Assembly (NCBI RefSeq): GCF_916619195.1
Contig: NZ_CAKAKL010000002.1
Span: 124,001-188,000, forward strand
Length of the DNA stretch: 64,000 bases
Direction of reading: 5' to 3'
Source of the DNA: Inquilinus sp. Marseille-Q2685
GTDB lineage: Bacteria > Pseudomonadota > Alphaproteobacteria > DSM-16000 > Inquilinaceae
Shown: in pieces, positions 1-64,000 of the stretch
How positions within the stretch are numbered: position 1 is the first letter of the stretch
Layout: every line of letters begins with the position of its first letter
Position numbers and translations under genes: made by a program
The notes under the pieces: model-generated
Told to the model about the DNA's origin: nothing
What the model saw: only the letters and a program-made list of their open reading frames with translations
Database searches by the model: none

Positions 1-825
1 GGCAACCTGGTGGGGCTGCACATGCGGATCTCCGGCCAGTCGATCCTGGCGGCGGTGCGGCCGGAGGGCATGCAGAACGGCATGGACCCGGTGGTGTTCC
101 AGGGCCTGGTCGGCAGCGGGGCGGAAGGGGTGATCGGCTACACCGTCCCCAACCTGCTGGTCGACCACGCCATGCGCAACCCGCCGGTGCCGCCGGGCTT
201 CTGGCGCGGCGTCAACCTGAACCAGAACGCCGTCTACCTGGAGTGCTTCATCGACGAGCTGGCCCATGCCGCAGGGCAGGACCCGCTCGCCTTCCGCCGC
301 AAGCTGATGGCGAACCATCCGAAGCATCTCGCGGTGCTGGAGGCGGTGGCGCAGGGGATCGGCTGGGACAGCCCGCCGCCGGAGGGCCGGCATCGCGGCC
401 TGGCCCAGATCATGGGCTTCGGCAGCTATGTCGCCGCCGCGGCGGAGGTCTCGGTCACCGACGGGCGCCTCCGCATCCACCGCATCGTCGCCGCGACCGA
501 TCCCGGCCATGCCGTCAACCCGGCGCAGATCGAGCGGCAGGTCGAAGGTTCCTTCGTCTACGGGCTGTCGGCCTGCCTCTACGGCGAATGCACCGTGAAC
601 GGCGGCCGCATGGAGCAGGAGAACTTCGACACCTACACCGTGCTGCGCATGGACGAGATGCCGGCGGTGGAGACGATCATCATGCCGTCCGGCGGCTTCT
701 GGGGCGGGGTCGGGGAACCGACCATCGCGGTCGCGGCCCCGGCGGTGCTGAACGCGGTCTTCGCCGCCACCGGCAAGCGCATCCGCACCCTGCCGCTGGT
801 GAACCACGACCTGAAGAGCGCATGA
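1..825 (+). CDS. Molybdenum hydroxylase (xanthine dehydrogenase family) molybdopterin-binding subunit, C-terminal part
   Basis: The reading frame is open from base 1, so the gene begins upstream of the window and only the last 274 codons are present. The sequence matches the Moco-binding half of xanthine dehydrogenase/isoquinoline oxidoreductase-type enzymes: GFWRGVN near the start of the fragment, an ECFIDELA helix, and near the end GGFWGGVGEPTIAV, whose GVGEP motif carries the glutamate that acts as base at the molybdenum centre. These enzymes hydroxylate aldehydes or N-heterocycles. The stop codon overlaps the ATG of the following cytochrome c gene (ATGA), so the cytochrome could be its electron acceptor, as in the cytochrome-linked members of the family. 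The substrate cannot be told from this fragment. Confidence 0.85.
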   Translation, partial: GNLVGLHMRISGQSILAAVRPEGMQNGMDPVVFQGLVGSGAEGVIGYTVPNLLVDHAMRNPPVPPGFWRGVNLNQNAVYLECFIDELAHAAGQDPLAFRRKLMANHPKHLAVLEAVAQGIGWDSPPPEGRHRGLAQIMGFGSYVAAAAEVSVTDGRLRIHRIVAATDPGHAVNPAQIERQVEGSFVYGLSACLYGECTVNGGRMEQENFDTYTVLRMDEMPAVETIIMPSGGFWGGVGEPTIAVAAPAVLNAVFAATGKRIRTLPLVNHDLKSA

Positions 826-1121
826 CGACGCGCCTGATCCTGGCCGCACTGTGGGTGCTGGCCGCGGCTCCGGCCGCGGCGCAGCCCTCCGGCGCGGCCT
901 CCTGCGCCGGCTGCCACGCGCCGGGCGGGTCGGGGCCGGTGCCCAGCCTTGAGGGCCGCCCGGCCGCGGAGATCGCCGCGGCCATGGCGGCGTTCCGCAG
1001 CGGCGAGCGGCCGGCGACGGTGATGGATCGGATCGCCAGGGGCTTCACGGATGACGAAACGCGTGCGATCGCGGAATGGCTCGCCGCCGGGACTCACCGG
1101 GACCATGCGGCCCGGCCGTAG
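822..1121 (+). CDS. Small periplasmic c-type cytochrome (flavocytochrome c partner)
   Basis: A 99-residue protein with a clear Sec signal peptide (about residues 1-20, ending AAA-QPSG) and one haem motif, CAGCH, at residues 28-32. A methionine in the VMDRIARGF segment is the likely sixth haem ligand. Size and layout fit a class I cytochrome such as the haem subunit of flavocytochrome c sulfide dehydrogenase. It overlaps the preceding Mo-hydroxylase gene by ATGA and overlaps the next flavoprotein gene by 17 bases, so translation is probably coupled. It could serve either neighbour; the overlap with the FAD subunit favours sulfide dehydrogenase. Confidence 0.8.
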   Translation: MTTRLILAALWVLAAAPAAAQPSGAASCAGCHAPGGSGPVPSLEGRPAAEIAAAMAAFRSGERPATVMDRIARGFTDDETRAIAEWLAAGTHRDHAARP

Positions 1122-2364
1122 GGCCATCCTCCGGGGCATGGCCGCCGGCGGGGCGGTGCTCTGGGCGCCGTCCGTGCTGGGGCAGGGCACGGCGCGGGTG
1201 GTCGTGGTCGGCGGCGGCTTCGGCGGCGCCGGCTGCGCCCGCGCCCTGCGCCGCCATGACGTGGCGGTGACGCTGGTCGAGCCGGAAGAGCGCTTCACTG
1301 CCTGCCCCTTCAGCAACGAGGTGATCGCGGGACTGCGCGACCTCGACGCCCAGCGCTTCGGCTATGACGGGCTGCGGCGCGACGGCGTCGAGGTCGTGCA
1401 CCGCAGCGCGACCGCGATCGATGCCCGGTACCGGCGGGTGCGGCTCGACGACGGGTCGGAGCTCGCCTATGACCGGCTGGTCCTGGCGCCCGGCATCGAG
1501 CTGCGCTTCGACGCCTTGCCCGGCTACGACCGGGCCGCCGCCGAGGCGATGCCGCATGCCTGGAAGGCGGGCGGCCAGACGCTGCTGCTGCGCCGGCAGC
1601 TGGAGGCGATGCCGGATGGCGGCGTGGTCGCCATCGCCGCCCCGGCCAACCCGTTCCGCTGCCCGCCCGGGCCCTATGAGCGGGCCAGCCTGATCGCGCA
1701 TTACCTCAAGACCCGCAAGCCGCGCTCGAAGCTGATCGTGCTCGACGCCAAGGACGCCTTCTCCAAGCAGCGGCTGTTCCAGGTCGCCTGGGACGCCCTG
1801 TATCCGGGCCTCCTGGAATGGGTGCCGCTGTCCTCCGGCGGAAAGGTGACCGAGGTCGACGTCGCGGCGAAGACGCTGGTCACCGAATTCGGCAGCCACC
1901 GCGCCGACGTCGCCAACGTCATCCCGCCGCAGCGGGCCGGCGCCATCGCCCGGGCCGCCGGCGTCGCCGACCAGACCGGTTGGTGCCCGATCGATCCGGT
2001 CACCTTCGAATCGCGGCTGCAGCCCGGCATCCATGTGATCGGCGACGCCGCCATCGCCGGCGCCATGCCGAAATCCGCCTTCGCCGCCAACGCCCAGGCC
2101 CAGGTCTGCGCCGCCGCCGTCGCCGGCCTGCTGCGCGGCGAAACGCCGGGGGAGCAGAAGCTGGTCAACACCTGCTACAGCCTGGTCGCGCCGGGCTACG
2201 GCATCTCGGTCGCCGGGGTGTACCGGCCGGCAGACGGGCTGCTGCGCGAGGTCGAGGGCGCCGGCGGCACCAGCCCGCTCGACGCGCCGCCGGAGGTCCG
2301 GGAGCTGGAGGCCCGCTACGCCGAGGCCTGGTTCCAGACCATCACCGGATCGGTGTTCGGATGA
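1105..2364 (+). CDS. fccB: Flavocytochrome c sulfide dehydrogenase, FAD subunit
   Basis: A 419-residue protein that oxidises sulfide in the periplasm using FAD and passes electrons to a cytochrome. It opens with a twin-arginine type leader (GRRAILRGMAAGG), followed by the FAD-binding motif VVGGGFGGAG. The two cysteines expected for the active-site disulfide are in FTACPFSNEV and NPFRCPPGPYE, and the family C-terminal signature NTCYSLVAPGYGISVAGVY is intact. The start at 1105 was chosen because it places the RR motif at the N-terminus; a start 18 codons upstream (1051) would add a charged extension before the leader. The stop overlaps soxX by ATGA. Confidence 0.9.
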   Translation: MRPGRRAILRGMAAGGAVLWAPSVLGQGTARVVVVGGGFGGAGCARALRRHDVAVTLVEPEERFTACPFSNEVIAGLRDLDAQRFGYDGLRRDGVEVVHRSATAIDARYRRVRLDDGSELAYDRLVLAPGIELRFDALPGYDRAAAEAMPHAWKAGGQTLLLRRQLEAMPDGGVVAIAAPANPFRCPPGPYERASLIAHYLKTRKPRSKLIVLDAKDAFSKQRLFQVAWDALYPGLLEWVPLSSGGKVTEVDVAAKTLVTEFGSHRADVANVIPPQRAGAIARAAGVADQTGWCPIDPVTFESRLQPGIHVIGDAAIAGAMPKSAFAANAQAQVCAAAVAGLLRGETPGEQKLVNTCYSLVAPGYGISVAGVYRPADGLLREVEGAGGTSPLDAPPEVRELEARYAEAWFQTITGSVFG

Positions 2365-2795
2365 GAGGGGTGGCCTCTCTGGTCCTGGCCGTGCTCGCCG
2401 CCGCGGCGCCGGCGGCCGCGGAGCCTTACGCGGTCGAAGGCGACGCCATCCCGCGATCGCTGACCGGGCGGCCCGGCGATCCGGCCCGCGGCCAGGCGCT
2501 GATGGCCGACCGGCAGCGCAGCCTGTGCTCGCTCTGCCATGCCGGCCCCTTCGCCCCGCCGCACCAGCAGGGTACCCTGGCGCCGGACCTGCAGGGCATC
2601 GGCGCGCGCCTGAACGAAGGGCAACTGCGCCTCAGGGTGGTCGACATGAAGCGTCTGGTCCCGGAGTCGATCATGCCGTCCTATGTCCGGACCGAAGGCT
2701 TCGCCCGCGTCGCCGCGGCCTGGCAGGGCAAGCCGGTGCTGACGGCGGCGGAGATCGAGGACGTGATCGCCTATCTCGCGACGTTGAGGGAGTGA
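2361..2795 (+). CDS. soxX: Sulfur oxidation c-type cytochrome SoxX
   Basis: A 144-residue exported monohaem cytochrome. The signal peptide covers about residues 1-20, the haem motif CSLCH is at residues 56-60, and the methionine ligand lies in the family motif ESIMPSYVR. The C-terminal region LTAAEIEDVIAYLATL is typical of SoxX. With SoxA it forms the SoxXA complex, which in known systems couples a sulfur substrate oxidatively to the SoxY cysteine. It sits directly between fccB (ATGA overlap) and soxY (3-base gap). Confidence 0.92.
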   Translation: MRGVASLVLAVLAAAAPAAAEPYAVEGDAIPRSLTGRPGDPARGQALMADRQRSLCSLCHAGPFAPPHQQGTLAPDLQGIGARLNEGQLRLRVVDMKRLVPESIMPSYVRTEGFARVAAAWQGKPVLTAAEIEDVIAYLATLRE

Positions 2796-2798
2796 GGG

Positions 2799-3395
2799 AT
2801 GGCCGAGGTCCAGCGAAGCACCCGTCCCCCAACACCGTCATTGCGAGGAGGCGAAGCCGACGAAGCAATCCAGGGGCCGGTGCGAGCGGCCCCTGGATTG
2901 CTTCGCTGCGCTCGCAATGACGGTGTTGGAATCTCCGGGCAGTTCTTGCTCCCCCGCCGCGGCGTGCTGGCGGCCGGCGCGGGCCTCCTCGCCCTGGCGC
3001 TGGTCCCCTCGCCGGCCCGGGCCCGGCCGTCGCTGGAGGAGGTGATCCGCGGCTTCGCCGGCGAGGCGGAGATTCATCCGGGCCGGGTGCGCTTCGACAT
3101 CCCGCCCCTGGTCGAGAACGGCAATGCCGTCGGCGTCACGGTGGCGGTGGACAGCCCGATGACCGAGGCCGACCACGTCCGCCGCATCGGCCTGTTCAAC
3201 GAGAAGAACCCTCAAGGAGACATGGCGGTGTTCCATCTCGGCCCGCGCTCGGGCCGCGCCAGCGTCTCGACCCGGGTCCGCCTCGCCACCTCGCAGACCG
3301 TCGTCGCCCTGGCGGAGATGAGCGACGGCAGCGTCTGGTCGGCCGAGGCCGACGTGATCGTGACGCTCGCCGCCTGCATTGAGGACCTGTCGTGA
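2799..3395 (+). CDS. soxY: Sulfur carrier protein SoxY, with atypical C-terminus and in-frame repeat
   Basis: The core from about residue 80 is SoxY: HPGRVRFDIPPLVENGNAV, VDSPMTEADHVRRI, and SGRASVSTRVRLATSQTVVALAEMSDGSV are all family positions. Two features are odd. First, codons 11-44 are a complete palindromic repeat (2829-2929) read through in frame ahead of the twin-arginine leader LPRRGVLAAGAGLLALALV. Second, the protein does not end in GGCGG; it ends TLAACIEDLS, so the carrier cysteine (residue 193) is kept but is followed by five residues instead of the glycine arm. ATG 2799 has a good ribosome site (GAGGGAGTGAGGG); TTG 2946 would start cleanly at the leader but has no clear one. Confidence 0.82.
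   Translation: MAEVQRSTRPPTPSLRGGEADEAIQGPVRAAPGLLRCARNDGVGISGQFLLPRRGVLAAGAGLLALALVPSPARARPSLEEVIRGFAGEAEIHPGRVRFDIPPLVENGNAVGVTVAVDSPMTEADHVRRIGLFNEKNPQGDMAVFHLGPRSGRASVSTRVRLATSQTVVALAEMSDGSVWSAEADVIVTLAACIEDLS
2829..2929. repeat. Palindromic repeat element, family A, copy 1 (inside soxY)
   Basis: A 101-base element with perfect 19-base terminal inverted arms (CCAACACCGTCATTGCGAG at 2829-2847 and its complement at 2911-2929). Inner arms CCAGGGGCCG/CGGCCCCTGG surround a short loop. It is almost identical, in opposite orientation, to the copy at 28857-28949; they differ mainly at two loop bases. It contains no stop in the soxY frame. Confidence 0.9.
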
Positions 3396-3712
3396 CCCGC
3401 GCCCTGATCAACGCCCCGAAGACCGCACGGCGCGGCGAGGTCATCGAGATCAAGGCGATGATCGCGCACAAGATGGAGACGGGGTATCGCCTCGGCCCGA
3501 ACGGCCAGCCGATCCCGCGCGACATCATCCACCGCTTCACCTGCCTTTATAACGGCGTCGAGGTGTTCTCGGCCGAGCTGTTCCCGGCCATGTCCGCCAA
3601 CCCCTTCATCGCCTTCACCACCGTGGCCACGGAGTCGGGGACGATCGACTTCGCCTGGACCGCCGATGACGGCACGGTCGAGCGGGCGGCGGTCGAGATC
3701 ACCGTCACCTGA
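3392..3712 (+). CDS. soxZ: Sulfur carrier subunit SoxZ
   Basis: A 106-residue protein with no signal peptide, as expected for SoxZ, which is exported with SoxY. Family positions are clear: ALINAPKTARRGEVIEIKAMIAHKMETGYR, then DIIHRFTCLYNGVEVFSAEL and the C-terminal immunoglobulin-like strands ending VEITVT. The GTG start overlaps the soxY stop (GTGA) and its stop overlaps the soxA ATG, so the three are translationally coupled. SoxZ forms the stable heterodimer that holds the SoxY arm. Confidence 0.92.
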   Translation: MTRALINAPKTARRGEVIEIKAMIAHKMETGYRLGPNGQPIPRDIIHRFTCLYNGVEVFSAELFPAMSANPFIAFTTVATESGTIDFAWTADDGTVERAAVEITVT

Positions 3713-4485
3713 TGCGGACACGGTCGTGTCGGGCGCTGCTGCTGCTCGGCGTAGCGCTCGCGGTCGGCGGCCAGGCCCCGGTGGCCGACCGTCGCTCGGG
3801 CTTCGACTTCATGGCGCCGGAGACGCAGGCGCTGCAGCGCGACGACACCGCCAATCCCGGCATGCTGTGGGTGATGGAGGGCGAGGCGCTGTGGCAGCAG
3901 CCCGCAGGGGCCGCCGGCGTCTCCTGCTCCGGCTGCCATGGCGACGCGGCCGAAAGCATGCGCGGCGTCGCCGCCCGCAGCCCCGCCTTCGATGCTGCGA
4001 CCGGCCGGCCGATCGACCTGCAGGGCCGGATCAACCAGTGCCGCCGGTCGCGCCAGGGGGCCGAACCTTTTGCCGCGGAAAGCCAGGAGCTGCTGGCGCT
4101 GACGACCTATGTCGCCCACCAGTCGCGCGGGATGCCGGTGGAGCCGGTCACGGACCCGAAACTCGCGCCTTTCGTCGAGGAGGGACGCCGCCTGTTCGAA
4201 CGGCGGATCGGCCAGCTCGATCTGTCCTGCGCCGCCTGCCATGACGAGCGCTGGGGACAGAAGCTGGGCGGCAGCATGATCCCGCAGGCCCATCCGACCG
4301 GCTATCCGATCTATCGCCTCGAATGGCAGTCGGTCGGGTCGCTGCAGCGGCGGATGCGCAACTGCATGATCGGCGTGCGGGCCGAGCCCTACGCCTGGGG
4401 CGCGCCGGAATTCACGGCGCTCGAGCTCTATCTGCGCTCGCGCGCCGAAGGCCTGCCGGTCGAGACGCCGGGGGTGCGCCCCTGA
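3712..4485 (+). CDS. soxA: Dihaem cytochrome SoxA (L-cysteine S-thiosulfotransferase subunit)
   Basis: A 257-residue exported dihaem SoxA. Signal peptide is about residues 1-20; haem motifs are CSGCH (72-76) and CAACH (173-177). Cys218 in RNCMIGVRAEPY is the conserved cysteine that ligates the catalytic haem as persulfide in characterised SoxA proteins. The stretch IPQAHPTGYPIYRLEWQSVG is a family signature. It is the last gene of the operon; soxB, soxC and soxD are not found downstream, where the next gene is on the opposite strand. The C-terminal disulfide variant seen in monohaem SoxA is not relevant here because both haem motifs are intact. Confidence 0.93.
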   Translation: MRTRSCRALLLLGVALAVGGQAPVADRRSGFDFMAPETQALQRDDTANPGMLWVMEGEALWQQPAGAAGVSCSGCHGDAAESMRGVAARSPAFDAATGRPIDLQGRINQCRRSRQGAEPFAAESQELLALTTYVAHQSRGMPVEPVTDPKLAPFVEEGRRLFERRIGQLDLSCAACHDERWGQKLGGSMIPQAHPTGYPIYRLEWQSVGSLQRRMRNCMIGVRAEPYAWGAPEFTALELYLRSRAEGLPVETPGVRP

Positions 4486-4615
4486 CTTTGATGGCCGCCC
4501 CCGGCCGCCCCCGCCCGTCTGCCGTTCGACTCGACCTCTGCTTTCCACACTCCCCCTCCCGCAAGGGTAGGGGGAGAGCGGAAAACACAGGTCAGTTCGG
4601 GTGATCGAATTCTGG

Positions 4616-4639
4616 AAAGGTCCCGCTTGCGAGACCTTT
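4616..4639. terminator. Hairpin between convergent soxA and the fatty acid oxidation gene
   Basis: AAAGGTC (4616-4622) pairs with GACCTTT (4633-4639) around a CCGCTTGCGA loop, followed by TTCAAAA. It sits in the 215-base convergent gap 4486-4700, which otherwise holds only short C/T-rich palindromic sequence (around 4540-4580). The GGTCCCGCTTGCG core recurs at 28969-28993 and, diverged, at 28826-28851, so this is also a member of a small repeat family. Terminator function is inferred from position. Confidence 0.5.
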
Positions 4640-4700
4640 TCAAAACGCCGTCAAGGCAAGAAGACCAAGCCGCCGAAGCCATCCCTGCGGGAACGCCCGC

Positions 4701-6782
4701 TCAACGCGCCGGCGCGGTCCAGCCGGCGAACCCTCGTCCCTCTTCGGCCAGGCGGCGCAGCAGCGGCGCCGGGGCCAGGGCCGGTTCGCCGCGGGCGGCG
4801 GCGAAGGCCTCCAGCCGGGCCGCCACGGTCTTCAGCCCGACCTGGTCGGCGTGGTACATCGGGCCGCCGCGCCAGGCCGGCCAGCCATAGCCGTTGATCC
4901 AGATGACGTCGATGTCGCCGGGACGGGCGGCGATGCCCTCCTCCAGGATCCGGGCGCCCTCATTGACCATCGGATGGACCAGCCGCTCGACGATCTCCTC
5001 GGCCGGGATCGGGCGGCGCGTGACGCCCAGCCGGGCGGAGACCTGCTGCAGCAGCGCCTCCACCTCCGGGTCGCGCACGCCGCTGCGGGCACCCTCGGGA
5101 TAGAGGTAGTAGCCGCGGCCCGCCTTCTGGCCCAGGCGCCCGGCCTCGCACAGCGCGTCGGCCACCGGCGCCGTCTGGCCCAGCGACTTGCGGTTGCGCC
5201 AGGCGATGTCCAGCCCCGCCAGGTCACTCACGGCAAAAGGGCCCATGCGGAAGCCGAAGCCGGTCAGGGCGGCGTCGACCTCGTGCGGCAGCGCGCCCTC
5301 GATCAGCAGGCGCTCGGCCTCCTGGGTACGGCGGGCCAGCATGCGGTTGCCGACGAAGCCGCGGCAGACGCCGACCACCACCGGCACCTTGCCCAGCCGC
5401 TTGCCGAGATCCAGCGCCGTCGCCAGCACCTCCGGCGCCGTCGCGCGGCCGCGCACAACTTCCAGAAGGCGCATGACATTGGCCGGGCTGAAGAAATGCA
5501 ACCCCAGCACGTCGCCCGGCCGGGACGTGGCGGCGGCGATCTCATTCACGTCGAGATAGGAGGTGTTGGTGGCCAGCACCGCGCCGGGCCTGGCGACGCG
5601 GTCCAGCGTGCCGAAGATCTGCCGCTTCAGATCCATGTCCTCGAAGGCGGCTTCGACCACCACATCGGCGTCGGCAGCGGCCTCCAGCCCGACCTTGCCG
5701 GTCACCAGCGCCATCCGCCGGTCCCGCTCCTCCGCCGACAGGCTGCCGCGCTGGACCGACGCGGCATAGGTCTTGGCGATTCGGTCCAGGCCGCGGGCCA
5801 GCAACTCGTCCCCGGTCTCGATCACCGTCACCGGGATGCCGGCATTGGCGAAGCACAGGGCGATGCCGGCGCCCATGGTGCCGGCGCCGATCACCGCGGC
5901 CCGGTCGACCGGCCGGCGCGCCGTGTCCTTGGCCAGCCCCGGCACGCGGGCGGTCTCGCGCTCGGCGAAGAAGGCGTAGCGCAGGGCCTTGGACCGATCG
6001 TCGGCGACCAGGGCCGTGAAGCGGGCGCGCTCCAGCGCCTGCCCGGCCTCGAAGGGTTCGGTGAAGGTGGCGCGCACCGACTCGGCCAGGGTGGCGATGT
6101 TCGGCAGGTCCGGGCTGCGCTTCAGCGCCTCGGCCGCCGCCTGCTCGAAGGCCTCGCGGCCGCCCGGCTGCAACTGCCGGTCCAGGTCGCGGGTCCGCCG
6201 CTTCGCGTCGGCCCCGGCCAGCTCCAGCGCCTTGGTCCTGGCGGCCGCCAGCAGGTCGCCCTCGGCCACCGCGTCGACGATGCCCAGCGCCAGCGCCTCG
6301 GCCGCCGGGACCGGGTTGCCCTCCGCCATCAGCCTGAAGGCCGGGGCGGCGCCGATCAGCCGCGGCAGCCTTTGGGTGCCGCCGGCGCCGGGGATCAGCC
6401 CCAGCTTGACCTCGGGCAGGCCCAGCTTGGCCGCCGGGCCGGCGATGCGGGCGTGGCAGCCCAGCGCCACCTCCAGCCCGCCGCCCAAGGCCGCGCCGCC
6501 GATCGCGGCGACCACCGGCTTGCCGACCGAATCGAGGGCGTCGATCACGTCAGGCAGGGAGGGCGGCACGGGCGGCTTGCCGAACTCGCCGATATCTGCG
6601 CCGGCGATGAAGGTGCGGCCCTCGGCGGCGATGACGATGGCGCGGACCGCCGGGTCGGCATCGGCGCGGCGCACCGCCTCGGCCAGCCCGGCGCGGACGC
6701 CGGCGTCCAGCGCGTTCACCGGCGGGCTGGCGATGGTGACGACGGCGATGCCGTCCTCGACCGTGCTGCGCACCTTCTCCAT
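4701..6782 (-). CDS. Fatty acid oxidation multienzyme: enoyl-CoA hydratase / 3-hydroxyacyl-CoA dehydrogenase
   Basis: A 693-residue fusion of the FadB/FadJ type acting in cytosolic beta-oxidation. The N-terminal crotonase domain (about 1-190) has the oxyanion-hole segments [10 protein letters not shown] and [13 protein letters not shown] and the catalytic region [22 protein letters not shown]. The dehydrogenase domain starts near residue 290 with the NAD-binding motif [20 protein letters not shown], contains [17 protein letters not shown], and ends with the C-terminal 3HCDH repeats. The ATG has a strong upstream GGGGGAGGA. There is no adjacent thiolase, so it is encoded alone; length is close to other alphaproteobacterial versions. 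Confidence 0.93.
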
Positions 6783-6900
6783 CGGTCCTCCCCCGTCGGC
6801 GGATCACATCGGCATCCCTTCGGTATAGGCGATGTCATTGATCCGCAAGCCGGATGGTATAGGCTTCGGGGCCTTCCGACGGCGCAGCAGGCGGGGTCCG

Positions 6901-7380
6901 ATGGCTCACGGGGGACGATGGAACGGACGGGTGGCCGCCGCGGCAGTCGCGGCGCTGGCGCTGCTGCCGGGGCCGGCCTCGGCCGGCGACTGCATGGCCC
7001 GCGCGGCCCTGCAGGCCGGGGTGCCGACCGAGCTGATCCTGGCCATGTCCTATGTTGAGACGCGCTGGCGCCAGCAGGCGGTGAACGCGTCGAACAGCAA
7101 CGGCAGCGAGGATGTCTGCATGATGCAGATCAACTCGATCCATTATCCCCGCCTGGCCGCGCTCGGCGTCACCCGCGACGCGCTGCTGGCCGACCGCTGC
7201 GTCTGCCTCCTGGTCGGCGGCGAGATCCTGCGCGAGATGCGCGCCGCCACCGGCGGCGACGACATCTGGTCCGCCGTCGCCGCCTACAATGCCGGGCCGG
7301 ACAACCTGGCGGCGGGCCGCCCCTATGCCGACCAGGTCCGCCGCGTGTACGAGGCGATCCACGTCATCCAGGGGCAGTGA
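6901..7380 (+). CDS. Lytic transglycosylase, SLT domain
   Basis: A 159-residue exported protein that would cleave peptidoglycan glycan strands in the periplasm. A signal peptide (about 1-26, ending PASAGDC) is followed by the Slt fold: the catalytic glutamate in MSYVETRWRQ, then GSEDVCMMQINSIHY and a C-terminal AVAAYNAGPDNL. The compact form resembles the small transglycosylases of conjugation and secretion systems, but no such genes are nearby. ATG 6901 gives a proper signal peptide; a start at 6832 would add 23 arginine-rich residues in front of it. Confidence 0.85.
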   Translation: MAHGGRWNGRVAAAAVAALALLPGPASAGDCMARAALQAGVPTELILAMSYVETRWRQQAVNASNSNGSEDVCMMQINSIHYPRLAALGVTRDALLADRCVCLLVGGEILREMRAATGGDDIWSAVAAYNAGPDNLAAGRPYADQVRRVYEAIHVIQGQ

Positions 7381-7397
7381 AGGACAACGCTCAATTC

Positions 7398-7484
7398 GTC
7401 ATGGCGAGGCGCGCAGCGCCGTGGCCACCAGGGGCCGATGCGAGCGGCCCTGGATGGCCACGCCCCTTCGGGGCTCGCCATGAC
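7398..7484. repeat. Palindromic repeat element, family A-prime, copy 1
   Basis: Outer arms GTCATGGCGAG (7398-7408) and CTCGCCATGAC (7474-7484), inner arms around CCAGGGGCCG and CGGCCCTGG. Same architecture as the family A repeats, with TGGCCA in place of the ATTGCTTC block. It fills the convergent gap between the transglycosylase and the SIMPL gene and could form a hairpin in either transcript. A second copy is at 48949-49041. Confidence 0.85.
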
Positions 7485-7506
7485 GATCTTGAGTGTGGTT
7501 CGACGC

Positions 7507-8259
7507 CTACTGCGCGATCTCCCAGGTCACGGTCACGCGGGCGGTGAACTCGCTCTCGCCGGCCTGGATCGGCACGGCGGCCGCCTTCTCCATGGCATAG
7601 GCGGCGATCATCGGGCGTGGGCCCTGGTCGGCCCCGGATTCGACGATCGTCACGATGCGGCCCAGTTTCACGCCGGCGGCCTTGGCGATCAGCTCGGCCT
7701 TGCGCCTGGCGTCCGCCACCGCGGCCTCGCGCGCCTTGTCCAGCACCGGCGTCGGGTCGGCCAGGCCGAAGTTGACGCCGTCGATCTGGTTCGATCCGGC
7801 CTCGACCGCGGTGTCCAGGATCGCGCCCAGCTTGGTCAGGTCGCGGATCCGGACCGACACCTGGTTGCGCACCTCGTAGCCGTCGATCCGCGGCGGCTCG
7901 TCCGAGCCGCCGGACGAGGACAGCCCGCCGCCGGAATTGGTGTAGCGCGGCTGCACCGAGAAGCCGCTGGTCTGCAGGTCGGCGGGCTGGATGCCGGCCT
8001 TCTTGAAGGCGTCGATCAGCGCGCCCATGGCCTTGCTGTTGGCGTCCACGGCCTCGCGCGCGGTCTTGCCCTCGCTGGTGACGCCGCTGGTGACGGTGGC
8101 CTGGTCCGGCACAGCGCTGGCGCTGCCCTCGCCGGCCAGGGACAGGGTCTGGGCGGCGGCCTCGGCGGCCAGGGCCGGCGCCGTGGCGGCGATCGTGGCC
8201 GGCACCGCCACGGCGGCGAGCAGGGCGGCGGCGAGCAGGCTGGAACGGAATCGGGTCAT
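7507..8259 (-). CDS. SIMPL domain (DUF541) periplasmic protein
   Basis: A 250-residue protein with a Sec signal peptide (about 1-32, ending APALAAEAAA). The remainder is one SIMPL/DUF541 domain: LSLAGEGSASAVPDQATVTSGV, then LQTSGFSVQPRY and YEVRNQVSVRIRDL, and the C-terminal ESEFTARVTVTWEIA. Proteins of this family are periplasmic or outer membrane associated and linked to oxidative stress tolerance or channel assembly in a few bacteria; the precise role is unknown. The start at 8259 was chosen because it begins the signal peptide; the frame is open further upstream without leader-like sequence. Confidence 0.85.
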   Translation of the reverse strand: MTRFRSSLLAAALLAAVAVPATIAATAPALAAEAAAQTLSLAGEGSASAVPDQATVTSGVTSEGKTAREAVDANSKAMGALIDAFKKAGIQPADLQTSGFSVQPRYTNSGGGLSSSGGSDEPPRIDGYEVRNQVSVRIRDLTKLGAILDTAVEAGSNQIDGVNFGLADPTPVLDKAREAAVADARRKAELIAKAAGVKLGRIVTIVESGADQGPRPMIAAYAMEKAAAVPIQAGESEFTARVTVTWEIAQ

Positions 8260-8393
8260 GGTCGAATCCCGAAAGGGTTGCGGTTGAGGCGCAGTAGAGG
8301 GGCGAATTGCGACGAGGCCAAGGCAGGCATCGGGTCCCATAGGCAGCGGCTCCGGGCCGGGGTAGAAGGGATTCCCGGACGGAGGGAACGAAC

Positions 8394-11300
8394 ATGACGG
8401 CCGACTTCATCCTGCCGCGCGACGCCGATCTCGGGCTGCGGCGGATCGCCAACCGCACCGGCCTCGCCGCCGCCCTGCTGCCGAACGGCACGCTCTTTAC
8501 CTTGTCGCACCGGGCGGACGACAAGAGCGACCCGGTGCTGGTCAACCAGGTCCTGGGATCGCCGATCGCCGGCGGCATCGGCCGGCTGCTGCTGCGGCTC
8601 GGCGAAGGCCGCGCGGTCGAGGCGGTCGGACCGGCGGCGTGGCTGCGGGTGGGAATAGGGCCGGACCGATTCGTCTGGGCCGGAGAGGCCGAAGGCCTGG
8701 CGCATCGCGTCACCCTGTGGCTGGCGCCGGACGCCGATCTCTGGCTGTGGCGGGTCGAGGTCGAGAACAAGGGGACGGCCGCGGCCGGGGTCTCGGCGGT
8801 GCTGCTGCAGGATATCGGCCTCGGCAGCCGCGGCTTCCTGATGAACAACGAGGCCTATGCCTCGCAATACATCGACCACCACATCGCCCGGCATCCGCGC
8901 CTCGGGCCGGTGGTGATGAGCCGCCAGGCCCTGGCCCAAAGCGGCCGGATCCCCTGGGTGGCGCATGGCTGCCTGCAGGGCGCGGCCGGCTTCGCCACCG
9001 ACGCGGCGCAGAGCTTCGGCCCCGGCTTCCGCGACCGGGCCGAGGTGGCCGGCGCGCTGCCGGGCGAGCGGCTGCAGCACGAGGTTGCCTGCCCGGCCAT
9101 CGCCTCCGCCCCCGTCGCACTGGCGCCGGGCGCGAAGGCGGCCTGGAGCTTCTTCGGCCTGTTCGTGCCCGACCACAAGGCTGCGTCCGCGGACGCCGAC
9201 CTGGCCGTGGTCGACCGGGCGCTGCAGGCCGCGGAAGCCTTCCGCCCGGCCGAGGTGGCGCTGGAGACCCCGGTGCGCGGCCTGCTGCAGGACGCGCCGC
9301 CGCTGGTGGCCGAGGATCTCGATGCCGCCGCGCTCGACCGCCTCTGGCCGGCCCGGCGGCTGGAGGAGACGCGGGGCGGCGCGCTGCAATCCTTCTTCGT
9401 GGAGGAGGGCGACCTGAACCGTCACGTCGCGCTGCGGGTGAAGGAGCTGGGGCTGCGCCGCCGCCACGGCGCGCTGCTGCGGTCGGGCGCGGCGCTGCTG
9501 CCGGCCGACGACCTGCTCTGCGCCACGGTCTGGGCGCATGGCGTCTTCGCCGCCCAGCTGACCGTCGGCAACACCTCGTTCCACAAGCTGTTCTCGGTCT
9601 CGCGCGAACCCTACAACATCACCCGCGCCTCCGGCCTGCGCATCCTGGTCGACGCCGGGGGAGGCTGGCGCCTGCTCTCCGTGCCGTCGGCCTTCGAGAT
9701 GGGGCTGGCGGAGGTCCGCTGGATCTACCGCTTCGGCGGCCGCACCGTGACCGTCCGTGCCGCCGTCTCCGGCGCCGATACGGCGATGCAGTGGCGGGTG
9801 GAGGTCGAGGGCGCGCCCTGCCGCTTCCTGGTCCTCGGCCATCTCGTGCTCGGCGAGCGCGAGCTGGAGCAGGCCGGTCGGGTGTCGATCGACGCCGCTG
9901 CCAGGCGCATCGCCTTCCGCCCCGACCCCGACTGGCTGTGGGGCCAGCGCTATCCCGACTCGGTCTACCACCTGGTGACGCCGACTCCCGAGGCGATCGA
10001 GGCGGTCGGCGGCGACGAGCTGCTCTATGCCGACGGGCAGGGGCGCGGCGGCGGATATGTCGCGCTGCGCACCGGTGCCGTGACCGGCTTCGGCTTCGCC
10101 GTCACCGGCTCATTGACTGACCCCGCCGCGGCGGCAGCCCTGGCCGACCGCTATGCCGCCGGCGTGTCCTTCGACGAGATGCTGGGCTCGGCCAACGCCC
10201 ACTGGGGCGAAGTCACGCGGGGCCTGCGGGTCATCGGCGGCGGGTCGGAAGGCGCGGCGCTGGACGCCGCCTTCCCCTGGCTGGCCCATGACGCGATGAT
10301 CCACCTGACCGTGCCGCACGGGCTGGAGCAGTACACCGGCGGCGCCTGGGGCACGCGCGACGTCTGCCAGGGCTCGGTCGAGTTCCTGCTGGCGCTGGAG
10401 CACGACGCCGCGGCCAAGGAGGTGCTGCGCACGGTCTTCGCCCAGCAATACGAAGGCCGGGGCGACTGGCCGCAATGGTTCATGCTGGAGCCGTATTCGC
10501 CGATCCAGGACCGGCATGCCCATGGCGACGTCATCGTCTGGCCGCTGAAGGCGCTGTGCGACTACGTCGAAGCCACCGGTGACATGGCCTTCCTGGACGA
10601 GCCCGTGGCCTGGCGCAACGAGCAGGACTTCACCCGCACCGAACGCCGCGACCCGGTCTCGGCCCATATCGATCGCATCGTCGCGGTGGTGCAGGAGCGG
10701 TTCATCCCCGGCACCTGCCTGCTGCGTTACGGCGAGGGCGATTGGAACGATTCGCTGCAGCCGGTCGACCCGCATCTGCGCGATTGGATGGTCAGCGCCT
10801 GGACCGTCGCCCTGCTGATCCAGCAGCTCGGCCGCTGGGCCGGGGTGCTGGACCATGCGGGCCGGTCGGCCAAGGCGCGCGAGATCGAGGCGCTGGCCGG
10901 GGCGATGCACTGGGACCTGCAGCGCCACCTGGTGCGCGACGGCGTCCTGGCCGGCTATGCCGTGTTCAACCCCGACGGGACCGTGGCCGAGCTGCTGCTG
11001 CATCCGGACGACACCCGCACCGGGCTGCACTATTCGCTGCTGCCGATGAAGCGGGCGCTGATCGCCGGGCTGTTCGCGGGCGAGGCGGTCGAGCGCCATC
11101 TCGGGCTGATCCGCGAGCACCTGACCTTCCCGGACGGCATCCGGCTGATGGACCGGCCGGTGACCTATCGCGGCGGGGGCGAGACCCTGTTCCGCCGGGC
11201 CGAATCCGCCGCCTTCTTCGGCCGCGAGATCGGGCTGATGTACACCCATGCCCATCTCCGCGCCGGCGAGGCGATGGCGGCGCATGGCGAGGCGGACGCG

Positions 11301-11663
11301 GTGTGGCGGATCCTGCTGCAGGCCAGCCCGGGGGCGTCGACCGAGGGGGGGCCGAATGCGACGCCGCGCCAGCGCAACGCCTATTTCAGCTCCAGCGACG
11401 CCGCCTTCGCCGACCGCTACGCCGCCGGCGCCGACTGGGCGCTGGTGAAGCAGGGGGCGATCGCCGCGGATGGCGGCTGGCGGGTCTATTCCAGCGGGCC
11501 GGGTCTGACCACCAACCTGATGCTGCGCCACGTCTTCGGGCTGCGCCGCAGCTTCGGCGAGCGGATCCTCGACCCGCTGCTGCCATCCGGCCATCCGGAC
11601 CTGGCGGTGGAGCTGGTGCGGGGCGGGGAGCGGCGGCGCTACGGCCGGCCCGCCGGGGCATGA
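8394..11663 (+). CDS. GH94-like glycoside phosphorylase candidate (1089 residues)
   Basis: A very long cytosolic protein with no signal peptide. The N-terminal half is beta-sandwich-like, and the C-terminal half looks like the (alpha/alpha)6 barrel of GH94/GH36-type enzymes: EQYTGGAWGTRDVCQGSVEF, YVEATGDMAFLDEPV, then RYGEGDWNDSLQPVDP. The aspartate in GDWND sits where the family general acid lies. GH94 enzymes split beta-linked glucans or disaccharides with phosphate to give a sugar 1-phosphate. Length resembles the 1100-residue beta-glucan phosphorylase families (GH149, GH161) more than cellobiose phosphorylase (about 800). The ATG has a good GGAGGGA site. No transporter or phosphomutase is adjacent, so the substrate is unknown. 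Confidence 0.65.
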   Translation: MTADFILPRDADLGLRRIANRTGLAAALLPNGTLFTLSHRADDKSDPVLVNQVLGSPIAGGIGRLLLRLGEGRAVEAVGPAAWLRVGIGPDRFVWAGEAEGLAHRVTLWLAPDADLWLWRVEVENKGTAAAGVSAVLLQDIGLGSRGFLMNNEAYASQYIDHHIARHPRLGPVVMSRQALAQSGRIPWVAHGCLQGAAGFATDAAQSFGPGFRDRAEVAGALPGERLQHEVACPAIASAPVALAPGAKAAWSFFGLFVPDHKAASADADLAVVDRALQAAEAFRPAEVALETPVRGLLQDAPPLVAEDLDAAALDRLWPARRLEETRGGALQSFFVEEGDLNRHVALRVKELGLRRRHGALLRSGAALLPADDLLCATVWAHGVFAAQLTVGNTSFHKLFSVSREPYNITRASGLRILVDAGGGWRLLSVPSAFEMGLAEVRWIYRFGGRTVTVRAAVSGADTAMQWRVEVEGAPCRFLVLGHLVLGERELEQAGRVSIDAAARRIAFRPDPDWLWGQRYPDSVYHLVTPTPEAIEAVGGDELLYADGQGRGGGYVALRTGAVTGFGFAVTGSLTDPAAAAALADRYAAGVSFDEMLGSANAHWGEVTRGLRVIGGGSEGAALDAAFPWLAHDAMIHLTVPHGLEQYTGGAWGTRDVCQGSVEFLLALEHDAAAKEVLRTVFAQQYEGRGDWPQWFMLEPYSPIQDRHAHGDVIVWPLKALCDYVEATGDMAFLDEPVAWRNEQDFTRTERRDPVSAHIDRIVAVVQERFIPGTCLLRYGEGDWNDSLQPVDPHLRDWMVSAWTVALLIQQLGRWAGVLDHAGRSAKAREIEALAGAMHWDLQRHLVRDGVLAGYAVFNPDGTVAELLLHPDDTRTGLHYSLLPMKRALIAGLFAGEAVERHLGLIREHLTFPDGIRLMDRPVTYRGGGETLFRRAESAAFFGREIGLMYTHAHLRAGEAMAAHGEADAVWRILLQASPGASTEGGPNATPRQRNAYFSSSDAAFADRYAAGADWALVKQGAIAADGGWRVYSSGPGLTTNLMLRHVFGLRRSFGERILDPLLPSGHPDLAVELVRGGERRRYGRPAGA

Positions 11664-11715
11664 GCGCCGCAAGATCCGGGTTGCCGGCGCTGCCGTTGCC
11701 GGCTGGGATGCGGCC

Positions 11716-12312
11716 ATGACCTTCGCCGATCCCGTTCCGCCGATCACCGCCGGGCCGGTCGACACGCCGCTCGGCCCGATGCTGGCCCTGGTCGATGCCG
11801 CCGGCGCCCTGGTCGGCCTCGATTTCGAGGACACCGACGGCACCCCGACCTTCAGCCAGCGCCGCCTGGCCCGGGAGGGGCTGCAGACCGGTCCGGCCGA
11901 CCCCGCCGCGCTGCGTCCGATCGCGGACCAACTGGCCGAATACTTCGCCGGCCGCCGCCGGGTGTTCGACCTGCCCCTGGCGCCCTTCGGCACGCCGTTC
12001 CAGCGCCGGGTCTGGGCGGCGCTCTGCGCCATCCCCTGCGGCACGGCCCTGACCTATCGCGACCTGGCGCTGCAGCTCGGCCGGCCACAGGCGGCACGTG
12101 CGGTCGGCGCCGCCAACGGCGCCAACCCGATCTCGGTGGTGGTGCCCTGCCACCGCCTGGTCGGCAGCGACGGCACCCTGACCGCCTATGGCGGCGGCCT
12201 GCACCGCAAGGCGGCGCTGCTGGAGCTGGAGGGTGCGAGGCCGGCGACGCTGGTCTTGCCGATCGATGATCAGGTGACAAACGCGATGAGGCGGAGGAGC
12301 CAGCCTGCATGA
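11716..12312 (+). CDS. ogt: Methylated-DNA--protein-cysteine S-methyltransferase
   Basis: A 198-residue protein that removes alkyl groups from O6-alkylguanine by transfer to its own cysteine. The active-site motif is VVPCHRLVGSDG, preceded by the helix-turn-helix region GTPFQRRVWAALCAIPCGTALTYRDLA. There is no Ada-type N-terminal zinc domain, which fits the Ogt/MGMT single-function form. The C-terminus extends about 20 residues past the usual end. Its stop overlaps the ATG of the small gene at 12309 (ATGA). Confidence 0.92.
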   Translation: MTFADPVPPITAGPVDTPLGPMLALVDAAGALVGLDFEDTDGTPTFSQRRLAREGLQTGPADPAALRPIADQLAEYFAGRRRVFDLPLAPFGTPFQRRVWAALCAIPCGTALTYRDLALQLGRPQAARAVGAANGANPISVVVPCHRLVGSDGTLTAYGGGLHRKAALLELEGARPATLVLPIDDQVTNAMRRRSQPA

Positions 12313-12491
12313 CCGAGATGACGCAGAGGGACGACCGGGAGAAGAGGCGCGAGTCGTTTCGTCAGGACGCGCTTGAAGCCTGGGCGGAGTTCCAGGCGAC
12401 CGGGCTTCACCTCACTGCGGAGGAGGTTCAGGAATGGCTTGCCAGTTGGGGCACTGAAGACGAACTGCCAATGCCTGTCTGTCATAAGTAG
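12309..12491 (+). CDS. Small antitoxin-like protein (60 residues), toxin missing
   Basis: Translationally coupled to ogt by ATGA overlap. The sequence has a basic, acidic-rich N-terminus (QRDDREKRRESFRQDAL) and the segment AWAEFQATGLHLTAEEVQEWLASWG, then PVCHK. This arrangement (a helix with E-x-x-x-TG-x-H-x-T-x-x-E-V-x-x-W-L) is what I recognise from small proteins annotated as CopG-like or ParD-like antitoxins that normally precede a RelE/ParE toxin. No toxin follows: the next gene, 23 bases on, is an MFS transporter on the opposite strand. It may be a solitary antitoxin or a relic. Assignment is from pattern memory and is tentative. Confidence 0.6.
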   Translation: MTEMTQRDDREKRRESFRQDALEAWAEFQATGLHLTAEEVQEWLASWGTEDELPMPVCHK

Positions 12492-12514
12492 TCTTCACCT
12501 TCCGCCCAAACCCT

Positions 12515-13717
12515 TCACGCCGCCGCCGGCTGTGGCGCCCGGCGGGGCAACGCCAGGGCCAGGAGGCCGGCCAGGACGGCGAGGCCGATCGAGCCGGCCC
12601 AGAGCGGCGCATAGTCGGCGAAGCGGTCGAACACCACCCCGCCCAGGAACGCGCCGAGCGCCCCGCCCGTGGCGTGGCCGGCCGAGATCAGCCCCATCGC
12701 CAGGCCTAGTCGCGCGGTGCCGAGATGGCTCGCCGCCAGGCTGACCGTGACCGGCACGGTCGAATAGTCGAACAAGCCGAACACCACCGCGAAGACGTAG
12801 AGCCAGCGGATGTCGGGGCCGAGGCCGATCAGCAGGACGAAGCTGGCGGCCCGGGCCAGGTAGATCACGCCGAGCAGCAGCGGCCGGTCGATCCGGTCGG
12901 TCAGCCATCCGGCCAGCACCATCCCGGCCAGGTTCACCGCCGACAGCACGCCGTAGGCGGTGGCGCTGGGCAGGGGCGGGAAGCCGCACAGGGCGGCGAA
13001 GGGCAGCAGATGCGTCTCGATCACCCCGGTGGTGGTGAAGCCGCAGATGGCGAAGCTCCAGAACAGCAGGTGGAACACCGGGCTGCGCAGCAGCGCCGCC
13101 GGCCCGCCGGCATCGGCCTCCTGCCGCGACGGCGCCGCCGGCTTCGGCTCGCCGCGCAGCGCCGCCCAGGCGGCGAGGCCCAGCGCCAGGCACGCGGCGG
13201 CCATGGCGGCGAAGCCGCCGCGCCACGCCGCGCCCGCCGCCAGCAGCGCCACCAGCGGCACCAGCACCAGCTGTCCCGCCGTGGCGCCGGCGGTGGCGAT
13301 GCCGGTGGCCAGGCCGCGGCCCTCGCTGAAGCGCCGGGCCACCGCCGCGGCGACGATGTTGGTGCCGACCGCGGTGAAGCCGATCGCGGCGACGAGGCCG
13401 AAGCCGATCAGGAACAGGACGGTGGAGCGTCCCGTGGCGACGATCGCGGCGCCGGCGGCGATCAGCAGCAGGCCGCCGGCCAGCAGGCGGCGCGGGCCGT
13501 GGCGGTCGACCGCGGCGCCCATCAGCGGCGCCATCGCCGCCATCACGCACAGCGCCAGCGCGCTGGCGCCGGACAGGAAGCTGCGGTCCCAGCCCAGCTC
13601 CGCCTCGATCGCCGGCATCGACAACCCCAGCACGGCGCGGACCGAGAAGGACAGCGCCAGCGCCGCGAAGCCGATGCCGACCAGGACCCAGCGGCCGCCC
13701 GGCGCCCGTTCCCGCAT
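12515..13717 (-). CDS. MFS transporter
   Basis: A 400-residue protein with about 12 hydrophobic segments in two six-helix halves, separated by a charged loop near residues 195-210 (EPKPAAPSRQEADAGG). The loop between helices 2 and 3 has DRHGPRRLLAGG, the MFS motif A position, repeated in the second half as DRIDRPLLLG. It resembles the monocarboxylate/oxalate-formate type carriers. It is transcribed divergently from a LysR regulator 103 bases away, which likely controls it. The substrate is not predictable. Confidence 0.85.
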   Translation of the reverse strand: MRERAPGGRWVLVGIGFAALALSFSVRAVLGLSMPAIEAELGWDRSFLSGASALALCVMAAMAPLMGAAVDRHGPRRLLAGGLLLIAAGAAIVATGRSTVLFLIGFGLVAAIGFTAVGTNIVAAAVARRFSEGRGLATGIATAGATAGQLVLVPLVALLAAGAAWRGGFAAMAAACLALGLAAWAALRGEPKPAAPSRQEADAGGPAALLRSPVFHLLFWSFAICGFTTTGVIETHLLPFAALCGFPPLPSATAYGVLSAVNLAGMVLAGWLTDRIDRPLLLGVIYLARAASFVLLIGLGPDIRWLYVFAVVFGLFDYSTVPVTVSLAASHLGTARLGLAMGLISAGHATGGALGAFLGGVVFDRFADYAPLWAGSIGLAVLAGLLALALPRRAPQPAAA

Positions 13718-13795
13718 GATGTTGCTCCCTGCACAGATCGGCTGAAGTCTCGCCGGGCCGGCAGCAGCCAGGCAAACGAGATTCCGTGCGGTTCG

Positions 13796-13814
13796 GGTTT
13801 AGAAGGGCTAAACC
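13796..13814. promoter_or_regulatory. Palindromic operator candidate, GGTTTAG-N5-CTAAACC
   Basis: A perfect inverted repeat with 7-base arms in the gap between the MFS and LysR genes. It ends one base before the LysR ribosome site (GGAGG, 13815-13819), so binding here would block translation initiation or transcription of the regulator. The T-N11-A spacing rule of LysR boxes fits (GTTTAG...CTAAAC). Probably the binding site of the adjacent LysR protein. Confidence 0.6.
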
Positions 13815-13820
13815 GGAGGC

Positions 13821-14723
13821 ATGACGGGACCGCTCCCCCTCCTCGGCCTCCGGGCCTATGCCGAGATCGGCCGACGCGGCAGCGTCAAGGCGGCCGCTGA
13901 GGCCGTGGGCGTGACCCCGGGCGCGGTCAGCCAGCAGCTCAAGCTGCTGGAAGAACGGCTGGGGCTGGCGCTGTTCGTGCGCGATCGTCGCGGCATCCGC
14001 CTGACCGAAGCCGGCGCCCGGGCGCATCCACTGGTCCAGCGCGGCTTCGACCAGCTGGCCGAGGCGCTCGACCTGCTGGCGGCGGAGGGGCGGCGGGAGA
14101 CGCTGACGGTCAGCACCGCGCCGGCCTTCGCCGCCTCCTGGCTGGTGCCGCGGCTGGGCCGCTTCACCGCCCGCCATCCCGGCATCGAGGTGCGGGTCGA
14201 GGCGACGACCGCGCTGTCCGACCTCGGCCGGGTCGACGTGGTGCTGCGCCACGGCCTCGGCCAGTGGCCGGGTCTCGTCTCCGAGCCCCTCCTGGCCCCG
14301 CGCCTGCTGCCGGTCGCCAGCCCCGGGCTGCTGCGCTGCGGCCCGCCAATCGCCGGGCCGGCGGACTGCCTGGCCTATCCGCTGCTGCAGGACGGCGACC
14401 GGGCCGACTGGCGGCTGTGGCTGGCGGCGCAGGGGATCGAGGACCCGCGGGCCGAGCGTGGCCCCGCCTTCGACAGCGACCTGCTGCTGGTGCGGGCGGC
14501 GATCGCCGGCCAGGGGCTGGCGCTGATCCGCGACCTCTATGTCGAGGAGGAGATCGCCGCCGGCCGCCTGGTCCTGGCGCTCGACCGGCCCTGGCCGACG
14601 CGCTTCGCCTATTACGTCGCCGCCCGCCCCGCGGCATGGCGGACGCCGAAGCTGGCCGCCTTCCGCGCCTGGCTTGCCGAGGAGGTGCGCGAGGCCGGGG
14701 AGGCGCCGGGCGAGCCCGGCTGA
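13821..14723 (+). CDS. LysR-family transcriptional regulator, GcvA type
   Basis: A 300-residue regulator. The N-terminal helix-turn-helix is clear (LLGLRAYAEIGRRGSVKAAA, then VTPGAVSQQLKLLEERLG), followed by the effector domain with GcvA-like features: APAFAASWLVPRLGRFTARHP, LRHGLGQWPGL, DLLLVRAAIAGQGLALIRD. It is divergent from the MFS gene and has a palindrome abutting its own ribosome site, so autorepression and control of the transporter are likely. The ligand is unknown. Confidence 0.9.
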   Translation: MTGPLPLLGLRAYAEIGRRGSVKAAAEAVGVTPGAVSQQLKLLEERLGLALFVRDRRGIRLTEAGARAHPLVQRGFDQLAEALDLLAAEGRRETLTVSTAPAFAASWLVPRLGRFTARHPGIEVRVEATTALSDLGRVDVVLRHGLGQWPGLVSEPLLAPRLLPVASPGLLRCGPPIAGPADCLAYPLLQDGDRADWRLWLAAQGIEDPRAERGPAFDSDLLLVRAAIAGQGLALIRDLYVEEEIAAGRLVLALDRPWPTRFAYYVAARPAAWRTPKLAAFRAWLAEEVREAGEAPGEPG

Positions 14724-14797
14724 GCCCTCTCGCTTCACATGCGGCATCTGTGGTTCACTGCCGCGCCTGACGACATCCTCGGGGAGGACCTTCGGCC

Positions 14798-15451
14798 ATG
14801 ACGACCACGCCGCGCTTCACCCTGCACCATGCGCCGCGCTCCCGCTCCGCCCGCATCCTGTGGCTGCTGGAGGAGACCGGGGTGCCCTTCGACATCGCGC
14901 TGCACGATTTCGCCAAGGCGACGCACAAGGACCCCGCCTATCTCGCCATCAACCCGGCCGGCAAGGTGCCGGCGCTGATCGACCGCGGCCCGGCCGGGGA
15001 CTGGTCGCCGCCGGCGGTGGTGACCGAAAGCGCCGCGATCTGCGCCTATGTCGCCGACGCCGTGCCCGAGGCCGGCCTCGCCCCGCCGGTCGGCTCGCGC
15101 GAGCGCGCTGCCTATGCCACCTGGATCGGCTACTGCCCCTCGGTGCTCGAGCCTGCCCTGTCCGATTCGGTGTTCCCGCGGCGGGAGGAGCCGCCGGCCA
15201 GCACCATCGGCTGGTGCCCCTTCCCCGAGGCGCTGCGGCGGGTCGAGTCGGCGCTGCAGGCCGGCGGCCCCTATCTGCTCGGCGAGCGGTTCAGCGCCGC
15301 CGACGTGCTGATCGGGTCGCTGCTGCAGTGGCTGCACGGCTGGGGCAAGCTGCCGGAGACGCCGACGCTCTCCGCCTATCTCGCCACGCTGGCCGCGCGT
15401 CCGGCGCTGCAGCGCGCCCAGGCCCAGGACGCGGCGCCGGCGGCGGCATGA
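14798..15451 (+). CDS. Glutathione S-transferase family protein
   Basis: A 217-residue cytosolic protein. The thioredoxin-like N-terminal domain starts FTLHHAPRSRSARILWLLEETGVPF and has the cis-proline motif GKVPAL and the glutathione-contacting VTESAAICAYVAD. The helical C-terminal domain ends with RFSAADVLIGSLLQWL, the usual N-capping/hydrophobic staple region. Active-site class (serine versus tyrosine) is not clear; the SRSAR segment offers serines. It is followed by a GNAT gene with an ATGA overlap. Confidence 0.87.
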   Translation: MTTTPRFTLHHAPRSRSARILWLLEETGVPFDIALHDFAKATHKDPAYLAINPAGKVPALIDRGPAGDWSPPAVVTESAAICAYVADAVPEAGLAPPVGSRERAAYATWIGYCPSVLEPALSDSVFPRREEPPASTIGWCPFPEALRRVESALQAGGPYLLGERFSAADVLIGSLLQWLHGWGKLPETPTLSAYLATLAARPALQRAQAQDAAPAAA

Positions 15452-15969
15452 TCCTGCGCCCCGCCGTTCCTGCCGACGCGCCGGCCCTGGCGGCGCTGCA
15501 TGTCGCGGTCTGGCGCGACACCTACCGCGACCTGGCGCCGCCCGAGGCTGCGGCCGCGCTCGACGTCGCCCGCCGCCAGGCGCGGTGGGAGGCGATCCTG
15601 GCCGATCCGGCGCAGATCGCCCTGGTGGCGGAGATCGACGGCGCGCTGGCCGGCTTCGGCCTGGCCGGGCCGCCCGGCGACCCGGCCTTCGGCGACCGGG
15701 GCGAGGTGAAGTATCTCTATGTCGGGCGCAGCTTCGCCCGCCGCGGCATTGGCCGCCGGCTGCTCGCCGCCCTGGCCGCCGCGCTGGCCGAGCGGGGCTA
15801 TGCGGCGCTCGGCCTCGGCGTGGTGGCCGGCAACGACCCGGCGATCGCCTTCTACGAGGCGCAGGGCGGCCGCCGGATCGGCGCCTACACCGACCCCGGC
15901 CCGCTCTGGCGCTCGCACAACCTGCTCTACGCCTGGGAGGACCTCGCGGCCCTGGCCGCGCGGGGGTAG
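15448..15969 (+). CDS. GNAT-family N-acetyltransferase
   Basis: A 173-residue single-domain acetyltransferase. The start overlaps the GST stop by ATGA. Typical features: an N-terminal strand ILRPAVPADAPALAALHVAVW, the core VKYLYVGRSFARRGIGRRLL with the R-x-x-G-x-G acetyl-CoA loop, and GVVAGNDPAIAFYEAQGGRRIG near the end. The substrate is unknown; coupling with a GST suggests a detoxification role but this is inference only. Confidence 0.87.
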   Translation: MILRPAVPADAPALAALHVAVWRDTYRDLAPPEAAAALDVARRQARWEAILADPAQIALVAEIDGALAGFGLAGPPGDPAFGDRGEVKYLYVGRSFARRGIGRRLLAALAAALAERGYAALGLGVVAGNDPAIAFYEAQGGRRIGAYTDPGPLWRSHNLLYAWEDLAALAARG

Positions 15970-15971
15970 GC

Positions 15972-16865
15972 TCAGTCGAACCGCAGCCGCTCGACCAGGA
16001 AGTCGATGAAGGCGCGCACCCGGGCCGGCATGGTGCCGCGGCCCAGGAACAGGGCGTGGATCTCCTCCATCTCGCGCGGGTCGTAATCCGGCAGCAGCTC
16101 GACCAGCCGGCCGGCGGCCAGGTCGTCCCTGATGTGATAGAGGGCGGTGCGGCCGATCCCCATCCCGGCCAGCACCGCCTGGCGCAGCGTCTCGCCGTTG
16201 TTGACCACCAGGGGCCCGGTCACCTGCATCGGCCGCGGCCCCTCCGGCCCGGCCAGGATCCAGTCAGTGAAGCTGCGCCGGTAGTTGAAGGTCAGGCAGT
16301 CATGCGCCGCCAGGTCGGCGGGCGTCCGCGGCGTGCCCCGCCGCTCGAGATAGGACGGCGCCGCGATCAGAAGGCGCCGGCTGGCGCCCAGCTTGCGGGC
16401 CTGCAGGCTGCTGTCGCGCAGCGGCCCGTGGCGGATGGCGACGTCGGTGCGCTCGGCCAGGATGTCGACCACCTCGTCGGTCAGGCTGACATCCAGCGTC
16501 ACCGCCGGGAAGCGGGCGCGGAACTCCGGCAGTAGCGGCACCACGCAATGCGTGCCGAAGGGGATCGAGGCGCTGATCCTGAGCCGCCCCCGCGGCGCGG
16601 CCGAGCCGGAGACGCCGGCCTCCGCCTCGGCGATGTCGGCCAGGATGCGGCTGGCCTGCTCGTAGAACAGGTCGCCCTCGGGCGTCGGCCGCAGGCTGCG
16701 GGTCGAACGGGCCAGCAGGCGCACCCCCAGCCGGTCCTCCAGCCGCCCGATCAGCTTGGCGACGGCGGAGGGAGTCAGCCCGAGGCGCCGGGCGGCGGCG
16801 GAGAAGCTGCCCTCCTCCACCACCCGCGCGAAGACTTCCATCTCGCCGGACCGGTTGATGTTCAT
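15972..16865 (-). CDS. LysR-family transcriptional regulator
   Basis: A 297-residue regulator with N-terminal DNA-binding domain MEVFARVVEEGSFSAAARRL followed by LTPSAVAKLIGRLEDRLG, and an effector domain of the CrgA/YafC-like type (ISASIPFGTHCVVPLLPEF, VAIRHGPLRDSSLQARKLG). It converges on the GST-GNAT pair, whose stop is two bases away, and diverges from the GSCFA gene at 17054. An inverted repeat 43-59 bases upstream of its start may be its operator. Confidence 0.9.
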   Translation of the reverse strand: MNINRSGEMEVFARVVEEGSFSAAARRLGLTPSAVAKLIGRLEDRLGVRLLARSTRSLRPTPEGDLFYEQASRILADIAEAEAGVSGSAAPRGRLRISASIPFGTHCVVPLLPEFRARFPAVTLDVSLTDEVVDILAERTDVAIRHGPLRDSSLQARKLGASRRLLIAAPSYLERRGTPRTPADLAAHDCLTFNYRRSFTDWILAGPEGPRPMQVTGPLVVNNGETLRQAVLAGMGIGRTALYHIRDDLAAGRLVELLPDYDPREMEEIHALFLGRGTMPARVRAFIDFLVERLRFD

Positions 16866-16907
16866 GGCTTTCTCGCGGGAATTCTTAACATTTGTTCTTC
16901 GTAATCT

Positions 16908-16924
16908 TCGAAATCTGGTTTCGA
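16908..16924. promoter_or_regulatory. Inverted repeat upstream of LysR gene, TCGAAA-N5-TTTCGA
   Basis: Six-base perfect arms with a 5-base spacer in the AT-rich patch of the 188-base gap 16866-17053. The 17-base size and T-N11-A fit suit a LysR operator shared with the divergent GSCFA gene. Short arms mean it could be chance. Confidence 0.35.
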
Positions 16925-17053
16925 TGAATTTATGTCGAGTCGACGGTAGATTTCGCGATCAGGGCGTGCCATGCTGCACTGCATCAAAGCAGAGTCCGAA
17001 GTGTGGGCGGCTTCGTGCGCGACGGGGCCTGATCCGATACAACGGGGGAGAGG

Positions 17054-18217
17054 ATGTCGACGATCGTGATCGAACAGGACGGCGTTCGACGCAAGGCGAG
17101 CGCGTCGTTCTTCCGTGGCGAGACGACGAATTTCTATCCCAGCGACAAGTCGCTCGAGCGCAGCAGTGTCGTCTCCGAATACCTTGCCAAGGGCTGGATG
17201 CCGGCGGATCGGTTCGTCACCAAGGAGACGCCGATCGTCGCCTTCGGCTCCTGCTTCGCCGAGAACATCAGCCGGTACCTGCACAAGGCCGGCTTCAACG
17301 TGCTGACCAAGCGCGACAACCTCGCCTATGTCTCGAAGATGGGCGACGGCATGGTCAACACCTTCGCCATCCGCCAGCAGTTCGAATGGGCCTGGCTGGG
17401 CAAGACGCCGCAGGCCGAGCTGTGGCACGGCTACGATGCCGCCGAATTCGGCTATGACGAAGCCGTCCGGCTGCGCACCAAGGCGCTGTTCGACGAGGCG
17501 GAGCTGTTCGTCATCACCCTCGGCCTGTCGGAGGTGTGGTACGACGAGCCGACCGGCGAGGTGTTCTGGCGGGCGGTGCCGAAGGACAGATACGACCCGT
17601 CGCGGCACAAGTTCCGGGTTGCCAGCCATGCCGAGACCCTGGAGAACCTGCAGGCGATCCATGCGCTGATCCGCGCCTTCCGGCCGGATGCGGCGGTGCT
17701 GTTCACGGTGTCGCCGATCCCGCTGACCGCGACCTTCCGGCCGGTGACCTGCCTGTCGGCCAATGCGGTGTCGAAGGCGATCCTGCGCTCGGCGATGGAC
17801 GAGTTCTTCCGCCGCAACGCGCCGAACGATCCGCGGCTGTTCTACTTCCCGAGCTACGACATCGTCATGCACGGCTTCAGCCACCAGTGGCGGGACGACC
17901 GGCGGCACGTCTATTCGCATGTGCTCGACTTCAACATGAAGGTGTTCGAGCGCTACTACTGCCGGACCGCGCTGGATGACGAGGGGCTGCTGGCCTCCTT
18001 CCGCTACGCCCAGCGCCAGGACCGGCTGATCGGCCAGCTCGGCCACGCCGCGGTGGCGCTGGAGGAGGCCGAGACGGCGGATGAGCGCAAGGCGGCCAGG
18101 GTCGCGCTGGCGAAGCGGAGGCGCGAGCTGGAGCGGGCGAAGATCCGCGAGGAGCGTCGGCAGCAGCGGATCGCTGTGCGCCGCGCTGCCGCCGGCCCGG
18201 CGATCGCGGCGGAGTAG
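17054..18217 (+). CDS. GSCFA family protein
   Basis: A 387-residue protein carrying the family-defining motif at residues 58-63 (VAFGSCFAENISRYL), followed by conserved blocks NTFAIRQQFEWAW, LFVITLGLSEVWYDEP and FTVSPIPLTATF. The last block with SANAVSKAILRSAMDEF and YFPSYDIVMHGF resembles SGNH-hydrolase-like active-site regions. The C-terminal 60 residues are a charged, probably coiled-coil helix (EAETADERKAARVALAKRR). GSCFA proteins are found near polysaccharide genes in some bacteria, but none are here and the function is unknown. Confidence 0.85.
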   Translation: MSTIVIEQDGVRRKASASFFRGETTNFYPSDKSLERSSVVSEYLAKGWMPADRFVTKETPIVAFGSCFAENISRYLHKAGFNVLTKRDNLAYVSKMGDGMVNTFAIRQQFEWAWLGKTPQAELWHGYDAAEFGYDEAVRLRTKALFDEAELFVITLGLSEVWYDEPTGEVFWRAVPKDRYDPSRHKFRVASHAETLENLQAIHALIRAFRPDAAVLFTVSPIPLTATFRPVTCLSANAVSKAILRSAMDEFFRRNAPNDPRLFYFPSYDIVMHGFSHQWRDDRRHVYSHVLDFNMKVFERYYCRTALDDEGLLASFRYAQRQDRLIGQLGHAAVALEEAETADERKAARVALAKRRRELERAKIREERRQQRIAVRRAAAGPAIAAE

Positions 18218-18343
18218 GGCTGGCGTCTCCATGTTTGCCGCGGTCTTTGAACCTGCGTCACAGCTGATTGGATTTTCCGAAGCATAGTCCAAGACAGGCC
18301 CGGCGACCATCTTGCGGTGAGTTCTCATTGCAAGGTGGCCGTC

Positions 18344-19528
18344 ATGCCCGTTGCCCTCTATGCCCTCGCGGTCGGTGCCTTCGGCATCGGCATCACCGAA
18401 TTCGTCATCATGGGCCTGCTGCTGGAGGTCGGGACCGATCTCGGCGTCTCGATCTCCACCGCCGGCCTCCTGATCAGCGGCTACGCGCTCGGCGTCGTCG
18501 CCGGCGCGCCGATCCTCACCGCCCTGACCGGCCGGATGTCGCGGAAATCCGTGCTGCTGGGGCTGATGGTGATCTTCACCCTCGGCAACCTGGCCTGCGC
18601 GGTGGCGCCCGACTACGCCACGCTGATGGCGGCGCGGGTGCTGACCGCCTTCGCCCACGGCACCTTCTTCGGCGTCGGCTCGGTGGTCGCCACCGGCCTG
18701 GTGCCGGTGCAGAAGCGCGCCTCGGCCATCGCCATCATGTTCACCGGCCTGACGGTCGCCAACATCCTGGGCGTACCCTTCGGCACCTGGCTGGGCCAGG
18801 GCTTCGGCTGGCGCGCCACCTTCTGGGCCGTGACCGCGGTCGGCATCGTCGCTCTGGCCATCATCGCCCTCGCCGTGCCGAAGGACGAAGCGCCGGCCGA
18901 GGACTCCGACTGGCGGCAGGACCTGAAGGTGCTGGCGCGCCGTCCGGTGCTGCTGGGCCTGCTGACCACCGTGCTGGGCTTCGCCGCGGTCTTCGCCGTC
19001 TTCACCTATATCGCGCCGATCCTGACGCAGATCACCGGCGTGTCGGAGCGGGCGGTGTCCCCGATCCTGCTGGTGTTCGGCGGCGGCCTCGTGGTCGGCA
19101 ACCTGCTGGGCGGCAGGTTCGCCGACCGCTGGCTGGTGCCGACCGTGCTGGGCAGCATGCTGGTCCTGGCCGCGGTGCTGGGGCTGATGACCTTCGCCGT
19201 GCACAGCACCGTCCTGGCGGTGATCTTCGTCGGCCTGCTCGGCGCCGCCGGCTTCGCCACCGTGGCGCCGCTGCAGATGTGGGTGATGGAGAAGGCGCAG
19301 GGCGCCGGCCAGAGCCTGGCGTCCAGCTTCAACATCGCCGCCTTCAACCTCGGCAACGCGATCGGCGCCTGGCTCGGCGGCCAGGTGATCGAGCACGGCC
19401 CCGGTCTCGGCGCGGTGCCCTGGGTGGCGGCGCTGGTGCCCCTGGTCGGCGTCGCGGTGGCCATGGTCAGCCTGCGGCTCGACCGCCGCGCCCCCGCGCT
19501 GGTCCCGGCCGCGGACTGCGCCTCCTGA
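18344..19528 (+). CDS. MFS transporter, DHA1 drug/arabinose efflux type
   Basis: A 394-residue membrane protein with 12 predicted helices. It has the DHA1 signatures ITEFVIMGLLLEVGTDLGVS in helix 1-2, LTGRMSRKSVLLGLM (motif A) and a helix 5 antiporter-type segment IMFTGLTVANILGVPFGTWLG. Related proteins (AraJ, YdhP, PbuE-like) export sugars, purines or drugs. The start at 18344 has AAGGTGG a few bases upstream; an upstream GTG at 18317 would add nine residues. The 126-base upstream gap likely holds its promoter. Confidence 0.87.
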   Translation: MPVALYALAVGAFGIGITEFVIMGLLLEVGTDLGVSISTAGLLISGYALGVVAGAPILTALTGRMSRKSVLLGLMVIFTLGNLACAVAPDYATLMAARVLTAFAHGTFFGVGSVVATGLVPVQKRASAIAIMFTGLTVANILGVPFGTWLGQGFGWRATFWAVTAVGIVALAIIALAVPKDEAPAEDSDWRQDLKVLARRPVLLGLLTTVLGFAAVFAVFTYIAPILTQITGVSERAVSPILLVFGGGLVVGNLLGGRFADRWLVPTVLGSMLVLAAVLGLMTFAVHSTVLAVIFVGLLGAAGFATVAPLQMWVMEKAQGAGQSLASSFNIAAFNLGNAIGAWLGGQVIEHGPGLGAVPWVAALVPLVGVAVAMVSLRLDRRAPALVPAADCAS

Positions 19529-19608
19529 TCCGCACGGAACTGTTCATGCGAGACGGCCCGCGGACCCCGGGCGGGCGTCTTCTCTTGCCGAAATCGTTGG
19601 AGCTTCCG

Positions 19609-20532
19609 ATGCCGCTCGACCCCCAGGCCCAGGCCGTGCTCGACGCCCGCCGGGACGCACAGGCCTTCGACTACGATACCGTCACGGCGGCGGAGTTCCG
19701 CGCCGCCTTCGCCATCCCGGCGCCGTCCGGCCCGCCGGCCGGCGGGCTTCGGGTCGAGGACCGGGCGATCGACGGTCCCGGCGGGCCGCTCGGCCTCCGG
19801 CTCTACCGGCCGGATGGGGCCGGGCCGTATCCGGTCACGTTGTTCCTGCATGGCGGCGGCTTCACCATCGGCAGCCCGGATGCCACCGACGGCATCTGCC
19901 GCGCCTTGGCTGCCGGGGCCGGCAGCCTCGTGGTTTCGGTCGACTACCGGCTGGCGCCGGAGGCGCCCTTCCCGGCCGGGCTGCGGGACGCCGAAGCGGC
20001 GCTCGACTGGGTGCACGGGAACGCGGCGAAAATCGGCGGCGACGCCGGACGGATCGCGGTGGCGGGCAACAGCTCCGGCGGCAATTTCGCCGCCGTTCTG
20101 GCGCAGCGATCCCGGTCGGAAGGACCGGCACTATGCCACCAGTTGCTGCTGTTCCCCGCGCTCGACGCCGCCGCCGAAGCCGAGTCCTGGCGCCTGCATG
20201 GGGAAGGGCTCATCCTGACCGCACCGATGATGCGCTGGTTCTGGCGGCTGTACCTGCCGGATCCGGCCCTGGCTTCCGACCCCCGCGTGTCGCCGCTGCG
20301 CCGGCCCGACCTCTTCGGCCTGCCGCCTGCCACCATCTTCACCGCCGAATACGACCTGCTGCGCGACGAGGGCGAGGCCTATGCCGTGGCGCTGCAGGCC
20401 GCCGGGGTGCCGGTGGCGCTGCGGCGCTGGCCCGGCCAGCTGCATGATTTCCTGCTGATGCAGGGCGCGGTCGATGCGGCGGAGGATGGGCTGCGCGAAG
20501 CCGCAGCGGCGCTGCGCCGCGGCTTCGCCTGA
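19609..20532 (+). CDS. Alpha/beta hydrolase, hormone-sensitive lipase (family IV) type
   Basis: A 307-residue cytosolic esterase. The oxyanion motif FLHGGGFTIGS, the nucleophile elbow VAGNSSGGNFAA (serine in the G-x-S-x-G position), the acid in FTAEYDLLRDEGEAYA, and the histidine in GQLHDFLLMQGAV make a complete catalytic triad. The SVDYRLAPEAPFPAGLRDAE block is typical of the family. It lies 80 bases after the MFS gene on the same strand and may be cotranscribed. It converges on the cyclopropane synthase gene with 9 bases between stops. Confidence 0.9.
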   Translation: MPLDPQAQAVLDARRDAQAFDYDTVTAAEFRAAFAIPAPSGPPAGGLRVEDRAIDGPGGPLGLRLYRPDGAGPYPVTLFLHGGGFTIGSPDATDGICRALAAGAGSLVVSVDYRLAPEAPFPAGLRDAEAALDWVHGNAAKIGGDAGRIAVAGNSSGGNFAAVLAQRSRSEGPALCHQLLLFPALDAAAEAESWRLHGEGLILTAPMMRWFWRLYLPDPALASDPRVSPLRRPDLFGLPPATIFTAEYDLLRDEGEAYAVALQAAGVPVALRRWPGQLHDFLLMQGAVDAAEDGLREAAAALRRGFA

Positions 20533-20541
20533 CCGGCGCAG

Positions 20542-21771
20542 CTAGGCTGTGGCCCGCTGCGGCACGATGCTGTCGGTCAGCGCCATCTGCCGCTCGCGGT
20601 CGACCATGTAGTCGCGGGTGATCGGCACGGTGTCGATGCGCTTGGCGAATTGCAGCTGGAACACCACGGTGGTGCGGTAGCGGAAGCCGACCTCGCACAG
20701 CGCCAGGTAGAACTCCCACATCCGGCAGAAGCGCTCGTCATACAGCTTCGCCGCATCGGCCCAGCGGGCCATGAAGCGCTCGCGCCAGTGCCGCAGCGTC
20801 TCGGCATAGTGGATGCGCAGCACCTCGACATCGGTGATGAACAGGCCGCTGCGCTCCGCCATCGTCGCCAGCTCCGACAGGGTCGGCAGGTCGGCACCCG
20901 GGAAGATGTATTTGCGGATGAAGGGGTTGATCGGGCCCGGCGTGTCGGAATAGCCGATGGTGTGGATCAGCGCGACGCCGTCATCCGCCAGCAGGTCGTG
21001 CAGCTTGGCGAAGAACTCGGCGTAGTTGCGCTTGCCGACATGCTCGAACATGCCGACCGAGACGATGCGGTCGTAGGGGCCGGGCTCCTGGCGATAGTCG
21101 CGCAGGTGGAACTTCGCCCGGTCGGCCAGCCCGGCCGCCGCCGCTCGTGCCGTGCTCAGCTTGTGCTGCTCGGTGCTCAGCGTCACGCCGGTCACGTCCG
21201 CCCCGGCCTCGCGGGCGAGATAGAGGCCGAGCCCGCCCCAGCCGGAGCCGATGTCCAGCGTCTTCAGCCCCGGCTTGTCGAACAGCAGCTTGGCGGCGAT
21301 GTGCCGCTTCTTGTTCAGCTGCGCCGTCTCCAGGCTGTCCTCGGGGGTGGCGAAATAGGCGCAGGAATACTGGCGGTCTGCGTCCAGGAACAGGTCGTAC
21401 AGCTCGGCCGACAGATCGTAGTGATGGGCGACGTTCCGCTGCGCCTTGCCGATCGGGTTGTGCTGCTTCAGCCCGCGGGTCACCCGCTCGATCAGCGCCA
21501 GCCAGCCATGGCGGTCGACCTTCAGGTTCCGCGCCACCAGCGCCAGGAAGTCGTAGAGCGAGCCCTCCTCGACCGTCAGCTGGCCGTCCATATAGGCCTC
21601 GCCCAGCGCCAGGCCGGGGTTCAGGGCCAGCGTATAGGCCAGGCGCGGCGACTTCAGCCGGATCACGGCGCGGGGCGGCGAGTCGTCGCCGATCTTGTGC
21701 GCGACGCCGGCGGCGTCGATCACCCGCAGGCTGCCGTCCCGGACGATCGATTTCAGAAGTGCGATGAACAT
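20542..21771 (-). CDS. cfa: Cyclopropane-fatty-acyl-phospholipid synthase
   Basis: A 409-residue SAM-dependent methyltransferase that adds a methylene bridge to unsaturated acyl chains of membrane lipids. It has the N-terminal CFA domain (GEAYMDGQLTVEEGSLYDFL), the entry motif NVAHHYDLSAELYDLFLD, the SAM-binding LDIGSGWGGLGLYLAREAG, and the active-site regions GMFEHVGKRNY and HTIGYSD. Start choice is uncertain: ATG 21771 fits the family N-terminus, while ATG 21822 would add 17 residues; neither has a strong ribosome site. Confidence 0.9.
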   Translation of the reverse strand: MFIALLKSIVRDGSLRVIDAAGVAHKIGDDSPPRAVIRLKSPRLAYTLALNPGLALGEAYMDGQLTVEEGSLYDFLALVARNLKVDRHGWLALIERVTRGLKQHNPIGKAQRNVAHHYDLSAELYDLFLDADRQYSCAYFATPEDSLETAQLNKKRHIAAKLLFDKPGLKTLDIGSGWGGLGLYLAREAGADVTGVTLSTEQHKLSTARAAAAGLADRAKFHLRDYRQEPGPYDRIVSVGMFEHVGKRNYAEFFAKLHDLLADDGVALIHTIGYSDTPGPINPFIRKYIFPGADLPTLSELATMAERSGLFITDVEVLRIHYAETLRHWRERFMARWADAAKLYDERFCRMWEFYLALCEVGFRYRTTVVFQLQFAKRIDTVPITRDYMVDRERQMALTDSIVPQRATA

Positions 21772-21920
21772 CCTGCCCAAATCTCTCGTTTGATCCGTCG
21801 CCGCCTGGCGCGGGTCGGGCATGGCCGAGAACCCGGATGCCGGGGCGATTCCCCTGTCCAAGGGCAAAGTTGGATCATGCCTGGGAACATTTGTGTACCC
21901 TTTTTGTCGAATCCCGCCGA

Positions 21921-23348
21921 TCAGCCGCGGCGGATCTCCGGCACCAGCGCCGCCGCCTGGCCCAGCTCCGCCACGAAGCGGCGATGCTCCGCCTCCCGCG
22001 CCGCCGCGTCGGGCAGGCGCAGCAGGTAGGATGGGTGGACCGTGACCAGCCCCGGCAGGTCGTCGCCGAAGCGCAGCGGCCGGCCGCGCAGCGCCGACAG
22101 CGGCCCGGCATGGTCGGACAGCGCCCGCGCCGCGGTCGCGCCCAGCGCCACGGCCAGGCGCGGGCGGATCAGGCCCAGCTCCTGCTGCACCCACCAGCGG
22201 CAGGCCTCGACCTCGCCGCTGTCCGGGCGCTGGTGGATGCGGCGCCTGCCGCGCAGCTGGTACTTGAAGTGCTTCACCGCGTTGGTGACGTAGATGCGGC
22301 CGCGGTCGATCCCGGCCTCGGCCAGCGCCCGGTCCAGCAGCTGCCCCGCCGGGCCGACGAAGACGCGGCCGGCCAAGTCCTCCTGGTCGCCCGGCTGCTC
22401 GCCGACGAAGACGACCGGCGCGTCCGGCGGCCCCTCGCCCAGAACGGGCTGGGTCGCCGGGCCGTGCAGCGGGCAACGGCGGCAGGCGGCGATCTCCGAC
22501 GCCAGCCCGGCCAGGGTGCCGGCGGGGCCGGGGGCGTGCAGGTCCGGCGCCGGGATCGCCTTGCGCGGCGGCTCCGGCAGCGCCGCGATCATCGCCCGGG
22601 TGCGGGCCGCGGCGCCGTCCAGCAGCCCGGGAATCAACGCGGCCTCGGGCAGGTTGCGCCAGTAGCGCTTCGGCATCTCCGCCCGCAGCATCGCCGGGTT
22701 GGCGCGCGCCGGGTTGAAGGTGGCGGCGTAGTAGCGGCCCCAGGCCTCCTCCAGCCCGTCCTCGTCCGGCGCATCCTCGCGCCGCATCGCCGGGCCGATC
22801 GCCAGTCCGCTTCCGTCCCAGTGCAGCGACCCGTCCGGCGTCAGGATCGACCAGCGCATCGCCGCGAACCGGCCGATGAAGAACGGCGCGGCCCGGCGCA
22901 GGATGTGGTGCTCCGGCTCGAACCAGGCGACGAAGCGCTCGCCGCCCTCCGCCTCGATCCGGCGGAAGCGCAGGAAGGCGGTCATCCGGTGCTCGTCCCG
23001 GTCGACCGCGCCGGCCATCCGCTCCAGCCGCCGGGCCAGCGGATGGGTGAGGTCCTGCAGCAGGCGGGGCTCGCCATGCCCCAGCCGCCACAGCGCGGTG
23101 TAGAGCAGGGCGAAGCGCTCCGGGTCGCGGTGGCAAATCACCGGCTCCGCCAGCTCATGGAACCGCTTCGGCACGGCCAGCGGCGGGGCCGCCGCGTCCT
23201 CCGGCGCCGGATCGCCGAAGGGCAGGGCATTTTCCTCGCCCTCCTGCCAGGACACGGTCTCCGGCGCCGCGCCGGCGGCGATCAGGCCGCGGGCGGCCTG
23301 GCGGAAGGCGTCGAGGTCGTCGGGACGGGCGATCCGGACCGTGCGCAT
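21921..23348 (-). CDS. DUF4130-like domain fused to UdgX-type uracil-DNA binding/glycosylase
   Basis: A 475-residue fusion. The first ~240 residues match the putative DNA repair domain that usually partners the radical SAM protein encoded just upstream (TIGR03915/DUF4130). From about residue 280 it is family 4-like uracil-DNA glycosylase: cysteines in IAACRRCPLH for an iron-sulfur cluster, motif A GEQPGDQEDLAGRVFVGPAG, and the UdgX loop RRRIHQRP. His372 in that loop corresponds to the histidine that bonds covalently to the abasic sugar in UdgX of mycobacteria. The C-terminal VTVHPSYLLRLP is the HPS motif. Its ATG overlaps the stop of the radical SAM gene by one base, so the two are one operon. 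Confidence 0.9.
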   Translation of the reverse strand: MRTVRIARPDDLDAFRQAARGLIAAGAAPETVSWQEGEENALPFGDPAPEDAAAPPLAVPKRFHELAEPVICHRDPERFALLYTALWRLGHGEPRLLQDLTHPLARRLERMAGAVDRDEHRMTAFLRFRRIEAEGGERFVAWFEPEHHILRRAAPFFIGRFAAMRWSILTPDGSLHWDGSGLAIGPAMRREDAPDEDGLEEAWGRYYAATFNPARANPAMLRAEMPKRYWRNLPEAALIPGLLDGAAARTRAMIAALPEPPRKAIPAPDLHAPGPAGTLAGLASEIAACRRCPLHGPATQPVLGEGPPDAPVVFVGEQPGDQEDLAGRVFVGPAGQLLDRALAEAGIDRGRIYVTNAVKHFKYQLRGRRRIHQRPDSGEVEACRWWVQQELGLIRPRLAVALGATAARALSDHAGPLSALRGRPLRFGDDLPGLVTVHPSYLLRLPDAAAREAEHRRFVAELGQAAALVPEIRRG

Positions 23349-24577
23349 CAGGCGAACAGCGACAGTTGGGCCGGCTTCGGCGCCAGCCGAGCGCGCAGGT
23401 CGGCGCGGTCCAGCAGCCGGGTCGGGCGATGGTCGGCCGTGACGATGAAGGGCAGGGCCCGCTTCAGCCCGCCGGTCAGCCGGGCCAGATCGGCCAGCCG
23501 CAGCGGGTGGATCCGGCGCGCCTCGATGATCCGGTCCACCGTCCGCGCGCCCAGGCCGGGCACGCGCAGCAGCAGGCCGCGCTCGGCCCGGTTGACGTCG
23601 ACCGGGAAGCGGTCGCGGTGGCGCAGCGCCCAGGCCAGCTTGGGGTCGACCGCCAGATCCAGCATGCCGTCCGGCGCGCCGGCCAGGATCTCCTCCGCCG
23701 CGAAGCCGTAGAAGCGCATCAGCCAGTCCGCCTGGTACAGCCGGTGCTCGCGCTGCAGCGGCGGCGCCTTGGCCGGCAGGCTCTGGCTGGCCTCCGGGAT
23801 CGGGCTGAAGGCGGAGTAATAGACCCGCTTCAGCCGGTAGCCGGCATAGAGGCCGGCGACGGTTCCCAGGATGGCGTTGTCGTCGGCCCCGTCGGCGCCG
23901 ACGATCAGCTGCGTGCTCTGCCCGGCGGGGGCGAAGCGGGGCGCCTTCGGCTCCGCCTCCGCCTCCTCGATCCCGAGCCGCAGCCGGCCCATGGCGCCGC
24001 GGATGGTGCGGCTGCGCTTCTCCGGCGCCAGCCGGATCAGCCCGTCCTCGGTCGGCAGCTCGATGTTGATCGACAGCCGGTCGGCGTGGCGGCCGGCCAC
24101 TTCCAGCAGCTCCGGGCTCGCCTCCGGGATCGTCTTCAGATGGATGTAGCCGCGGAAGCCGTGCTCCTCGCGCAGCCGGCGCGCCACCTCGACCAGCTGC
24201 TCCATCGTGTGGTCGGCGGAGCGGATGATGCCGGAGGACAGGAACAGCCCCTCGATATAGTTGCGCCGGTAGAAGCCGAGGGTCAGCCGGACCACCTCAT
24301 CCACCGTGAATCGGGCGCGGCGGACGTTGCTGCTGCGCCGGTTGATGCAGTAGGCGCAGTCGTACTGGCAGAAATTGGTCAGCAGGATCTTCAGCAGCGA
24401 CACGCAGCGCCCGTCCGGCGTGTAGGAATGGCAGATGCCGCGGCCGTTGGTGGAGCCCAGCCCCTTGCCATCCCGCGAATCGCGGGTGGCGGCGCCGGAG
24501 GAGGCGCAGGACACGTCGTATTTCGCGGCGTCCGCCAGGATCTCCAGCTTGGCCTCGGGGGTCATCGCTCGGCTCAT
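23348..24577 (-). CDS. Putative DNA modification/repair radical SAM protein
   Basis: A 409-residue radical SAM enzyme of the TIGR03916 type. The cluster-binding cysteines are in NFCQYDCAYC (C-x3-C-x2-C). The N-terminus has KLEILADAAKYDVSCASSG, and the C-terminal part has a helix-hairpin-helix DNA-contact motif (LLRVPGLGARTVDRIIEARR). It is the first gene of the operon with the UdgX fusion. The reaction is unknown; similarity in logic to spore photoproduct lyase-like repair is a suggestion from family context. ATG 24577 is directly preceded by a LexA-like sequence; an internal ATG at 24565 is possible. Confidence 0.9.
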   Translation of the reverse strand: MSRAMTPEAKLEILADAAKYDVSCASSGAATRDSRDGKGLGSTNGRGICHSYTPDGRCVSLLKILLTNFCQYDCAYCINRRSSNVRRARFTVDEVVRLTLGFYRRNYIEGLFLSSGIIRSADHTMEQLVEVARRLREEHGFRGYIHLKTIPEASPELLEVAGRHADRLSINIELPTEDGLIRLAPEKRSRTIRGAMGRLRLGIEEAEAEPKAPRFAPAGQSTQLIVGADGADDNAILGTVAGLYAGYRLKRVYYSAFSPIPEASQSLPAKAPPLQREHRLYQADWLMRFYGFAAEEILAGAPDGMLDLAVDPKLAWALRHRDRFPVDVNRAERGLLLRVPGLGARTVDRIIEARRIHPLRLADLARLTGGLKRALPFIVTADHRPTRLLDRADLRARLAPKPAQLSLFA

Positions 24578-24592
24578 GTTGCTAATTTGTTC
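24578..24592. promoter_or_regulatory. LexA-box candidate, GTTG-N7-GTTC
   Basis: Alphaproteobacterial LexA sites are GTTC-N7-GTTC; this site differs at one base and lies in an AT-rich island immediately before the radical SAM start codon, in the gap shared with the GNAT gene at 24663. The DNA repair context makes SOS control plausible. Confidence 0.35.
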
Positions 24593-24662
24593 TAATTGCG
24601 TGGAGAGTCAACGGCCGTGTTGCCGCGCTAGACTGTCCATCGCGAATCCAGGGGAGAGATCC

Positions 24663-24947
24663 ATGGCCGAGGTCACCGACAACCCGGCGCTGAGCCGCTA
24701 CGAGATGGCGATCGACGGCGTTACCGCCTTCGTCGCCTATCGCCGCGCCGGCGATGTGGTCGAGCTGACTCACACCGAGGTGCCGAAGGTGCTGTCGGGC
24801 CGCGGCGTCGGCACTGCCCTGGCGCGCGGCACGCTGGACCGGATCCGCGCCGCCGGCCTGAAGGTCCGGCCGCTGTGCCCGTTCATCGCCGCCTTCATCG
24901 AGCGCCACCCGGATGACGCCGATCTGGTCGCCGCCGATCGCGGTTGA
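24663..24947 (+). CDS. Small GNAT-like protein (YjdJ/NATD1 type)
   Basis: A 94-residue protein of the minimal acetyltransferase family PF14542: YEMAIDGVTAFVAYRRAGD, ELTHTEVPKVLSGRGVGTALARGTLD, and LKVRPLCPFIAAFIERHPD. The acetyl-CoA loop is SGRGVGTAL. The conserved cysteine-proline (LCPF) of the family is present. A good GGGGAGAG ribosome site precedes the ATG. It is divergent from the DNA repair operon. The biological substrate is not known. Confidence 0.9.
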   Translation: MAEVTDNPALSRYEMAIDGVTAFVAYRRAGDVVELTHTEVPKVLSGRGVGTALARGTLDRIRAAGLKVRPLCPFIAAFIERHPDDADLVAADRG

Positions 24948-25001
24948 CGCTGTCCGCCGCCGCCCCGCAGATTTGCCGGACAAGAAACCTGCGAGGCGAA
25001 A

Positions 25002-26420
25002 ATGGCGGAGCTGTGCGATCTCGAGGCGGTGGAGCTGCGGCGCCTGATCGGGGCGGGGGAGGTCTCGCCGGTCGATCTGGTCGAGAGCTGCATCGCCCGG
25101 ATCGAGGCGGCGGACCCGGCGGTCAACGCCATCACTGCCAAGGCCTATGACCGGGCCCGGGCCGAGGCGCGGGCGGCCGAGGCCGCGGTGCGCCGCGGCG
25201 ACGCCCTCGGCCCGCTGCACGGGCTGCCGATCGGGGTCAAGGACCTCAGCGACACCGAAGGGCTGCTGACCGCCTATGGCTCGCCGCTCTTCGCCGACAA
25301 CGTGCCGGCGGCGGACGAGCGGGTGGTGGCGGTGCTGCGCCAGGCCGGCGCCATCGTGCTGGCCAAGACCAACACGCCGGAATTCGGCGCCGGCGCCAAC
25401 ACCCGCAACGAGGTGTTCGGTCCGACCCGCAACCCCTTCGACCACGAGCTGACCTGCGCCGGCTCCTCCGGCGGCTCGGCGGTGGCGCTGGCCTGCGGCA
25501 TGGTCCCGCTGGCCACAGGCTCCGACCTCGCCGGCAGCCTGCGCACCCCCGCCGCCTATTGCGGCATCGTCGGCTTCCGCCCGACGCCGGGGCTGATCCC
25601 GACCGAGACCCGCGGCCATGGCTGGTCGCCGCTGTCGGTCGACGGGCCGATGGCGCGGACGGTGACGGATGCGGCGCTGCTGCTGTCCGCCATGGTCGGC
25701 CACGATCCGCGCGACCCGCTGTCGCTCGGCGTCGACGGCGCGGCCTTCCGGGCGCTCGACACGGTCGATCTTGGCGGCCTGACCGTCGCCTTCACCGAGG
25801 ATCTCGGCTTCGCCCCGGTCGACAGCCGCGTCCGCCGCAGCTTCCGCGCCGCCCGCCGGGCGCTGGAGCCGGCAGTCGGCCGCAGCGTCGATTTCGCCGT
25901 CGACATGAGCGGGGTGGACGAGGCCTTCGCCACGCTGCGCGCCGTCGGCTTCGTCGCGGCGCATCGCGAGAAGGTCGAGGCGACGCCGGACAAGGTCGGG
26001 CCGAACGTCACCGCCAATGTCGCCGCCGGGCTGAAGCTCGGCCTCGCCGACGTGGCCGACGCGCTGACGGTGCAGACCCGCGTCGTCCGCGACGCCGACG
26101 CCTTCCTCTCCGGGGTCGACGTGGTGATCTGCCCGGTCGCCGGCCACCCGCCCTTCCCGTGGCAGGACTGGTATCCGGCCGCGATCGACGGCGCCGCCCT
26201 GTCCAGCTACTTCCACTGGCTCGCGCTGGCCTATGGCCCGACGCTGGCGGGCCTGCCCTCGGTGGCGCTGCCCTTCGGCCGCGACGAATCCGGCCTGCCT
26301 TTCGGCCTGCAGATCATCGGCCGCCGCCGCGGCGATCATGCAGTGCTGTCCGCCGCCCGGGCGATCGAGGCCTGGGCCGGGCGGAACGGCTTCGGCCGCG
26401 CGGTGCCGAACGTCGCCTGA
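25002..26420 (+). CDS. Amidase (amidase signature family)
   Basis: A 472-residue hydrolase with all three residues of the Ser-cisSer-Lys triad: lysine in GLPIGVKDLSDTEG, the cis-serine in CAGSSGGSAVALACG, and the nucleophile in GSDLAGSLRTPAAYCG. These enzymes cleave amides in the cytosol. The glycine-for-serine pattern GSDLAGSLR rather than GSDTGGSIR is a minor departure common in the family. It begins 54 bases after the small GNAT gene. No GatB or GatC genes are nearby, so it is unlikely to be GatA. Confidence 0.92.
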   Translation: MAELCDLEAVELRRLIGAGEVSPVDLVESCIARIEAADPAVNAITAKAYDRARAEARAAEAAVRRGDALGPLHGLPIGVKDLSDTEGLLTAYGSPLFADNVPAADERVVAVLRQAGAIVLAKTNTPEFGAGANTRNEVFGPTRNPFDHELTCAGSSGGSAVALACGMVPLATGSDLAGSLRTPAAYCGIVGFRPTPGLIPTETRGHGWSPLSVDGPMARTVTDAALLLSAMVGHDPRDPLSLGVDGAAFRALDTVDLGGLTVAFTEDLGFAPVDSRVRRSFRAARRALEPAVGRSVDFAVDMSGVDEAFATLRAVGFVAAHREKVEATPDKVGPNVTANVAAGLKLGLADVADALTVQTRVVRDADAFLSGVDVVICPVAGHPPFPWQDWYPAAIDGAALSSYFHWLALAYGPTLAGLPSVALPFGRDESGLPFGLQIIGRRRGDHAVLSAARAIEAWAGRNGFGRAVPNVA

Positions 26421-26460
26421 CGATTTTTGGCAGGGCCTGTCACATCCGCGAACGCTGCCT

Positions 26461-26507
26461 CGTCTTGATGTCGAGACCGCCCGATGGGTGGATCCGACCT
26501 CAAGACG
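26461..26507. promoter_or_regulatory. Inverted repeat CGTCTTGA ... TCAAGACG upstream of the AhpD-like gene
   Basis: Perfect 8-base arms at 26461-26468 and 26500-26507 with a 31-base loop, ending 11 bases before the start codon at 26519. Such arms could be a regulator site or form a leader hairpin. Weak evidence; it is noted because it fills half of the 98-base gap. Confidence 0.3.
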
Positions 26508-26518
26508 GGAGCTTCCGA

Positions 26519-26995
26519 ATGTCCAAGCGAATCAACTGGGCCGCCGCCTCGCCCGGTGCCATGAAGGCCCAGCTGGGCGTGCACGCCTATCTCGAAGGCT
26601 GCGGCCTGCCCACGACCCTGCAGGAGCTGGTGTTCCTGCGCGTGTCGCAGATCAACGGCTGCGTCTACTGCCTCGACATGCACGCCAAGGCGCTGCGCGC
26701 GGCCGGCGAGGGCCAGCAGCGGCTGGATTGCGTGGCCGGCTGGCGCGAGGCGCAGGGCCTGTTCAGCCCGCGCGAGCAGGCGGCGCTGGCCTGGGCCGAG
26801 GCGCTGACCCTGGTCGCCGACACCCGCCAGGTGCCGGACTCGGTCTACGAGGCGGCGAAGGCGCAGTTCAGCGACCGCGAGCTGGTCGACCTGACCCTGG
26901 CCGTATGCTCGATCAATGCCTGGAACCGGCTGAATGTCGGTTTCGCCGTCGTGCCGAAGCCGGATGCGGAGAGCGTGCGGGCGGCCGCCGCCTGA
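26519..26995 (+). CDS. Carboxymuconolactone decarboxylase family protein, AhpD-like
   Basis: A 158-residue all-helical protein. The redox motif is INGCVYCLDMHAKAL, with C-x2-C-x3-H as in AhpD alkylhydroperoxidases, and the first helix LQELVFLRVSQ is the family position. AhpD-like proteins use the two cysteines to reduce peroxides with lipoyl or thiol partners. It is monocistronic, with panB 149 bases downstream. Function as peroxidase is inferred from the intact motif. Confidence 0.88.
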   Translation: MSKRINWAAASPGAMKAQLGVHAYLEGCGLPTTLQELVFLRVSQINGCVYCLDMHAKALRAAGEGQQRLDCVAGWREAQGLFSPREQAALAWAEALTLVADTRQVPDSVYEAAKAQFSDRELVDLTLAVCSINAWNRLNVGFAVVPKPDAESVRAAAA

Positions 26996-27144
26996 CGTTT
27001 CGGGCGATCTGCGGGCTGTGGCGGGCGGCTTCGGCCGCCCGTCGCTTTTTCACCTCGTGACAACCGGCTTGCCTCGACGGATTTTGCACTGCAGCATCCC
27101 GGTCCGGGACGACAGATCCCGAACGAATCGGGGAGTGCCCTGAG

Positions 27145-27969
27145 GTGAGCGTTTCCGCCGCGATCCGGCGCATCACGATCCCGCAGCTCCGCGCCCGCAA
27201 GGGGCAGGAGCCGATCGTGGTGCTGACCGCCTACACCACGCCGGTGGCCCGGCTCTTGGACCCGCATGTCGACGCGCTGCTGGTCGGCGACAGCCTGGGC
27301 ATGGTGGTGCACGGGCTGGACAGCACGGTCGGCGTCACGCTGGAGATGATGGCGCTGCACACCGCCGCCGTCCGCCGCGGCTCGGCCCGGGCCGCGATCA
27401 TCGCCGACCTGCCCTTCGGCAGCTACCAGGCCTCGCCGCGCGATGCCTTCGCCGCCTCCGCCCGGCTGATGGCCGAAGGCGCCTCGGCCGTGAAGCTGGA
27501 GGGCGGCGAGGAGATGGCGGAGACGGTCGCCTTCCTGGTTGCCCGCGGCATCCCGGTGATGGGCCATGTCGGCCTGCTGCCGCAATCGGTCAACGTGCTG
27601 GGTGGCTACAACGCCCGCGGCCGCTCGGCGGAGGAGGCGGCGCGCATCCTCGCCGCGGCCAAGGCGCTGGCCGCCGCCGGCGCCTTCTCGCTGGTGATCG
27701 AGGGCACGGTCGAGCCGCTGGCCCGCCGGATCACCGAGGAGGTGGCGGTCCCGACCATCGGCATCGGCGCCTCGGTCGCCTGCGACGGCCAGGTGCTGGT
27801 GACCGACGACATGCTGGGCCTGACCGGCGCCGGCACGCCGCGCTTCGTCCGCCGCTATGCCGACCTGGAGGCGGCGATCACCGAGGCGGCGACGGGCTTC
27901 GCCGCCGATGTCCGCGCCCGGCGCTTCCCGGGCCCCGAGCATGTCTTCGCCGAGAAGAAGCCGTCATGA
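27145..27969 (+). CDS. panB: 3-methyl-2-oxobutanoate hydroxymethyltransferase
   Basis: A 274-residue cytosolic enzyme that makes ketopantoate from ketoisovalerate and methylene-tetrahydrofolate, the first step to pantothenate. Conserved blocks: [30 protein letters not shown] with the metal-binding aspartate, [10 protein letters not shown] with the catalytic lysine, and [23 protein letters not shown]. The start is a GTG (27145) with a GTGCCCTGAGG leader. It overlaps panC by four bases (ATGA), forming a panBC operon. Confidence 0.96.
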
Positions 27970-28796
27970 CCGATCTCACCATCGCCCGAAGCGTGGCCGA
28001 GCTGCGCGCCGCCGTCGCCGGCTGGCGCCGCGCCGGCGACCGGATCGGCCTGGTGCCGACCATGGGCGCACTGCATGAGGGGCACCTGGCCCTGGCCGCG
28101 GCCCTGCGGAAGGCAGGGGCGGACCGGGTGCTGTTCAGCATCTTCGTCAACCCGACCCAGTTCGGGCCGAAGGAGGATTTCAGCCGCTATCCGCGGCGCG
28201 AGGCCGAGGACCTGGCCAGGCTGGGGTTGATCGGCGCCGACCTGGCCTATCTGCCGACGGTCGGCGAGATCTACCCGGAGGGCTTCGCCTTCTCGATCGT
28301 GCCCTCAGGCCCGATCGTCGCCGATCTCGAGGCGGCGGTGCGGCCCGGCCATTTCGCCGGGGTGGCGACGGTGGTGGCGAAGCTCCTGATCCAGGCGGCG
28401 CCGGACCTCGCCGCCTTCGGCGAGAAGGACTATCAGCAGCTGCTGCTGGTGCGCCGGCTGGTGCGCGACCTGGACCTGCCCTGCGAGATCCTGGGGGTGC
28501 CGACGGTGCGCGACCGCGACGGCCTCGCCCTGTCGTCGCGCAACGCCTATCTCGGCGAGGCGCAGCTGGCGGTGGCGCGGCGGCTGAACCGGATCCTGGC
28601 CGAGATCGCGGCCGACCCGTCGCTGCTGCCCGCGGGGCCGGACCGGCTGCGCGACGCCGGCTTCGACGCGGTCGATTATCTGGTGCTGCGCGACGCCGAG
28701 ACCCTGGCCGAGCCGGCGCTCGGCCGGCCGCAACGGCTGATCGCCGCGGTCCGGCTCGGCGCCACGCGATTGCTCGACAACCTGCCGGTGCCTTAG
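27966..28796 (+). CDS. panC: Pantothenate synthetase
   Basis: A 276-residue enzyme that joins pantoate and beta-alanine with ATP. Family motifs are intact: [15 protein letters not shown] (the nucleotide-binding HIGH-like motif), [20 protein letters not shown], the [19 protein letters not shown] block, and [10 protein letters not shown] with the KMSKS-like lysine replaced by serine-serine-arginine as usual in PanC. Coupled to panB by overlap. Confidence 0.96.
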
Positions 28797-28825
28797 GTCA
28801 CGCTGGCGGATCGCATCAGGTATTG

Positions 28826-28993
28826 CCTCTCCCGCTTGCGAGACTTTTCCCGCTTCCCAACACCGTCATTGCGAGCGCAGCGAAGCAATCCAGGGGCCGC
28901 TCGTGCCGGCCCCTGGATTGCTTCGTCGGCTTCGCCTCCTCGCAATGACGACGAGGACCGGGCGTTGTGAAAAGGTCCCGCTTGCGGGAGAGG
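28826..28993. repeat. Composite repeat: inverted flanks around a family A palindrome
   Basis: In the 228-base gap between panC and the small lipoprotein gene. Flanks 28826-28851 (CCTCTCCCGCTTGCGAGAC plus TTTTC) and 28969-28993 (GAAAAGGTCCCGCTTGCGG plus GAGAGG) are near inverse copies of each other, and their core recurs at 4616-4639. Between them lies the family A copy at 28857-28949. This looks like one repeat inserted inside another. Confidence 0.65.
28857..28949. repeat. Palindromic repeat element, family A, copy 2
   Basis: Reads as the reverse complement of the soxY copy (2829-2929) with only a couple of loop differences: CCAACACCGTCATTGCGAG at 28857-28875 is shared exactly; the far end stops matching after CTCGCAATGAC (28939-28949). 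Inner arms CCAGGGGCCG/CGGCCCCTGG are intact. Confidence 0.9.
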
Positions 28994-29024
28994 TCGGAGA
29001 CGCGAAGAGGACCGGGCCGCCGCC

Positions 29025-29246
29025 TTACTGCGCGGCCGGCTGCTGCGTCTGCGACGGGTCCTGCTGGCCGGTCAGCGAGGAGGGCGGGGCCGACAGCGGC
29101 CGGCGCTGGATCGTCTCGGCCGGGACCGCCGGCGGCGCCGGTTCGCCCTGCATGATCGGCCGGTCGATCGGCACCGTGTTGTCGCTGCCGCAGGCGGCGA
29201 GGGTCAGGACGGACAGGCCGGCGGCGGCCAGGATCAGACGGGTCAT
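29025..29246 (-). CDS. Small lipoprotein, proline/glutamine-rich
   Basis: A 73-residue protein with an unmistakable lipoprotein signal (LSVLTLAACGSDN, cysteine at position 19). The mature part is short, disordered and rich in proline, serine and glutamine, ending GQQDPSQTQQPAAQ. No domain is recognisable. The start at 29246 begins the signal peptide and has GAGGGAGTG just upstream. Confidence 0.75.
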   Translation of the reverse strand: MTRLILAAAGLSVLTLAACGSDNTVPIDRPIMQGEPAPPAVPAETIQRRPLSAPPSSLTGQQDPSQTQQPAAQ

Positions 29247-29458
29247 AGCACTCCCTCGATCGTTCCATGGGGCGCGCACTCTAGCCATCCGGGACAGCGG
29301 AGGCGAGGGGCGCACTGCCGCGCCAAGTCCCCGGACGGGGCCGGGGAGCGGCGCCGCCGTCGAAGCTGCCGCGCGAATGCGGCAGAAATCGGCAAGAATG
29401 GTCCAAGCGTGGCGCCGTCGGCGCCGCTTTGCACCTTGCCTTCATGGGCTGAAACGAA

Positions 29459-29483
29459 AACGGCCGGCGAGGCGCCGGCCGTT
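29459..29483 (-). terminator. Intrinsic terminator of mdh
   Basis: On the minus strand, AACGGCCGGCG and CGCCGGCCGTT (11-base perfect arms, 3-base loop) are followed by TTCGTTTC. It lies 20 bases past the mdh stop. The rest of the 257-base gap 29247-29503 shows nothing else that I can identify. Confidence 0.85.
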
Positions 29484-29503
29484 CCCTCTCGCGGACGTCC
29501 GGC

Positions 29504-30598
<1,095 letters not shown>

Positions 30599-30627
30599 TC
30601 AGGTCCACAACAGAGGCAGGTTCCGCG

Positions 30628-31238
30628 ATGCGCATTCTCCTTCCGGCCGTGCTCGCCGTCTTCGCGGCGGCCGGCGTCTCCCGCGCCCAGGACGCGCCGC
30701 CGGCGCAGCCCGAGGCGCCGCCGGCCGAGGCTCCGGCGACCCCTGCGCCCCCGGCCGCCGACCAGCGGCAGGCCTCGGAGACCCCGGCGGTCGTGATCGA
30801 CGGCGACGCGGCCGGCACGCTGCTCGGCAAGTCGGTGCGCAGCACCTCGGGCGAGGATCTGGGGCGGGTCGTCGACGTCGTGGTCGACCGCGCCGGGATG
30901 ACGCGGGCCGCCATCGTCGATTTCGGCGGCTTCCTCGGCGTCGGCTCGCGCCAGATCGCGGTCGACTGGCGGGTGCTGCACTTCCCCAAGGACGGCAGCA
31001 TGGACGCCATCGTCACCGACCTGACGGAGGCGCAGCTGCGCGGCGCGCCGGCCTATAAGCGGGGCGAGCCCGTGGTCGTGGTCGGCCGGGCGGACACGGC
31101 GCCGGCCCCGGCCGCCCCGGACGCGCCGGGCTCTCCGTCCCAGACCCCCAGCCGGCCCCGACCCCTCCAGCTCCCCCGGCCTCCGCTCCCGCTCCCGCAG
31201 CCACGCCGGAGGCCAACGCACCGGCGCCCAAGCCCTAG
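30628..31238 (+). CDS. Exported PRC-barrel protein, frameshifted in its C-terminal tail
   Basis: A signal peptide (about 1-20, ending VSRAQD) leads into a proline/alanine-rich linker and one PRC-barrel domain (LLGKSVRSTSGEDLGRVVDV, AAIVDFGGFLGVGSRQIAVDW). After the domain the tail is again P/A-rich. In the starting frame the ORF runs on with arginine-rich, unlikely sequence through the next gene to 32661. Shifting by -1 at the five-C run 31145-31149 restores a P/A-rich tail ending APAPKP and a stop at 31236-31238, nine bases before the next ATG. So either a base is missing in this sequence (error or mutation), or slippage occurs. The domain itself is intact. Confidence 0.7.
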
Positions 31239-31246
31239 CCGGGCCG

Positions 31247-32524
31247 ATGGCGGAAAACGGCGGATTCGACAGGGCGGACGCCGCGGGGGCCGAGGCCCCG
31301 GCCGATGCGGGCGCGCCGCAGCCCTCCCGCGGCAGCCGGCGCGGGCTCGACTGGTTCGTGTTCTTCGTCGCCGACGTGCAGACCGGCTTCGGCGCCTTCG
31401 TCGCGGTGTTCCTGACGACGCGGCAATGGACCCAGGTCGATATCGGCCTGGTGCTCACCGTCAGCGGCCTGGTCGGCCTGGTCGGGCAGGTGCCGCTCGG
31501 GGCCTTCGTCGATTCGGTCCGGTCGGTGCGGGCGACGGCCGCCGCGGCGCTGGCGGCGATCGGCGTCAGCGCCTTCGCTTTCGCCGCCTGGCCGATCTTC
31601 CCGATCGTGCTGGCCTCGCGCGTGCTGCACGCGGCGGCCAGCTGCATCGTCAGCTTCGCCATCGTCTCGCTCAGCCTCGGCCTGGCCGGCAGCGCCGGGA
31701 TGAGCGAGCGGCTGGGCCGCAACGCCGCCTTCGCCTCGGCCGGCACCGGCATCGCCGCCGCGGTGATGGGGCTGTGCGGCCAGTACCTGTCGAGCCAGGC
31801 GGTGTTCTTCCTGGCCGCGGCGCTGGTGGCGCCGGCCCTGTTCGCCCTGACCCGCATCCGGCCGGGGGAGATCCGCCTGGCCCCGGCCGCGCCGCGGCGG
31901 GAGGGCAAGGGGCTGAAGGCGTCGGCGGCCGGGCTCGCCGTGCTGGCGCGCAACCGCACGCTGGTGGTCTTCGCCGGCTGCATCGCCATGTTCCACCTGG
32001 CGAATGCGGCCATGCTGCCGCTCGCCGCCAGCATGGTCACCCTGCGGTCCAGCCAGGCGGCGACGCTGATGGTCGCGGCCGCGGTGATCGTGCCGCAGCT
32101 CACCGTCACCGTCCTGTCGCCCTGGATGGGCCGGGCGGCGCAGCGCTGGGGCCGGCGGCCGTTCCTGATCCTCGGCTTCCTGGCGCTGGCGATCCGCGCC
32201 TTCCTGTTCTCGCTGACCGGCGAGCCGCAGCTGCTGGTGCTGTTCCAGATCCTGGACGGGGTGTCGGCCGCGGTGCTCGGCGTCCTGGTGCCGCTGACCG
32301 TCGCCGATCTCGCCCGTGGCAGCGGCCATTTCAACCTGGCCCAGGGGCTGGTCGGCTGCGCCATGGGCATCGGCGCCGCGGTCAGCACCATCCTGGCCGG
32401 CTTCATGGCCGACAATTTCGGCAGCTACGCCGCCTTCACCACCCTGGCGGCGGTCGCCGGCGCCGGCCTGGTGCTGATCACGCTGACGATGCCGGAGACG
32501 CGGCCGGCGGCGGAGACCGCCTGA
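31247..32524 (+). CDS. MFS transporter
   Basis: A 425-residue membrane protein with a 30-residue hydrophilic N-terminal extension (ADAAGAEAPADAGAPQPS) and 12 helices. The conserved charged loop between helices 2 and 3 is LGAFVDSVRSVRATAAAAL, and the second half has MGRAAQRWGRRPFLILGFL, an MFS motif A copy. Substrate unknown. It starts nine bases after the corrected stop of the PRC-barrel gene and may share its transcript. It converges on the thioesterase gene with one base between stops. Confidence 0.85.
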   Translation: MAENGGFDRADAAGAEAPADAGAPQPSRGSRRGLDWFVFFVADVQTGFGAFVAVFLTTRQWTQVDIGLVLTVSGLVGLVGQVPLGAFVDSVRSVRATAAAALAAIGVSAFAFAAWPIFPIVLASRVLHAAASCIVSFAIVSLSLGLAGSAGMSERLGRNAAFASAGTGIAAAVMGLCGQYLSSQAVFFLAAALVAPALFALTRIRPGEIRLAPAAPRREGKGLKASAAGLAVLARNRTLVVFAGCIAMFHLANAAMLPLAASMVTLRSSQAATLMVAAAVIVPQLTVTVLSPWMGRAAQRWGRRPFLILGFLALAIRAFLFSLTGEPQLLVLFQILDGVSAAVLGVLVPLTVADLARGSGHFNLAQGLVGCAMGIGAAVSTILAGFMADNFGSYAAFTTLAAVAGAGLVLITLTMPETRPAAETA

Positions 32525-32525
32525 C

Positions 32526-32945
32526 TCAGGTCTCCGGCGCGAAGCGGGCGCGCAGCTCCTCCGGGATCGGGAAGGATTGCCGCGTCTCCAGGTCGAACAT
32601 CGCGCTCACCGTCTCCGCCGTCGCATGGCAGCGGTCGCCGACGAACAGCGCCTGGGCGTAGGTGAAGGACTTGCCGCCCAGCTTCACCATCCGCGTGCCG
32701 ATGCGGACGTCGTTCGGCCAGGTCAGCTCGCGCAGGAAGTTCATGGTGATGCGCACCACCACGGCGCCGCGGGTCTTGCCCAGATGGATGCCGGCGTCGC
32801 GGAAGAAGTGCAGCCGCGCCGTCTCGAAATAGACGCCGTAGGCGTTGTTGTTCACATGGCCCAGCGCGTCGGTGTCGGAGTAGCGCACGCGCTCCTCCGC
32901 CCAATGCGGATAGGCGGCGGGGTCGGTCGGGTCGAAATCGGTCAT
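32526..32945 (-). CDS. Acyl-CoA thioesterase, 4-hydroxybenzoyl-CoA thioesterase (hotdog) type
   Basis: A 139-residue hotdog-fold protein. The catalytic region RVRYSDTDALGHVNNNAYGVYFETARLHFF has the aspartate and the HVNN motif of the 4HBT/YbgC family. It would hydrolyse acyl-CoA or 4-hydroxybenzoyl-CoA-like substrates in the cytosol. ATG 32945 is placed where the family N-terminus begins; an upstream in-frame start would add 26 residues. The acyl specificity is not visible. Confidence 0.88.
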   Translation of the reverse strand: MTDFDPTDPAAYPHWAEERVRYSDTDALGHVNNNAYGVYFETARLHFFRDAGIHLGKTRGAVVVRITMNFLRELTWPNDVRIGTRMVKLGGKSFTYAQALFVGDRCHATAETVSAMFDLETRQSFPIPEELRARFAPET

Positions 32946-33090
32946 CGCGCTCTCCGGTCGGGCTTGTCCGCGACATAGCCTTGAATCAGGCGTGGAGGAA
33001 AGCCGCGGGTTGTCGCGAGACAAGGTTCCGGTCGCCTGCCGGGGCGGGCGGGCCTACCGTTTCCGGACCAGGGACAGACGGAGAAGCGCC

Positions 33091-33435
33091 ATGAGCGCCG
33101 AGCAGGAGAATTGGCTGATCACGGTGGCCGAGACCGCGGCCCTCTTCCCCGCGCCGCCGGCCGAGCAGTTCATGTACCGGCTGCAGCACGGCACCATGAA
33201 GCTCGGCCTCTACGCCCCGCGCGGCACCGATCCGCAGGGCCCACACAAGCGCGACGAGCTCTATGTCGTGTGGCGCGGCACCGGGGTCTTCTTCCGCGAC
33301 GGCGAGCGGAAACCGTTCGGACCGGGTGACGTGATCTTCGTTCCGGCCCATATGGAGCATCGGTTCGAGGACTTCAGCGATGATTTTGCGACATGGGTGA
33401 TCTTCTGGGGCCCGGAGGGCGGGGAGACGAGCTAG
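33091..33435 (+). CDS. Cupin domain protein
   Basis: A 114-residue single-domain cupin. Motif 1 region is PHKRDELYVVWRGTGVFF and motif 2 is GPGDVIFVPAHMEHRFEDF. The metal ligands are a histidine and glutamate in the first motif and a histidine in the second. Cupins of this size are often sugar or small-acid binding or oxygenase proteins. Its last 43 bases overlap the next gene in another frame, which indicates tight coupling with the GH1-like protein. Confidence 0.87.
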   Translation: MSAEQENWLITVAETAALFPAPPAEQFMYRLQHGTMKLGLYAPRGTDPQGPHKRDELYVVWRGTGVFFRDGERKPFGPGDVIFVPAHMEHRFEDFSDDFATWVIFWGPEGGETS

Positions 33436-34607
33436 AGCCGGCGCCGGCGGCGCCGGTCTGGGGCGCCGATCTCGGCGCGCCGGCGACGCCGCGGCAGGAC
33501 GCCGAGGCGCTGCGCCTGGCCGTGGAGATGGGCGCCGCCGCCGGCCGCCTGGCGCTCGACTGGGCGGCGCTGCAGCCGGAGGGGCGCGGCCGGCTCGATC
33601 CCGCGGCGCTGGCCGGGCTCGACCGCCGGATCGACGCGCTGGGCGAGGCCGGGCTCGCCCCCTGGCCGCTGCTCGCACCAGCCAGGCTGCCGCGCGACAT
33701 CCGCATCCGCGGCGGCTGGACCGCGCGCGACACGGCCTGGCGCTTCGCCGAATTCGCCTGCCGCGTCGCCGACCGGATCGGCGACCGCATGGCGGCGCTC
33801 GTCGTCGATGCCGGCGCCCCCGGCTTTGCCCGCGACGAGACCGCTTGGCGCGACCGGCCGGTCGGCATGGCCGAGGACGCCGCCTTCCGCGCCGCGCTGC
33901 ACCATCTGCTGCTCGGCCGCGGCCTGGCGCTGTCGGCGCTGCGGCAGGAGAGCGGGCGCTGGCGCCTGGGCGCCGCCTTGGCCGGGCCGCCGCCCGAGCC
34001 CTGGGACGACACGCTGGCCTCGTCCGACGCCGTGGTGATCGCCGAGGCGCTGGGCTGGGAGGCGTCGGTCGCGACCCTGCGCGACGGGCGCATTCCGGAG
34101 CTGGCGGCCGAGCGGCTGGGCCGGCTGGTGGAGGAGGGCGACGCGGCGCGCTGCCGCGGCCCGGTCGATCTGCTGCTGCTCGACCATGCCGGGGCGCTCT
34201 GGGCCCGGATGGAGGCTGGGGCTCCGGGCGGGGTGGAGCTGAGCGACCGGCCGCGCGGCCATGTGCCGGAACACGCCGGCCCCGACTCGCTGCGCCGGGC
34301 TCTCGATCGCCTGGCCGGGGCCTGGCCGAAGCGGCCGATCCATCTGACGCTGCGGGTCGCGGCCGAGGATCCGCCGCTGCGCGAAGGGCGGATCGAGGAC
34401 GGCTTGAGGATCGAGCGGCTGGAGGCGAATCTGGAGGCGGCCGAGGCCGCCCGGCCCGCGGGCGTGCCGCTCGTGGCGCTGTTCCTCGGCCCGGTGCTGG
34501 ACGACGGTGCCGCGCCGCCCGCCGGTCTCGTCGCCTGGGACAAGCGCGCCGACGCGCCGCTGCCGAAGGAGAGCTGGCGCCGGCTGCAGCGCCGGATCCG
34601 GGGGTAG
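33393..34607 (+). CDS. GH1-fold protein with both catalytic glutamates lost (pseudo-beta-glucosidase)
   Basis: A 404-residue protein that follows family GH1 along its whole length but is divergent. Matches: VWGADLGA (22-29, for the WGxAT start), WAALQPEGRGRLDPAAL (57-73), GGWTARDTAWRFAEFA with RIGDRM (108-133), PDSLRRAL (297-304), PKRPIHLT (312-319), the GVPLVALFLGPVLDD helix end (357-371) and PKESWRRLQRRI. The acid/base site NEP reads GAP (142-143 region) and the nucleophile site TENG reads TLRV (319-322), so neither glutamate is present. It should fold as a TIM barrel without glycosidase activity, perhaps binding a sugar. It overlaps the cupin gene by 43 bases. Length is slightly below the usual 440. 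Confidence 0.75.
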   Translation: MGDLLGPGGRGDELEPAPAAPVWGADLGAPATPRQDAEALRLAVEMGAAAGRLALDWAALQPEGRGRLDPAALAGLDRRIDALGEAGLAPWPLLAPARLPRDIRIRGGWTARDTAWRFAEFACRVADRIGDRMAALVVDAGAPGFARDETAWRDRPVGMAEDAAFRAALHHLLLGRGLALSALRQESGRWRLGAALAGPPPEPWDDTLASSDAVVIAEALGWEASVATLRDGRIPELAAERLGRLVEEGDAARCRGPVDLLLLDHAGALWARMEAGAPGGVELSDRPRGHVPEHAGPDSLRRALDRLAGAWPKRPIHLTLRVAAEDPPLREGRIEDGLRIERLEANLEAAEAARPAGVPLVALFLGPVLDDGAAPPAGLVAWDKRADAPLPKESWRRLQRRIRG

Positions 34608-34612
34608 GACGG

Positions 34613-35350
34613 ATGATCATCGTCACCGCGGCCGACCGGCCGGAACTGGTGGAACAGCGCAATCTGCTGGTCGATGCGCTGTGGCCGCGCTTCATGCACG
34701 AGGATCCGGTTGCCGGCCGGCTCTGGCCGCGGCTCGATGCCGATTTCGCCGCCTTCCAGCACTTCCTTCTGGCCGAGGACGGCGCCCTGATCGGCGCCGG
34801 CAACGCCATTCCGTTCCGCTGGTCGCTGCGCGACGAGGACCTGCCGGAGGCCGGTTGGGACGCGGTGCTCGAACAGGGCGTCGCCGACCGCGATGCCGGC
34901 CGCGTGCCGACCGCTCTGTCGGCGCTGTCGATCACCCTGGCGCCGGAGCGGCGGGGCCAGGGCCTGGCCGAGCGGCTGATCGGGGCGATGAGGTCAGCGG
35001 CCGCGGCGCACGACCTCGCCGCGCTGGTGGCGCCGGTGCGGCCGACATTGAAGGCCCGCTATCCGCTGACGCCGATCAAACGTTACGCCGCCTGGCAAAG
35101 GGCGGACGGCGCGCCCTTCGATCCCTGGGTCCGCACCCATTGGCGGCTCGGTGCCCGGGCGGTGAAGCCGGCGCCGCGGTCGATGACCATCACCGGCACG
35201 GTCGCCGACTGGGAGGGCTGGACCGGCATGGCGTTCCCGGACAGCGGCGACTACATCGTGCCGGGCGCCCTGGCGCCGGTCCGGATCGACCGCGAGGCCG
35301 ATGCCGGCCGGTATGTCGAGCCCAACCTGTGGATGCGCCACCCGGCGTGA
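34613..35350 (+). CDS. GNAT-like acetyltransferase family protein
   Basis: A 245-residue protein starting five bases after the GH1-like gene. The acetyl-CoA region is LSALSITLAPERRGQGLAER with the R-x-x-G-x-G/A loop, and the N-terminal part has the INPF-like GALIGAGNAIPFRW. The C-terminal half (WVRTHWRLGARAVKPAPRSM, GTVADWEGWTGMAFP) extends beyond a normal GNAT and is characteristic of a less-studied family of about this length. Its position suggests it works with the cupin and GH1-like proteins. Substrate unknown. Confidence 0.8.
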   Translation: MIIVTAADRPELVEQRNLLVDALWPRFMHEDPVAGRLWPRLDADFAAFQHFLLAEDGALIGAGNAIPFRWSLRDEDLPEAGWDAVLEQGVADRDAGRVPTALSALSITLAPERRGQGLAERLIGAMRSAAAAHDLAALVAPVRPTLKARYPLTPIKRYAAWQRADGAPFDPWVRTHWRLGARAVKPAPRSMTITGTVADWEGWTGMAFPDSGDYIVPGALAPVRIDREADAGRYVEPNLWMRHPA

Positions 35351-35462
35351 CGGACAGGCCGGGCGGAACCGGACGGGCGTGGCGGCGTTGATTCGTCACG
35401 CCGCGGGGGGACGCCGCGACGCCATCGCGGCGCCAGCCCGCGGCCTGATGGAGTGTCAGGTC

Positions 35463-35801
35463 ATGTCTTGGACCCGTCCGCGCCGGCTGCTTCTGGCCGG
35501 TGCCCTGGCCGCAGCCGCGGCCGGTCTCGGCGGTTGCTATGCCTATCCGGTGGGCTATGCCGGCTACAGCACCTACGGCTACGACGACTACGCCTACGCC
35601 CCGCCACGGGCTTACGGGTATACACGGTACTACGGCTATCCCGCGTACTACAACTACAGCTACAGCTATCCGCAGTACTACCGTTACCCGAGGGCCTACG
35701 GCTATCCCCGCTACTATGGCTATCCGCGCTACGGTTACGCCTATCCGCGCTACGGCTATCGCTATGGCTACTGGGACGACGACCGGGGCAACCGGCGGTA
35801 G
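35463..35801 (+). CDS. Tyrosine-rich lipoprotein with YPRYGY repeats
   Basis: A 112-residue protein. The N-terminus is a lipoprotein signal with basic start (SWTRPRRLLLAGALAAAAAG then LGGCYAY, cysteine 25). The mature part is extraordinarily rich in tyrosine, glycine, proline and arginine, with repeated units such as YGYPRYYGYPRYGYAYPRYG. Such low-complexity surface proteins resemble YXWGXW/sulfur-globule-like sequences but match no catalytic domain. A GGAG site lies 9 bases before ATG 35463; ATG 35448 is an alternative. The nucleotide repeats (TATCCGCGCTACGGCTA and variants) are internal tandem duplications. Confidence 0.7.
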   Translation: MSWTRPRRLLLAGALAAAAAGLGGCYAYPVGYAGYSTYGYDDYAYAPPRAYGYTRYYGYPAYYNYSYSYPQYYRYPRAYGYPRYYGYPRYGYAYPRYGYRYGYWDDDRGNRR

Positions 35802-35817
35802 CCGCGGATCGGCCTGA

Positions 35818-36612
35818 TCAGGCGATCCAGCCCAGCGCCACGGCGCCCAGCAGCAGCACGCCGAAGATGATCCGGTAGATCGCGAAGGCTGTGAAGCGGT
35901 GCGTCTGGATGTAGCCCAGAAGCCACTTCACGGCGACGAAGGCGGTGACGGTCGAGACCAGGAAGGCGACACCCAGCGCGCCCCAGTCCTCATGCGCGCC
36001 GCCCTCCCTGATCTGGCCGTACAGCTCGTAGGCGCTGGCCGCGTACATGGTCGGGATGCCGACCAGGAAGGCGAATTCGGTCGCCGCGGCCCGGTTGCTG
36101 GCGCCGGCCAGCATGGCGGCGAAGATGGTGGCGGCCGAACGCGAGGTGCCGGGGAAGATGCCGGCCACGAACTGGGCCAGGCCGACCACGATGGCGACCA
36201 GCCAGGTGATCTTGTGGCTGTCGGGCAGCTTCGCCGCCTGCTGCTCGGCCCAGATCATCCAGAAGCCCCCGACCACCAGCGCGATCGCGATCGGCAGCAG
36301 GTTCTCGGGCAGGGTGAAGCCCATCTTCTTGGCGGCGAAGCCCAGCACCCCGGTGATCACGAAGGCGAGCAGCAGCCGGATGCCGTAGTGCCGGTTCTCC
36401 GGCCGGCGCCAGCCCAGCACCAGGTCGAAGATCCGGCGCCAGTAGATGATGGTCACGGCCAGGATGGCGCCGGCCTGGATGACGATGTTGAAGGTGTCCG
36501 AGCGTTCGCCCAGCCAGTGCTCGGCGATGATCAGGTGGCCGGTCGAGGAGATCGGCAGGAACTCGGTGATGCCTTCGATCACCCCGAGGATGATCGCGCT
36601 CAGATAGTCCAA
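35818..36612 (-). CDS. uppP: Undecaprenyl-diphosphatase UppP (BacA)
   Basis: A 264-residue integral membrane protein that recycles the undecaprenyl carrier lipid for cell wall synthesis. Family motifs: ILGVIEGITEFLPISSTGHLII (the E-x3-E and PISS signatures) and FVAGIFPGTSRSAATI with the PGTSRSG-type catalytic motif, here PGTSRSA. Several transmembrane helices are evident. Overexpression is associated with bacitracin resistance in other bacteria. Convergent with the Tyr-rich gene, 16 bases between stops. Confidence 0.95.
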   Translation of the reverse strand: MDYLSAIILGVIEGITEFLPISSTGHLIIAEHWLGERSDTFNIVIQAGAILAVTIIYWRRIFDLVLGWRRPENRHYGIRLLLAFVITGVLGFAAKKMGFTLPENLLPIAIALVVGGFWMIWAEQQAAKLPDSHKITWLVAIVVGLAQFVAGIFPGTSRSAATIFAAMLAGASNRAAATEFAFLVGIPTMYAASAYELYGQIREGGAHEDWGALGVAFLVSTVTAFVAVKWLLGYIQTHRFTAFAIYRIIFGVLLLGAVALGWIA

Positions 36613-36738
36613 GTCAGTGCTCCGGGGTGAATCGAGGCCGCCTCGCTTGTGAACGAAGCGGGCGGATTTGGAAAGTCCCGCCGGGACGGCGGGACCGATC
36701 CTGAACGGCCGCCGGCCCCGGAGGTTCCGGCCGCCGGG

Positions 36739-38181
36739 TCAGCCCCCGGCCGCGACGGCGGCCCGCCGCGCCGTGACGGCCTCAAGGTCGGGATCCCGGC
36801 CGGCGCGATAATCGGCGAAGGTGAAGGGCACCGGCACGGTCGGCGACAAATCGCCGCCGGCCACGCCGTACAGGTAGTTCAGCCAGAAGCAGCGCCCGAT
36901 CTGCGCCGGCCCGCAGCCCCGGCCCCAGTCGTGGAAGGCGGTGGAGTAGCGGATGGCGATGCCCGAATTCGGCAGGGTCAACCGCCCGCCCTCGGCCCAG
37001 AAGGCGGCGAAGTCGCCTGCGGGCCGGCCGACGACCTCGACCCGGTCGCCGCCGAAATGCTTCAGCCGGGCCAGGATGGAGATCGCGGCGGAGAAAGTGT
37101 CGGGGCCGGTCAGCACGTGGATCCGCGCATCCGGCCCCAGAACCTGGGGCAGCCGGCGGCTGAAGGCGGCGGCCAGCATGTAGTCGCCGCCGGGATTGGC
37201 GCGCAGATCGACGATCACGGTCTTCGGCCGGCGCTCCGCCGCCTCCGCCAGCACCCGGTCCAGGAACGCCTCCAGCCCGTCGCCGGGCATGTCGCGAATC
37301 TGCCGCAGCTCGATGAACAGCGTGTCCGGCGCCGGATAGGCATGCCAATGGGCGCGGTCGCCATGCTGCAGGTACAGCGGCAGCGCGGCCGCCCCCGACA
37401 GCACGTGAAGCCATGGGCCGTCATCCGCCGGCAGCGCGGTCGGCAGCAGGTCGGACGCCGGCCGCCGCACCTCGCCCTCCGGCCGGATCGCCGGCCGCGG
37501 ATCGGCCTCGATCCGCCGCTCGACGCGCCGGCCGTCCGGCAGGTCGAACGCCAGGACGGCGGCGTCCGGCGCGGGCAGCAGCCCGATGGCGTGCAGCGCG
37601 GCGGGCGAGGACAGGAGGTTGACCGACAGCGGCCGGGCCCGGCTGTCGTTGCCGCCGGCATAGGGACGCAGCGCGTCGGCCAGGTCCTCGGGCGTCCGGC
37701 CGCCCAGAGCGGTCACGCGCGCGCCCAGAAGCTCGGCCAGCGCCGCCCGGGCGGCGACCACATGGAGGCCGTCGTCGAACCAGACCAGCCGCAGCGGCAG
37801 TGAATTCAGCGACCGGCCCATGGCGATGCCGCGGACATAGGTGTGGCCGTTGCCGGCCAGCGCCACGGCGCGGGTGATCGCCATCTCGAAGCGGGCCCGG
37901 TCCATCCCCGCGGGCCCCGCCGCCGACACCTCCGCCAGCAGGCCTTCGATCCGCAGGTCGAACCGGTCGCGGGCGTCGGCCGAGAAGCTGCGGTCGACCT
38001 CCGGCAGCCGGCGCAGCAGCTCCAGATCCTGGCGGTCCGCCTCGGCCTGGCTCTGTGGCGGCGCGGCCTCCAGCACCGGGACGGGCGGATAGTTGGGCCG
38101 CACCGCGGCCACATAGGCCACGGCCGGCACGGCCAGCAGGACGGCGGCGATCCCGGCCAAAAGTTTCCATCGCTTCTTCAT
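36739..38181 (-). CDS. S41-family peptidase-like protein (membrane-anchored)
   Basis: A 480-residue protein with an N-terminal anchor or signal (KKRWKLLAGIAAVLLAVPAV). The C-terminal third has the S41/tail-specific protease core: TVIVDLRANPGGDYMLAAAFSR followed by GPDTFSAAISILARL, where the serine of TFSAA is in the nucleophile position. A PDZ domain is not obvious; a degenerate one may lie around residues 140-200. The whole is probably periplasmic. The target is unknown. Confidence 0.75.
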   Translation of the reverse strand: MKKRWKLLAGIAAVLLAVPAVAYVAAVRPNYPPVPVLEAAPPQSQAEADRQDLELLRRLPEVDRSFSADARDRFDLRIEGLLAEVSAAGPAGMDRARFEMAITRAVALAGNGHTYVRGIAMGRSLNSLPLRLVWFDDGLHVVAARAALAELLGARVTALGGRTPEDLADALRPYAGGNDSRARPLSVNLLSSPAALHAIGLLPAPDAAVLAFDLPDGRRVERRIEADPRPAIRPEGEVRRPASDLLPTALPADDGPWLHVLSGAAALPLYLQHGDRAHWHAYPAPDTLFIELRQIRDMPGDGLEAFLDRVLAEAAERRPKTVIVDLRANPGGDYMLAAAFSRRLPQVLGPDARIHVLTGPDTFSAAISILARLKHFGGDRVEVVGRPAGDFAAFWAEGGRLTLPNSGIAIRYSTAFHDWGRGCGPAQIGRCFWLNYLYGVAGGDLSPTVPVPFTFADYRAGRDPDLEAVTARRAAVAAGG

Positions 38182-38330
38182 GGGCGTCCCCCGACGCAGC
38201 ACCGCCCGGCCCGGGCGCGGGCAGCGCCGTGCAACCGCTGTGCCAGGACGCCCCGGGGCCGCGGCCCTGCGATCCGTCTGCAGGATCCCGGCGGTCACGG
38301 CGAAAAATTCGCCGAAGGGCGCGGATTCTC

Positions 38331-41300
38331 CTATTCCGCCGGCGAGCCCTCGCTGCGATGGATCAGCAGCTGGCGCTCCAGCTCCTTGGCGGTGCGGCTG
38401 GCCGGGGCGGTGAAGCGGGCCAGGGCCCGGTACAGCACCGGCACCAGGTACAGCGACAAGAGGGTCGAGACCATGACGCCGCCGAAGATGACGACGCCGA
38501 TCGCCTGGCGCGATTCGGCGCCCGCCCCGGTCGCGATCGCCAGCGGCAGGGCGCCCAGCGCGGTGGCGATCGAGGTCATCAGGATCGGCCGCAGCCGGGT
38601 GGCGGCGGCCTCGCGCACCGCCTCCAGCACCCCCAGCCCCTCGTCGCGCAGCTGGTTGGCGAATTCGACGATCAGGATCGCGTTCTTCGCCGTCAGCCCG
38701 ATCAGCATGACCATGCCGATCTGGGTGTAGATGTTCACGGTCATGCCGAGCAGCGCGACCGAGCCGAGCGCGCCGAAGATCGCCAGCGGCACGGTCAGCA
38801 GGATGGTGACCGGGTGGACGAAGCTTTCGAACTGCGCCGCCAGCACCAGGAAGACGATCAAAAGGGCGGTACCGAAGGTGATGTAGAGCGAGGCGCTGCT
38901 TTCCAGGAACTCGCGGGTGTCGCCGTCCCAGGACAGGCGGGCCTCGGTCGGCAGAACCTCGGCGACGGCGGCGCGAATCTCGGTGACCGCATCGCCCAGC
39001 GTGGCGCTGTCGGCCAGGCTGGCGGTGAAGGTGATGGCGCGGACCCGGTCGAAGCGGCCCAGGCTGGCCGGGCCGGCGACGTCCTGCAGCTTCACCAGGC
39101 TGGTCAGCGGCACCAGCGTGCCGCCGGACGCCCGGACGAAGATATTGGACAGGTCGCGCGGCGTCTGCCGGTCCTCGGCCCTCGCCTGCAGCACCACGTC
39201 GTATTCCTCGCCGTCATCCTCGTAGCGGGTGACGGCGACCGATCCGAACATGGTCTCCAGCGTCTCGCCGATGGCGCGGATCGAGATGCCGAGATCGGCG
39301 GCGCGATTGCGGTCGATGGCGACGCGCAGCTCCGGCTTGGTCTCGTCGTAATCGGCCTGCAGGTTGCGCAGCACGCGGGAGTTGCGCAGCCGGTCCTCCA
39401 GCCGGTCGCGCCACTCGGCCAGCTGCTCATAGGTGTTGCCGCCGATGACGAAGCGCACCGGGGCGCCGGAGCCGCGGGCGAGGCCGCTCGGGTTGATGGC
39501 GACGGCACGGATGCCGGGGATGTCGGCCAGCTTGGCCGACAGCTCGCGCACCACCTGCTGCTGCGACCGGCTGCGCTCGTCCCAGGGCTTCATCTGGCCG
39601 ATGACGGTGACCCGGTTCACCCCGGTCGGGCCCCAGGACGGCGCCAGGATGGCGAGCAGGCGGGTGACGTCCTGCGCCTCGACATAGGGCGTCAGGGTGG
39701 CCTCGATCCGGGCCAACTGGGCGCCGGTGTACTCCATGCTCGAGCCTTCCGGCCCGGTGGCGCTGATCACCACCCGGCCGCGATCCTCGGTCGGCACGAA
39801 TTCCTGCGGCAGGTTCTGCAGCAGCGCCACCGCGCCGACGCTGAGCGCGACGGCGATGGCGCAGACCAGCAAGGGCGCGCCGAGGGCGAAGCCGAGCGTC
39901 GCCTTGTAGCCGCGGTTCAGCAGCTCGAAGCCGTGCTCCGTCACCTTGTGCAGCCAGGTCTCCTCATTGGCCGGGCGCAGCAGCCGGCTGCACATCGCCG
40001 GCGTCAGGGTCAGGGCGATCAGCGCCGAGAACAGCACCGAGGAGGCGACGGTGATGCCGAATTCGCTGAACAGCCGCCCGACATTGCCCTGCAGGAAGGA
40101 GATCGGGACGAACACCGCGGTCAGCACCGCGGTGGTGGCGACCACGGCGAAGCCGATCTGGCGCGCGCCGAGATAGGCCGCGACCAGCGGCGGCTCGCCA
40201 TGCTCGATCCGGCGGCTGATGTTCTCCAGCACGATGATCGCGTCGTCGACCACCAGGCCGATCGCCAGCACCATTGCCAGCAGGGTCAGCACGTTGATCG
40301 AATAGCCCAGCGCCGCCAGGACGATGAAGGAGGCGATGATCGAGACCGGCACGGCGACCGCCGGGATCAGCGTGGCGCGGATGCTGCGCAGGAACACGAA
40401 GACGATGCCGACCACCAGCGCCAGCGCGATGGCCAGCGCCAGGAACACCTCCTCGATCGACTTGTCGATGAAAACGCTGTCGTCGGAGGAGATCTCGATC
40501 CGCACATCCGGCGGCAGCGACTGGCGCAGCGTGTCCATCGCGTGGCGCACGCCCTCGGCCACGTCCAGCGTGTTGGCGGTCGACTGCTTGACCACGCCGA
40601 TGCCGACCGCGGGCTTGCCGTCGGCCCGGAAGCCGCTGCGGTCGTCGCGGGCACCGACCTCGACCCTGGCCACGTCGCCGAGCCGCACCAGGGTGTCGCC
40701 CTCGCGGCGCAGCACGATGCGGGCGAACTCCTCCGGCGTCGACAGCCGGGTGTTGGTGCGCACCGTCAGCTCGCGGTCGTTCGATTCGACCCGGCCCGAC
40801 GGCAGCTCGACATTCTGGGCCTCGAGCGCGTCGCTGACGTCCTGCGCCGTGACCAGCCGCGCCGCCATGGCGTTGCGGTCCAGCCAGACCCGCATCGACG
40901 GCTGGCGCTCGCCGCCGATCGTCACCTGGGCGACGCCGTCCACGGCCGAAAGCGGATCGACGACATAGCGCTTGGCCATGTCGCTCAGCTCGATCGCCGA
41001 ACGGCCGTCGCTGGTCAGGGTGGCATAGATGATCGGGCTGGCGTCCGCGTCGACCTTGCGGATGATCGGGGTGTCGGCGTTGTCCGGCAGCCGGGCGATC
41101 ACCCGGCCGACCGAATCGCGCACGTCGTTGGTGGCGCTCTCGACATCGCGCTCGATGTCGAATTCCAGCCGGACGCTGGACCGCCCCTCCTGGCTGGTCG
41201 ACCGCATGGTGCGGATGCCGGCGACGCCGGCCACGCCCTCTTCGATGATCTGGGTGATCTGGCTCTCGATCACCTGGGCCGAGGCGCCTTCATAGGTGGT

Positions 41301-41444
41301 GGTGATCGACACCACCGGCGGGTCGATGTTGGGGTATTCGCGGACGGTCAGCCGCTGGAAGGCGAAGACGCCCAGCACCACCAGCAGCAGGCTGACGACG
41401 ATCGCGAAGACCGGGCGCTTGATGGCGGTGTCGGACAGGACCAT
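38331..41444 (-). CDS. RND efflux pump permease (HAE1 family)
   Basis: A 1037-residue inner membrane transporter of the AcrB/MexB class. The proton-relay aspartates are in GLVVDDAIIVLENISRR, and other family landmarks are VVSLLLVVLGVFAFQRLTVREYPNIDPPVV near the N-terminus (shortened here), FSEFGITVASSVLFSALIALTLTP and the C-terminal MVMLIGLTAKNAILIVEFANQL. It expels hydrophobic compounds across the outer membrane with an adaptor and a TolC-type channel. The adaptor gene is one base upstream; no outer membrane channel gene follows. Confidence 0.95.
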   Translation of the reverse strand: MVLSDTAIKRPVFAIVVSLLLVVLGVFAFQRLTVREYPNIDPPVVSITTTYEGASAQVIESQITQIIEEGVAGVAGIRTMRSTSQEGRSSVRLEFDIERDVESATNDVRDSVGRVIARLPDNADTPIIRKVDADASPIIYATLTSDGRSAIELSDMAKRYVVDPLSAVDGVAQVTIGGERQPSMRVWLDRNAMAARLVTAQDVSDALEAQNVELPSGRVESNDRELTVRTNTRLSTPEEFARIVLRREGDTLVRLGDVARVEVGARDDRSGFRADGKPAVGIGVVKQSTANTLDVAEGVRHAMDTLRQSLPPDVRIEISSDDSVFIDKSIEEVFLALAIALALVVGIVFVFLRSIRATLIPAVAVPVSIIASFIVLAALGYSINVLTLLAMVLAIGLVVDDAIIVLENISRRIEHGEPPLVAAYLGARQIGFAVVATTAVLTAVFVPISFLQGNVGRLFSEFGITVASSVLFSALIALTLTPAMCSRLLRPANEETWLHKVTEHGFELLNRGYKATLGFALGAPLLVCAIAVALSVGAVALLQNLPQEFVPTEDRGRVVISATGPEGSSMEYTGAQLARIEATLTPYVEAQDVTRLLAILAPSWGPTGVNRVTVIGQMKPWDERSRSQQQVVRELSAKLADIPGIRAVAINPSGLARGSGAPVRFVIGGNTYEQLAEWRDRLEDRLRNSRVLRNLQADYDETKPELRVAIDRNRAADLGISIRAIGETLETMFGSVAVTRYEDDGEEYDVVLQARAEDRQTPRDLSNIFVRASGGTLVPLTSLVKLQDVAGPASLGRFDRVRAITFTASLADSATLGDAVTEIRAAVAEVLPTEARLSWDGDTREFLESSASLYITFGTALLIVFLVLAAQFESFVHPVTILLTVPLAIFGALGSVALLGMTVNIYTQIGMVMLIGLTAKNAILIVEFANQLRDEGLGVLEAVREAAATRLRPILMTSIATALGALPLAIATGAGAESRQAIGVVIFGGVMVSTLLSLYLVPVLYRALARFTAPASRTAKELERQLLIHRSEGSPAE

Positions 41445-41445
41445 G

Positions 41446-42522
41446 TCAGGTCCCCGCCGATGCGGCGCCGGCCGGCTGCACCTGGACCGGCACGCCGTCG
41501 CGCAGCCGCTGCATGCCCTCGATCACCACCGACTCTCCGGCGGTCAGGCCGGACCGGATCTGCACCTGGCCGCGCAGCCGGGTGCCCAGCGTCACCTCGC
41601 GCCGCACCGCCTTCCCGTCGACGACCAGATAGACGAACTGGCGGGTGCCCTGCGGCACAAGCGCCTGTTCCGGCACCAGGAGGGCGGACGGGTCGGTCGA
41701 CAGCTGCACCCGCACGGTCATGAACATGCCGGGGCGCAGCAGCCCGTCGCGGTTGTCGATCTCCGCCACCGTGGTGACCGACCGGGTGGCCGGGTCGACG
41801 CGGGTGTCGACCGAGGTGACGGTGGCGGTGAAGGCGCGGTCGGGATAGGCGTCGCTGTGGACCTCGAGAGTCAGGCCCGGGGCCAGGCGCGACAGCAGCA
41901 TCTCGGGCAGGTTGAAGTCGACCTTGACCCGGCTGAGGGCGTCCAGCGTGACGATCGCGGTGCCGGGCGACACCAGGGCGCCCTGGCTGACCTTGCGGAT
42001 GCCCAGCGTGCCGGCGAAGGGGGCGGTGATCACCCGCTCCGCCAGCCGGGCCTTCTGCGCCGCCACCGCCGCGGTCTTGACCTCGAGGTCGGCGCGCAGC
42101 GTGTCCACCTGGGCCTGCGGGACGTTGCGCGACTTCGACAGGGTCTCGGCCCGGTCGAGCGCCAGGCGGGCGTTGCGCAGCTCGGCCTCGGCCGAGGCGA
42201 CGGTCGCCTCCAGCTCGGCGCTGTCCAGCCGGATGATCGGGGCGCCGGCGGCGACGGCCTGGCCGTCCTCGAACTCGATCCGGTCGACGATGCCGCTGGT
42301 CTTGGCGGTGATGGTGACCGCCTCGCGCGCCCGCGTGGTGCCGACGGCGTCCATCACCTCCGTCACCGTGCCGATATGGACGGGCGCGAGCGTCACCGGG
42401 GTTGCGATCGGACCGCCACGTGGCGCCACCGCGCCGTCGGCCTGCCACGGCGCATAGCGCCACACGCCCGCCGCGACGGCAGCGAGCAGGCCGATGGCCA
42501 CAAGTTGTTTCCACGCACGCAT
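41446..42522 (-). CDS. RND efflux periplasmic adaptor (membrane fusion protein)
   Basis: A 358-residue HlyD/AcrA-type adaptor with one N-terminal membrane segment (LVAIGLLAAVAAGVWRYAPW). The lipoyl, hairpin and beta-barrel domains are visible: ITAKTSGIVDRIEFEDGQAV, a coiled-coil hairpin (ELEATVASAEAELRNARLAL), and VITAPFAGTLGIRKVSQGALVSPG. Its stop is separated by a single base from the ATG of the pump gene. ATG 42522 is chosen because it begins the membrane segment. Confidence 0.93.
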   Translation of the reverse strand: MRAWKQLVAIGLLAAVAAGVWRYAPWQADGAVAPRGGPIATPVTLAPVHIGTVTEVMDAVGTTRAREAVTITAKTSGIVDRIEFEDGQAVAAGAPIIRLDSAELEATVASAEAELRNARLALDRAETLSKSRNVPQAQVDTLRADLEVKTAAVAAQKARLAERVITAPFAGTLGIRKVSQGALVSPGTAIVTLDALSRVKVDFNLPEMLLSRLAPGLTLEVHSDAYPDRAFTATVTSVDTRVDPATRSVTTVAEIDNRDGLLRPGMFMTVRVQLSTDPSALLVPEQALVPQGTRQFVYLVVDGKAVRREVTLGTRLRGQVQIRSGLTAGESVVIEGMQRLRDGVPVQVQPAGAASAGT

Positions 42523-42781
42523 GCGTCCGCAAGCCCCCTTCCGTCGCCGCGCCGGTCCAGCGGCGTACTCTACTATCAACGGCCGGTTTCTTCTTGGTTG
42601 ATGCCGCCTGTGTCTTTCACGGCACAGGGGGGAGATTCCGTCGCAGCAATATCGCGGTCGGGAACAGCATACCGAATCCGGTGTTTATGGCAGCGATATG
42701 ACGAATCCACGCTGCGTCCAGCAGCGGCACTGGAAGGGACCCGATGGACGGCCCGACGCGCCGGCCGCGGGGACAAGCGGA

Positions 42782-43198
42782 ATGGGATTGCTCTACAGCG
42801 AAGCGGAGGATGCGGTCGACCTGCACGGCCGACGCATCCTGATCGTCGAGGACGAGCAGATCGTGGCGCTCGACCTGGAGCTGACCCTGCGGACCTGGGG
42901 CGGCACCGTGGTCGGCCCGGCGACGACGGTCTCGCGCGCCGTGGAGATGGCGCGCAGCCAGCCGATCGACGGCGCCATGGTCGACCTCAACCTCGCCGGC
43001 GCCGCGGCCTTCCCGGCCGTCGACATCCTGCTGCAGCGCGGCGTGCCGGTGATCCTGGCCACCAGCTATCCGCGGGAAAGCCTGCCCGCGCCCTACCGCA
43101 ACCTGCCGATCCTGCCAAAGCCCTATGACCCGCGCCGCTTCTCCGGGCTGGTGCAGTCGATCTTCAGCGTCCGCCCAGGCGACGCCAGCATCCACTGA
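42782..43198 (+). CDS. CheY-like single-domain response regulator
   Basis: A 138-residue receiver domain without output domain. The acidic pocket is IVEDEQIV (Glu23, Asp24), the phospho-acceptor is Asp68 in GAMVDLNLAG, and the conserved lysine is in LPKPYD. It resembles the receiver domains of the general stress or blue-light HWE-kinase pathways in alphaproteobacteria. No histidine kinase is adjacent. It diverges from the efflux adaptor across 259 bases that show no clear motif. An in-frame ATG at 42698 would add 28 residues without domain similarity. Confidence 0.85.
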   Translation: MGLLYSEAEDAVDLHGRRILIVEDEQIVALDLELTLRTWGGTVVGPATTVSRAVEMARSQPIDGAMVDLNLAGAAAFPAVDILLQRGVPVILATSYPRESLPAPYRNLPILPKPYDPRRFSGLVQSIFSVRPGDASIH

Positions 43199-43208
43199 CG
43201 GCCCGACG

Positions 43209-44282
43209 TCAGGCCGCCCAGGGCTGCGTCTCCGTCCGCACCGCCTGACCTGACGCCTTCGCCGCGGCGATCGACAGCGCCAGATACTGGTCCTGCGCCG
43301 CCTCGGCGAAGCCGTAGATCTCCTCCCCAGTCTCGACATAGCGGGCCATGCCGGCCAGGCAGGCGCCGACGGCGATCTCGTCGTCGTTCAGCCGGGTCCC
43401 GGCGAAGGGGTTGCGGTAGACCCAGTCGGTCCCGGCCAGGATGCCCACCAGGTGATGGCCCTGGATGTCGGCGTATTGCCCAGCATCCTGGCGCAGCAGG
43501 CGCAGCGTCACCGGGGTGCGGTGGTCCTGCAGGAAGCGCAGCTCGTCATCCTTGATCTCGCCGCGCTCGCCCCGTACCAGCACGCGCGGCGACCGGATCC
43601 AGTGATGGTACTGGTCGCTGGTGAAGTCGAACACCGCCGACCGGTCGCCGAAATCCAGCGTGGCGATGGTCTGCTCGGACTGGGCGATGCGGTGTTCGGC
43701 CGGCGGGCCGGCGCGGGTCGGGCCGGCGATGATCGGGCTGGTGAAGCCCTGGGCCCGGATGGTGGCGTTCTCGAAGCCCAGGCCGAGATGCTTCCGGATC
43801 AGGCTGGTGCCGTGATAGCCGTGCGCCACCGCGACATGGGCGTGGCTCGGCGTGCCGATCCGGCCGGCGGCGATCAGCGCGAGGCGGGCGGCGTGGGTCG
43901 GCTGCAGGAAGTACTGCTCCGCCACCTGGACGCGGGCGCCGCCGCGGACCAGCGCATTGAGCCGCAGCAGCCCGTCGAGGTCGGGCGCCGGCGGCGTCTC
44001 GGTCAGCACCGGCTGGCCGGCCGCCGCCAGCTCGGCGATCACGCCGGGCGCGGCCGGCTGCGAGACGGACACGACGGTGAAGCGCGGCCGGGTCAGGCGC
44101 AGCAGCGCCTCGGTCGTGCGGAAGGTCGGCAGCCCCCATTGCGCCTCGAAGGCGGCGCCGCGGGCCGGGTCGCGCACCACCACGCCGTCGACGCGGAAGC
44201 GCTCCGGCAGCGCCCGGGCGACGCGCAGGAAGAACTCGGTGCGCCAGCCGGGGCCGACGATGGCGAAGTTGCAGCGGGGCAC
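43209..44282 (-). CDS. Gfo/Idh/MocA family oxidoreductase
   Basis: A 357-residue NAD(P)-dependent dehydrogenase-like protein. The N-terminal Rossmann fold begins RCNFAIVGPGWRTEFFLRVA, a variant of the GxGxxG motif; the EKP-like signature is replaced by VLTETPPAPDLDGL, with threonine in the lysine position (ETP). The C-terminal domain has AEQYFLQPTHAARLALI and VAHGYHGTSLIRKHL. These proteins reduce or oxidise sugars and inositols. GTG 44282 is preferred because GAGGA lies upstream; a TTG at 44336 is possible. The missing lysine of EKP makes its activity uncertain. Confidence 0.8.
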   Translation of the reverse strand: MPRCNFAIVGPGWRTEFFLRVARALPERFRVDGVVVRDPARGAAFEAQWGLPTFRTTEALLRLTRPRFTVVSVSQPAAPGVIAELAAAGQPVLTETPPAPDLDGLLRLNALVRGGARVQVAEQYFLQPTHAARLALIAAGRIGTPSHAHVAVAHGYHGTSLIRKHLGLGFENATIRAQGFTSPIIAGPTRAGPPAEHRIAQSEQTIATLDFGDRSAVFDFTSDQYHHWIRSPRVLVRGERGEIKDDELRFLQDHRTPVTLRLLRQDAGQYADIQGHHLVGILAGTDWVYRNPFAGTRLNDDEIAVGACLAGMARYVETGEEIYGFAEAAQDQYLALSIAAAKASGQAVRTETQPWAA

Positions 44283-44376
44283 GTGCGGATCCTCGGGACT
44301 CGGGGCCGGAGGAGGAATCTCACCCCGGAACGGCAAAGGGTGTAAACCGCATCCGACGGGTGGACGGAGGGAAGCG

Positions 44377-45120
44377 ATGGCGAAGCGGCCGCGGGCGGAT
44401 CTGGTGCTGGTCGAGCGCGGCCTGGCGGAAAGCCGGGCGCGGGCCCAGGCGCTGATCCTGGCCGGGCTGGTCTATGAGGGCACGAAGCGGGTCGAGAAGC
44501 CGGGCGACGGCATCGCCCAGCCCGAGGCGCTGTCGGTGCGCGGTCGCGACCATCCCTGGGTCAGCCGCGGTGGGCTGAAGCTGGTCAAGGGCCTCGACCA
44601 TTTCGGCATCGACCCGGCCGGGCTGGTGGGGCTCGACGTCGGCGCCTCGACCGGCGGCTTCACCGACGTGCTGCTGAGCCGCGGTGCGGCGAAGGTCTAC
44701 GCCGTCGATGTCGGGCACGGCCAGCTGGCCTGGTCGCTGCGCCAGGACCCGCGCGTGGTGGTGCTGGAGCGGACCAATGCCCGGCATCTCGACCGGGCGC
44801 TGATCCCGGATCGGGTCGGCATTGTCGTCTGCGACGCCAGCTTCATCGGGCTCGAGACGGTGTTGCCGGCGGCGCTGGCCCTGGCCGCGCCGGGCGCCTG
44901 GCTGGTGGCGCTGATCAAGCCGCAATTCGAGGTCGGGCCCGACCGGGTCGGCAAGGGCGGCGTGGTGCGCGACCCGGAGCTGCACCGCGAGGTCTGCGAC
45001 CGCATTTCCGCCTGGCTCGCCGCCCGCCCGGGCTGGCAGGTGCTGGGCGTCGCCGAAAGCCCGATCACCGGCCCCGAAGGCAATGTCGAGTTCCTGATCG
45101 GCGGTCGGTTCGAGGGCTGA
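44377..45120 (+). CDS. tlyA: TlyA-family rRNA (cytidine-2'-O)-methyltransferase
   Basis: A 247-residue protein with an N-terminal S4 RNA-binding domain (RADLVLVERGLAESRARAQALILAGLV) and a FtsJ-like methyltransferase domain: HPWVSRGGLKLVKGLDHFG, the SAM site LDVGASTGGFTDVLL, VVCDASFIGLETV and LIKPQFEVGP. In mycobacteria TlyA methylates 16S and 23S rRNA and confers sensitivity to capreomycin. A GGAGGG ribosome site precedes the ATG. Divergent from the Gfo/Idh gene across 94 bases. Confidence 0.93.
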   Translation: MAKRPRADLVLVERGLAESRARAQALILAGLVYEGTKRVEKPGDGIAQPEALSVRGRDHPWVSRGGLKLVKGLDHFGIDPAGLVGLDVGASTGGFTDVLLSRGAAKVYAVDVGHGQLAWSLRQDPRVVVLERTNARHLDRALIPDRVGIVVCDASFIGLETVLPAALALAAPGAWLVALIKPQFEVGPDRVGKGGVVRDPELHREVCDRISAWLAARPGWQVLGVAESPITGPEGNVEFLIGGRFEG

Positions 45121-45126
45121 GCCGGT

Positions 45127-45624
45127 TTATCGCGCCGCGGCGCTGCGCCTCGGCTCTGCCGAGCGAGCGTCGGCCTGGGCCTCCGCGTGGCTGAGCAGGC
45201 TGTCGCGCATCTTGACGATCGCCTTCTGCAGCGCCGCGAACTCCTCAGCGTTCAGGCCCGTCGCGTCGACTAGGTCCCGCTGCCCGCCCTGCTCCCGCAG
45301 GCGACGCCCGGCCTCGGTCAGGCTGACGATTACCTGCCGCTCGTCGGCGGGGTCGCGCCGGCGGCGGAGATAACCGAGCTCCTCCAGCCGCTTGAGGATC
45401 GGGGTCAGCGTGTTGGATTCGAGGAACAGCTTCTCACCCAGGCTCTTCACGGTCTGGTTGTCGTCGTCCCACAGGGCGACGATGGTGATCCACTGGGTAT
45501 AGGTGATGCCGAGCTCCTCCAGGATCGGCTTGTACGCTCGGCCGAAGGCGAGATTCGCCGAATAGACCGCGAAGCACAGGAAATCGGCCAGCTTCGGCAG
45601 CGTTCGGTCTCGGGATTGGGTCAC
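45127..45624 (-). CDS. MarR-family regulator of OhrR type
   Basis: A 165-residue winged-helix repressor. The N-terminal helix KLADFLCFAVYSANLAFGRAY places Cys17 exactly where OhrR proteins carry the peroxide-sensing cysteine, with the nearby tyrosine (Tyr21) also conserved. The DNA-binding part is VKSLGEKLFLESNTLTPILKRLEELGYLRRRRDPADERQ. Organic hydroperoxides oxidise the cysteine and release the repressor in the known family members. Its divergent neighbour is a VOC-type protein rather than ohr, and two matching operators lie between them. Confidence 0.88.
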   Translation of the reverse strand: MTQSRDRTLPKLADFLCFAVYSANLAFGRAYKPILEELGITYTQWITIVALWDDDNQTVKSLGEKLFLESNTLTPILKRLEELGYLRRRRDPADERQVIVSLTEAGRRLREQGGQRDLVDATGLNAEEFAALQKAIVKMRDSLLSHAEAQADARSAEPRRSAAAR

Positions 45625-45666
45625 AGGGGCCTCGCTTCATATGGTGTTATTCTTATATAGATCGCA

Positions 45667-45681
45667 TCCGATTAAATCGGA
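45667..45681. promoter_or_regulatory. Operator 1 for the OhrR-like repressor
   Basis: TCCGATTAAATCGGA, a palindrome centred on 45674 with perfect arms, about 43 bases upstream of the regulator start. It shares the consensus GCRTCCGATTRAAWCGGA with operator 2, aligned without gaps. It lies just upstream of the -35 hexamer of the VOC promoter. Confidence 0.75.
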
Positions 45682-45686
45682 AGAGG

Positions 45687-45715
45687 TTGACACCGGGAAT
45701 CGCTCGGCCTAAATA
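45687..45715 (+). promoter_or_regulatory. Promoter of the VOC gene (TTGACA-N17-TAAATA)
   Basis: A perfect -35 TTGACA at 45687-45692, a 17-base spacer and a weak -10 TAAATA at 45710-45715. Operator 2 begins at the -10 element and operator 1 ends six bases before the -35, so a bound repressor would cover the promoter. Confidence 0.65.
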
Positions 45716-45747
45716 AATTGCGTCCGATTGAAACGGACGCGATTTAT
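45713..45747. promoter_or_regulatory. Operator 2 for the OhrR-like repressor
   Basis: An inverted repeat with 14-base arms and one mismatch: AAATTGCGTCCG (45715-45726), spacer ATTGAAA, CGGACGCGATTT (45734-45745), extended by one AT pair each side. Shares the core with operator 1. It overlaps the -10 region of the VOC promoter. Confidence 0.78.
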
Positions 45748-45799
45748 ATTCCGGGAGAATCGCCCAGTTCGCGAACTCCCGCAACCGGAGGAGCAGGAC

Positions 45800-46402
45800 A
45801 TGAGCAACACCGATGTGAACAGCAATCCCGAGCTGAAGCTCGAGGTCGTCACCATCCCGGTCTCGGATGTCGACCGCGCCAAGAGCTTCTACACCGGCCT
45901 GGGCTGGCGGCTGGATGCCGACATCTCCGGCGACAACTTCCGGGTTATCCAGGTCACCCCTCCGGGCTCACCGGCCTCGGTGATCTTCGGCCAGGGCAAC
46001 ACCGTGGCCCCCTACTTCATCGTCTCCGACATCGTGGCGACGCGCGCCGAGCTCGCCGCCCGCGGCGTCGATGTGAGCGAGGTGTACCATCACGACGAGG
46101 CCGGGCAGCGCCGCAGCGGGCCGGAGCCGACCCGGCGCAGTTATGCCTCCTGGGCCTCGTTCAGGGACCCGGACGGCAACGAATGGCTGATCCAGGAGGT
46201 CACCCACCGCCTGCCGGGACGGGTGGAGGCGGGCGACACCATCTTCAGCTCCGCGAAGGAACTTGCCGCCACGCTGCGGCGCGCGGCGGCCGCCCATGGC
46301 GAGCACGAGAAGCGGAACGGCGGCCAGCACGACGCGAACTGGCCGGACTGGTACGCCGAATACATCGTCCGCGAACAGGCCGGCCGGGAGCTGCCCCTGT
46401 AA
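45800..46402 (+). CDS. VOC (glyoxalase/bleomycin-resistance fold) protein under OhrR-like control
   Basis: A 200-residue protein. The VOC domain covers about residues 13-145: LEVVTIPVSDVDRAKSFYTGLGWRLDAD, GNTVAPYFIVSDIVATRAELAARGV, and SWASFRDPDGNEWLIQEVTHRLPG with the metal-ligand glutamate near its end. The tail (SSAKELAATLRRAAAAHGEHE, WPDWYAEYIVREQAG) is an extra helical segment seen in a subset of the family. A strong GGAGGAG site precedes the ATG. Expression is probably induced by organic peroxides or electrophiles given the divergent regulator. Reaction unknown; it is likely a dioxygenase or lyase acting on a reactive small molecule. Confidence 0.82.
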   Translation: MSNTDVNSNPELKLEVVTIPVSDVDRAKSFYTGLGWRLDADISGDNFRVIQVTPPGSPASVIFGQGNTVAPYFIVSDIVATRAELAARGVDVSEVYHHDEAGQRRSGPEPTRRSYASWASFRDPDGNEWLIQEVTHRLPGRVEAGDTIFSSAKELAATLRRAAAAHGEHEKRNGGQHDANWPDWYAEYIVREQAGRELPL

Positions 46403-46424
46403 GCGGTGTGAAGGACAGCGCTCT

Positions 46425-46459
46425 CCGAGCTGACACCGCTCGGGGTGGTGTCAGCTCGG
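46425..46459. terminator. Hairpin between convergent VOC and sppA genes
   Basis: Perfect 13-base arms CCGAGCTGACACC (46425-46437) and GGTGTCAGCTCGG (46447-46459) with a 9-base loop. It sits between the two stops (46402 and 46473) and can serve both strands. No U-tract follows, so termination may be Rho-assisted or the hairpin may only protect the 3' ends. Confidence 0.7.
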
Positions 46460-46472
46460 GCTCCGGGATTTC

Positions 46473-48227
46473 CTACCGGCCCAGCAGCAGCGGCTGCATG
46501 GCCGCGACCGGGCCGTCCGCCGCGGCGGCGAGGGCGCCGAAGCGTTCCGCGACCGGGCCCAGGGGGCCCAGCCCGGCCTGCTCCAGCAGCGCCGCGCCGC
46601 CGAACGGGCTGCCCGAGATCAGCCGGCGCAGCGTATCCAGCGCCGAGCGCGGGCGCGGCAGGCGCACCACCGCCACCTTGGCGTCGGGGCTCAGGCCGAT
46701 CGCCTGGCGGGCGATGACCATGGCGGCGTCGAGCCCGCCCAGCCGGTCGACCAGCCCGTTCTTGACCGCTTCGCTGCCCAGCCAGACCCGGCCCTGGGCG
46801 ACGGCGTCGACCGCCTTCGGGTCCATGCCGCGGCCTTTGGCCACCAGCTGCAGGAAGGCGTCGTAGCCGGCATCGATGCCGGCTTCGAACCGGCCCTTCT
46901 CGGTGGCGTCGAGCGGCTCGTTCAGGGTCCAGATCCCGGCGTTGCGGCCACGCTGCACGGTGCCCCAGCTGACGCCGACCTTCTTCCACAGCGCCTGCAG
47001 CACCGGCTTGCCGGCGAAGATGCCGATCGACCCCGTCAGGGTCGAGGGTTCGGCCACGATCGCCTTGGCCTGGGCGGCGATCCAGTAGCCGCCGGAGGCC
47101 GCGGCCTCGCCCATCGACACCACGATCGGCTTGCCGGCGTCGCGCGCCCGTCCGACCGACCGGCCGATCAGGGCCGAGGCGACGACCGAGCCGCCGGGGC
47201 TGTCGATGCGCAGCACGATCGCCTTGATCTTCTCGTTCTCGACCGCGTCGTCGATGGTCTCGGCCAGCTCGCGGCCGACGATCTCGCGATCCAGCCGGCT
47301 GTCCGAGGCCTCGTCGACGATCGGGCCGGTGGCGTAGATCACCGCGATCCGCGGCTGGTCGCCCTTCGTCTCCGGCTCGGTCGCGGCCAGATAGTCGCCG
47401 GCCCCGACCTCGGCCAGCTTGCGGCCGGCCCGGGCGTCGACCAGCCCGTCGACCTCGTCCCAATAGGCCAGCCTGTCGACCAGCTTGGCATCGACCGCCT
47501 CCCTGGCGGTGTAGGGCCCGCCGTCGATCAGCCGCTTGACCTGGTCCGGCGGCATGGCGCGGCCCTGGGCGATGCCGGCGACCAGCTGGTCGTACAGCCC
47601 CTGGGCCATGGCCTCGTTCATCGCCCGGCTGGCCGGGGTGAAGTCGCGCTCGGTGAAGGTCTCGGGCGCCGATTTGTACTGGCCGCGCTTGCTCACCTCG
47701 GGCTGGATGCCGACGGTGTCCAGCAGGTCGCGCACGAACGGCACCTCGACCGAGATGCCGGTCAGGCCGACGCCGCCCTGCGGCATCATCAGGGTCTGGT
47801 CGAAGCCGGCGGCGAGATAGATCGCGACATTGCCGGGCCCGGCGCTGCCGAGGTCGTCGGCATGGGCCACCGTCAGCTTGCCGGCCCGTCGCGCCCGGTC
47901 GACGGCGTCGCGCAGCTCCTGCGCCGAGGCCAGCGGCACCGCGTCGGGCGCCAGCCGGGCGACGATGGCGCCGACCCGCGGGTCGGCGGCGGCACGGTCG
48001 ATCGCGTCGATGGTCTGGTGCAGCGTCAGCGGGCTGCGGGTCAGGCTGAAGCCGCCCGGCACCTGGTCCGGCGCGCCGCGGCGCAGGTCGAGCACCAGGG
48101 CGAGGTCGCCCTTCGGCAGCGAGGGCGACCGCGTCGCCAGGTACCAGGCCGTCCCGCCGACCACGGCGAGCAGCAGCAGGAACAGCACGCCGAAGATGAT
48201 GAGGATGGCGCGGATGAAACGGCCCAT
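46473..48227 (-). CDS. sppA: Signal peptide peptidase SppA, long (67K) form
   Basis: A 584-residue membrane-anchored serine protease that degrades cleaved signal peptides. An N-terminal transmembrane helix (AILIIFGVLFLLLLAVVGGTAW) is followed by two tandem S49 domains. The catalytic lysine is in SKRGQYKSAPETFTERD of the first domain and the nucleophilic serine in VVSMGEAAASGGYWIAAQA of the second, as in the E. coli enzyme. Length matches the duplicated gammaproteobacterial form rather than the short 36K form. Confidence 0.94.
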   Translation of the reverse strand: MGRFIRAILIIFGVLFLLLLAVVGGTAWYLATRSPSLPKGDLALVLDLRRGAPDQVPGGFSLTRSPLTLHQTIDAIDRAAADPRVGAIVARLAPDAVPLASAQELRDAVDRARRAGKLTVAHADDLGSAGPGNVAIYLAAGFDQTLMMPQGGVGLTGISVEVPFVRDLLDTVGIQPEVSKRGQYKSAPETFTERDFTPASRAMNEAMAQGLYDQLVAGIAQGRAMPPDQVKRLIDGGPYTAREAVDAKLVDRLAYWDEVDGLVDARAGRKLAEVGAGDYLAATEPETKGDQPRIAVIYATGPIVDEASDSRLDREIVGRELAETIDDAVENEKIKAIVLRIDSPGGSVVASALIGRSVGRARDAGKPIVVSMGEAAASGGYWIAAQAKAIVAEPSTLTGSIGIFAGKPVLQALWKKVGVSWGTVQRGRNAGIWTLNEPLDATEKGRFEAGIDAGYDAFLQLVAKGRGMDPKAVDAVAQGRVWLGSEAVKNGLVDRLGGLDAAMVIARQAIGLSPDAKVAVVRLPRPRSALDTLRRLISGSPFGGAALLEQAGLGPLGPVAERFGALAAAADGPVAAMQPLLLGR

Positions 48228-48246
48228 GATGCGTCCTGCCCGGGAA

Positions 48247-48819
48247 TCAGCGGTTCATCGCGTGATAGTCGCGGTTCGGCATCATGTCGACGCCCGTGGC
48301 GACGCGGTTCGACATGTTGAAGAACCCGACCACGTCGCAGATGTCGAAGATGTCCTCGTCGGAGAAGCCGTGCCCGCGCAGCGCCGTGCGCTCGGGGTCG
48401 CCGACCCGGTGCGGCTCGGTGGTCAGCAGCCAGGCGAAGTCCAGCATGGCGCGGTGGCGCGGCGGCAGCCGGGCGACGCGGTAATTGAAGGCCAGCATCT
48501 CGCCGAGCTCCGGATCCTCCGCCAGGCGCCGCACCGCCTGGCCGTGGGCGACCAGGCAGTAGTAGCATCGGTTGGCCGAGGAGACGGTGACGGCGATCAT
48601 CTCCCGCTCCAGCTTCGACAGGCCGCTGTCGCCCAGCATCAGCTCGTTGTAGGTGGCGATGAAGTTGCGCAGCTTCTTCGGCCGCAGGCTGTAGGCGCGG
48701 ATCACGTTCGGCACCAGCCCCAGCTTCTCCATGCACTTGGCGTAATAGGCCTTGAGATCGTCGTCGAGCGCAGCCTCGTCCGGGATCGGGAAGGCCATGA
48801 CGTGGTCGGGCTGCGGCAC
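48247..48819 (-). CDS. Peroxidase-related enzyme (AhpD/CMD family)
   Basis: A 190-residue helical protein of the AhpD-like peroxidase-related family (TIGR01926). The redox motif SSANRCYYCLVAHGQAVRRL has C-x2-C-x3-H, and the EREMIAVTVSS helix precedes it. Blocks LGLVPNVIRAYSLRPKKLRNFIATYN and FFNMSNRVATGVDMMPNRDY are family signatures. It lies 19 bases upstream of sppA on the same strand and is probably cotranscribed. Confidence 0.9.
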   Translation of the reverse strand: MPQPDHVMAFPIPDEAALDDDLKAYYAKCMEKLGLVPNVIRAYSLRPKKLRNFIATYNELMLGDSGLSKLEREMIAVTVSSANRCYYCLVAHGQAVRRLAEDPELGEMLAFNYRVARLPPRHRAMLDFAWLLTTEPHRVGDPERTALRGHGFSDEDIFDICDVVGFFNMSNRVATGVDMMPNRDYHAMNR

Positions 48820-48948
48820 GGCAGGAATCCTCTCTGGTCGCCGGCGCAGCCTAGCAGGCGGCGAGGGCCGGGTCGAACCGGCTCTCGGCGATATCTATGA
48901 CGATGGCTCCATATCGACCCTCATTGACGATGACCCATGTCCCTCACC

Positions 48949-49041
48949 GTCATGGCGAGCCCAGGAGGGGCGTGGCCATCCAGGATGGCGGGGATCTGTT
49001 CCGGCTGCGCGACTGGATGGCCACGCTTCGCTCGCCATGAC
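48949..49041. repeat. Palindromic repeat element, family A-prime, copy 2
   Basis: Outer arms GTCATGGCGAG (48949-48959) and CTCGCCATGAC (49031-49041); inner part carries GTGGCCATCCAGG and CTGGATGGCCACG. Same type as 7398-7484 but with a diverged middle. It lies in the 267-base gap 48820-49086, in which I see nothing else. Confidence 0.85.
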
Positions 49042-49086
49042 GGGGAAGGGGACCGAGAGTCGGAGAGAGGTGCCTGGGCGGAGGAG

Positions 49087-50028
49087 CTAACCCCCGCGCT
49101 TGTAGATGCGGTGGTCCAACCGCTCGTCGTCCAGCCCGGCCGGCTCCTGGTGCAGGATCACCTCGGCGTCGGGAAAGGCGTCGGACAGCGCCGCCTCCAG
49201 CCGGTCGCAGACGGTGTGGGCCTGCCACAGGGTCAGGCTACCGTCCATCTCGACATGCAGCTCGATGAAGCGGGTGCCGCCGGCGCTGCGGGTGCGCATG
49301 TCGTGCAGGCCGGCCACCTCCGGATCGGCGCGGACGATGGCGGCGATCCTGTCCCGGTCCTCGCGCGGCAGCTCGCGGTCCATCAGGTGGTCGACGGCGC
49401 GGCGGGCGATGCGGGCGGCGCTGACCAGAAGCCACAGCGCCACGCCGATGGCGGCGGCGGGGTCGAGCCACTGCCAGCCCGGCCGCTGGCCGATCACCAG
49501 CACCGCCAGCACCACCACGCTGGTGGCGGTGTCGCCGACATAGTTCAGCCGGTCGGCGTCGATCGCGGTCGAATCGGTGCGGCGGGCGACGCTGCGCTGG
49601 AACAGCACCAGCAGGATCGTTGCCGCCAGGGAGATCGCCATCACGGCGATGCCGAGCGGCACCTCGGCCACCGGCTCGGGATTGATGAAGCGGCCGGCCG
49701 ATTCGAAGATCAGCAGCAGGGCCGAGCCGCCGACGAAGGCGGCCTGGGCGATGGCGCCCAGCGGTTCGGCCTTGCCGTGGCCGAAGCGGTGCGACCGGTC
49801 CGGCGGCCGCAGCGCGTGGCGCACGCTGATCATCAGGATGCCGGAGGCGGCGACGTCGACCAGGCTGTCGAGCAGCGAGGACAGGATCGCGGCCGACCCG
49901 GTCACCAGCCAAGCGGCCAGCTTCAGGACGGCCAGGGTCGAGGCCACCGAGACGCTGACCGCCGTCGCCAGCCGCAGCAGCCGGTCGCGTCTGGCCTGTT
50001 CGCCGCCGTTCTGGACGGCGTCCGTCAC
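49087..50028 (-). CDS. Cation diffusion facilitator transporter
   Basis: A 313-residue inner membrane metal/proton antiporter, FieF-like. Six helices are evident; the metal-site signatures are [16 protein letters not shown] (D-x3-D in helix 2), [13 protein letters not shown] (HxxHG-type loop) and [20 protein letters not shown] (helix 5 site). The C-terminal cytosolic domain has [21 protein letters not shown]. The GTG start overlaps the pdxH stop (GTGA), and that start is the first residue in register with the family. Substrate is probably Fe2+ or Zn2+; not decidable here. Confidence 0.93.
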
Positions 50029-50702
50029 GGATACAGCCGATGGTGGCGCCAGCCGTCCCGTCCCGGCTCGTACGCGATGCGGTCGTGCAGCCGGTACGGC
50101 CGCTCCTGCCAGAACTCGATCCGCCACGGCACCAGGCGGAAGCCGGACCAGTGCGGCGGCCGCGGCACCGGCCCGTCCGTCTCCTCCGGCCCGAAGCGGC
50201 GGGTCGCCTCGTCCACCGCCTGCTCCAGCGTCGCCCGGTCGGCCAGCGGCCGCGACTGGGCCGAGGCCCAGGCGCCGATCCGGCTGCCGCGCGGGCGGCT
50301 GGCGAAATAGGCGTCGGCCTCCGCCGGCTCGACCGGCGTCACCGGCCCCTCGATCCGGATCTGCCGGCGCAGGCTCTTCCAGTAGAAGCACAGCGCCGCC
50401 CGCGGGTTGCGGGCCAGCTCCTCGCCCTTGCGGCTCTCCAGATTGGTGTAGAAGACGAAGCCGCGCGCTTCCGTCGCGGCGTCGTCGATGCCCTTCAGCA
50501 GCACCGTCCGGACCGAGGGCACGCCGTCCGCCGTCGCGGTCGCCAGTGCCATGGCGTTGGGGTCGTTGATCTCATGCGCCGAGGCCAGGGCGAACCAGGT
50601 TTCGAACAGCGCGAACGGGTCCGCCGGCGGAACGAAATCAAGGTTGGCGGGTTCGGTTGCGGCACTGCCGGGATTCGGGGTGGTGGAGGGGGGCGTCGTC
50701 AT
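50025..50702 (-). CDS. pdxH: Pyridoxamine 5'-phosphate oxidase
   Basis: A 225-residue FMN enzyme that makes pyridoxal 5'-phosphate. Family blocks: [81 protein letters not shown], and the C-terminal [15 protein letters not shown] and [16 protein letters not shown]. The first 25 residues form a variable proline-rich extension. It is coupled with the CDF gene downstream by stop-start overlap and diverges from the glycine-zipper lipoprotein gene. Confidence 0.95.
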
Positions 50703-50819
50703 GGCGCACGGCCTTCATTCGGTCGAATTCCGGCTACATTAGGGATCGACGCCGTGAAGTCCATGGCGGCCAGGACAGGTCCGATGCCCGCTGCGGGCAT
50801 CGCAGGAGGATCGGAGAGA

Positions 50820-51290
50820 ATGAGGAAGTTCACCATCGCCGCCGTGCTCGTGGGCGCGGTCGCCCTGGCCGGGTGCCAGGACTATGGCCCGAAGCAGGGC
50901 GCCGGCACCCTGATCGGCGCCGCCGGCGGCGGCCTGCTCGGCTCGCAGTTCGGCAGCGGCACCGGCAAGCTGGCCGCGACGGCCGCCGGTGTGCTGATCG
51001 GCGGCTGGCTCGGCAACTCGGTCGGCGCCTCGCTCGACCGGTCGGACCAGCTCTATGCCGAGCGCACCTACAACCAGGCCTTCGAGAGCGCCCCGACCGG
51101 CACCTCCAGCTCCTGGCGCAACCCGGATTCCGGCAATTACGGCACGGTCACCCCGACCCGCACCTATCGGGACTACGGGCGTGACTGCCGCGAATTCACC
51201 CAGACCATCTACGTCCAGGGCCGGGCCCAGCCCGGCACCGGCACCGCCTGCCGCGAAGGCGATGGAACTTGGCGGATCGTCAACGGCTAA
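50820..51290 (+). CDS. Glycine-zipper outer membrane lipoprotein (17 kDa surface antigen-like)
   Basis: A 156-residue protein with a lipoprotein signal (LVGAVALAGCQDYG, cysteine 19), two glycine-zipper helices (GAGTLIGAAGGGLLGSQFGS and LAATAAGVLIGGWLGNSVG) and a C-terminal domain with YRDYGRDCREFTQTIYVQGR and TACREGDGTW, where the two cysteines probably pair. This is the RT0821/Lpp0805-type surface antigen family. GGAGGATCGGAGAG precedes the ATG. Function is structural or unknown. Confidence 0.9.
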   Translation: MRKFTIAAVLVGAVALAGCQDYGPKQGAGTLIGAAGGGLLGSQFGSGTGKLAATAAGVLIGGWLGNSVGASLDRSDQLYAERTYNQAFESAPTGTSSSWRNPDSGNYGTVTPTRTYRDYGRDCREFTQTIYVQGRAQPGTGTACREGDGTWRIVNG

Positions 51291-51313
51291 GACCCCCGAT
51301 CCGAACCGTCCGA

Positions 51314-51348
51314 CGAAGGCCCGCCGTGCCGCTCACGGCGGGCCTTCG
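51314..51348. terminator. Bidirectional terminator, overlapping the yihY-like stop
   Basis: Perfect 15-base arms CGAAGGCCCGCCGTG (51314-51328) and CACGGCGGGCCTTCG (51334-51348) with a 5-base loop. It follows the lipoprotein stop by 24 bases. The stop codon and last codons of the convergent YihY-type gene (stop at 51333-51335) lie inside the hairpin, so the same structure ends both genes. Confidence 0.85.
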
Positions 51349-52700
51349 GCATTCGTGGAGGGGCGGTGCAGCGGGATCGGCGGGTTCTCCGCCCGGCCGG
51401 GCAGGCGCTCGGCCGGCGGTTCGTCGACCAGCACCGTCGCCAGCGGCACGCCCAGGCTGTCGTGATGCGCCTCCTCTGCGGCGTGGATGCGGTCGGCCAG
51501 CGCCTGCAGCCAGGCGCCCTCCAGCCCCGGCACCTCGCCGATCTTGCCGCGCATGCCGATGCCCAGGCCGCGCATCAGGTCGGCCAGGGTCGTCACCCGC
51601 AGATCGCGCGAGATCAGCCAGGTGTCGGAGGCGGAGCGTTCGACGAAGCGGGCGTGGCGCAACTGCTCCAGCATGCCGTCGAGGGCGGAGATGCCGACCG
51701 GCACGCGGTCGAGCAGGGTCGGGCGGTGCATGCCGACGCCGAGGCGGCTGGCCGCCGCCAGCTCGCGCAGGATGGCGACGGCGATGGTCAGGCGCGGCCC
51801 GGGCAGCAGGCTGTCGATCTCGCCGCCCAAAAGGCGGCCGGAGCGCCAGTCCGGCAGCGCCGCGGCGATCACCGCGCCGATCAGCACGATCGACCAGGCG
51901 AGATACAGCCACAGCAGGAAGATCGGGATCGTGGCCAGGGCGCCGTAGATCGTCTCGTACGCCGGGAAGGCGCGCAGGTACCAGGCGAACAGGCGCTTGG
52001 AGATGTCGAACAGCACCGACGCGATCAGCCCGCCGATGACGGCGTCGGTCCAGCGCACCGAACGGTTCGGGATCAACTGGTACAGAAGCGTGAAGCCGAT
52101 GAACTGCAGCACCAGCGGCACGAAGCCGATGAAGGGCGCCCACAGCTGCTGGGCGACGCCGCCGCTGTGGCTGCCGAAGAAGCTGATGGTGAAGGAGAAG
52201 CTGGCGACCACCAGGATCGGGGTCAGGGTCAGGATCGCCCAGAAGGTGACGATCCGCACCACCCAGGCGCGCTGCTCCTTCACCCGCCAGATGCCGTTGA
52301 AGGCGTCCTCGATGGTGGCCAGCAGCAGGACCGAACTGACCACCAGGCCGACGATCGAGAAGGCGGTCAGCCGGCCGGTGTTCTGGCTGAAGCCTTCGAG
52401 ATAGTTCAGCACCGTGTGCCCGACCTCGGGCACCAGCATCTCGACCAGCCAGGCCTGGGCCGCGCCCTTGATCACGCCGAAGGCGGGGAAGGCGGACAGG
52501 ATCGAGAAGGCGATGGTCGCCATCGGCACCAGCGCCAGCAGCGAGGAATAGGTCAGGGCCGAGGCCGCCTGCGCCCCGCGGTCGTTCCAGAAGCGCAGCA
52601 CGGCGTAGCGGCCGAAGGTGTAGAACGCCTTCGCCCAGCTGCGGATCTTGTGGCTGACGCTCCAGCTCCGCTCTTGCCGATCACCCGGTCCCGATGCCAT
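51333..52700 (-). CDS. YihY/BrkB-family inner membrane protein
   Basis: A 455-residue protein. Six hydrophobic segments occupy about residues 30-300 with the family blocks AAQAASALTYSSLLALVPMATIAFSIL, EDAFNGIWRVKEQRAW and FGSHSGGVAQQLWAPFIGFVPLVLQFIGF, then LFDISKRLFAWYLRAFPAYETIYGALATIPIFLLWLYL. The C-terminal 150 residues are soluble and may carry a winged-helix fold (DTWLISRDLRVTTLADLMRGLG). Despite the historical ribonuclease BN name, its activity is unknown. Its 3' end lies within a terminator hairpin shared with the facing gene. Confidence 0.9.
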   Translation of the reverse strand: MASGPGDRQERSWSVSHKIRSWAKAFYTFGRYAVLRFWNDRGAQAASALTYSSLLALVPMATIAFSILSAFPAFGVIKGAAQAWLVEMLVPEVGHTVLNYLEGFSQNTGRLTAFSIVGLVVSSVLLLATIEDAFNGIWRVKEQRAWVVRIVTFWAILTLTPILVVASFSFTISFFGSHSGGVAQQLWAPFIGFVPLVLQFIGFTLLYQLIPNRSVRWTDAVIGGLIASVLFDISKRLFAWYLRAFPAYETIYGALATIPIFLLWLYLAWSIVLIGAVIAAALPDWRSGRLLGGEIDSLLPGPRLTIAVAILRELAAASRLGVGMHRPTLLDRVPVGISALDGMLEQLRHARFVERSASDTWLISRDLRVTTLADLMRGLGIGMRGKIGEVPGLEGAWLQALADRIHAAEEAHHDSLGVPLATVLVDEPPAERLPGRAENPPIPLHRPSTNAEGPP

Positions 52701-52714
52701 TCATCAGCCCACAT

Positions 52715-52742
52715 TTGACCCGATAGGGCGTTCGTGTACGAT
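52715..52742 (+). promoter_or_regulatory. Promoter of fabI (TTGACC-N16-TACGAT)
   Basis: A near-consensus -35 TTGACC (52715-52720) and -10 TACGAT (52737-52742) with a 16-base spacer, 69 bases before the fabI ATG, in the divergent gap with the YihY-type gene. Confidence 0.6.
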
Positions 52743-52810
52743 CCCCGCACCTTCCCGAGGACCCGCGGCGCGCCCCGTTCGGGCTTCCTGACCCCAACTG
52801 AGGCTTTGCA

Positions 52811-53650
52811 ATGACGGTTCCCTCTCCGCTCCTTCAAGGCAAGCGCGGCTTGATCATGGGCGTCGCCAACGACCGGTCGATCGCCTGGGGGATCGCCTCG
52901 GCCTGTGCGGCGCAGGGTGCGGAGCTCGCCTTCACCTACCAGGGTGACGCCCTCTACAAGCGTGTCAAGCCGCTGGCGGAGAGCGTCGGCTCGACCCATG
53001 TGCTGCCCTGCGACGTCACCGACCATGCCAGCATCGACGGGGTGTTCGAGACGCTGGAGCGCGACTGGGGCCGGCTCGACTTCCTGGTGCACGGCATCGC
53101 CTTCTCCGACAAGAACGAGCTCGACGGCCTGTACCTCAACACGACGCGGGACAACTTCCTGCGCACCATGGACATCTCCTGCTACAGCTTCACCGCCGTG
53201 GCGCAGCGGGCGGTGCCGCTGATGACCGAAGGCGGCAGCCTGCTGACCCTGACCTATTACGGGGCGGAGCGGGTGATGCCGCACTACAACGTGATGGGCG
53301 TGGCCAAGGCGGCGCTGGAGGCCAGCGTGCGCTACCTCGCGGTCGACCTGGGCGGCCGCAACATCCGGGTCAACGCCATCTCGGCCGGCCCGATCAAGAC
53401 CCTGGCCGCCAGCGGCATCGGCGATTTCCGCTACATCCTGAAGTGGAACGAGCTGAACGCGCCCCTGAAGCGCAACGTCACCATCGAGCAGGTCGGCGGC
53501 GCCGGGCTCTACCTCCTCTCCGACCTCGGCTCCGGCGTGACGGGCGAGGTGCACCACGTCGACTGCGGCTATCACACGGTCGGCATGGTCGCGGTCGACA
53601 ACGCGGCCGCGACGGCCGATCTGCTGCAGAGCCTGGCGCCGAAGCCATGA
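52811..53650 (+). CDS. fabI: Enoyl-ACP reductase, NADH-dependent
   Basis: A 279-residue SDR enzyme that carries out the last reduction of the fatty acid elongation cycle and is the target of triclosan. Signatures: GKRGLIMGVANDRSIAWGIA, FLVHGIAFSDKNEL, and the catalytic Y-x6-K arrangement YYGAERVMPHYNVMGVAKAAL, then RVNAISAGPIKTLAASGI. It heads an operon with a GNAT gene (ATGA overlap) and aroC 15 bases after that. Confidence 0.96.
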   Translation: MTVPSPLLQGKRGLIMGVANDRSIAWGIASACAAQGAELAFTYQGDALYKRVKPLAESVGSTHVLPCDVTDHASIDGVFETLERDWGRLDFLVHGIAFSDKNELDGLYLNTTRDNFLRTMDISCYSFTAVAQRAVPLMTEGGSLLTLTYYGAERVMPHYNVMGVAKAALEASVRYLAVDLGGRNIRVNAISAGPIKTLAASGIGDFRYILKWNELNAPLKRNVTIEQVGGAGLYLLSDLGSGVTGEVHHVDCGYHTVGMVAVDNAAATADLLQSLAPKP

Positions 53651-54141
53651 GCGCGGCCGTCACGGTCCGGCTGGCCACGGATGCCGATCGCGCGGCCGTG
53701 ACGGAGATGTTCCAGGACCTCGACCGGCACTATGCCGAGGGCCGCGCGCTCGACCCCGAGGCGGTGACGGCCGAGCGGGTCGGGCGCTATGTCTATGGCG
53801 AGCATCCGACCGAGATCGCCCTGGCGGAGATCGATGGCCGGGCGGTTGGCGTCGCCAGCTTCGGCATGCTGTTCCCGGGGCGGGCCCTGACCGGCCATCT
53901 GCAGCTCAAGGACCTCTACGTCCGCGACGGCGCCCGCGGCCTCGGCGCCGGCGAGGCGCTGCTGCGCTTCCTGGCGCGGCTGGCGCAGGACCGCGGCTGC
54001 ACCCGGCTCGACTGGACCACCGAGACCTGGAACGAGGGGGCGCAGCGCCTCTACGACCGGATCGGCGCGGCGCGCCTGCCGCAGAAGATCTATTATCGGC
54101 TCGAGGGCGACGCCCTCGACCGCGTGGCCCGAGAGGGCTGA
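53647..54141 (+). CDS. GNAT-family N-acetyltransferase
   Basis: A 164-residue single-domain acetyltransferase whose ATG overlaps the fabI stop. Core: HLQLKDLYVRDGARGLGAGEALLRFLARLA, with the acetyl-CoA loop RGLGAG, and RLDWTTETWNEGAQRLYDRIGA, a segment typical of the polyamine/diamine acetyltransferase-like group. It sits between fabI and aroC and is likely cotranscribed with both; no functional link to either is evident. Confidence 0.88.
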   Translation: MSAAVTVRLATDADRAAVTEMFQDLDRHYAEGRALDPEAVTAERVGRYVYGEHPTEIALAEIDGRAVGVASFGMLFPGRALTGHLQLKDLYVRDGARGLGAGEALLRFLARLAQDRGCTRLDWTTETWNEGAQRLYDRIGAARLPQKIYYRLEGDALDRVAREG

Positions 54142-54156
54142 GCCCGGATTTCGGAT

Positions 54157-55227
54157 ATGGCCGGCAACAGCTTCGGAACCCTGTTCCGCTTCACCACCTG
54201 GGGCGAAAGCCACGGGCCCGCGATCGGTGTGGTGGTCGACGGCACGCCGCCGCGCATCCCGCTGACCGAGGCCGACATCCAGCCCTGGATGGACAAGCGC
54301 AAGCCCGGCCAGTCGCGCTTCGTCACCCAGCGGCGCGAGGCCGACGAGGTGAAGATCCTGTCCGGCGTCTATGAGGGCCGGACCACCGGCACGCCGATCT
54401 CGCTCCTGATCGAGAACACCGACCAGCGCAGCAAGGACTATTCCGAGATCGCGGCCAAGTTCCGGCCCGGCCATGCCGACTACACCTACTGGAAGAAGTA
54501 CGGCATCCGCGACCCGCGCGGCGGCGGCCGGTCCAGTGCACGCGAGACCGCCTGCCGCGTCGCCGCCGGCGCCGTGGCCCGCAAGATCCTGGCCGGCGTC
54601 ACCATCCGCGGCGCGCTGGTTCAGATCGGCCCGCACAGGATCGACCGCGACCGCTGGGACTGGGACGAGGTCGACCGCAACCCGTTCTTCTGCCCAGACG
54701 CCGAGGCCGCCGCGCGCTGGGCCGACTATCTCGACGGCGTGCGCAAGGCCGGGTCCTCCACCGGCGCCGTGGTCGAGGTGGTGGCCGAGGGCGTGCCGCC
54801 CGGCTGGGGCGAGCCGATCTACGACAAGCTCGACGGCGACTTAGCCCGGGCGATGATGACGATCAACGCGGTGAAGGGCGTCGAGATCGGCGCCGGTTTC
54901 GAGGCGGCGGCGCTGTCCGGCGAGGAGAACGCCGACGAGATGCTGATGGGCAATGACGGCGAGGTCCGTTTCACCGCGAACAACGCCGGCGGCATCCTCG
55001 GCGGCATCTCGACGGGCCAGCCGGTGGTGGTGCGCTTCGCGGTCAAGCCGACCAGCTCGATCCTGACGCCGCGGCGCACGGTCGACATCGAAGGCCACAA
55101 CACCGAGATCCTGACCAAGGGCCGGCACGACCCCTGCGTCGGCATCCGCGCCGTGCCGGTGGGCGAAGCGATGATGGCCTGCGTCCTGGCCGACCACCTG
55201 CTGCGGCAGCGGGTGATCGAAGGTTGA
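54157..55227 (+). CDS. aroC: Chorismate synthase
   Basis: A 356-residue FMN-dependent enzyme that turns EPSP into chorismate, the last step of the shikimate pathway. All family signatures are present: [63 protein letters not shown], and [26 protein letters not shown]. The C-terminal [17 protein letters not shown] is intact. Third gene of the fabI operon. Confidence 0.97.
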
Positions 55228-55243
55228 GGCGGCCCCACCCCTT

Positions 55244-55336
55244 TTGTCATTGCCGGGCTTGACCCGGCAATCCAGGGGCCACCGAGAGCGGCTCCTGAAA
55301 GCCCCTGGATCCTCGGGTCAAGCCCGAGGATGACAA
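55244..55336. repeat. Palindromic repeat element, family C (GTCATTGCCGGGCTTGACCCGG type)
   Basis: Outer arms TTGTCAT (55244-55250) and ATGACAA (55330-55336), with inner GGGCTTGACCCGGCAATCC on the left and CTCGGGTCAAGCCCGAGG on the right, and CCAGGGGCC/CCCCTGG around the loop. This sequence is a well-known type of alphaproteobacterial intergenic palindrome. It lies between the convergent aroC and the small gene at 55397 and may act as a terminator. Confidence 0.88.
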
Positions 55337-55396
55337 TGAGGTAGAGTGGATTCGAAGACGAACGCGCTTCGGTTGCTATTCCCCTGGGCCGCCCCC

Positions 55397-55624
55397 TCAG
55401 CGCCTCCGCACGACCTTCCGGGCGCGGACGTCGATCACGGTGAAGGCGCGGTCGGCATAAGCCTGGATGCCGCTCTCTGTCGCGGTCGACGGGTTGTCGA
55501 AGAAGCACTTGATCCTGCCGCGGCGCACCAGGGCGTAGGGCGCCACCGCGGTCGCGTCGGATTCGGACAAAAATTTCGCCAAAGCCTCGATATCCGCGCT
55601 GTCGGCATGGTCGCTCGCGGTCAT
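55397..55624 (-). CDS. Small conserved-looking hypothetical protein (75 residues)
   Basis: A soluble basic protein with no signal peptide. The first half is acidic and helical (ASDHADSADIEALAKFLSESD), the second half has probable strands (YALVRRGRIKCFFDNPSTATE, AYADRAFTVIDVRARKVV). A strong GGAGGGAG ribosome site 6 bases before the ATG and normal codon use support a real gene. I do not recognise a family. The 297-base region between it and the HtrA gene (55625-55921) holds no other feature that I can support. Confidence 0.55.
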   Translation of the reverse strand: MTASDHADSADIEALAKFLSESDATAVAPYALVRRGRIKCFFDNPSTATESGIQAYADRAFTVIDVRARKVVRRR

Positions 55625-55921
55625 GAAACTCCCTCCGGATCTGAGCGGATCGCGGCTCGACGCCTGTCGCCGACGCCGATGTCACACAGTCGTCATGTCA
55701 GACTATAGCCCGGCCGCCGGCGGGATGGGAGGGGCGGCGACGCTCCGATCGTAAAACCCTTGCCCCCGGCCGGCGGCTGCCGCCACCCTGGCACGACGCG
55801 GGCCACGCCGCCCGTGAACTTTCGCCGCCCTCGCGGGTTCGGTGGGGCGGGGCTGCACCCAAACCTGGACGCTTGGCGCAAACCGGCGCACATCTTCCAG
55901 CGGATCGGAAGGAGAAACTCG

Positions 55922-56983
55922 ATGCGCCGCATCCTGACGCTGTTGCTGGTTCCTGCGATGCTGGCGCTGGCGGCCTGCAATTCCGGCGGCCCGGCCGGGT
56001 CCGCCGCGAGCGGCTCGCTGCCGTCGCTCAACCCGCTGCTGACCGAGGCCATGCCGGCGGTGGTGAACGTCCAGGTCCGTGGCACCGTGCGTCCCAGCGC
56101 CGAGATGCTGCGCGACCCCGACATCCGCCGCTATTTCGGCGGCGAGAAGGAGAAGCCGTTCCGCAGCGTCGGCTCCGGCGTCATCGTCAACGCCGCCAAG
56201 GGCCTGGTCATCACCAGCGCCCATGTCGTCGAGAACGCCACCGAGATCGGCGTGACGCTGGGCGACGGCAACGAGGTGCCGGCCCAGGTGGTGGGCTCGG
56301 CCGCCGACATCGACATCGCGGTGCTGCGCATCCCGGCCAACGGGCTGAAGACCGAGCTGCCGGTGGACGACACCGACATGCCCAAGGTCGGCGACTTCGT
56401 GGTCGCGATCGGCAACCCCTTCGGCCTGGGCCAGACCGCCTCGCTCGGCATCGTCAGCGCCACCGGCCGCAGCGGCCTGGGCATCGAGGGCTATGAGGAC
56501 TTCATCCAGACCGACGCGGCGATCAACCCCGGCAGCTCCGGCGGCGCGCTGATCAACCTCGACGGTCATCTCGTCGGCATCAACACCGCGATCATCAGCC
56601 CGTCCGGCGCCAATGCCGGCATCGGCTTCGCCATCCCGATGCACATGGTCAAGAATTCGATCGACCAGATCGAGCAGTACGGCTCGGTGTCCCGCGCCCG
56701 GCTCGGCGTCGCGATCGAGGACCTGACCCCGGCCAAGGCGGCGTCGCGCGGCATCTCCGTCAACCGCGGCGCGCTGATTACCGGCATCGTCCCCGGCACC
56801 GTCGCGGCATCCGCCGGCCTCCGGGTCGGCGACGTGGTCACGGGGCTGGACGGGCACCCGATCGACGGCGCCACCGCGCTGCGCAACGCCGTCGGCCTGA
56901 TGCGGCCGCAGACCTCGGTGCTGCTGACCGTGGTCCGCGGCAAGGAAACGCTCAGCCTGCCGGTCGCGCTCGGCGCGCAATAA
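55922..56983 (+). CDS. Periplasmic trypsin-like serine protease of HtrA/Deg type, lipoprotein
   Basis: A 353-residue protease with a lipoprotein signal (LVPAMLALAACNSGG, cysteine 19), so it is membrane tethered. The triad is complete: histidine in VITSAHVVENATEIG, aspartate in SAADIDIAVLRIPA, serine in INPGSSGGALINLDGHLVGI. One PDZ domain follows (LGVAIEDLTPAKAASRGI, then GTVAASAGLRVGDVVTGLDGHP), so it is shorter than DegP, which has two. It acts in envelope protein quality control. GGAAGGAGAAAC precedes the ATG. Confidence 0.94.
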   Translation: MRRILTLLLVPAMLALAACNSGGPAGSAASGSLPSLNPLLTEAMPAVVNVQVRGTVRPSAEMLRDPDIRRYFGGEKEKPFRSVGSGVIVNAAKGLVITSAHVVENATEIGVTLGDGNEVPAQVVGSAADIDIAVLRIPANGLKTELPVDDTDMPKVGDFVVAIGNPFGLGQTASLGIVSATGRSGLGIEGYEDFIQTDAAINPGSSGGALINLDGHLVGINTAIISPSGANAGIGFAIPMHMVKNSIDQIEQYGSVSRARLGVAIEDLTPAKAASRGISVNRGALITGIVPGTVAASAGLRVGDVVTGLDGHPIDGATALRNAVGLMRPQTSVLLTVVRGKETLSLPVALGAQ

Positions 56984-57140
56984 CCGGTCGACGTCGGAGG
57001 CCGAGCGCCGGGCGTCGCATCCGGCGCTGGCGCCGGGCCTCGCCCCCGGTGTAACGGTCTGGGACCGAAATCTGGCCGGCACGGCCCGCGCGACCATGCC
57101 GACCCTGTCTCGCTCCGCGGCGCCGAGGGACCGGACGTTC

Positions 57141-57929
57141 ATGCTGATCGCCCAGATCACCGACACCCACGTGACCACGCCGGAGGTCGCGGTCGAGACG
57201 GGGATCGACGCGCTCGGCGCGCTGCGCCGCTGCGCCGAGCATCTCGCCGCGTTGTCGCCGCGGCCGGACCTGCTGCTCGTCACCGGCGACCTGGTCGACC
57301 GCGGCGACGTCGAATCGTACCGGCTGTTCCAGAAGGCCCTGGCGCCGCTGGGCCTGCCGATGCTGGCGATCCCCGGCAACCATGATTCGCGCGAGGCGAT
57401 GCGCGAGGCCTTCGCCGGCCATGCCGGCATCGGCACCGACGGCCCGTTCCTCAACATCGCCGGCGAGACCGGCGGCCTCCGCCTGATCGGGCTCGACACC
57501 ACCATCCCGGGCCGGATCGAGGGGCTGCTGTGCGACGAGCGGCTCGAGTGGCTCGACGCCCGCCTGTCGGAGGCGCCGCAGCAGCCGGCGCTGGTGTTCA
57601 TGCATCACCCGCCCTTCGAGACCGGCATGACCCGGATGGACGGCTGGCGCTGCGGCAACGGCGACGGGCTGGCCCGGGTGCTGGTCCGGCACCGCCAAGT
57701 CGTGCATCTGCTGTGCGGCCACGTCCATCGCGCGGTCGACACCACCTTCGCCGGCATCCCGGCCTCGATCGGGCCCAGCCCGTCGCATGCGGTCGGGTTC
57801 AACCTGGAGCAGGGGGCGGAGCTGACGGTCGGCATCGAGCCGCCGCTGGTCCGGCTGCTGTACTGGACCGGCAAGCGGCTGATCTCGCATCTGTCGCCGA
57901 TCGACGGTGTGCAGCGGCGCGTCTCCTGA
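57141..57929 (+). CDS. Metallophosphoesterase, cyclic-nucleotide phosphodiesterase-like
   Basis: A 262-residue calcineurin-like phosphoesterase. The dinuclear metal site is complete: AQITDTHV, LLLVTGDLVDRGD, IPGNHDSREAM, VFMHHPPFETG and CGHVHRAV. This is the CpdA/class III PDE type, which hydrolyses cAMP or related phosphodiesters. The start at 57141 gives the family N-terminus MLIAQITDTH; an upstream ATG at 57096 would add 15 residues of no similarity. Confidence 0.9.
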   Translation: MLIAQITDTHVTTPEVAVETGIDALGALRRCAEHLAALSPRPDLLLVTGDLVDRGDVESYRLFQKALAPLGLPMLAIPGNHDSREAMREAFAGHAGIGTDGPFLNIAGETGGLRLIGLDTTIPGRIEGLLCDERLEWLDARLSEAPQQPALVFMHHPPFETGMTRMDGWRCGNGDGLARVLVRHRQVVHLLCGHVHRAVDTTFAGIPASIGPSPSHAVGFNLEQGAELTVGIEPPLVRLLYWTGKRLISHLSPIDGVQRRVS

Positions 57930-57931
57930 CG

Positions 57932-58933
57932 TCAGCGCTCCACGACCGTCGCCCGCCGCACCAGGGTGACCGGCACCGTCTCCACCACCGCCGGCCGGGC
58001 GGGATCCACGGCACGCTCCAGCATCAGCGCCACGGCGCGGGTGGCGATGCGGCCGGCATCCTGGCGGATCGTGGTCAGGCGATACGGGGCGAGGCCGGCC
58101 GGCGTCACGTCGTCGAAGCCGATGATCGAGAAATCGCGTGGGGTGCCGCGGCCGGCAGCCCGGGCCCCGTCCAGGAAGCCGCAGGCCAGCACGTCGCTGG
58201 CGCAGAACAGCCCGTCCAGCGGCGCGTCCCAGGCCGCTGCCGCGGCCGCGGCGCCCGCATCATGGTCGGGCCCGGCGGCGACGATCGGGCGGAAGGTGAC
58301 GCGGCCGGCGGCCAGGGCCGGCGCCAGGGCGGCGACGAAGGCGGCGCTGCGGGCCAGTCCGCTATAGGTGCCGCCCTCGACCCCGAGGAAGCCCAGATGC
58401 CGGCAGCCCGCATCCAGCAGCGCCTCCGCCGCCAGCCGGCCGCCGGTCTCGTTGTCCGACAGCACGGCATCGACCCCGGGGATCGACACGGCCCGGTTCA
58501 GCGCCACCACGGGGATGCCCAGCCGGGCGCATTGCTCGGCCAGCGCGATCGGCGGCGCGCCGGAGGTCACCAGCACGCCGCTGACACGGTACTGCAGGAA
58601 GCGGGCGATGGTGCGGTCCAGCGCCGCCTCGTCGCCGACCTCACTGACCAGCGACTGCAGGCCATGGGCATCGATCTCGCGCAGCAGCGCCTCGAACAGC
58701 GCGGCGCGGTAGGGGTCGGTGGCGCCGCGCACCACGATGCCGACCAGGTCGGAACGCTGGCGGTTCATGCCGCGGCCCAGCATGTTGACCTGGTAGCCCA
58801 GGGCCGAGGCCGCCTCCAGCACCCGCTCGCGGGTCTCGGCCGCCACCCGGGCCTGGCCCGACATGATGCGCGAGACCGTGGCGCGCGACACCCCGGCCCG
58901 GTCCGCCACCGCCTGCGCCGTCACCGGCCGCAT
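57932..58933 (-). CDS. LacI-family transcriptional regulator
   Basis: A 333-residue repressor. The helix-turn-helix is VTAQAVADRAGVSRATVSRIMSGQARVAAETRERV with the hinge AASALGYQVNMLGRGM, followed by a periplasmic-binding-protein-like effector domain (GIVVRGATDPYRAALFEALL, GVDAVLSDNETGGRLAAEAL, LFCASDVLACGFLDG). It diverges from the sugar ABC importer. Start 58933 puts the HTH near the N-terminus; a start at 59020 would add 29 residues that lack similarity. Two CG-centred palindromes in the gap are likely its operators. Confidence 0.92.
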   Translation of the reverse strand: MRPVTAQAVADRAGVSRATVSRIMSGQARVAAETRERVLEAASALGYQVNMLGRGMNRQRSDLVGIVVRGATDPYRAALFEALLREIDAHGLQSLVSEVGDEAALDRTIARFLQYRVSGVLVTSGAPPIALAEQCARLGIPVVALNRAVSIPGVDAVLSDNETGGRLAAEALLDAGCRHLGFLGVEGGTYSGLARSAAFVAALAPALAAGRVTFRPIVAAGPDHDAGAAAAAAAWDAPLDGLFCASDVLACGFLDGARAAGRGTPRDFSIIGFDDVTPAGLAPYRLTTIRQDAGRIATRAVALMLERAVDPARPAVVETVPVTLVRRATVVER

Positions 58934-58992
58934 GCCGCTGTCCTGCTGTCGTCGTCCCAACCGGCGCTCCCATCCCCGCGGACCCAGGTTAG

Positions 58993-59006
58993 CGCACACG
59001 TGTTCA
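58993..59006. promoter_or_regulatory. LacI operator, weaker half-matching site
   Basis: CGCACACGTGTTCA: the right half matches the perfect palindrome at 59165 and the ACACGTGT core is symmetric. It lies 60 bases upstream of the regulator start and could give autoregulation or a DNA loop with the second site, centre to centre 172 bases. Confidence 0.55.
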
Positions 59007-59164
59007 CGAACGCGAGGCATCGTAAAGCGGAAATCGTTTGCCCCGAAGCGATGTCACCGGACCGTCACGAAACATTCATTTCCTTGAAAGCGTGCGGTGT
59101 CCAGGACCATGATAGAACCGCCACCGGAGAGCGGTGCGGCCGAACGATCGGATTTGATGAGTTG

Positions 59165-59178
59165 TGAACACGTGTTCA
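59165..59178. promoter_or_regulatory. LacI operator, perfect palindrome TGAACACGTGTTCA
   Basis: A 14-base perfect palindrome with the central CG typical of LacI-family sites, 55 bases before the binding-protein start codon, in the divergent gap 58934-59232. Position suits repression of the importer. Confidence 0.8.
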
Positions 59179-59232
59179 TGATTTTGCCGTCCGGAGCGCC
59201 GCCGACCATCCTGCGGACTGGGAGGGATCGAG

Positions 59233-60456
59233 ATGAACGGGACGATGATCGGCCGGGTGGCGGGCCTGGCGGCACTGCTGCTGGCCGGGGCGGCACAGGC
59301 GGACGAGCTGGTGATCGCCGGGCGCGACGGCGTCTATGGCGACGCCCTGGCCTATGCGGTCGACGCCTATAAGACGGTGTCGCCGGACACCGAGATCGAG
59401 CTGCTGAAGCTGCCCTATGCCAGCCTGTACGAGAAGCTGGTGGTGTCGCTGCGCGGCGGCGCCGATGCCTATGACGTGATCGTCGCCGACGACACCTGGA
59501 TGCCGGAATTCACCGCCAATGGCTGGCTGAAGCCGGTGACCGCCGACCTGTCGGGCGTGATCCCCAGCCTGACCGCCCTGTCCAAGGGCACGGACGGCAA
59601 GGTGGTGGCGCTGCCCTTCGCCGGCAATGTCGAGATGTTCGCCTGGCGCACCGACTTGTTCCAGGCCGCCGGCCTGGCCGCGCCGAAGAGCTGGAGCGAC
59701 GTGGTCAAGGCGGCCGAGACGCTGAAGGCCAAGGACCCGAACGTCGCCGGCGTGGTCTTCCGCGGCACCAAGGGCAACCCGATCGTCACCGGCTTCCTGC
59801 CGATCTTCTGGGCGCATGGCGGCGAGATCATCGACGGCTCGGGCAAGGCGGCGCTGGCGTCGCCGGCCGGGGTCAAGGCGCTGCAGCAGTTCCTGTCGCT
59901 GAAGGCCTATGCCCCGACCGGGGTTGAGACCTACAACGCCACCGAGGTGCGCGACGCGCTGCAGCAGGGCCGCGCTGCCATGGCGATCGAGGTCTGGCCG
60001 GCCTGGGTGCCGGCGCTGGACGACGCCGCCAAGTCGAAGGTGGTCGGCAAGGTCGCGATCGGCCCGGCCCCGGGCGAGACCAAGGGCCCGGCGCCGATGC
60101 TGGGCATCTGGCAGGTGGCGGTGCCGTCGGGCGCGCCGAACGCCGAGGGCGCGCAGAAGTTCCTGGCCTTCCTGAACGGTCCGGAGATGCAGAAGGAGCT
60201 GGCGCTGCGCTTTGGCCTGCCGCCGACGCTGACCGCGCTCTACGCCGACAAGGACCTGGTCGCCAAGTACCGCTGGTACCCGGACCAGCTGAAGGCGCTG
60301 GAGGCCGGCGTGTCGCGGCCGCGGATCAAGCAGTGGCCGCAAGTCGAATCGATCCTCGGCGACTATCTGCAGCTGGCCCTGGTCGGCCAGGTCGCCCCGG
60401 AAGAGGCCCTGAAGAAGGCCTCGGCCGACATCGACGCGGCGCTGGCGAAGAAGTAA
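59233..60456 (+). CDS. Sugar ABC transporter substrate-binding protein
   Basis: A 407-residue periplasmic solute-binding protein (family 1, MalE-like). Signal peptide is about residues 1-23 (LAALLLAGAAQADE). Conserved blocks: YASLYEKLVVSLRGGADAYDVIVADDTWMPEFTANGWL, VVALPFAGNVEMFAWRTDLF, and ALQQGRAAMAIEVWPAWVPAL with the tryptophans that stack against sugars. It is regulated by the divergent LacI protein and is the first gene of the importer. The sugar is not predictable. Confidence 0.92.
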   Translation: MNGTMIGRVAGLAALLLAGAAQADELVIAGRDGVYGDALAYAVDAYKTVSPDTEIELLKLPYASLYEKLVVSLRGGADAYDVIVADDTWMPEFTANGWLKPVTADLSGVIPSLTALSKGTDGKVVALPFAGNVEMFAWRTDLFQAAGLAAPKSWSDVVKAAETLKAKDPNVAGVVFRGTKGNPIVTGFLPIFWAHGGEIIDGSGKAALASPAGVKALQQFLSLKAYAPTGVETYNATEVRDALQQGRAAMAIEVWPAWVPALDDAAKSKVVGKVAIGPAPGETKGPAPMLGIWQVAVPSGAPNAEGAQKFLAFLNGPEMQKELALRFGLPPTLTALYADKDLVAKYRWYPDQLKALEAGVSRPRIKQWPQVESILGDYLQLALVGQVAPEEALKKASADIDAALAKK

Positions 60457-60466
60457 CGGCGGCGAC

Positions 60467-60588
60467 CCGCCCCCTCACCCTCCCGGCCCTCGCGGGCCGG
60501 GCCCCTCCCTCTCCCCGAGGAGAGGGTTTTTCGCCTCTCCCTTGGGGAGAGGTCGGACATCCGCCAGGATGTCCGGGTGAGGGGGCGG
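60467..60588. repeat. Long multi-stem palindrome between binding protein and first permease
   Basis: Outer arms CCGCCCCCTCACCC (60467-60480) and GGGTGAGGGGGCGG (60575-60588) enclose three smaller hairpins: CGGCCCTCGCGGGCCG, CCTCTCCCCGAGGAGAGG with a U-rich stretch GGTTTTTCG, and GGACATCCGCCAGGATGTCC. It lies just after the binding-protein stop. Such structures between malE-like and malF-like genes lower expression of the permeases or protect the upstream message. It could also be one of the genome's intergenic repeats. Confidence 0.8.
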
Positions 60589-60631
60589 CACCGGCCCCTC
60601 CGTTTCGCCCGATTCCTGTTCCCGGACCCTG

Positions 60632-61501
60632 ATGCTCTTCACCGACCGCCGGCAGCTCGTCCTGCTCCTGCTTCCCGCCGCGCTGCTGCTGGTCGTGTTC
60701 GCGGTCGCGCCCGTGATCCAGGTCGCGCTCTATTCCTTCCAGGCGATCGACTACGCCGCCGACACCTCGCGCTGGGTCGGCTTCGCCAACTACGCCACCC
60801 TGTTCGGCGACTGGTTCTTCCGGGTCGATATCGGCAACACGGTCAAGTTCGCGGTCGTGGCTTCGCTGGTCCAGGTCGCGCTGGGCACGGCCCTGGCCCT
60901 GCTGCTGAACCGCGAGTTCCGCGGCCGCGGAGCGGTGCTGTCGGTCGTGGTCTACCCGATGATGCTGTCGACGCTGGTCTGCTCGGCGATCTGGCGGTCC
61001 TGGTTCCACCATGATGTCGGGGTGCTGAACGGCGCGCTCGGCTGGCTCGGCCTGCCGCCGGTGGCCTGGCTGTCCGATCCAGGCCTGGCCCTCTGGTCGG
61101 TGATGCTGGTCGACACCTGGCAATGGACGCCGATGACGACGCTGATCGTCCTGGCCGGGCTGCAGTCGATCCCGCCCGAGATCGTGGAGGCGGCGCGGAC
61201 CGACGGCGCCCGGCCCTGGGTGCTCTTGACCCGGATCGTGCTGCCGCTGGTGCGCGGCCAGATCTTCCTGGCCCTGCTGCTGCGCCTGATCGACACCTTC
61301 AAGCTGTTCGACAAGGTCTACGCCCTGACCGGCGGCGGCCCTGGCAACGCCACCGAGACGATGTCGATGTATGTCTACCAGAAGGGCTTCAAGTTCTTCG
61401 ATGTCGGCCTCGCCGCCGCCGCCTCGGTGGTGATGATGGCGATCGCCTGCGCGCTCTGCGCCGTCTATGCCGCCCAGGCGATGCGGGGCTCGGCTAAGTG
61501 A
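60632..61501 (+). CDS. Sugar ABC transporter permease (MalF type)
   Basis: A 289-residue inner membrane subunit with six helices. The ATPase-contacting EAA loop is IPPEIVEAARTDGARPWVLLTRIVLPLV, and the TLVCSAIWRSWFHHDVGVLNGALGWLG segment is typical of family 1 permeases. GTG of the next permease overlaps its stop (GTGA). Likely expressed from the binding-protein promoter through the palindrome upstream. Confidence 0.93.
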   Translation: MLFTDRRQLVLLLLPAALLLVVFAVAPVIQVALYSFQAIDYAADTSRWVGFANYATLFGDWFFRVDIGNTVKFAVVASLVQVALGTALALLLNREFRGRGAVLSVVVYPMMLSTLVCSAIWRSWFHHDVGVLNGALGWLGLPPVAWLSDPGLALWSVMLVDTWQWTPMTTLIVLAGLQSIPPEIVEAARTDGARPWVLLTRIVLPLVRGQIFLALLLRLIDTFKLFDKVYALTGGGPGNATETMSMYVYQKGFKFFDVGLAAAASVVMMAIACALCAVYAAQAMRGSAK

Positions 61502-62310
61502 TCCGCCTGCGCCGCACCTTGCCGTATCTCGGCATCGCCCTGTTTGTCTTGGTCTTCGCTCTGCCGATCGTCTGGATGGTCGGCGCCGCCTTCGAAGACC
61601 CGGCCCGCGCCGGCCAGGGCTTCCTGCCCACCGCCCCGACGCTGGACAACATCCGCGCCGTGCTGGCCGACGGCTTCCTGGTGCGGCTGAAGAACACCGC
61701 CGTCGTCGCCTTCGGCGCCACGCTGCTGTCGCTCGCCGCCGGCTTCCTGGCCGCCTACGCCCTGGCCCGGTTCCGCTTCCCGAAGCGGCTGGACGTGCTG
61801 TTCCTGCTGCTGGTGCTGGTGGTCAAGCTGATGCCGCCGATCGTGGTGGCGCTGCCGCTGCACGCCCTGCTGCTCGATCTCGGCCTGCTCGGCACCCTGT
61901 CCGGGCTGGTGCTGGTCTATCAGCTCTACACGCTGCCCTTCTGCCTGTGGATGCTGCTGGGCTTCGTGCGGGAGGTGCCGGTCGAGATCGAGGCCGCGGC
62001 GGCGATCGACGGCGCCGGGCTGGGCCGCCGCCTGTGGCACATCGTGCTGCCGCTGGCCCTGCCCGGGCTGGTGGCGACGCTGATCTTCGCCCTGATCCTG
62101 TGCTGGAACGAGTTCCTGTTCGCGCTGCTCTACCTGCAGCGCCCCAGCCGCTTCACCCTGCCGCTCTACGTCGCCACCTTCATCACCGAGGACGAGACGC
62201 TGTGGGGCCGGCTGATGGCGATCGGCCTCCTCTCCTCGCTGCCGGTGCTGCTGGTCGCGGGCGCCATCCAGAAGCACCTGCTGCGCGGCTTCGCCCACCA
62301 GGCCAAATGA
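61498..62310 (+). CDS. Sugar ABC transporter permease (MalG type)
   Basis: A 270-residue permease starting at GTG and overlapping the first permease. EAA loop: VPVEIEAAAAIDGAGLGRRLWHIVLPLALPG. Helices at each end and the FVREVP turn before the EAA loop fit the carbohydrate uptake CUT1 group. No ATPase gene follows; folD is next. A multi-use MsmK/UgpC-type ATPase encoded elsewhere is expected to energise it. Confidence 0.93.
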   Translation: MIRLRRTLPYLGIALFVLVFALPIVWMVGAAFEDPARAGQGFLPTAPTLDNIRAVLADGFLVRLKNTAVVAFGATLLSLAAGFLAAYALARFRFPKRLDVLFLLLVLVVKLMPPIVVALPLHALLLDLGLLGTLSGLVLVYQLYTLPFCLWMLLGFVREVPVEIEAAAAIDGAGLGRRLWHIVLPLALPGLVATLIFALILCWNEFLFALLYLQRPSRFTLPLYVATFITEDETLWGRLMAIGLLSSLPVLLVAGAIQKHLLRGFAHQAK

Positions 62311-62400
62311 CAAAGGCAAAGGTGCCATCCGCGGCCATGGGTTGACGCTGCGGCCCCATCGGGCCACAAGCCGCGCATCCCGGGTACGACGGAGCGGGCG

Positions 62401-63297
62401 ATGGGCGAGCGGGACCTGACCGGCAGGGCGGTGGCGGATGCCATCCTGGCCGAGGTGGCGGCGGAGGTGCAGGCGCTGGGCGAGGCGCATTGGCCGCCGA
62501 AGCTGGTGTCGATCACGGTCGGCGACGAAAGCGCGGTCGACGTCTATGTCCGCAACCAGCGGCGCACGGCCGAGGGCGTCGGCATCGCCTTCGAGACAAG
62601 GCGTCTGCCGGAGCGGATCACGCAGGAGGAGCTGCGCGCCGCCATCACCGCGCTGAACGTCGACCCGCAGGTCAGCGGCATCATCCTGCAGCGCCCGGTG
62701 CCGAAGCACATCTCGATCAAGGCGATGCAGACGACGATCCATCCGCTGAAGGACGTCGAGGGCATGAATCCGGCCTCGATCGGCAACATCGTCTACAACG
62801 AGCTGGAGCTGGCGCCCTGCACCGCGCTGGCGGCGGTGGAGATGCTGAAGCGCACCGGCCTGCAGCTGCAGGGGCTGGAGGCGGTGGTGATCGGCCATTC
62901 CGAGATCGTCGGCAAGCCGATCGCCTTCCTGCTGATGTCCGAGGGCGCGACGGTCACGGTCTGCCACCACATGACCCGCTCGCTGTCGGTGCATTCGCGC
63001 CGGGCCGATGCGGTGTTCGTCGCCGTCGGCAAGCCGAAGCTGGTGACGGGCGACATGATCAAGCCGGGCGCGGCGGTGATCGACATCGGCATCAACGAGG
63101 TGCTGGACGACGACGGCAAGAGCCGGGTGGTCGGCGATGTCGACTATGACAGCGTCGCCCCGGTGGCCGGCTGGATCACCCCGGTGCCGGGCGGCGTCGG
63201 GCCGGTGACCGTGGCGGTGCTGATGCGCAACACCGTGGTCGCCACCCGCCGCCAGAAGGCGCATTACGAGGCCCGGCTGGGGGCGTCGACCTTCTGA
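62401..63297 (+). CDS. folD: FolD-like methylenetetrahydrofolate dehydrogenase, catalytic lysine replaced by glutamine
   Basis: A 298-residue protein with FolD architecture: GDESAVDVYVRNQRRTAEGVGI, GIILQRPVPKHIS, LKDVEGMNPASIGN, APCTALAAVEML, VVIGHSEIVGKPIAFLLMSEGATVTVCH and the C-terminal WITPVPGGVGPVTVAVLMRNT. In typical FolD the fifth residue of the YVxxK motif is the lysine needed for cyclohydrolase activity; here residue 53 is glutamine (codon CAG at 62557). The GRS of the NADP site is GHS and KDVDG is KDVEG. It may keep the dehydrogenase and have lost or weakened the cyclohydrolase. Start at 62401 with weak SD. Likely a divergent paralog; a second folD elsewhere cannot be ruled in or out. 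Confidence 0.88.
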   Translation: MGERDLTGRAVADAILAEVAAEVQALGEAHWPPKLVSITVGDESAVDVYVRNQRRTAEGVGIAFETRRLPERITQEELRAAITALNVDPQVSGIILQRPVPKHISIKAMQTTIHPLKDVEGMNPASIGNIVYNELELAPCTALAAVEMLKRTGLQLQGLEAVVIGHSEIVGKPIAFLLMSEGATVTVCHHMTRSLSVHSRRADAVFVAVGKPKLVTGDMIKPGAAVIDIGINEVLDDDGKSRVVGDVDYDSVAPVAGWITPVPGGVGPVTVAVLMRNTVVATRRQKAHYEARLGASTF

Positions 63298-63355
63298 CCG
63301 CTGGCGCTTGGCCGTTCGCTCCCGGATGATGCGGCAGGACGGCCGGGAGGGGGCG

Positions 63356-63820
63356 ATGCTGGGACAGCTTCTGGTCGGGCTGGCGGTCAGTCTGGTCAAC
63401 ATCGCAGTGCACGCCGCGGCGATGCAGGCCATGCAGGCGCCGCGACGCTGGGCGCTGACGGCGCACCGCCGCGCGCCGGCCTGGATCCTGGTCCCGGCCA
63501 TGATCGCCACCGTGGCGGTGCTGATGCTGGCCCATCTGGCCGAGATCGGCATCTGGGCGCTGGTCTACGACGTGCTCGGCGTGATCGAGTGGCGGGCGCC
63601 GGGGGACGGCTTCTACTTCGCCTTCGTCAACTACACCACGCTGGGCTATGGCGACGTGGTGCCGGCCCCGCGCTGGCGCCTCCTGGGCCCGATGACGACG
63701 CTGAATGGCATCCTGCTGGCCGGCTGGTCCACCGCGGTGATCTTCGACACGCTGATCGCGATCGGCCGGCATCTGCGGGAGCACGGCGAGGGCCGAGATG
63801 TCGGCCCCCACCAGCATTGA
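63356..63820 (+). CDS. Two-transmembrane potassium channel-like protein
   Basis: A 154-residue membrane protein with three hydrophobic segments and the selectivity filter NYTTLGYGDVVPAP (TTLGYGD, a potassium-channel signature) flanked by a pore helix and a C-terminal helix. It is short, with no RCK or cyclic-nucleotide domain. This is the ion-channel domain family often annotated as two pore domain potassium channel. ATG 63356 has GGGAGGGGG upstream; a GTG-region start at 63308 would add 16 residues. Confidence 0.87.
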   Translation: MLGQLLVGLAVSLVNIAVHAAAMQAMQAPRRWALTAHRRAPAWILVPAMIATVAVLMLAHLAEIGIWALVYDVLGVIEWRAPGDGFYFAFVNYTTLGYGDVVPAPRWRLLGPMTTLNGILLAGWSTAVIFDTLIAIGRHLREHGEGRDVGPHQH

Positions 63821-63837
63821 ATCCGGATCGCTATTCC

Positions 63838-63854
63838 GTATATACTGTATATAC
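63838..63854. promoter_or_regulatory. Palindromic operator GTATATAC-T-GTATATAC
   Basis: Two copies of a self-complementary octamer separated by one base form a 17-base palindrome, 16 bases before the antitoxin start codon. AbrB/MazE-type antitoxins usually repress their own operon from such sites, and the AT-rich content stands out in this 70% GC region. Confidence 0.75.
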
Positions 63855-63870
63855 AAAACGGAGATGAGCG

Positions 63871-64000
63871 ATGCTGACCCGCCTGTTCAGAAGCGGCAAC
63901 TCCCTGGCCGTTCGCATTCCCAAGGAGCTTGCCTTCGCCGACGGGGCGCAGGATGTCGAGATCGAGCGCCGGGGCGACAGCCTTGTCATCCGGCCTGTGG
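63871..64000 (+). CDS. VapB/MazE-type antitoxin, N-terminal part (cut by window end)
   Basis: Starts with LTRLFRSGNSLAVRIPKELAF, the SpoVT-AbrB swapped-hairpin DNA-binding motif, then VEIERRGDSLVIRPV. Forty-three codons are present; the gene continues past the window. A GGAGATGA site lies before the ATG. It probably heads a vapBC-type toxin-antitoxin operon whose toxin gene is outside the window. Confidence 0.8.
   Translation, partial: MLTRLFRSGNSLAVRIPKELAFADGAQDVEIERRGDSLVIRPV

Follow-up and report, generated by a model that had tools for sequence, protein, structure and literature searches.

A GH1-type barrel protein of Inquilinus lacking the glycosidase active site, possibly retained as a non-catalytic scaffold or regulator

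The question raised by this locus is what use a bacterium could make of a GH1 protein that keeps its reading frame and its predicted fold and lacks both catalytic glutamates. The answer preferred here, held with about even confidence on the strength of sequence comparisons, is that a GH1 β-glucosidase may have lost catalysis while its barrel was kept as a non-catalytic scaffold or regulator. The window referred to below is the whole stretch of 64,000 nucleotides that was analysed, and its relevant features are as follows.

33393–34607, + strand: pseudo-GH1 protein, a homologue of the GH1 TIM barrel without catalytic residues; intact open reading frame of 404 amino acids with an ATG start.
33091–33435, + strand: small Cupin_2 protein, upstream, its gene overlapping that of pseudo-GH1 in all four Inquilinus species.
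33393–33435, + strand: the 43-nt overlap between the cupin 3′ end and the pseudo-GH1 5′ end.
33456–33491, + strand: strand β1 and a very short β-α-1 loop, from the alignment and predicted secondary structure.
33813–33815, + strand: codon of Gly141, which stands where an alignment of 55 GH1 proteins has the acid/base Glu.
34350–34352, + strand: codon of Leu320, which takes the place of the nucleophile Glu of GH1 (T-E-N-G changed to T-L-R-V).
34482–34529, + strand: end of β8, FLGPVLDDG-APPAG, where active enzymes carry WSLLDNFEWxxGY.
34613–35350, + strand: GNAT-like protein, downstream, scoring below the Pfam cut-off.

Both junctions described in an earlier note on this DNA, the 43-nt cupin overlap and the GNAT-like frame beginning at 34613, 5 nt past the pseudo-GH1 stop, were confirmed at these coordinates. 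The ATG at 33393 lacks a good ribosome-binding site ahead of it, and the first 17 residues are predicted to be disordered in the AlphaFold2 model; the next in-frame start would cost the first barrel strand. The predicted start is provisionally kept at 33393. Neither a signal peptide nor a membrane helix is apparent in pseudo-GH1 when the translation is judged by eye.

The GH1 homology of pseudo-GH1 is far beyond chance. PF00232 is the only Pfam family present, as a single match at 1.1e-15 and 57.4 bits, above the cut-off of 22.6, and TIGR03356 matches at 5.9e-36, yet its 124.3 bits fall short of the equivalog cut-off of 478.5. Among solved structures, the best relatives belong to the GH1 β-glucosidases (PDB 5ns7, 4e-29). 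The AlphaFold2 model (pLDDT 86.8, pTM 0.87) contains the eight barrel strands in order, and by Foldseek and VIA-align it matches GH1 β-glucosidases with Z 41 over 371 aligned residues at 2.6 Å; since the input alignment consisted of 55 GH1 homologues, this fold model does not count as evidence separate from the sequence match. Homology to the GH1 β-glucosidases of PF00232 (BglM-G1, PDB 5ns6/5ns7; Td2F2, 3wh5) spans residues 37–403, with the same barrel fold (Z about 40) and 25–27% identity. The structure prediction that the earlier note had named as a check on its GH1 assignment returned a GH1-type (βα)8 TIM barrel, in agreement with the PF00232 profile.

Unlike these β-glucosidases, pseudo-GH1 lacks both catalytic Glu residues, the tested pocket residues, the β-α-1 loop and the E-W aglycone segment. 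The acid/base Glu is replaced by Gly141, N-E-P being aligned with Ala140-Gly141-Ala142, and the nucleophile Glu by Leu320. Both absences had been recognised before; the reading TLRV at the nucleophile site was exact, whereas GAP at the acid/base site was off by one position (A-G-A), a register shift that changes nothing. When six pseudo members are aligned with 49 other GH1 proteins, none of the 12 near-invariant active-site residues is kept in any of the four Inquilinus copies, the losses comprising Gln20, His121, Trp122, Asn165, Glu166, Asn293, Tyr295, Glu351, Asn352, Trp398, Glu405 and Trp406 in T. maritima numbering, which we take from general GH1 knowledge. At the other near-invariant GH1 positions, 46 of 84 are kept in pseudo-GH1 (Fisher p = 2.6e-4 against the active-site count). 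Furthermore, the extended QIEG-bearing β-α-1 loop of active homologues is deleted in Inquilinus, and in the WSLLDNFEWxxGY region after β8 the Trp is lost and the Glu-Trp aglycone segment is deleted.

With the whole active site lost, neither hydrolysis by the GH1 mechanism nor binding of a sugar in the usual pocket is to be expected. The conserved active-site sugar-binding residues that characterise a GH1 retaining glycosidase are absent. The loss of standard hydrolysis, previously deduced from the two Glu positions, is upheld, and the losses are wider than had been noticed. A glycosidase still working with relocated or substituted catalytic groups is barely credible: in each of the four Inquilinus copies an Asp does stand two residues N-terminal of the acid/base site (VDAGAP/IDAGAP), but neither Glu is present, the whole −1 subsite has gone, and no substitute carboxylate occupies the nucleophile position. 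The same losses weigh against the sugar-binding sensor suggested earlier, in which the pocket would bind a sugar uncut and signal via partners. The retained GH1 scaffold and the small cupin with its overlapping gene are compatible with such a sensor; because the whole sugar pocket is gone, with every one of the 12 tested glycone and aglycone contacts replaced or deleted together with the β-α-1 loop, it is disfavoured. Taking into account that no sugar-dedicated sensor or transport gene was seen in the same operon, it appears very doubtful.

The loss is not peculiar to one genome. The copies of three congeners are 85–89% identical to the window protein (89% in I. limosus DSM 16000, 87% in a record named Mycobacterium sp. 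KBS0706 and 85% in I. limosus Inq) and share the same losses, and in the window genome and these three carriers pseudo-GH1 is the sole PF00232 protein found. The KBS0706 record (L020, NZ_VCCH02000035.1) carries the Inquilinus locus at 82–98% protein identity and is probably misnamed, the genes around the locus being those of Inquilinus. Two further genera of the same family hold pseudo members, each without both Glu: in L006 (G012) N-E-P has become A-G-V and T-E-N-G has become G-A-T-G, and in L018 (G013) the acid/base site reads N-D-P and the nucleophile site V-R-P-G. All pseudo members have Asn293 replaced by Asp (D264) and the Ser of WSLLDN by Pro (P367), and have lost Tyr295; Ala-Gly at the acid/base pair is common to Inquilinus and G012. 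A single mutated copy or a sequencing error was rejected, as the loss is common to four species and two more genera. The ortholog search proposed in the earlier note, in which Glu-bearing orthologs would have spoken for one aberrant copy, found every congener ortholog without both Glu, so that its conserved loss stands.

In the tree, the pseudo members form one side of a branch with support of 95/96, beside the intact L005 (G014); with all motif columns removed, the support of the same branch falls to 80/88. The branches of Inquilinus and of L018 are very long and the tree joins long branches, so a single origin of the pseudo members is likely, though unproven. The nearest catalytically intact relative is L005, a GH1 protein of the same family encoded beside pspC, which shares 34% identity with the window protein and 51% with the pseudo L006; unlike the window protein, it keeps NEP, TENG and the full pocket. 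Both L005 and L006 lie near pspC-pspA-pspF in the same orientation, and this shared position suggests that the enzyme probably lost its activity in place. In the loci L028 and L026 (G014 and G012), the GH1 gene beside pspC-pspA-pspF is intact in one and dead in the other. A separate single-residue loss was observed in a GH1 protein of the class (L049, G131:C14:36242-37522), where the acid/base Glu is intact (MNEPS) and the nucleophile Glu is Ala (YITANGG).

Outside the family, no pseudo member was recognised by profile score among 385 and 388 class genomes (overlapping sets) and 397 phylum genomes. Across the 388 class and 397 phylum genomes, the pseudo members score at least 600 bits and all others at most 391, and both Glu are kept in 34 of 34 hits checked residue by residue in the class and phylum samples. 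Within the sampled genomes the lineage consequently looks confined to this family. With Glu-less relatives in three genera and an intact nearest relative in a fourth, it has the appearance of a small, family-level pseudoenzyme lineage. G002 and G004, where the gene is absent, offer no usable evidence of true loss, since assembly gaps or contig ends intervene: the G004 contig stops beside uppP, and in G002 uppP is missing as well. No plasmid match was found.

Whether such a gene is still maintained can be judged from its substitution pattern. Among the four Inquilinus species the dN/dS of pseudo-GH1 is 0.24–0.38 in all six pairs, above that of the adjacent thioesterase (0.09–0.19) and similar to that of the neighbouring MFS gene (0.23–0.34); uppP gives 0.19–0.42 and the cupin 0.16–0.36. 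Codon positions 1/2/3 account for 62/44/137 of the variable sites. The reading frame is whole in all four species, without stop codons or frameshifts, as had been claimed for the window copy, and the pseudo members of G012 and G013 show no gene disruption. A neutral simulation of stop codons, with lineages taken as independent, gives 1.2–1.8 stop codons expected per lineage, against zero in all four (P 0.0005–0.004). These data point to purifying selection, though not strong throughout. Constraint peaks at residues 100–250, on the β3 to β5 side, while the C-terminal 150 residues evolve faster (pN/pS 0.4–0.5), and Gly, Ala, Arg and Pro make up 51% of pseudo-GH1, the average among active homologues being 34%. 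The dN/dS above that of the thioesterase, the fast C-terminus and this composition fit weak constraint.

It is on these features that the main rival to a scaffold or regulator, and a real one, is built: a useless enzyme in slow decay under weak residual selection, for instance through the cupin overlap. Shrinking loops, the very long branches in Inquilinus and G013 and the lack of conserved neighbours would also suit a vestigial gene. Against it stand an overall dN/dS near that of the MFS gene, the unbroken frames in four species and two other genera, the selective loss of active-site positions while fold positions are kept, and the shortness of the overlap, only 43 nt; slow decay is rated as unlikely. 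The concentration of constraint at residues 100–250 may instead be read as the mark of a new enzyme, a barrel with a newly acquired active site and a reaction other than that of a glycosidase, and TIM barrels often change function. Yet no new conserved cluster of catalytic-type residues can be named, because the four Inquilinus copies differ too little and the derived residues shared across genera are few and mixed, and this alternative is considered improbable.

The gene neighbourhood was examined as a further guide, the earlier note having proposed that cupin, GH1 and GNAT genes are coupled. The upstream gene scores 42 bits with the Cupin_2 profile (cut-off 27.2), and the downstream gene 19.8 bits with PF00583 (GNAT; cut-off 20.7). 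The cupin part of the coupling holds within Inquilinus, where the overlap recurs in every species, but the GNAT-like gene is adjacent in only two of the four (the window and G003), other genes taking its place in G001 and G005, and neither partner accompanies the pseudo members of the other two genera. There, L006 has an htpX-like protease gene on one side and an RluA-type pseudouridine synthase gene on the other, and L018 directly follows pgk (these names, like psp, were given by eye from translations). No neighbour of the pseudo members is conserved across genera. Cupins about 50% identical occur in G007, G009, G014, G016 and G010 without a GH1 gene alongside. Taken with the differing neighbours elsewhere, this makes the cupin link a genus-level arrangement and not a functional signature. 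A conserved cupin-GH1-GNAT module is therefore rejected for GNAT, and outside Inquilinus. Slippage by −1 at G_GGC_CCG in the overlap, which would yield a cupin-GH1 fusion, was also considered; this heptamer is dictated by conserved WG residues of the cupin itself and provides no evidence of slippage.

Two other observations concern the downstream flank. A Tyr/Gly-rich, Cys-containing, lipoprotein-like ORF lies downstream of pseudo-GH1 (window 35301–35801; L023 3838–4161; L025 6923–7974), variable in repeat length and doubled in G005. At the position held by GNAT elsewhere, an ORF with GGxGxD-type calcium-binding repeats faces pseudo-GH1 in G005 (L025 7891–9066).

Pseudoenzymes are well known among kinases and as the Klotho of animals, and it is the latter that offers a precedent for a barrel retained as a scaffold or regulator. 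In animal alpha-Klotho, the GH1 domains have lost catalytic Glu and serve as a co-receptor for FGF23, one replaced catalytic Glu being listed for each of the two GH1 domains (PMC8302672). Alpha-Klotho and pseudo-GH1 are alike in keeping a GH1 domain after replacement of catalytic Glu; they differ in that alpha-Klotho is a membrane protein with two such domains, whereas pseudo-GH1 is a single bacterial domain of 404 residues with both Glu lost. By analogy, the parallel lends support to a binding role for the pseudo-GH1 barrel. The open literature searched, of limited coverage, yielded no description of a GH1 pseudoenzyme from bacteria, which is a weak negative.

The preferred reading, a scaffold or regulator, builds on sequence comparisons that establish active-site loss, show the pseudo members of three genera to be related (at moderate tree support) and reveal purifying selection among the Inquilinus copies, and on a predicted model in which the barrel is intact. 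A GH1 β-glucosidase of the Inquilinus family would have lost catalysis and retained its barrel; the product would be made, together with that of any co-transcribed gene (the cupin in Inquilinus), and would act in the cytosol without catalysis. Its partner on the remodelled, opened catalytic face would most likely be a protein or a non-sugar ligand. A more specific version, a bacterial counterpart of Klotho in which a family-wide GH1 pseudoenzyme lineage records the turning of an enzyme into a dedicated protein-binding regulator with its intermediates still living, is put forward tentatively; its steps would be the intact G014, loss of catalysis in G012 and G013, and removal of the whole pocket in Inquilinus.

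Since one small bacterial family harbours intact, partly stripped and fully stripped forms, the passage from an enzyme to a non-enzyme can be traced there. Automatic annotation would probably call pseudo-GH1 a β-glucosidase from its Pfam match and, as no other PF00232 protein was found in these genomes, the strains would wrongly be credited with GH1 activity.
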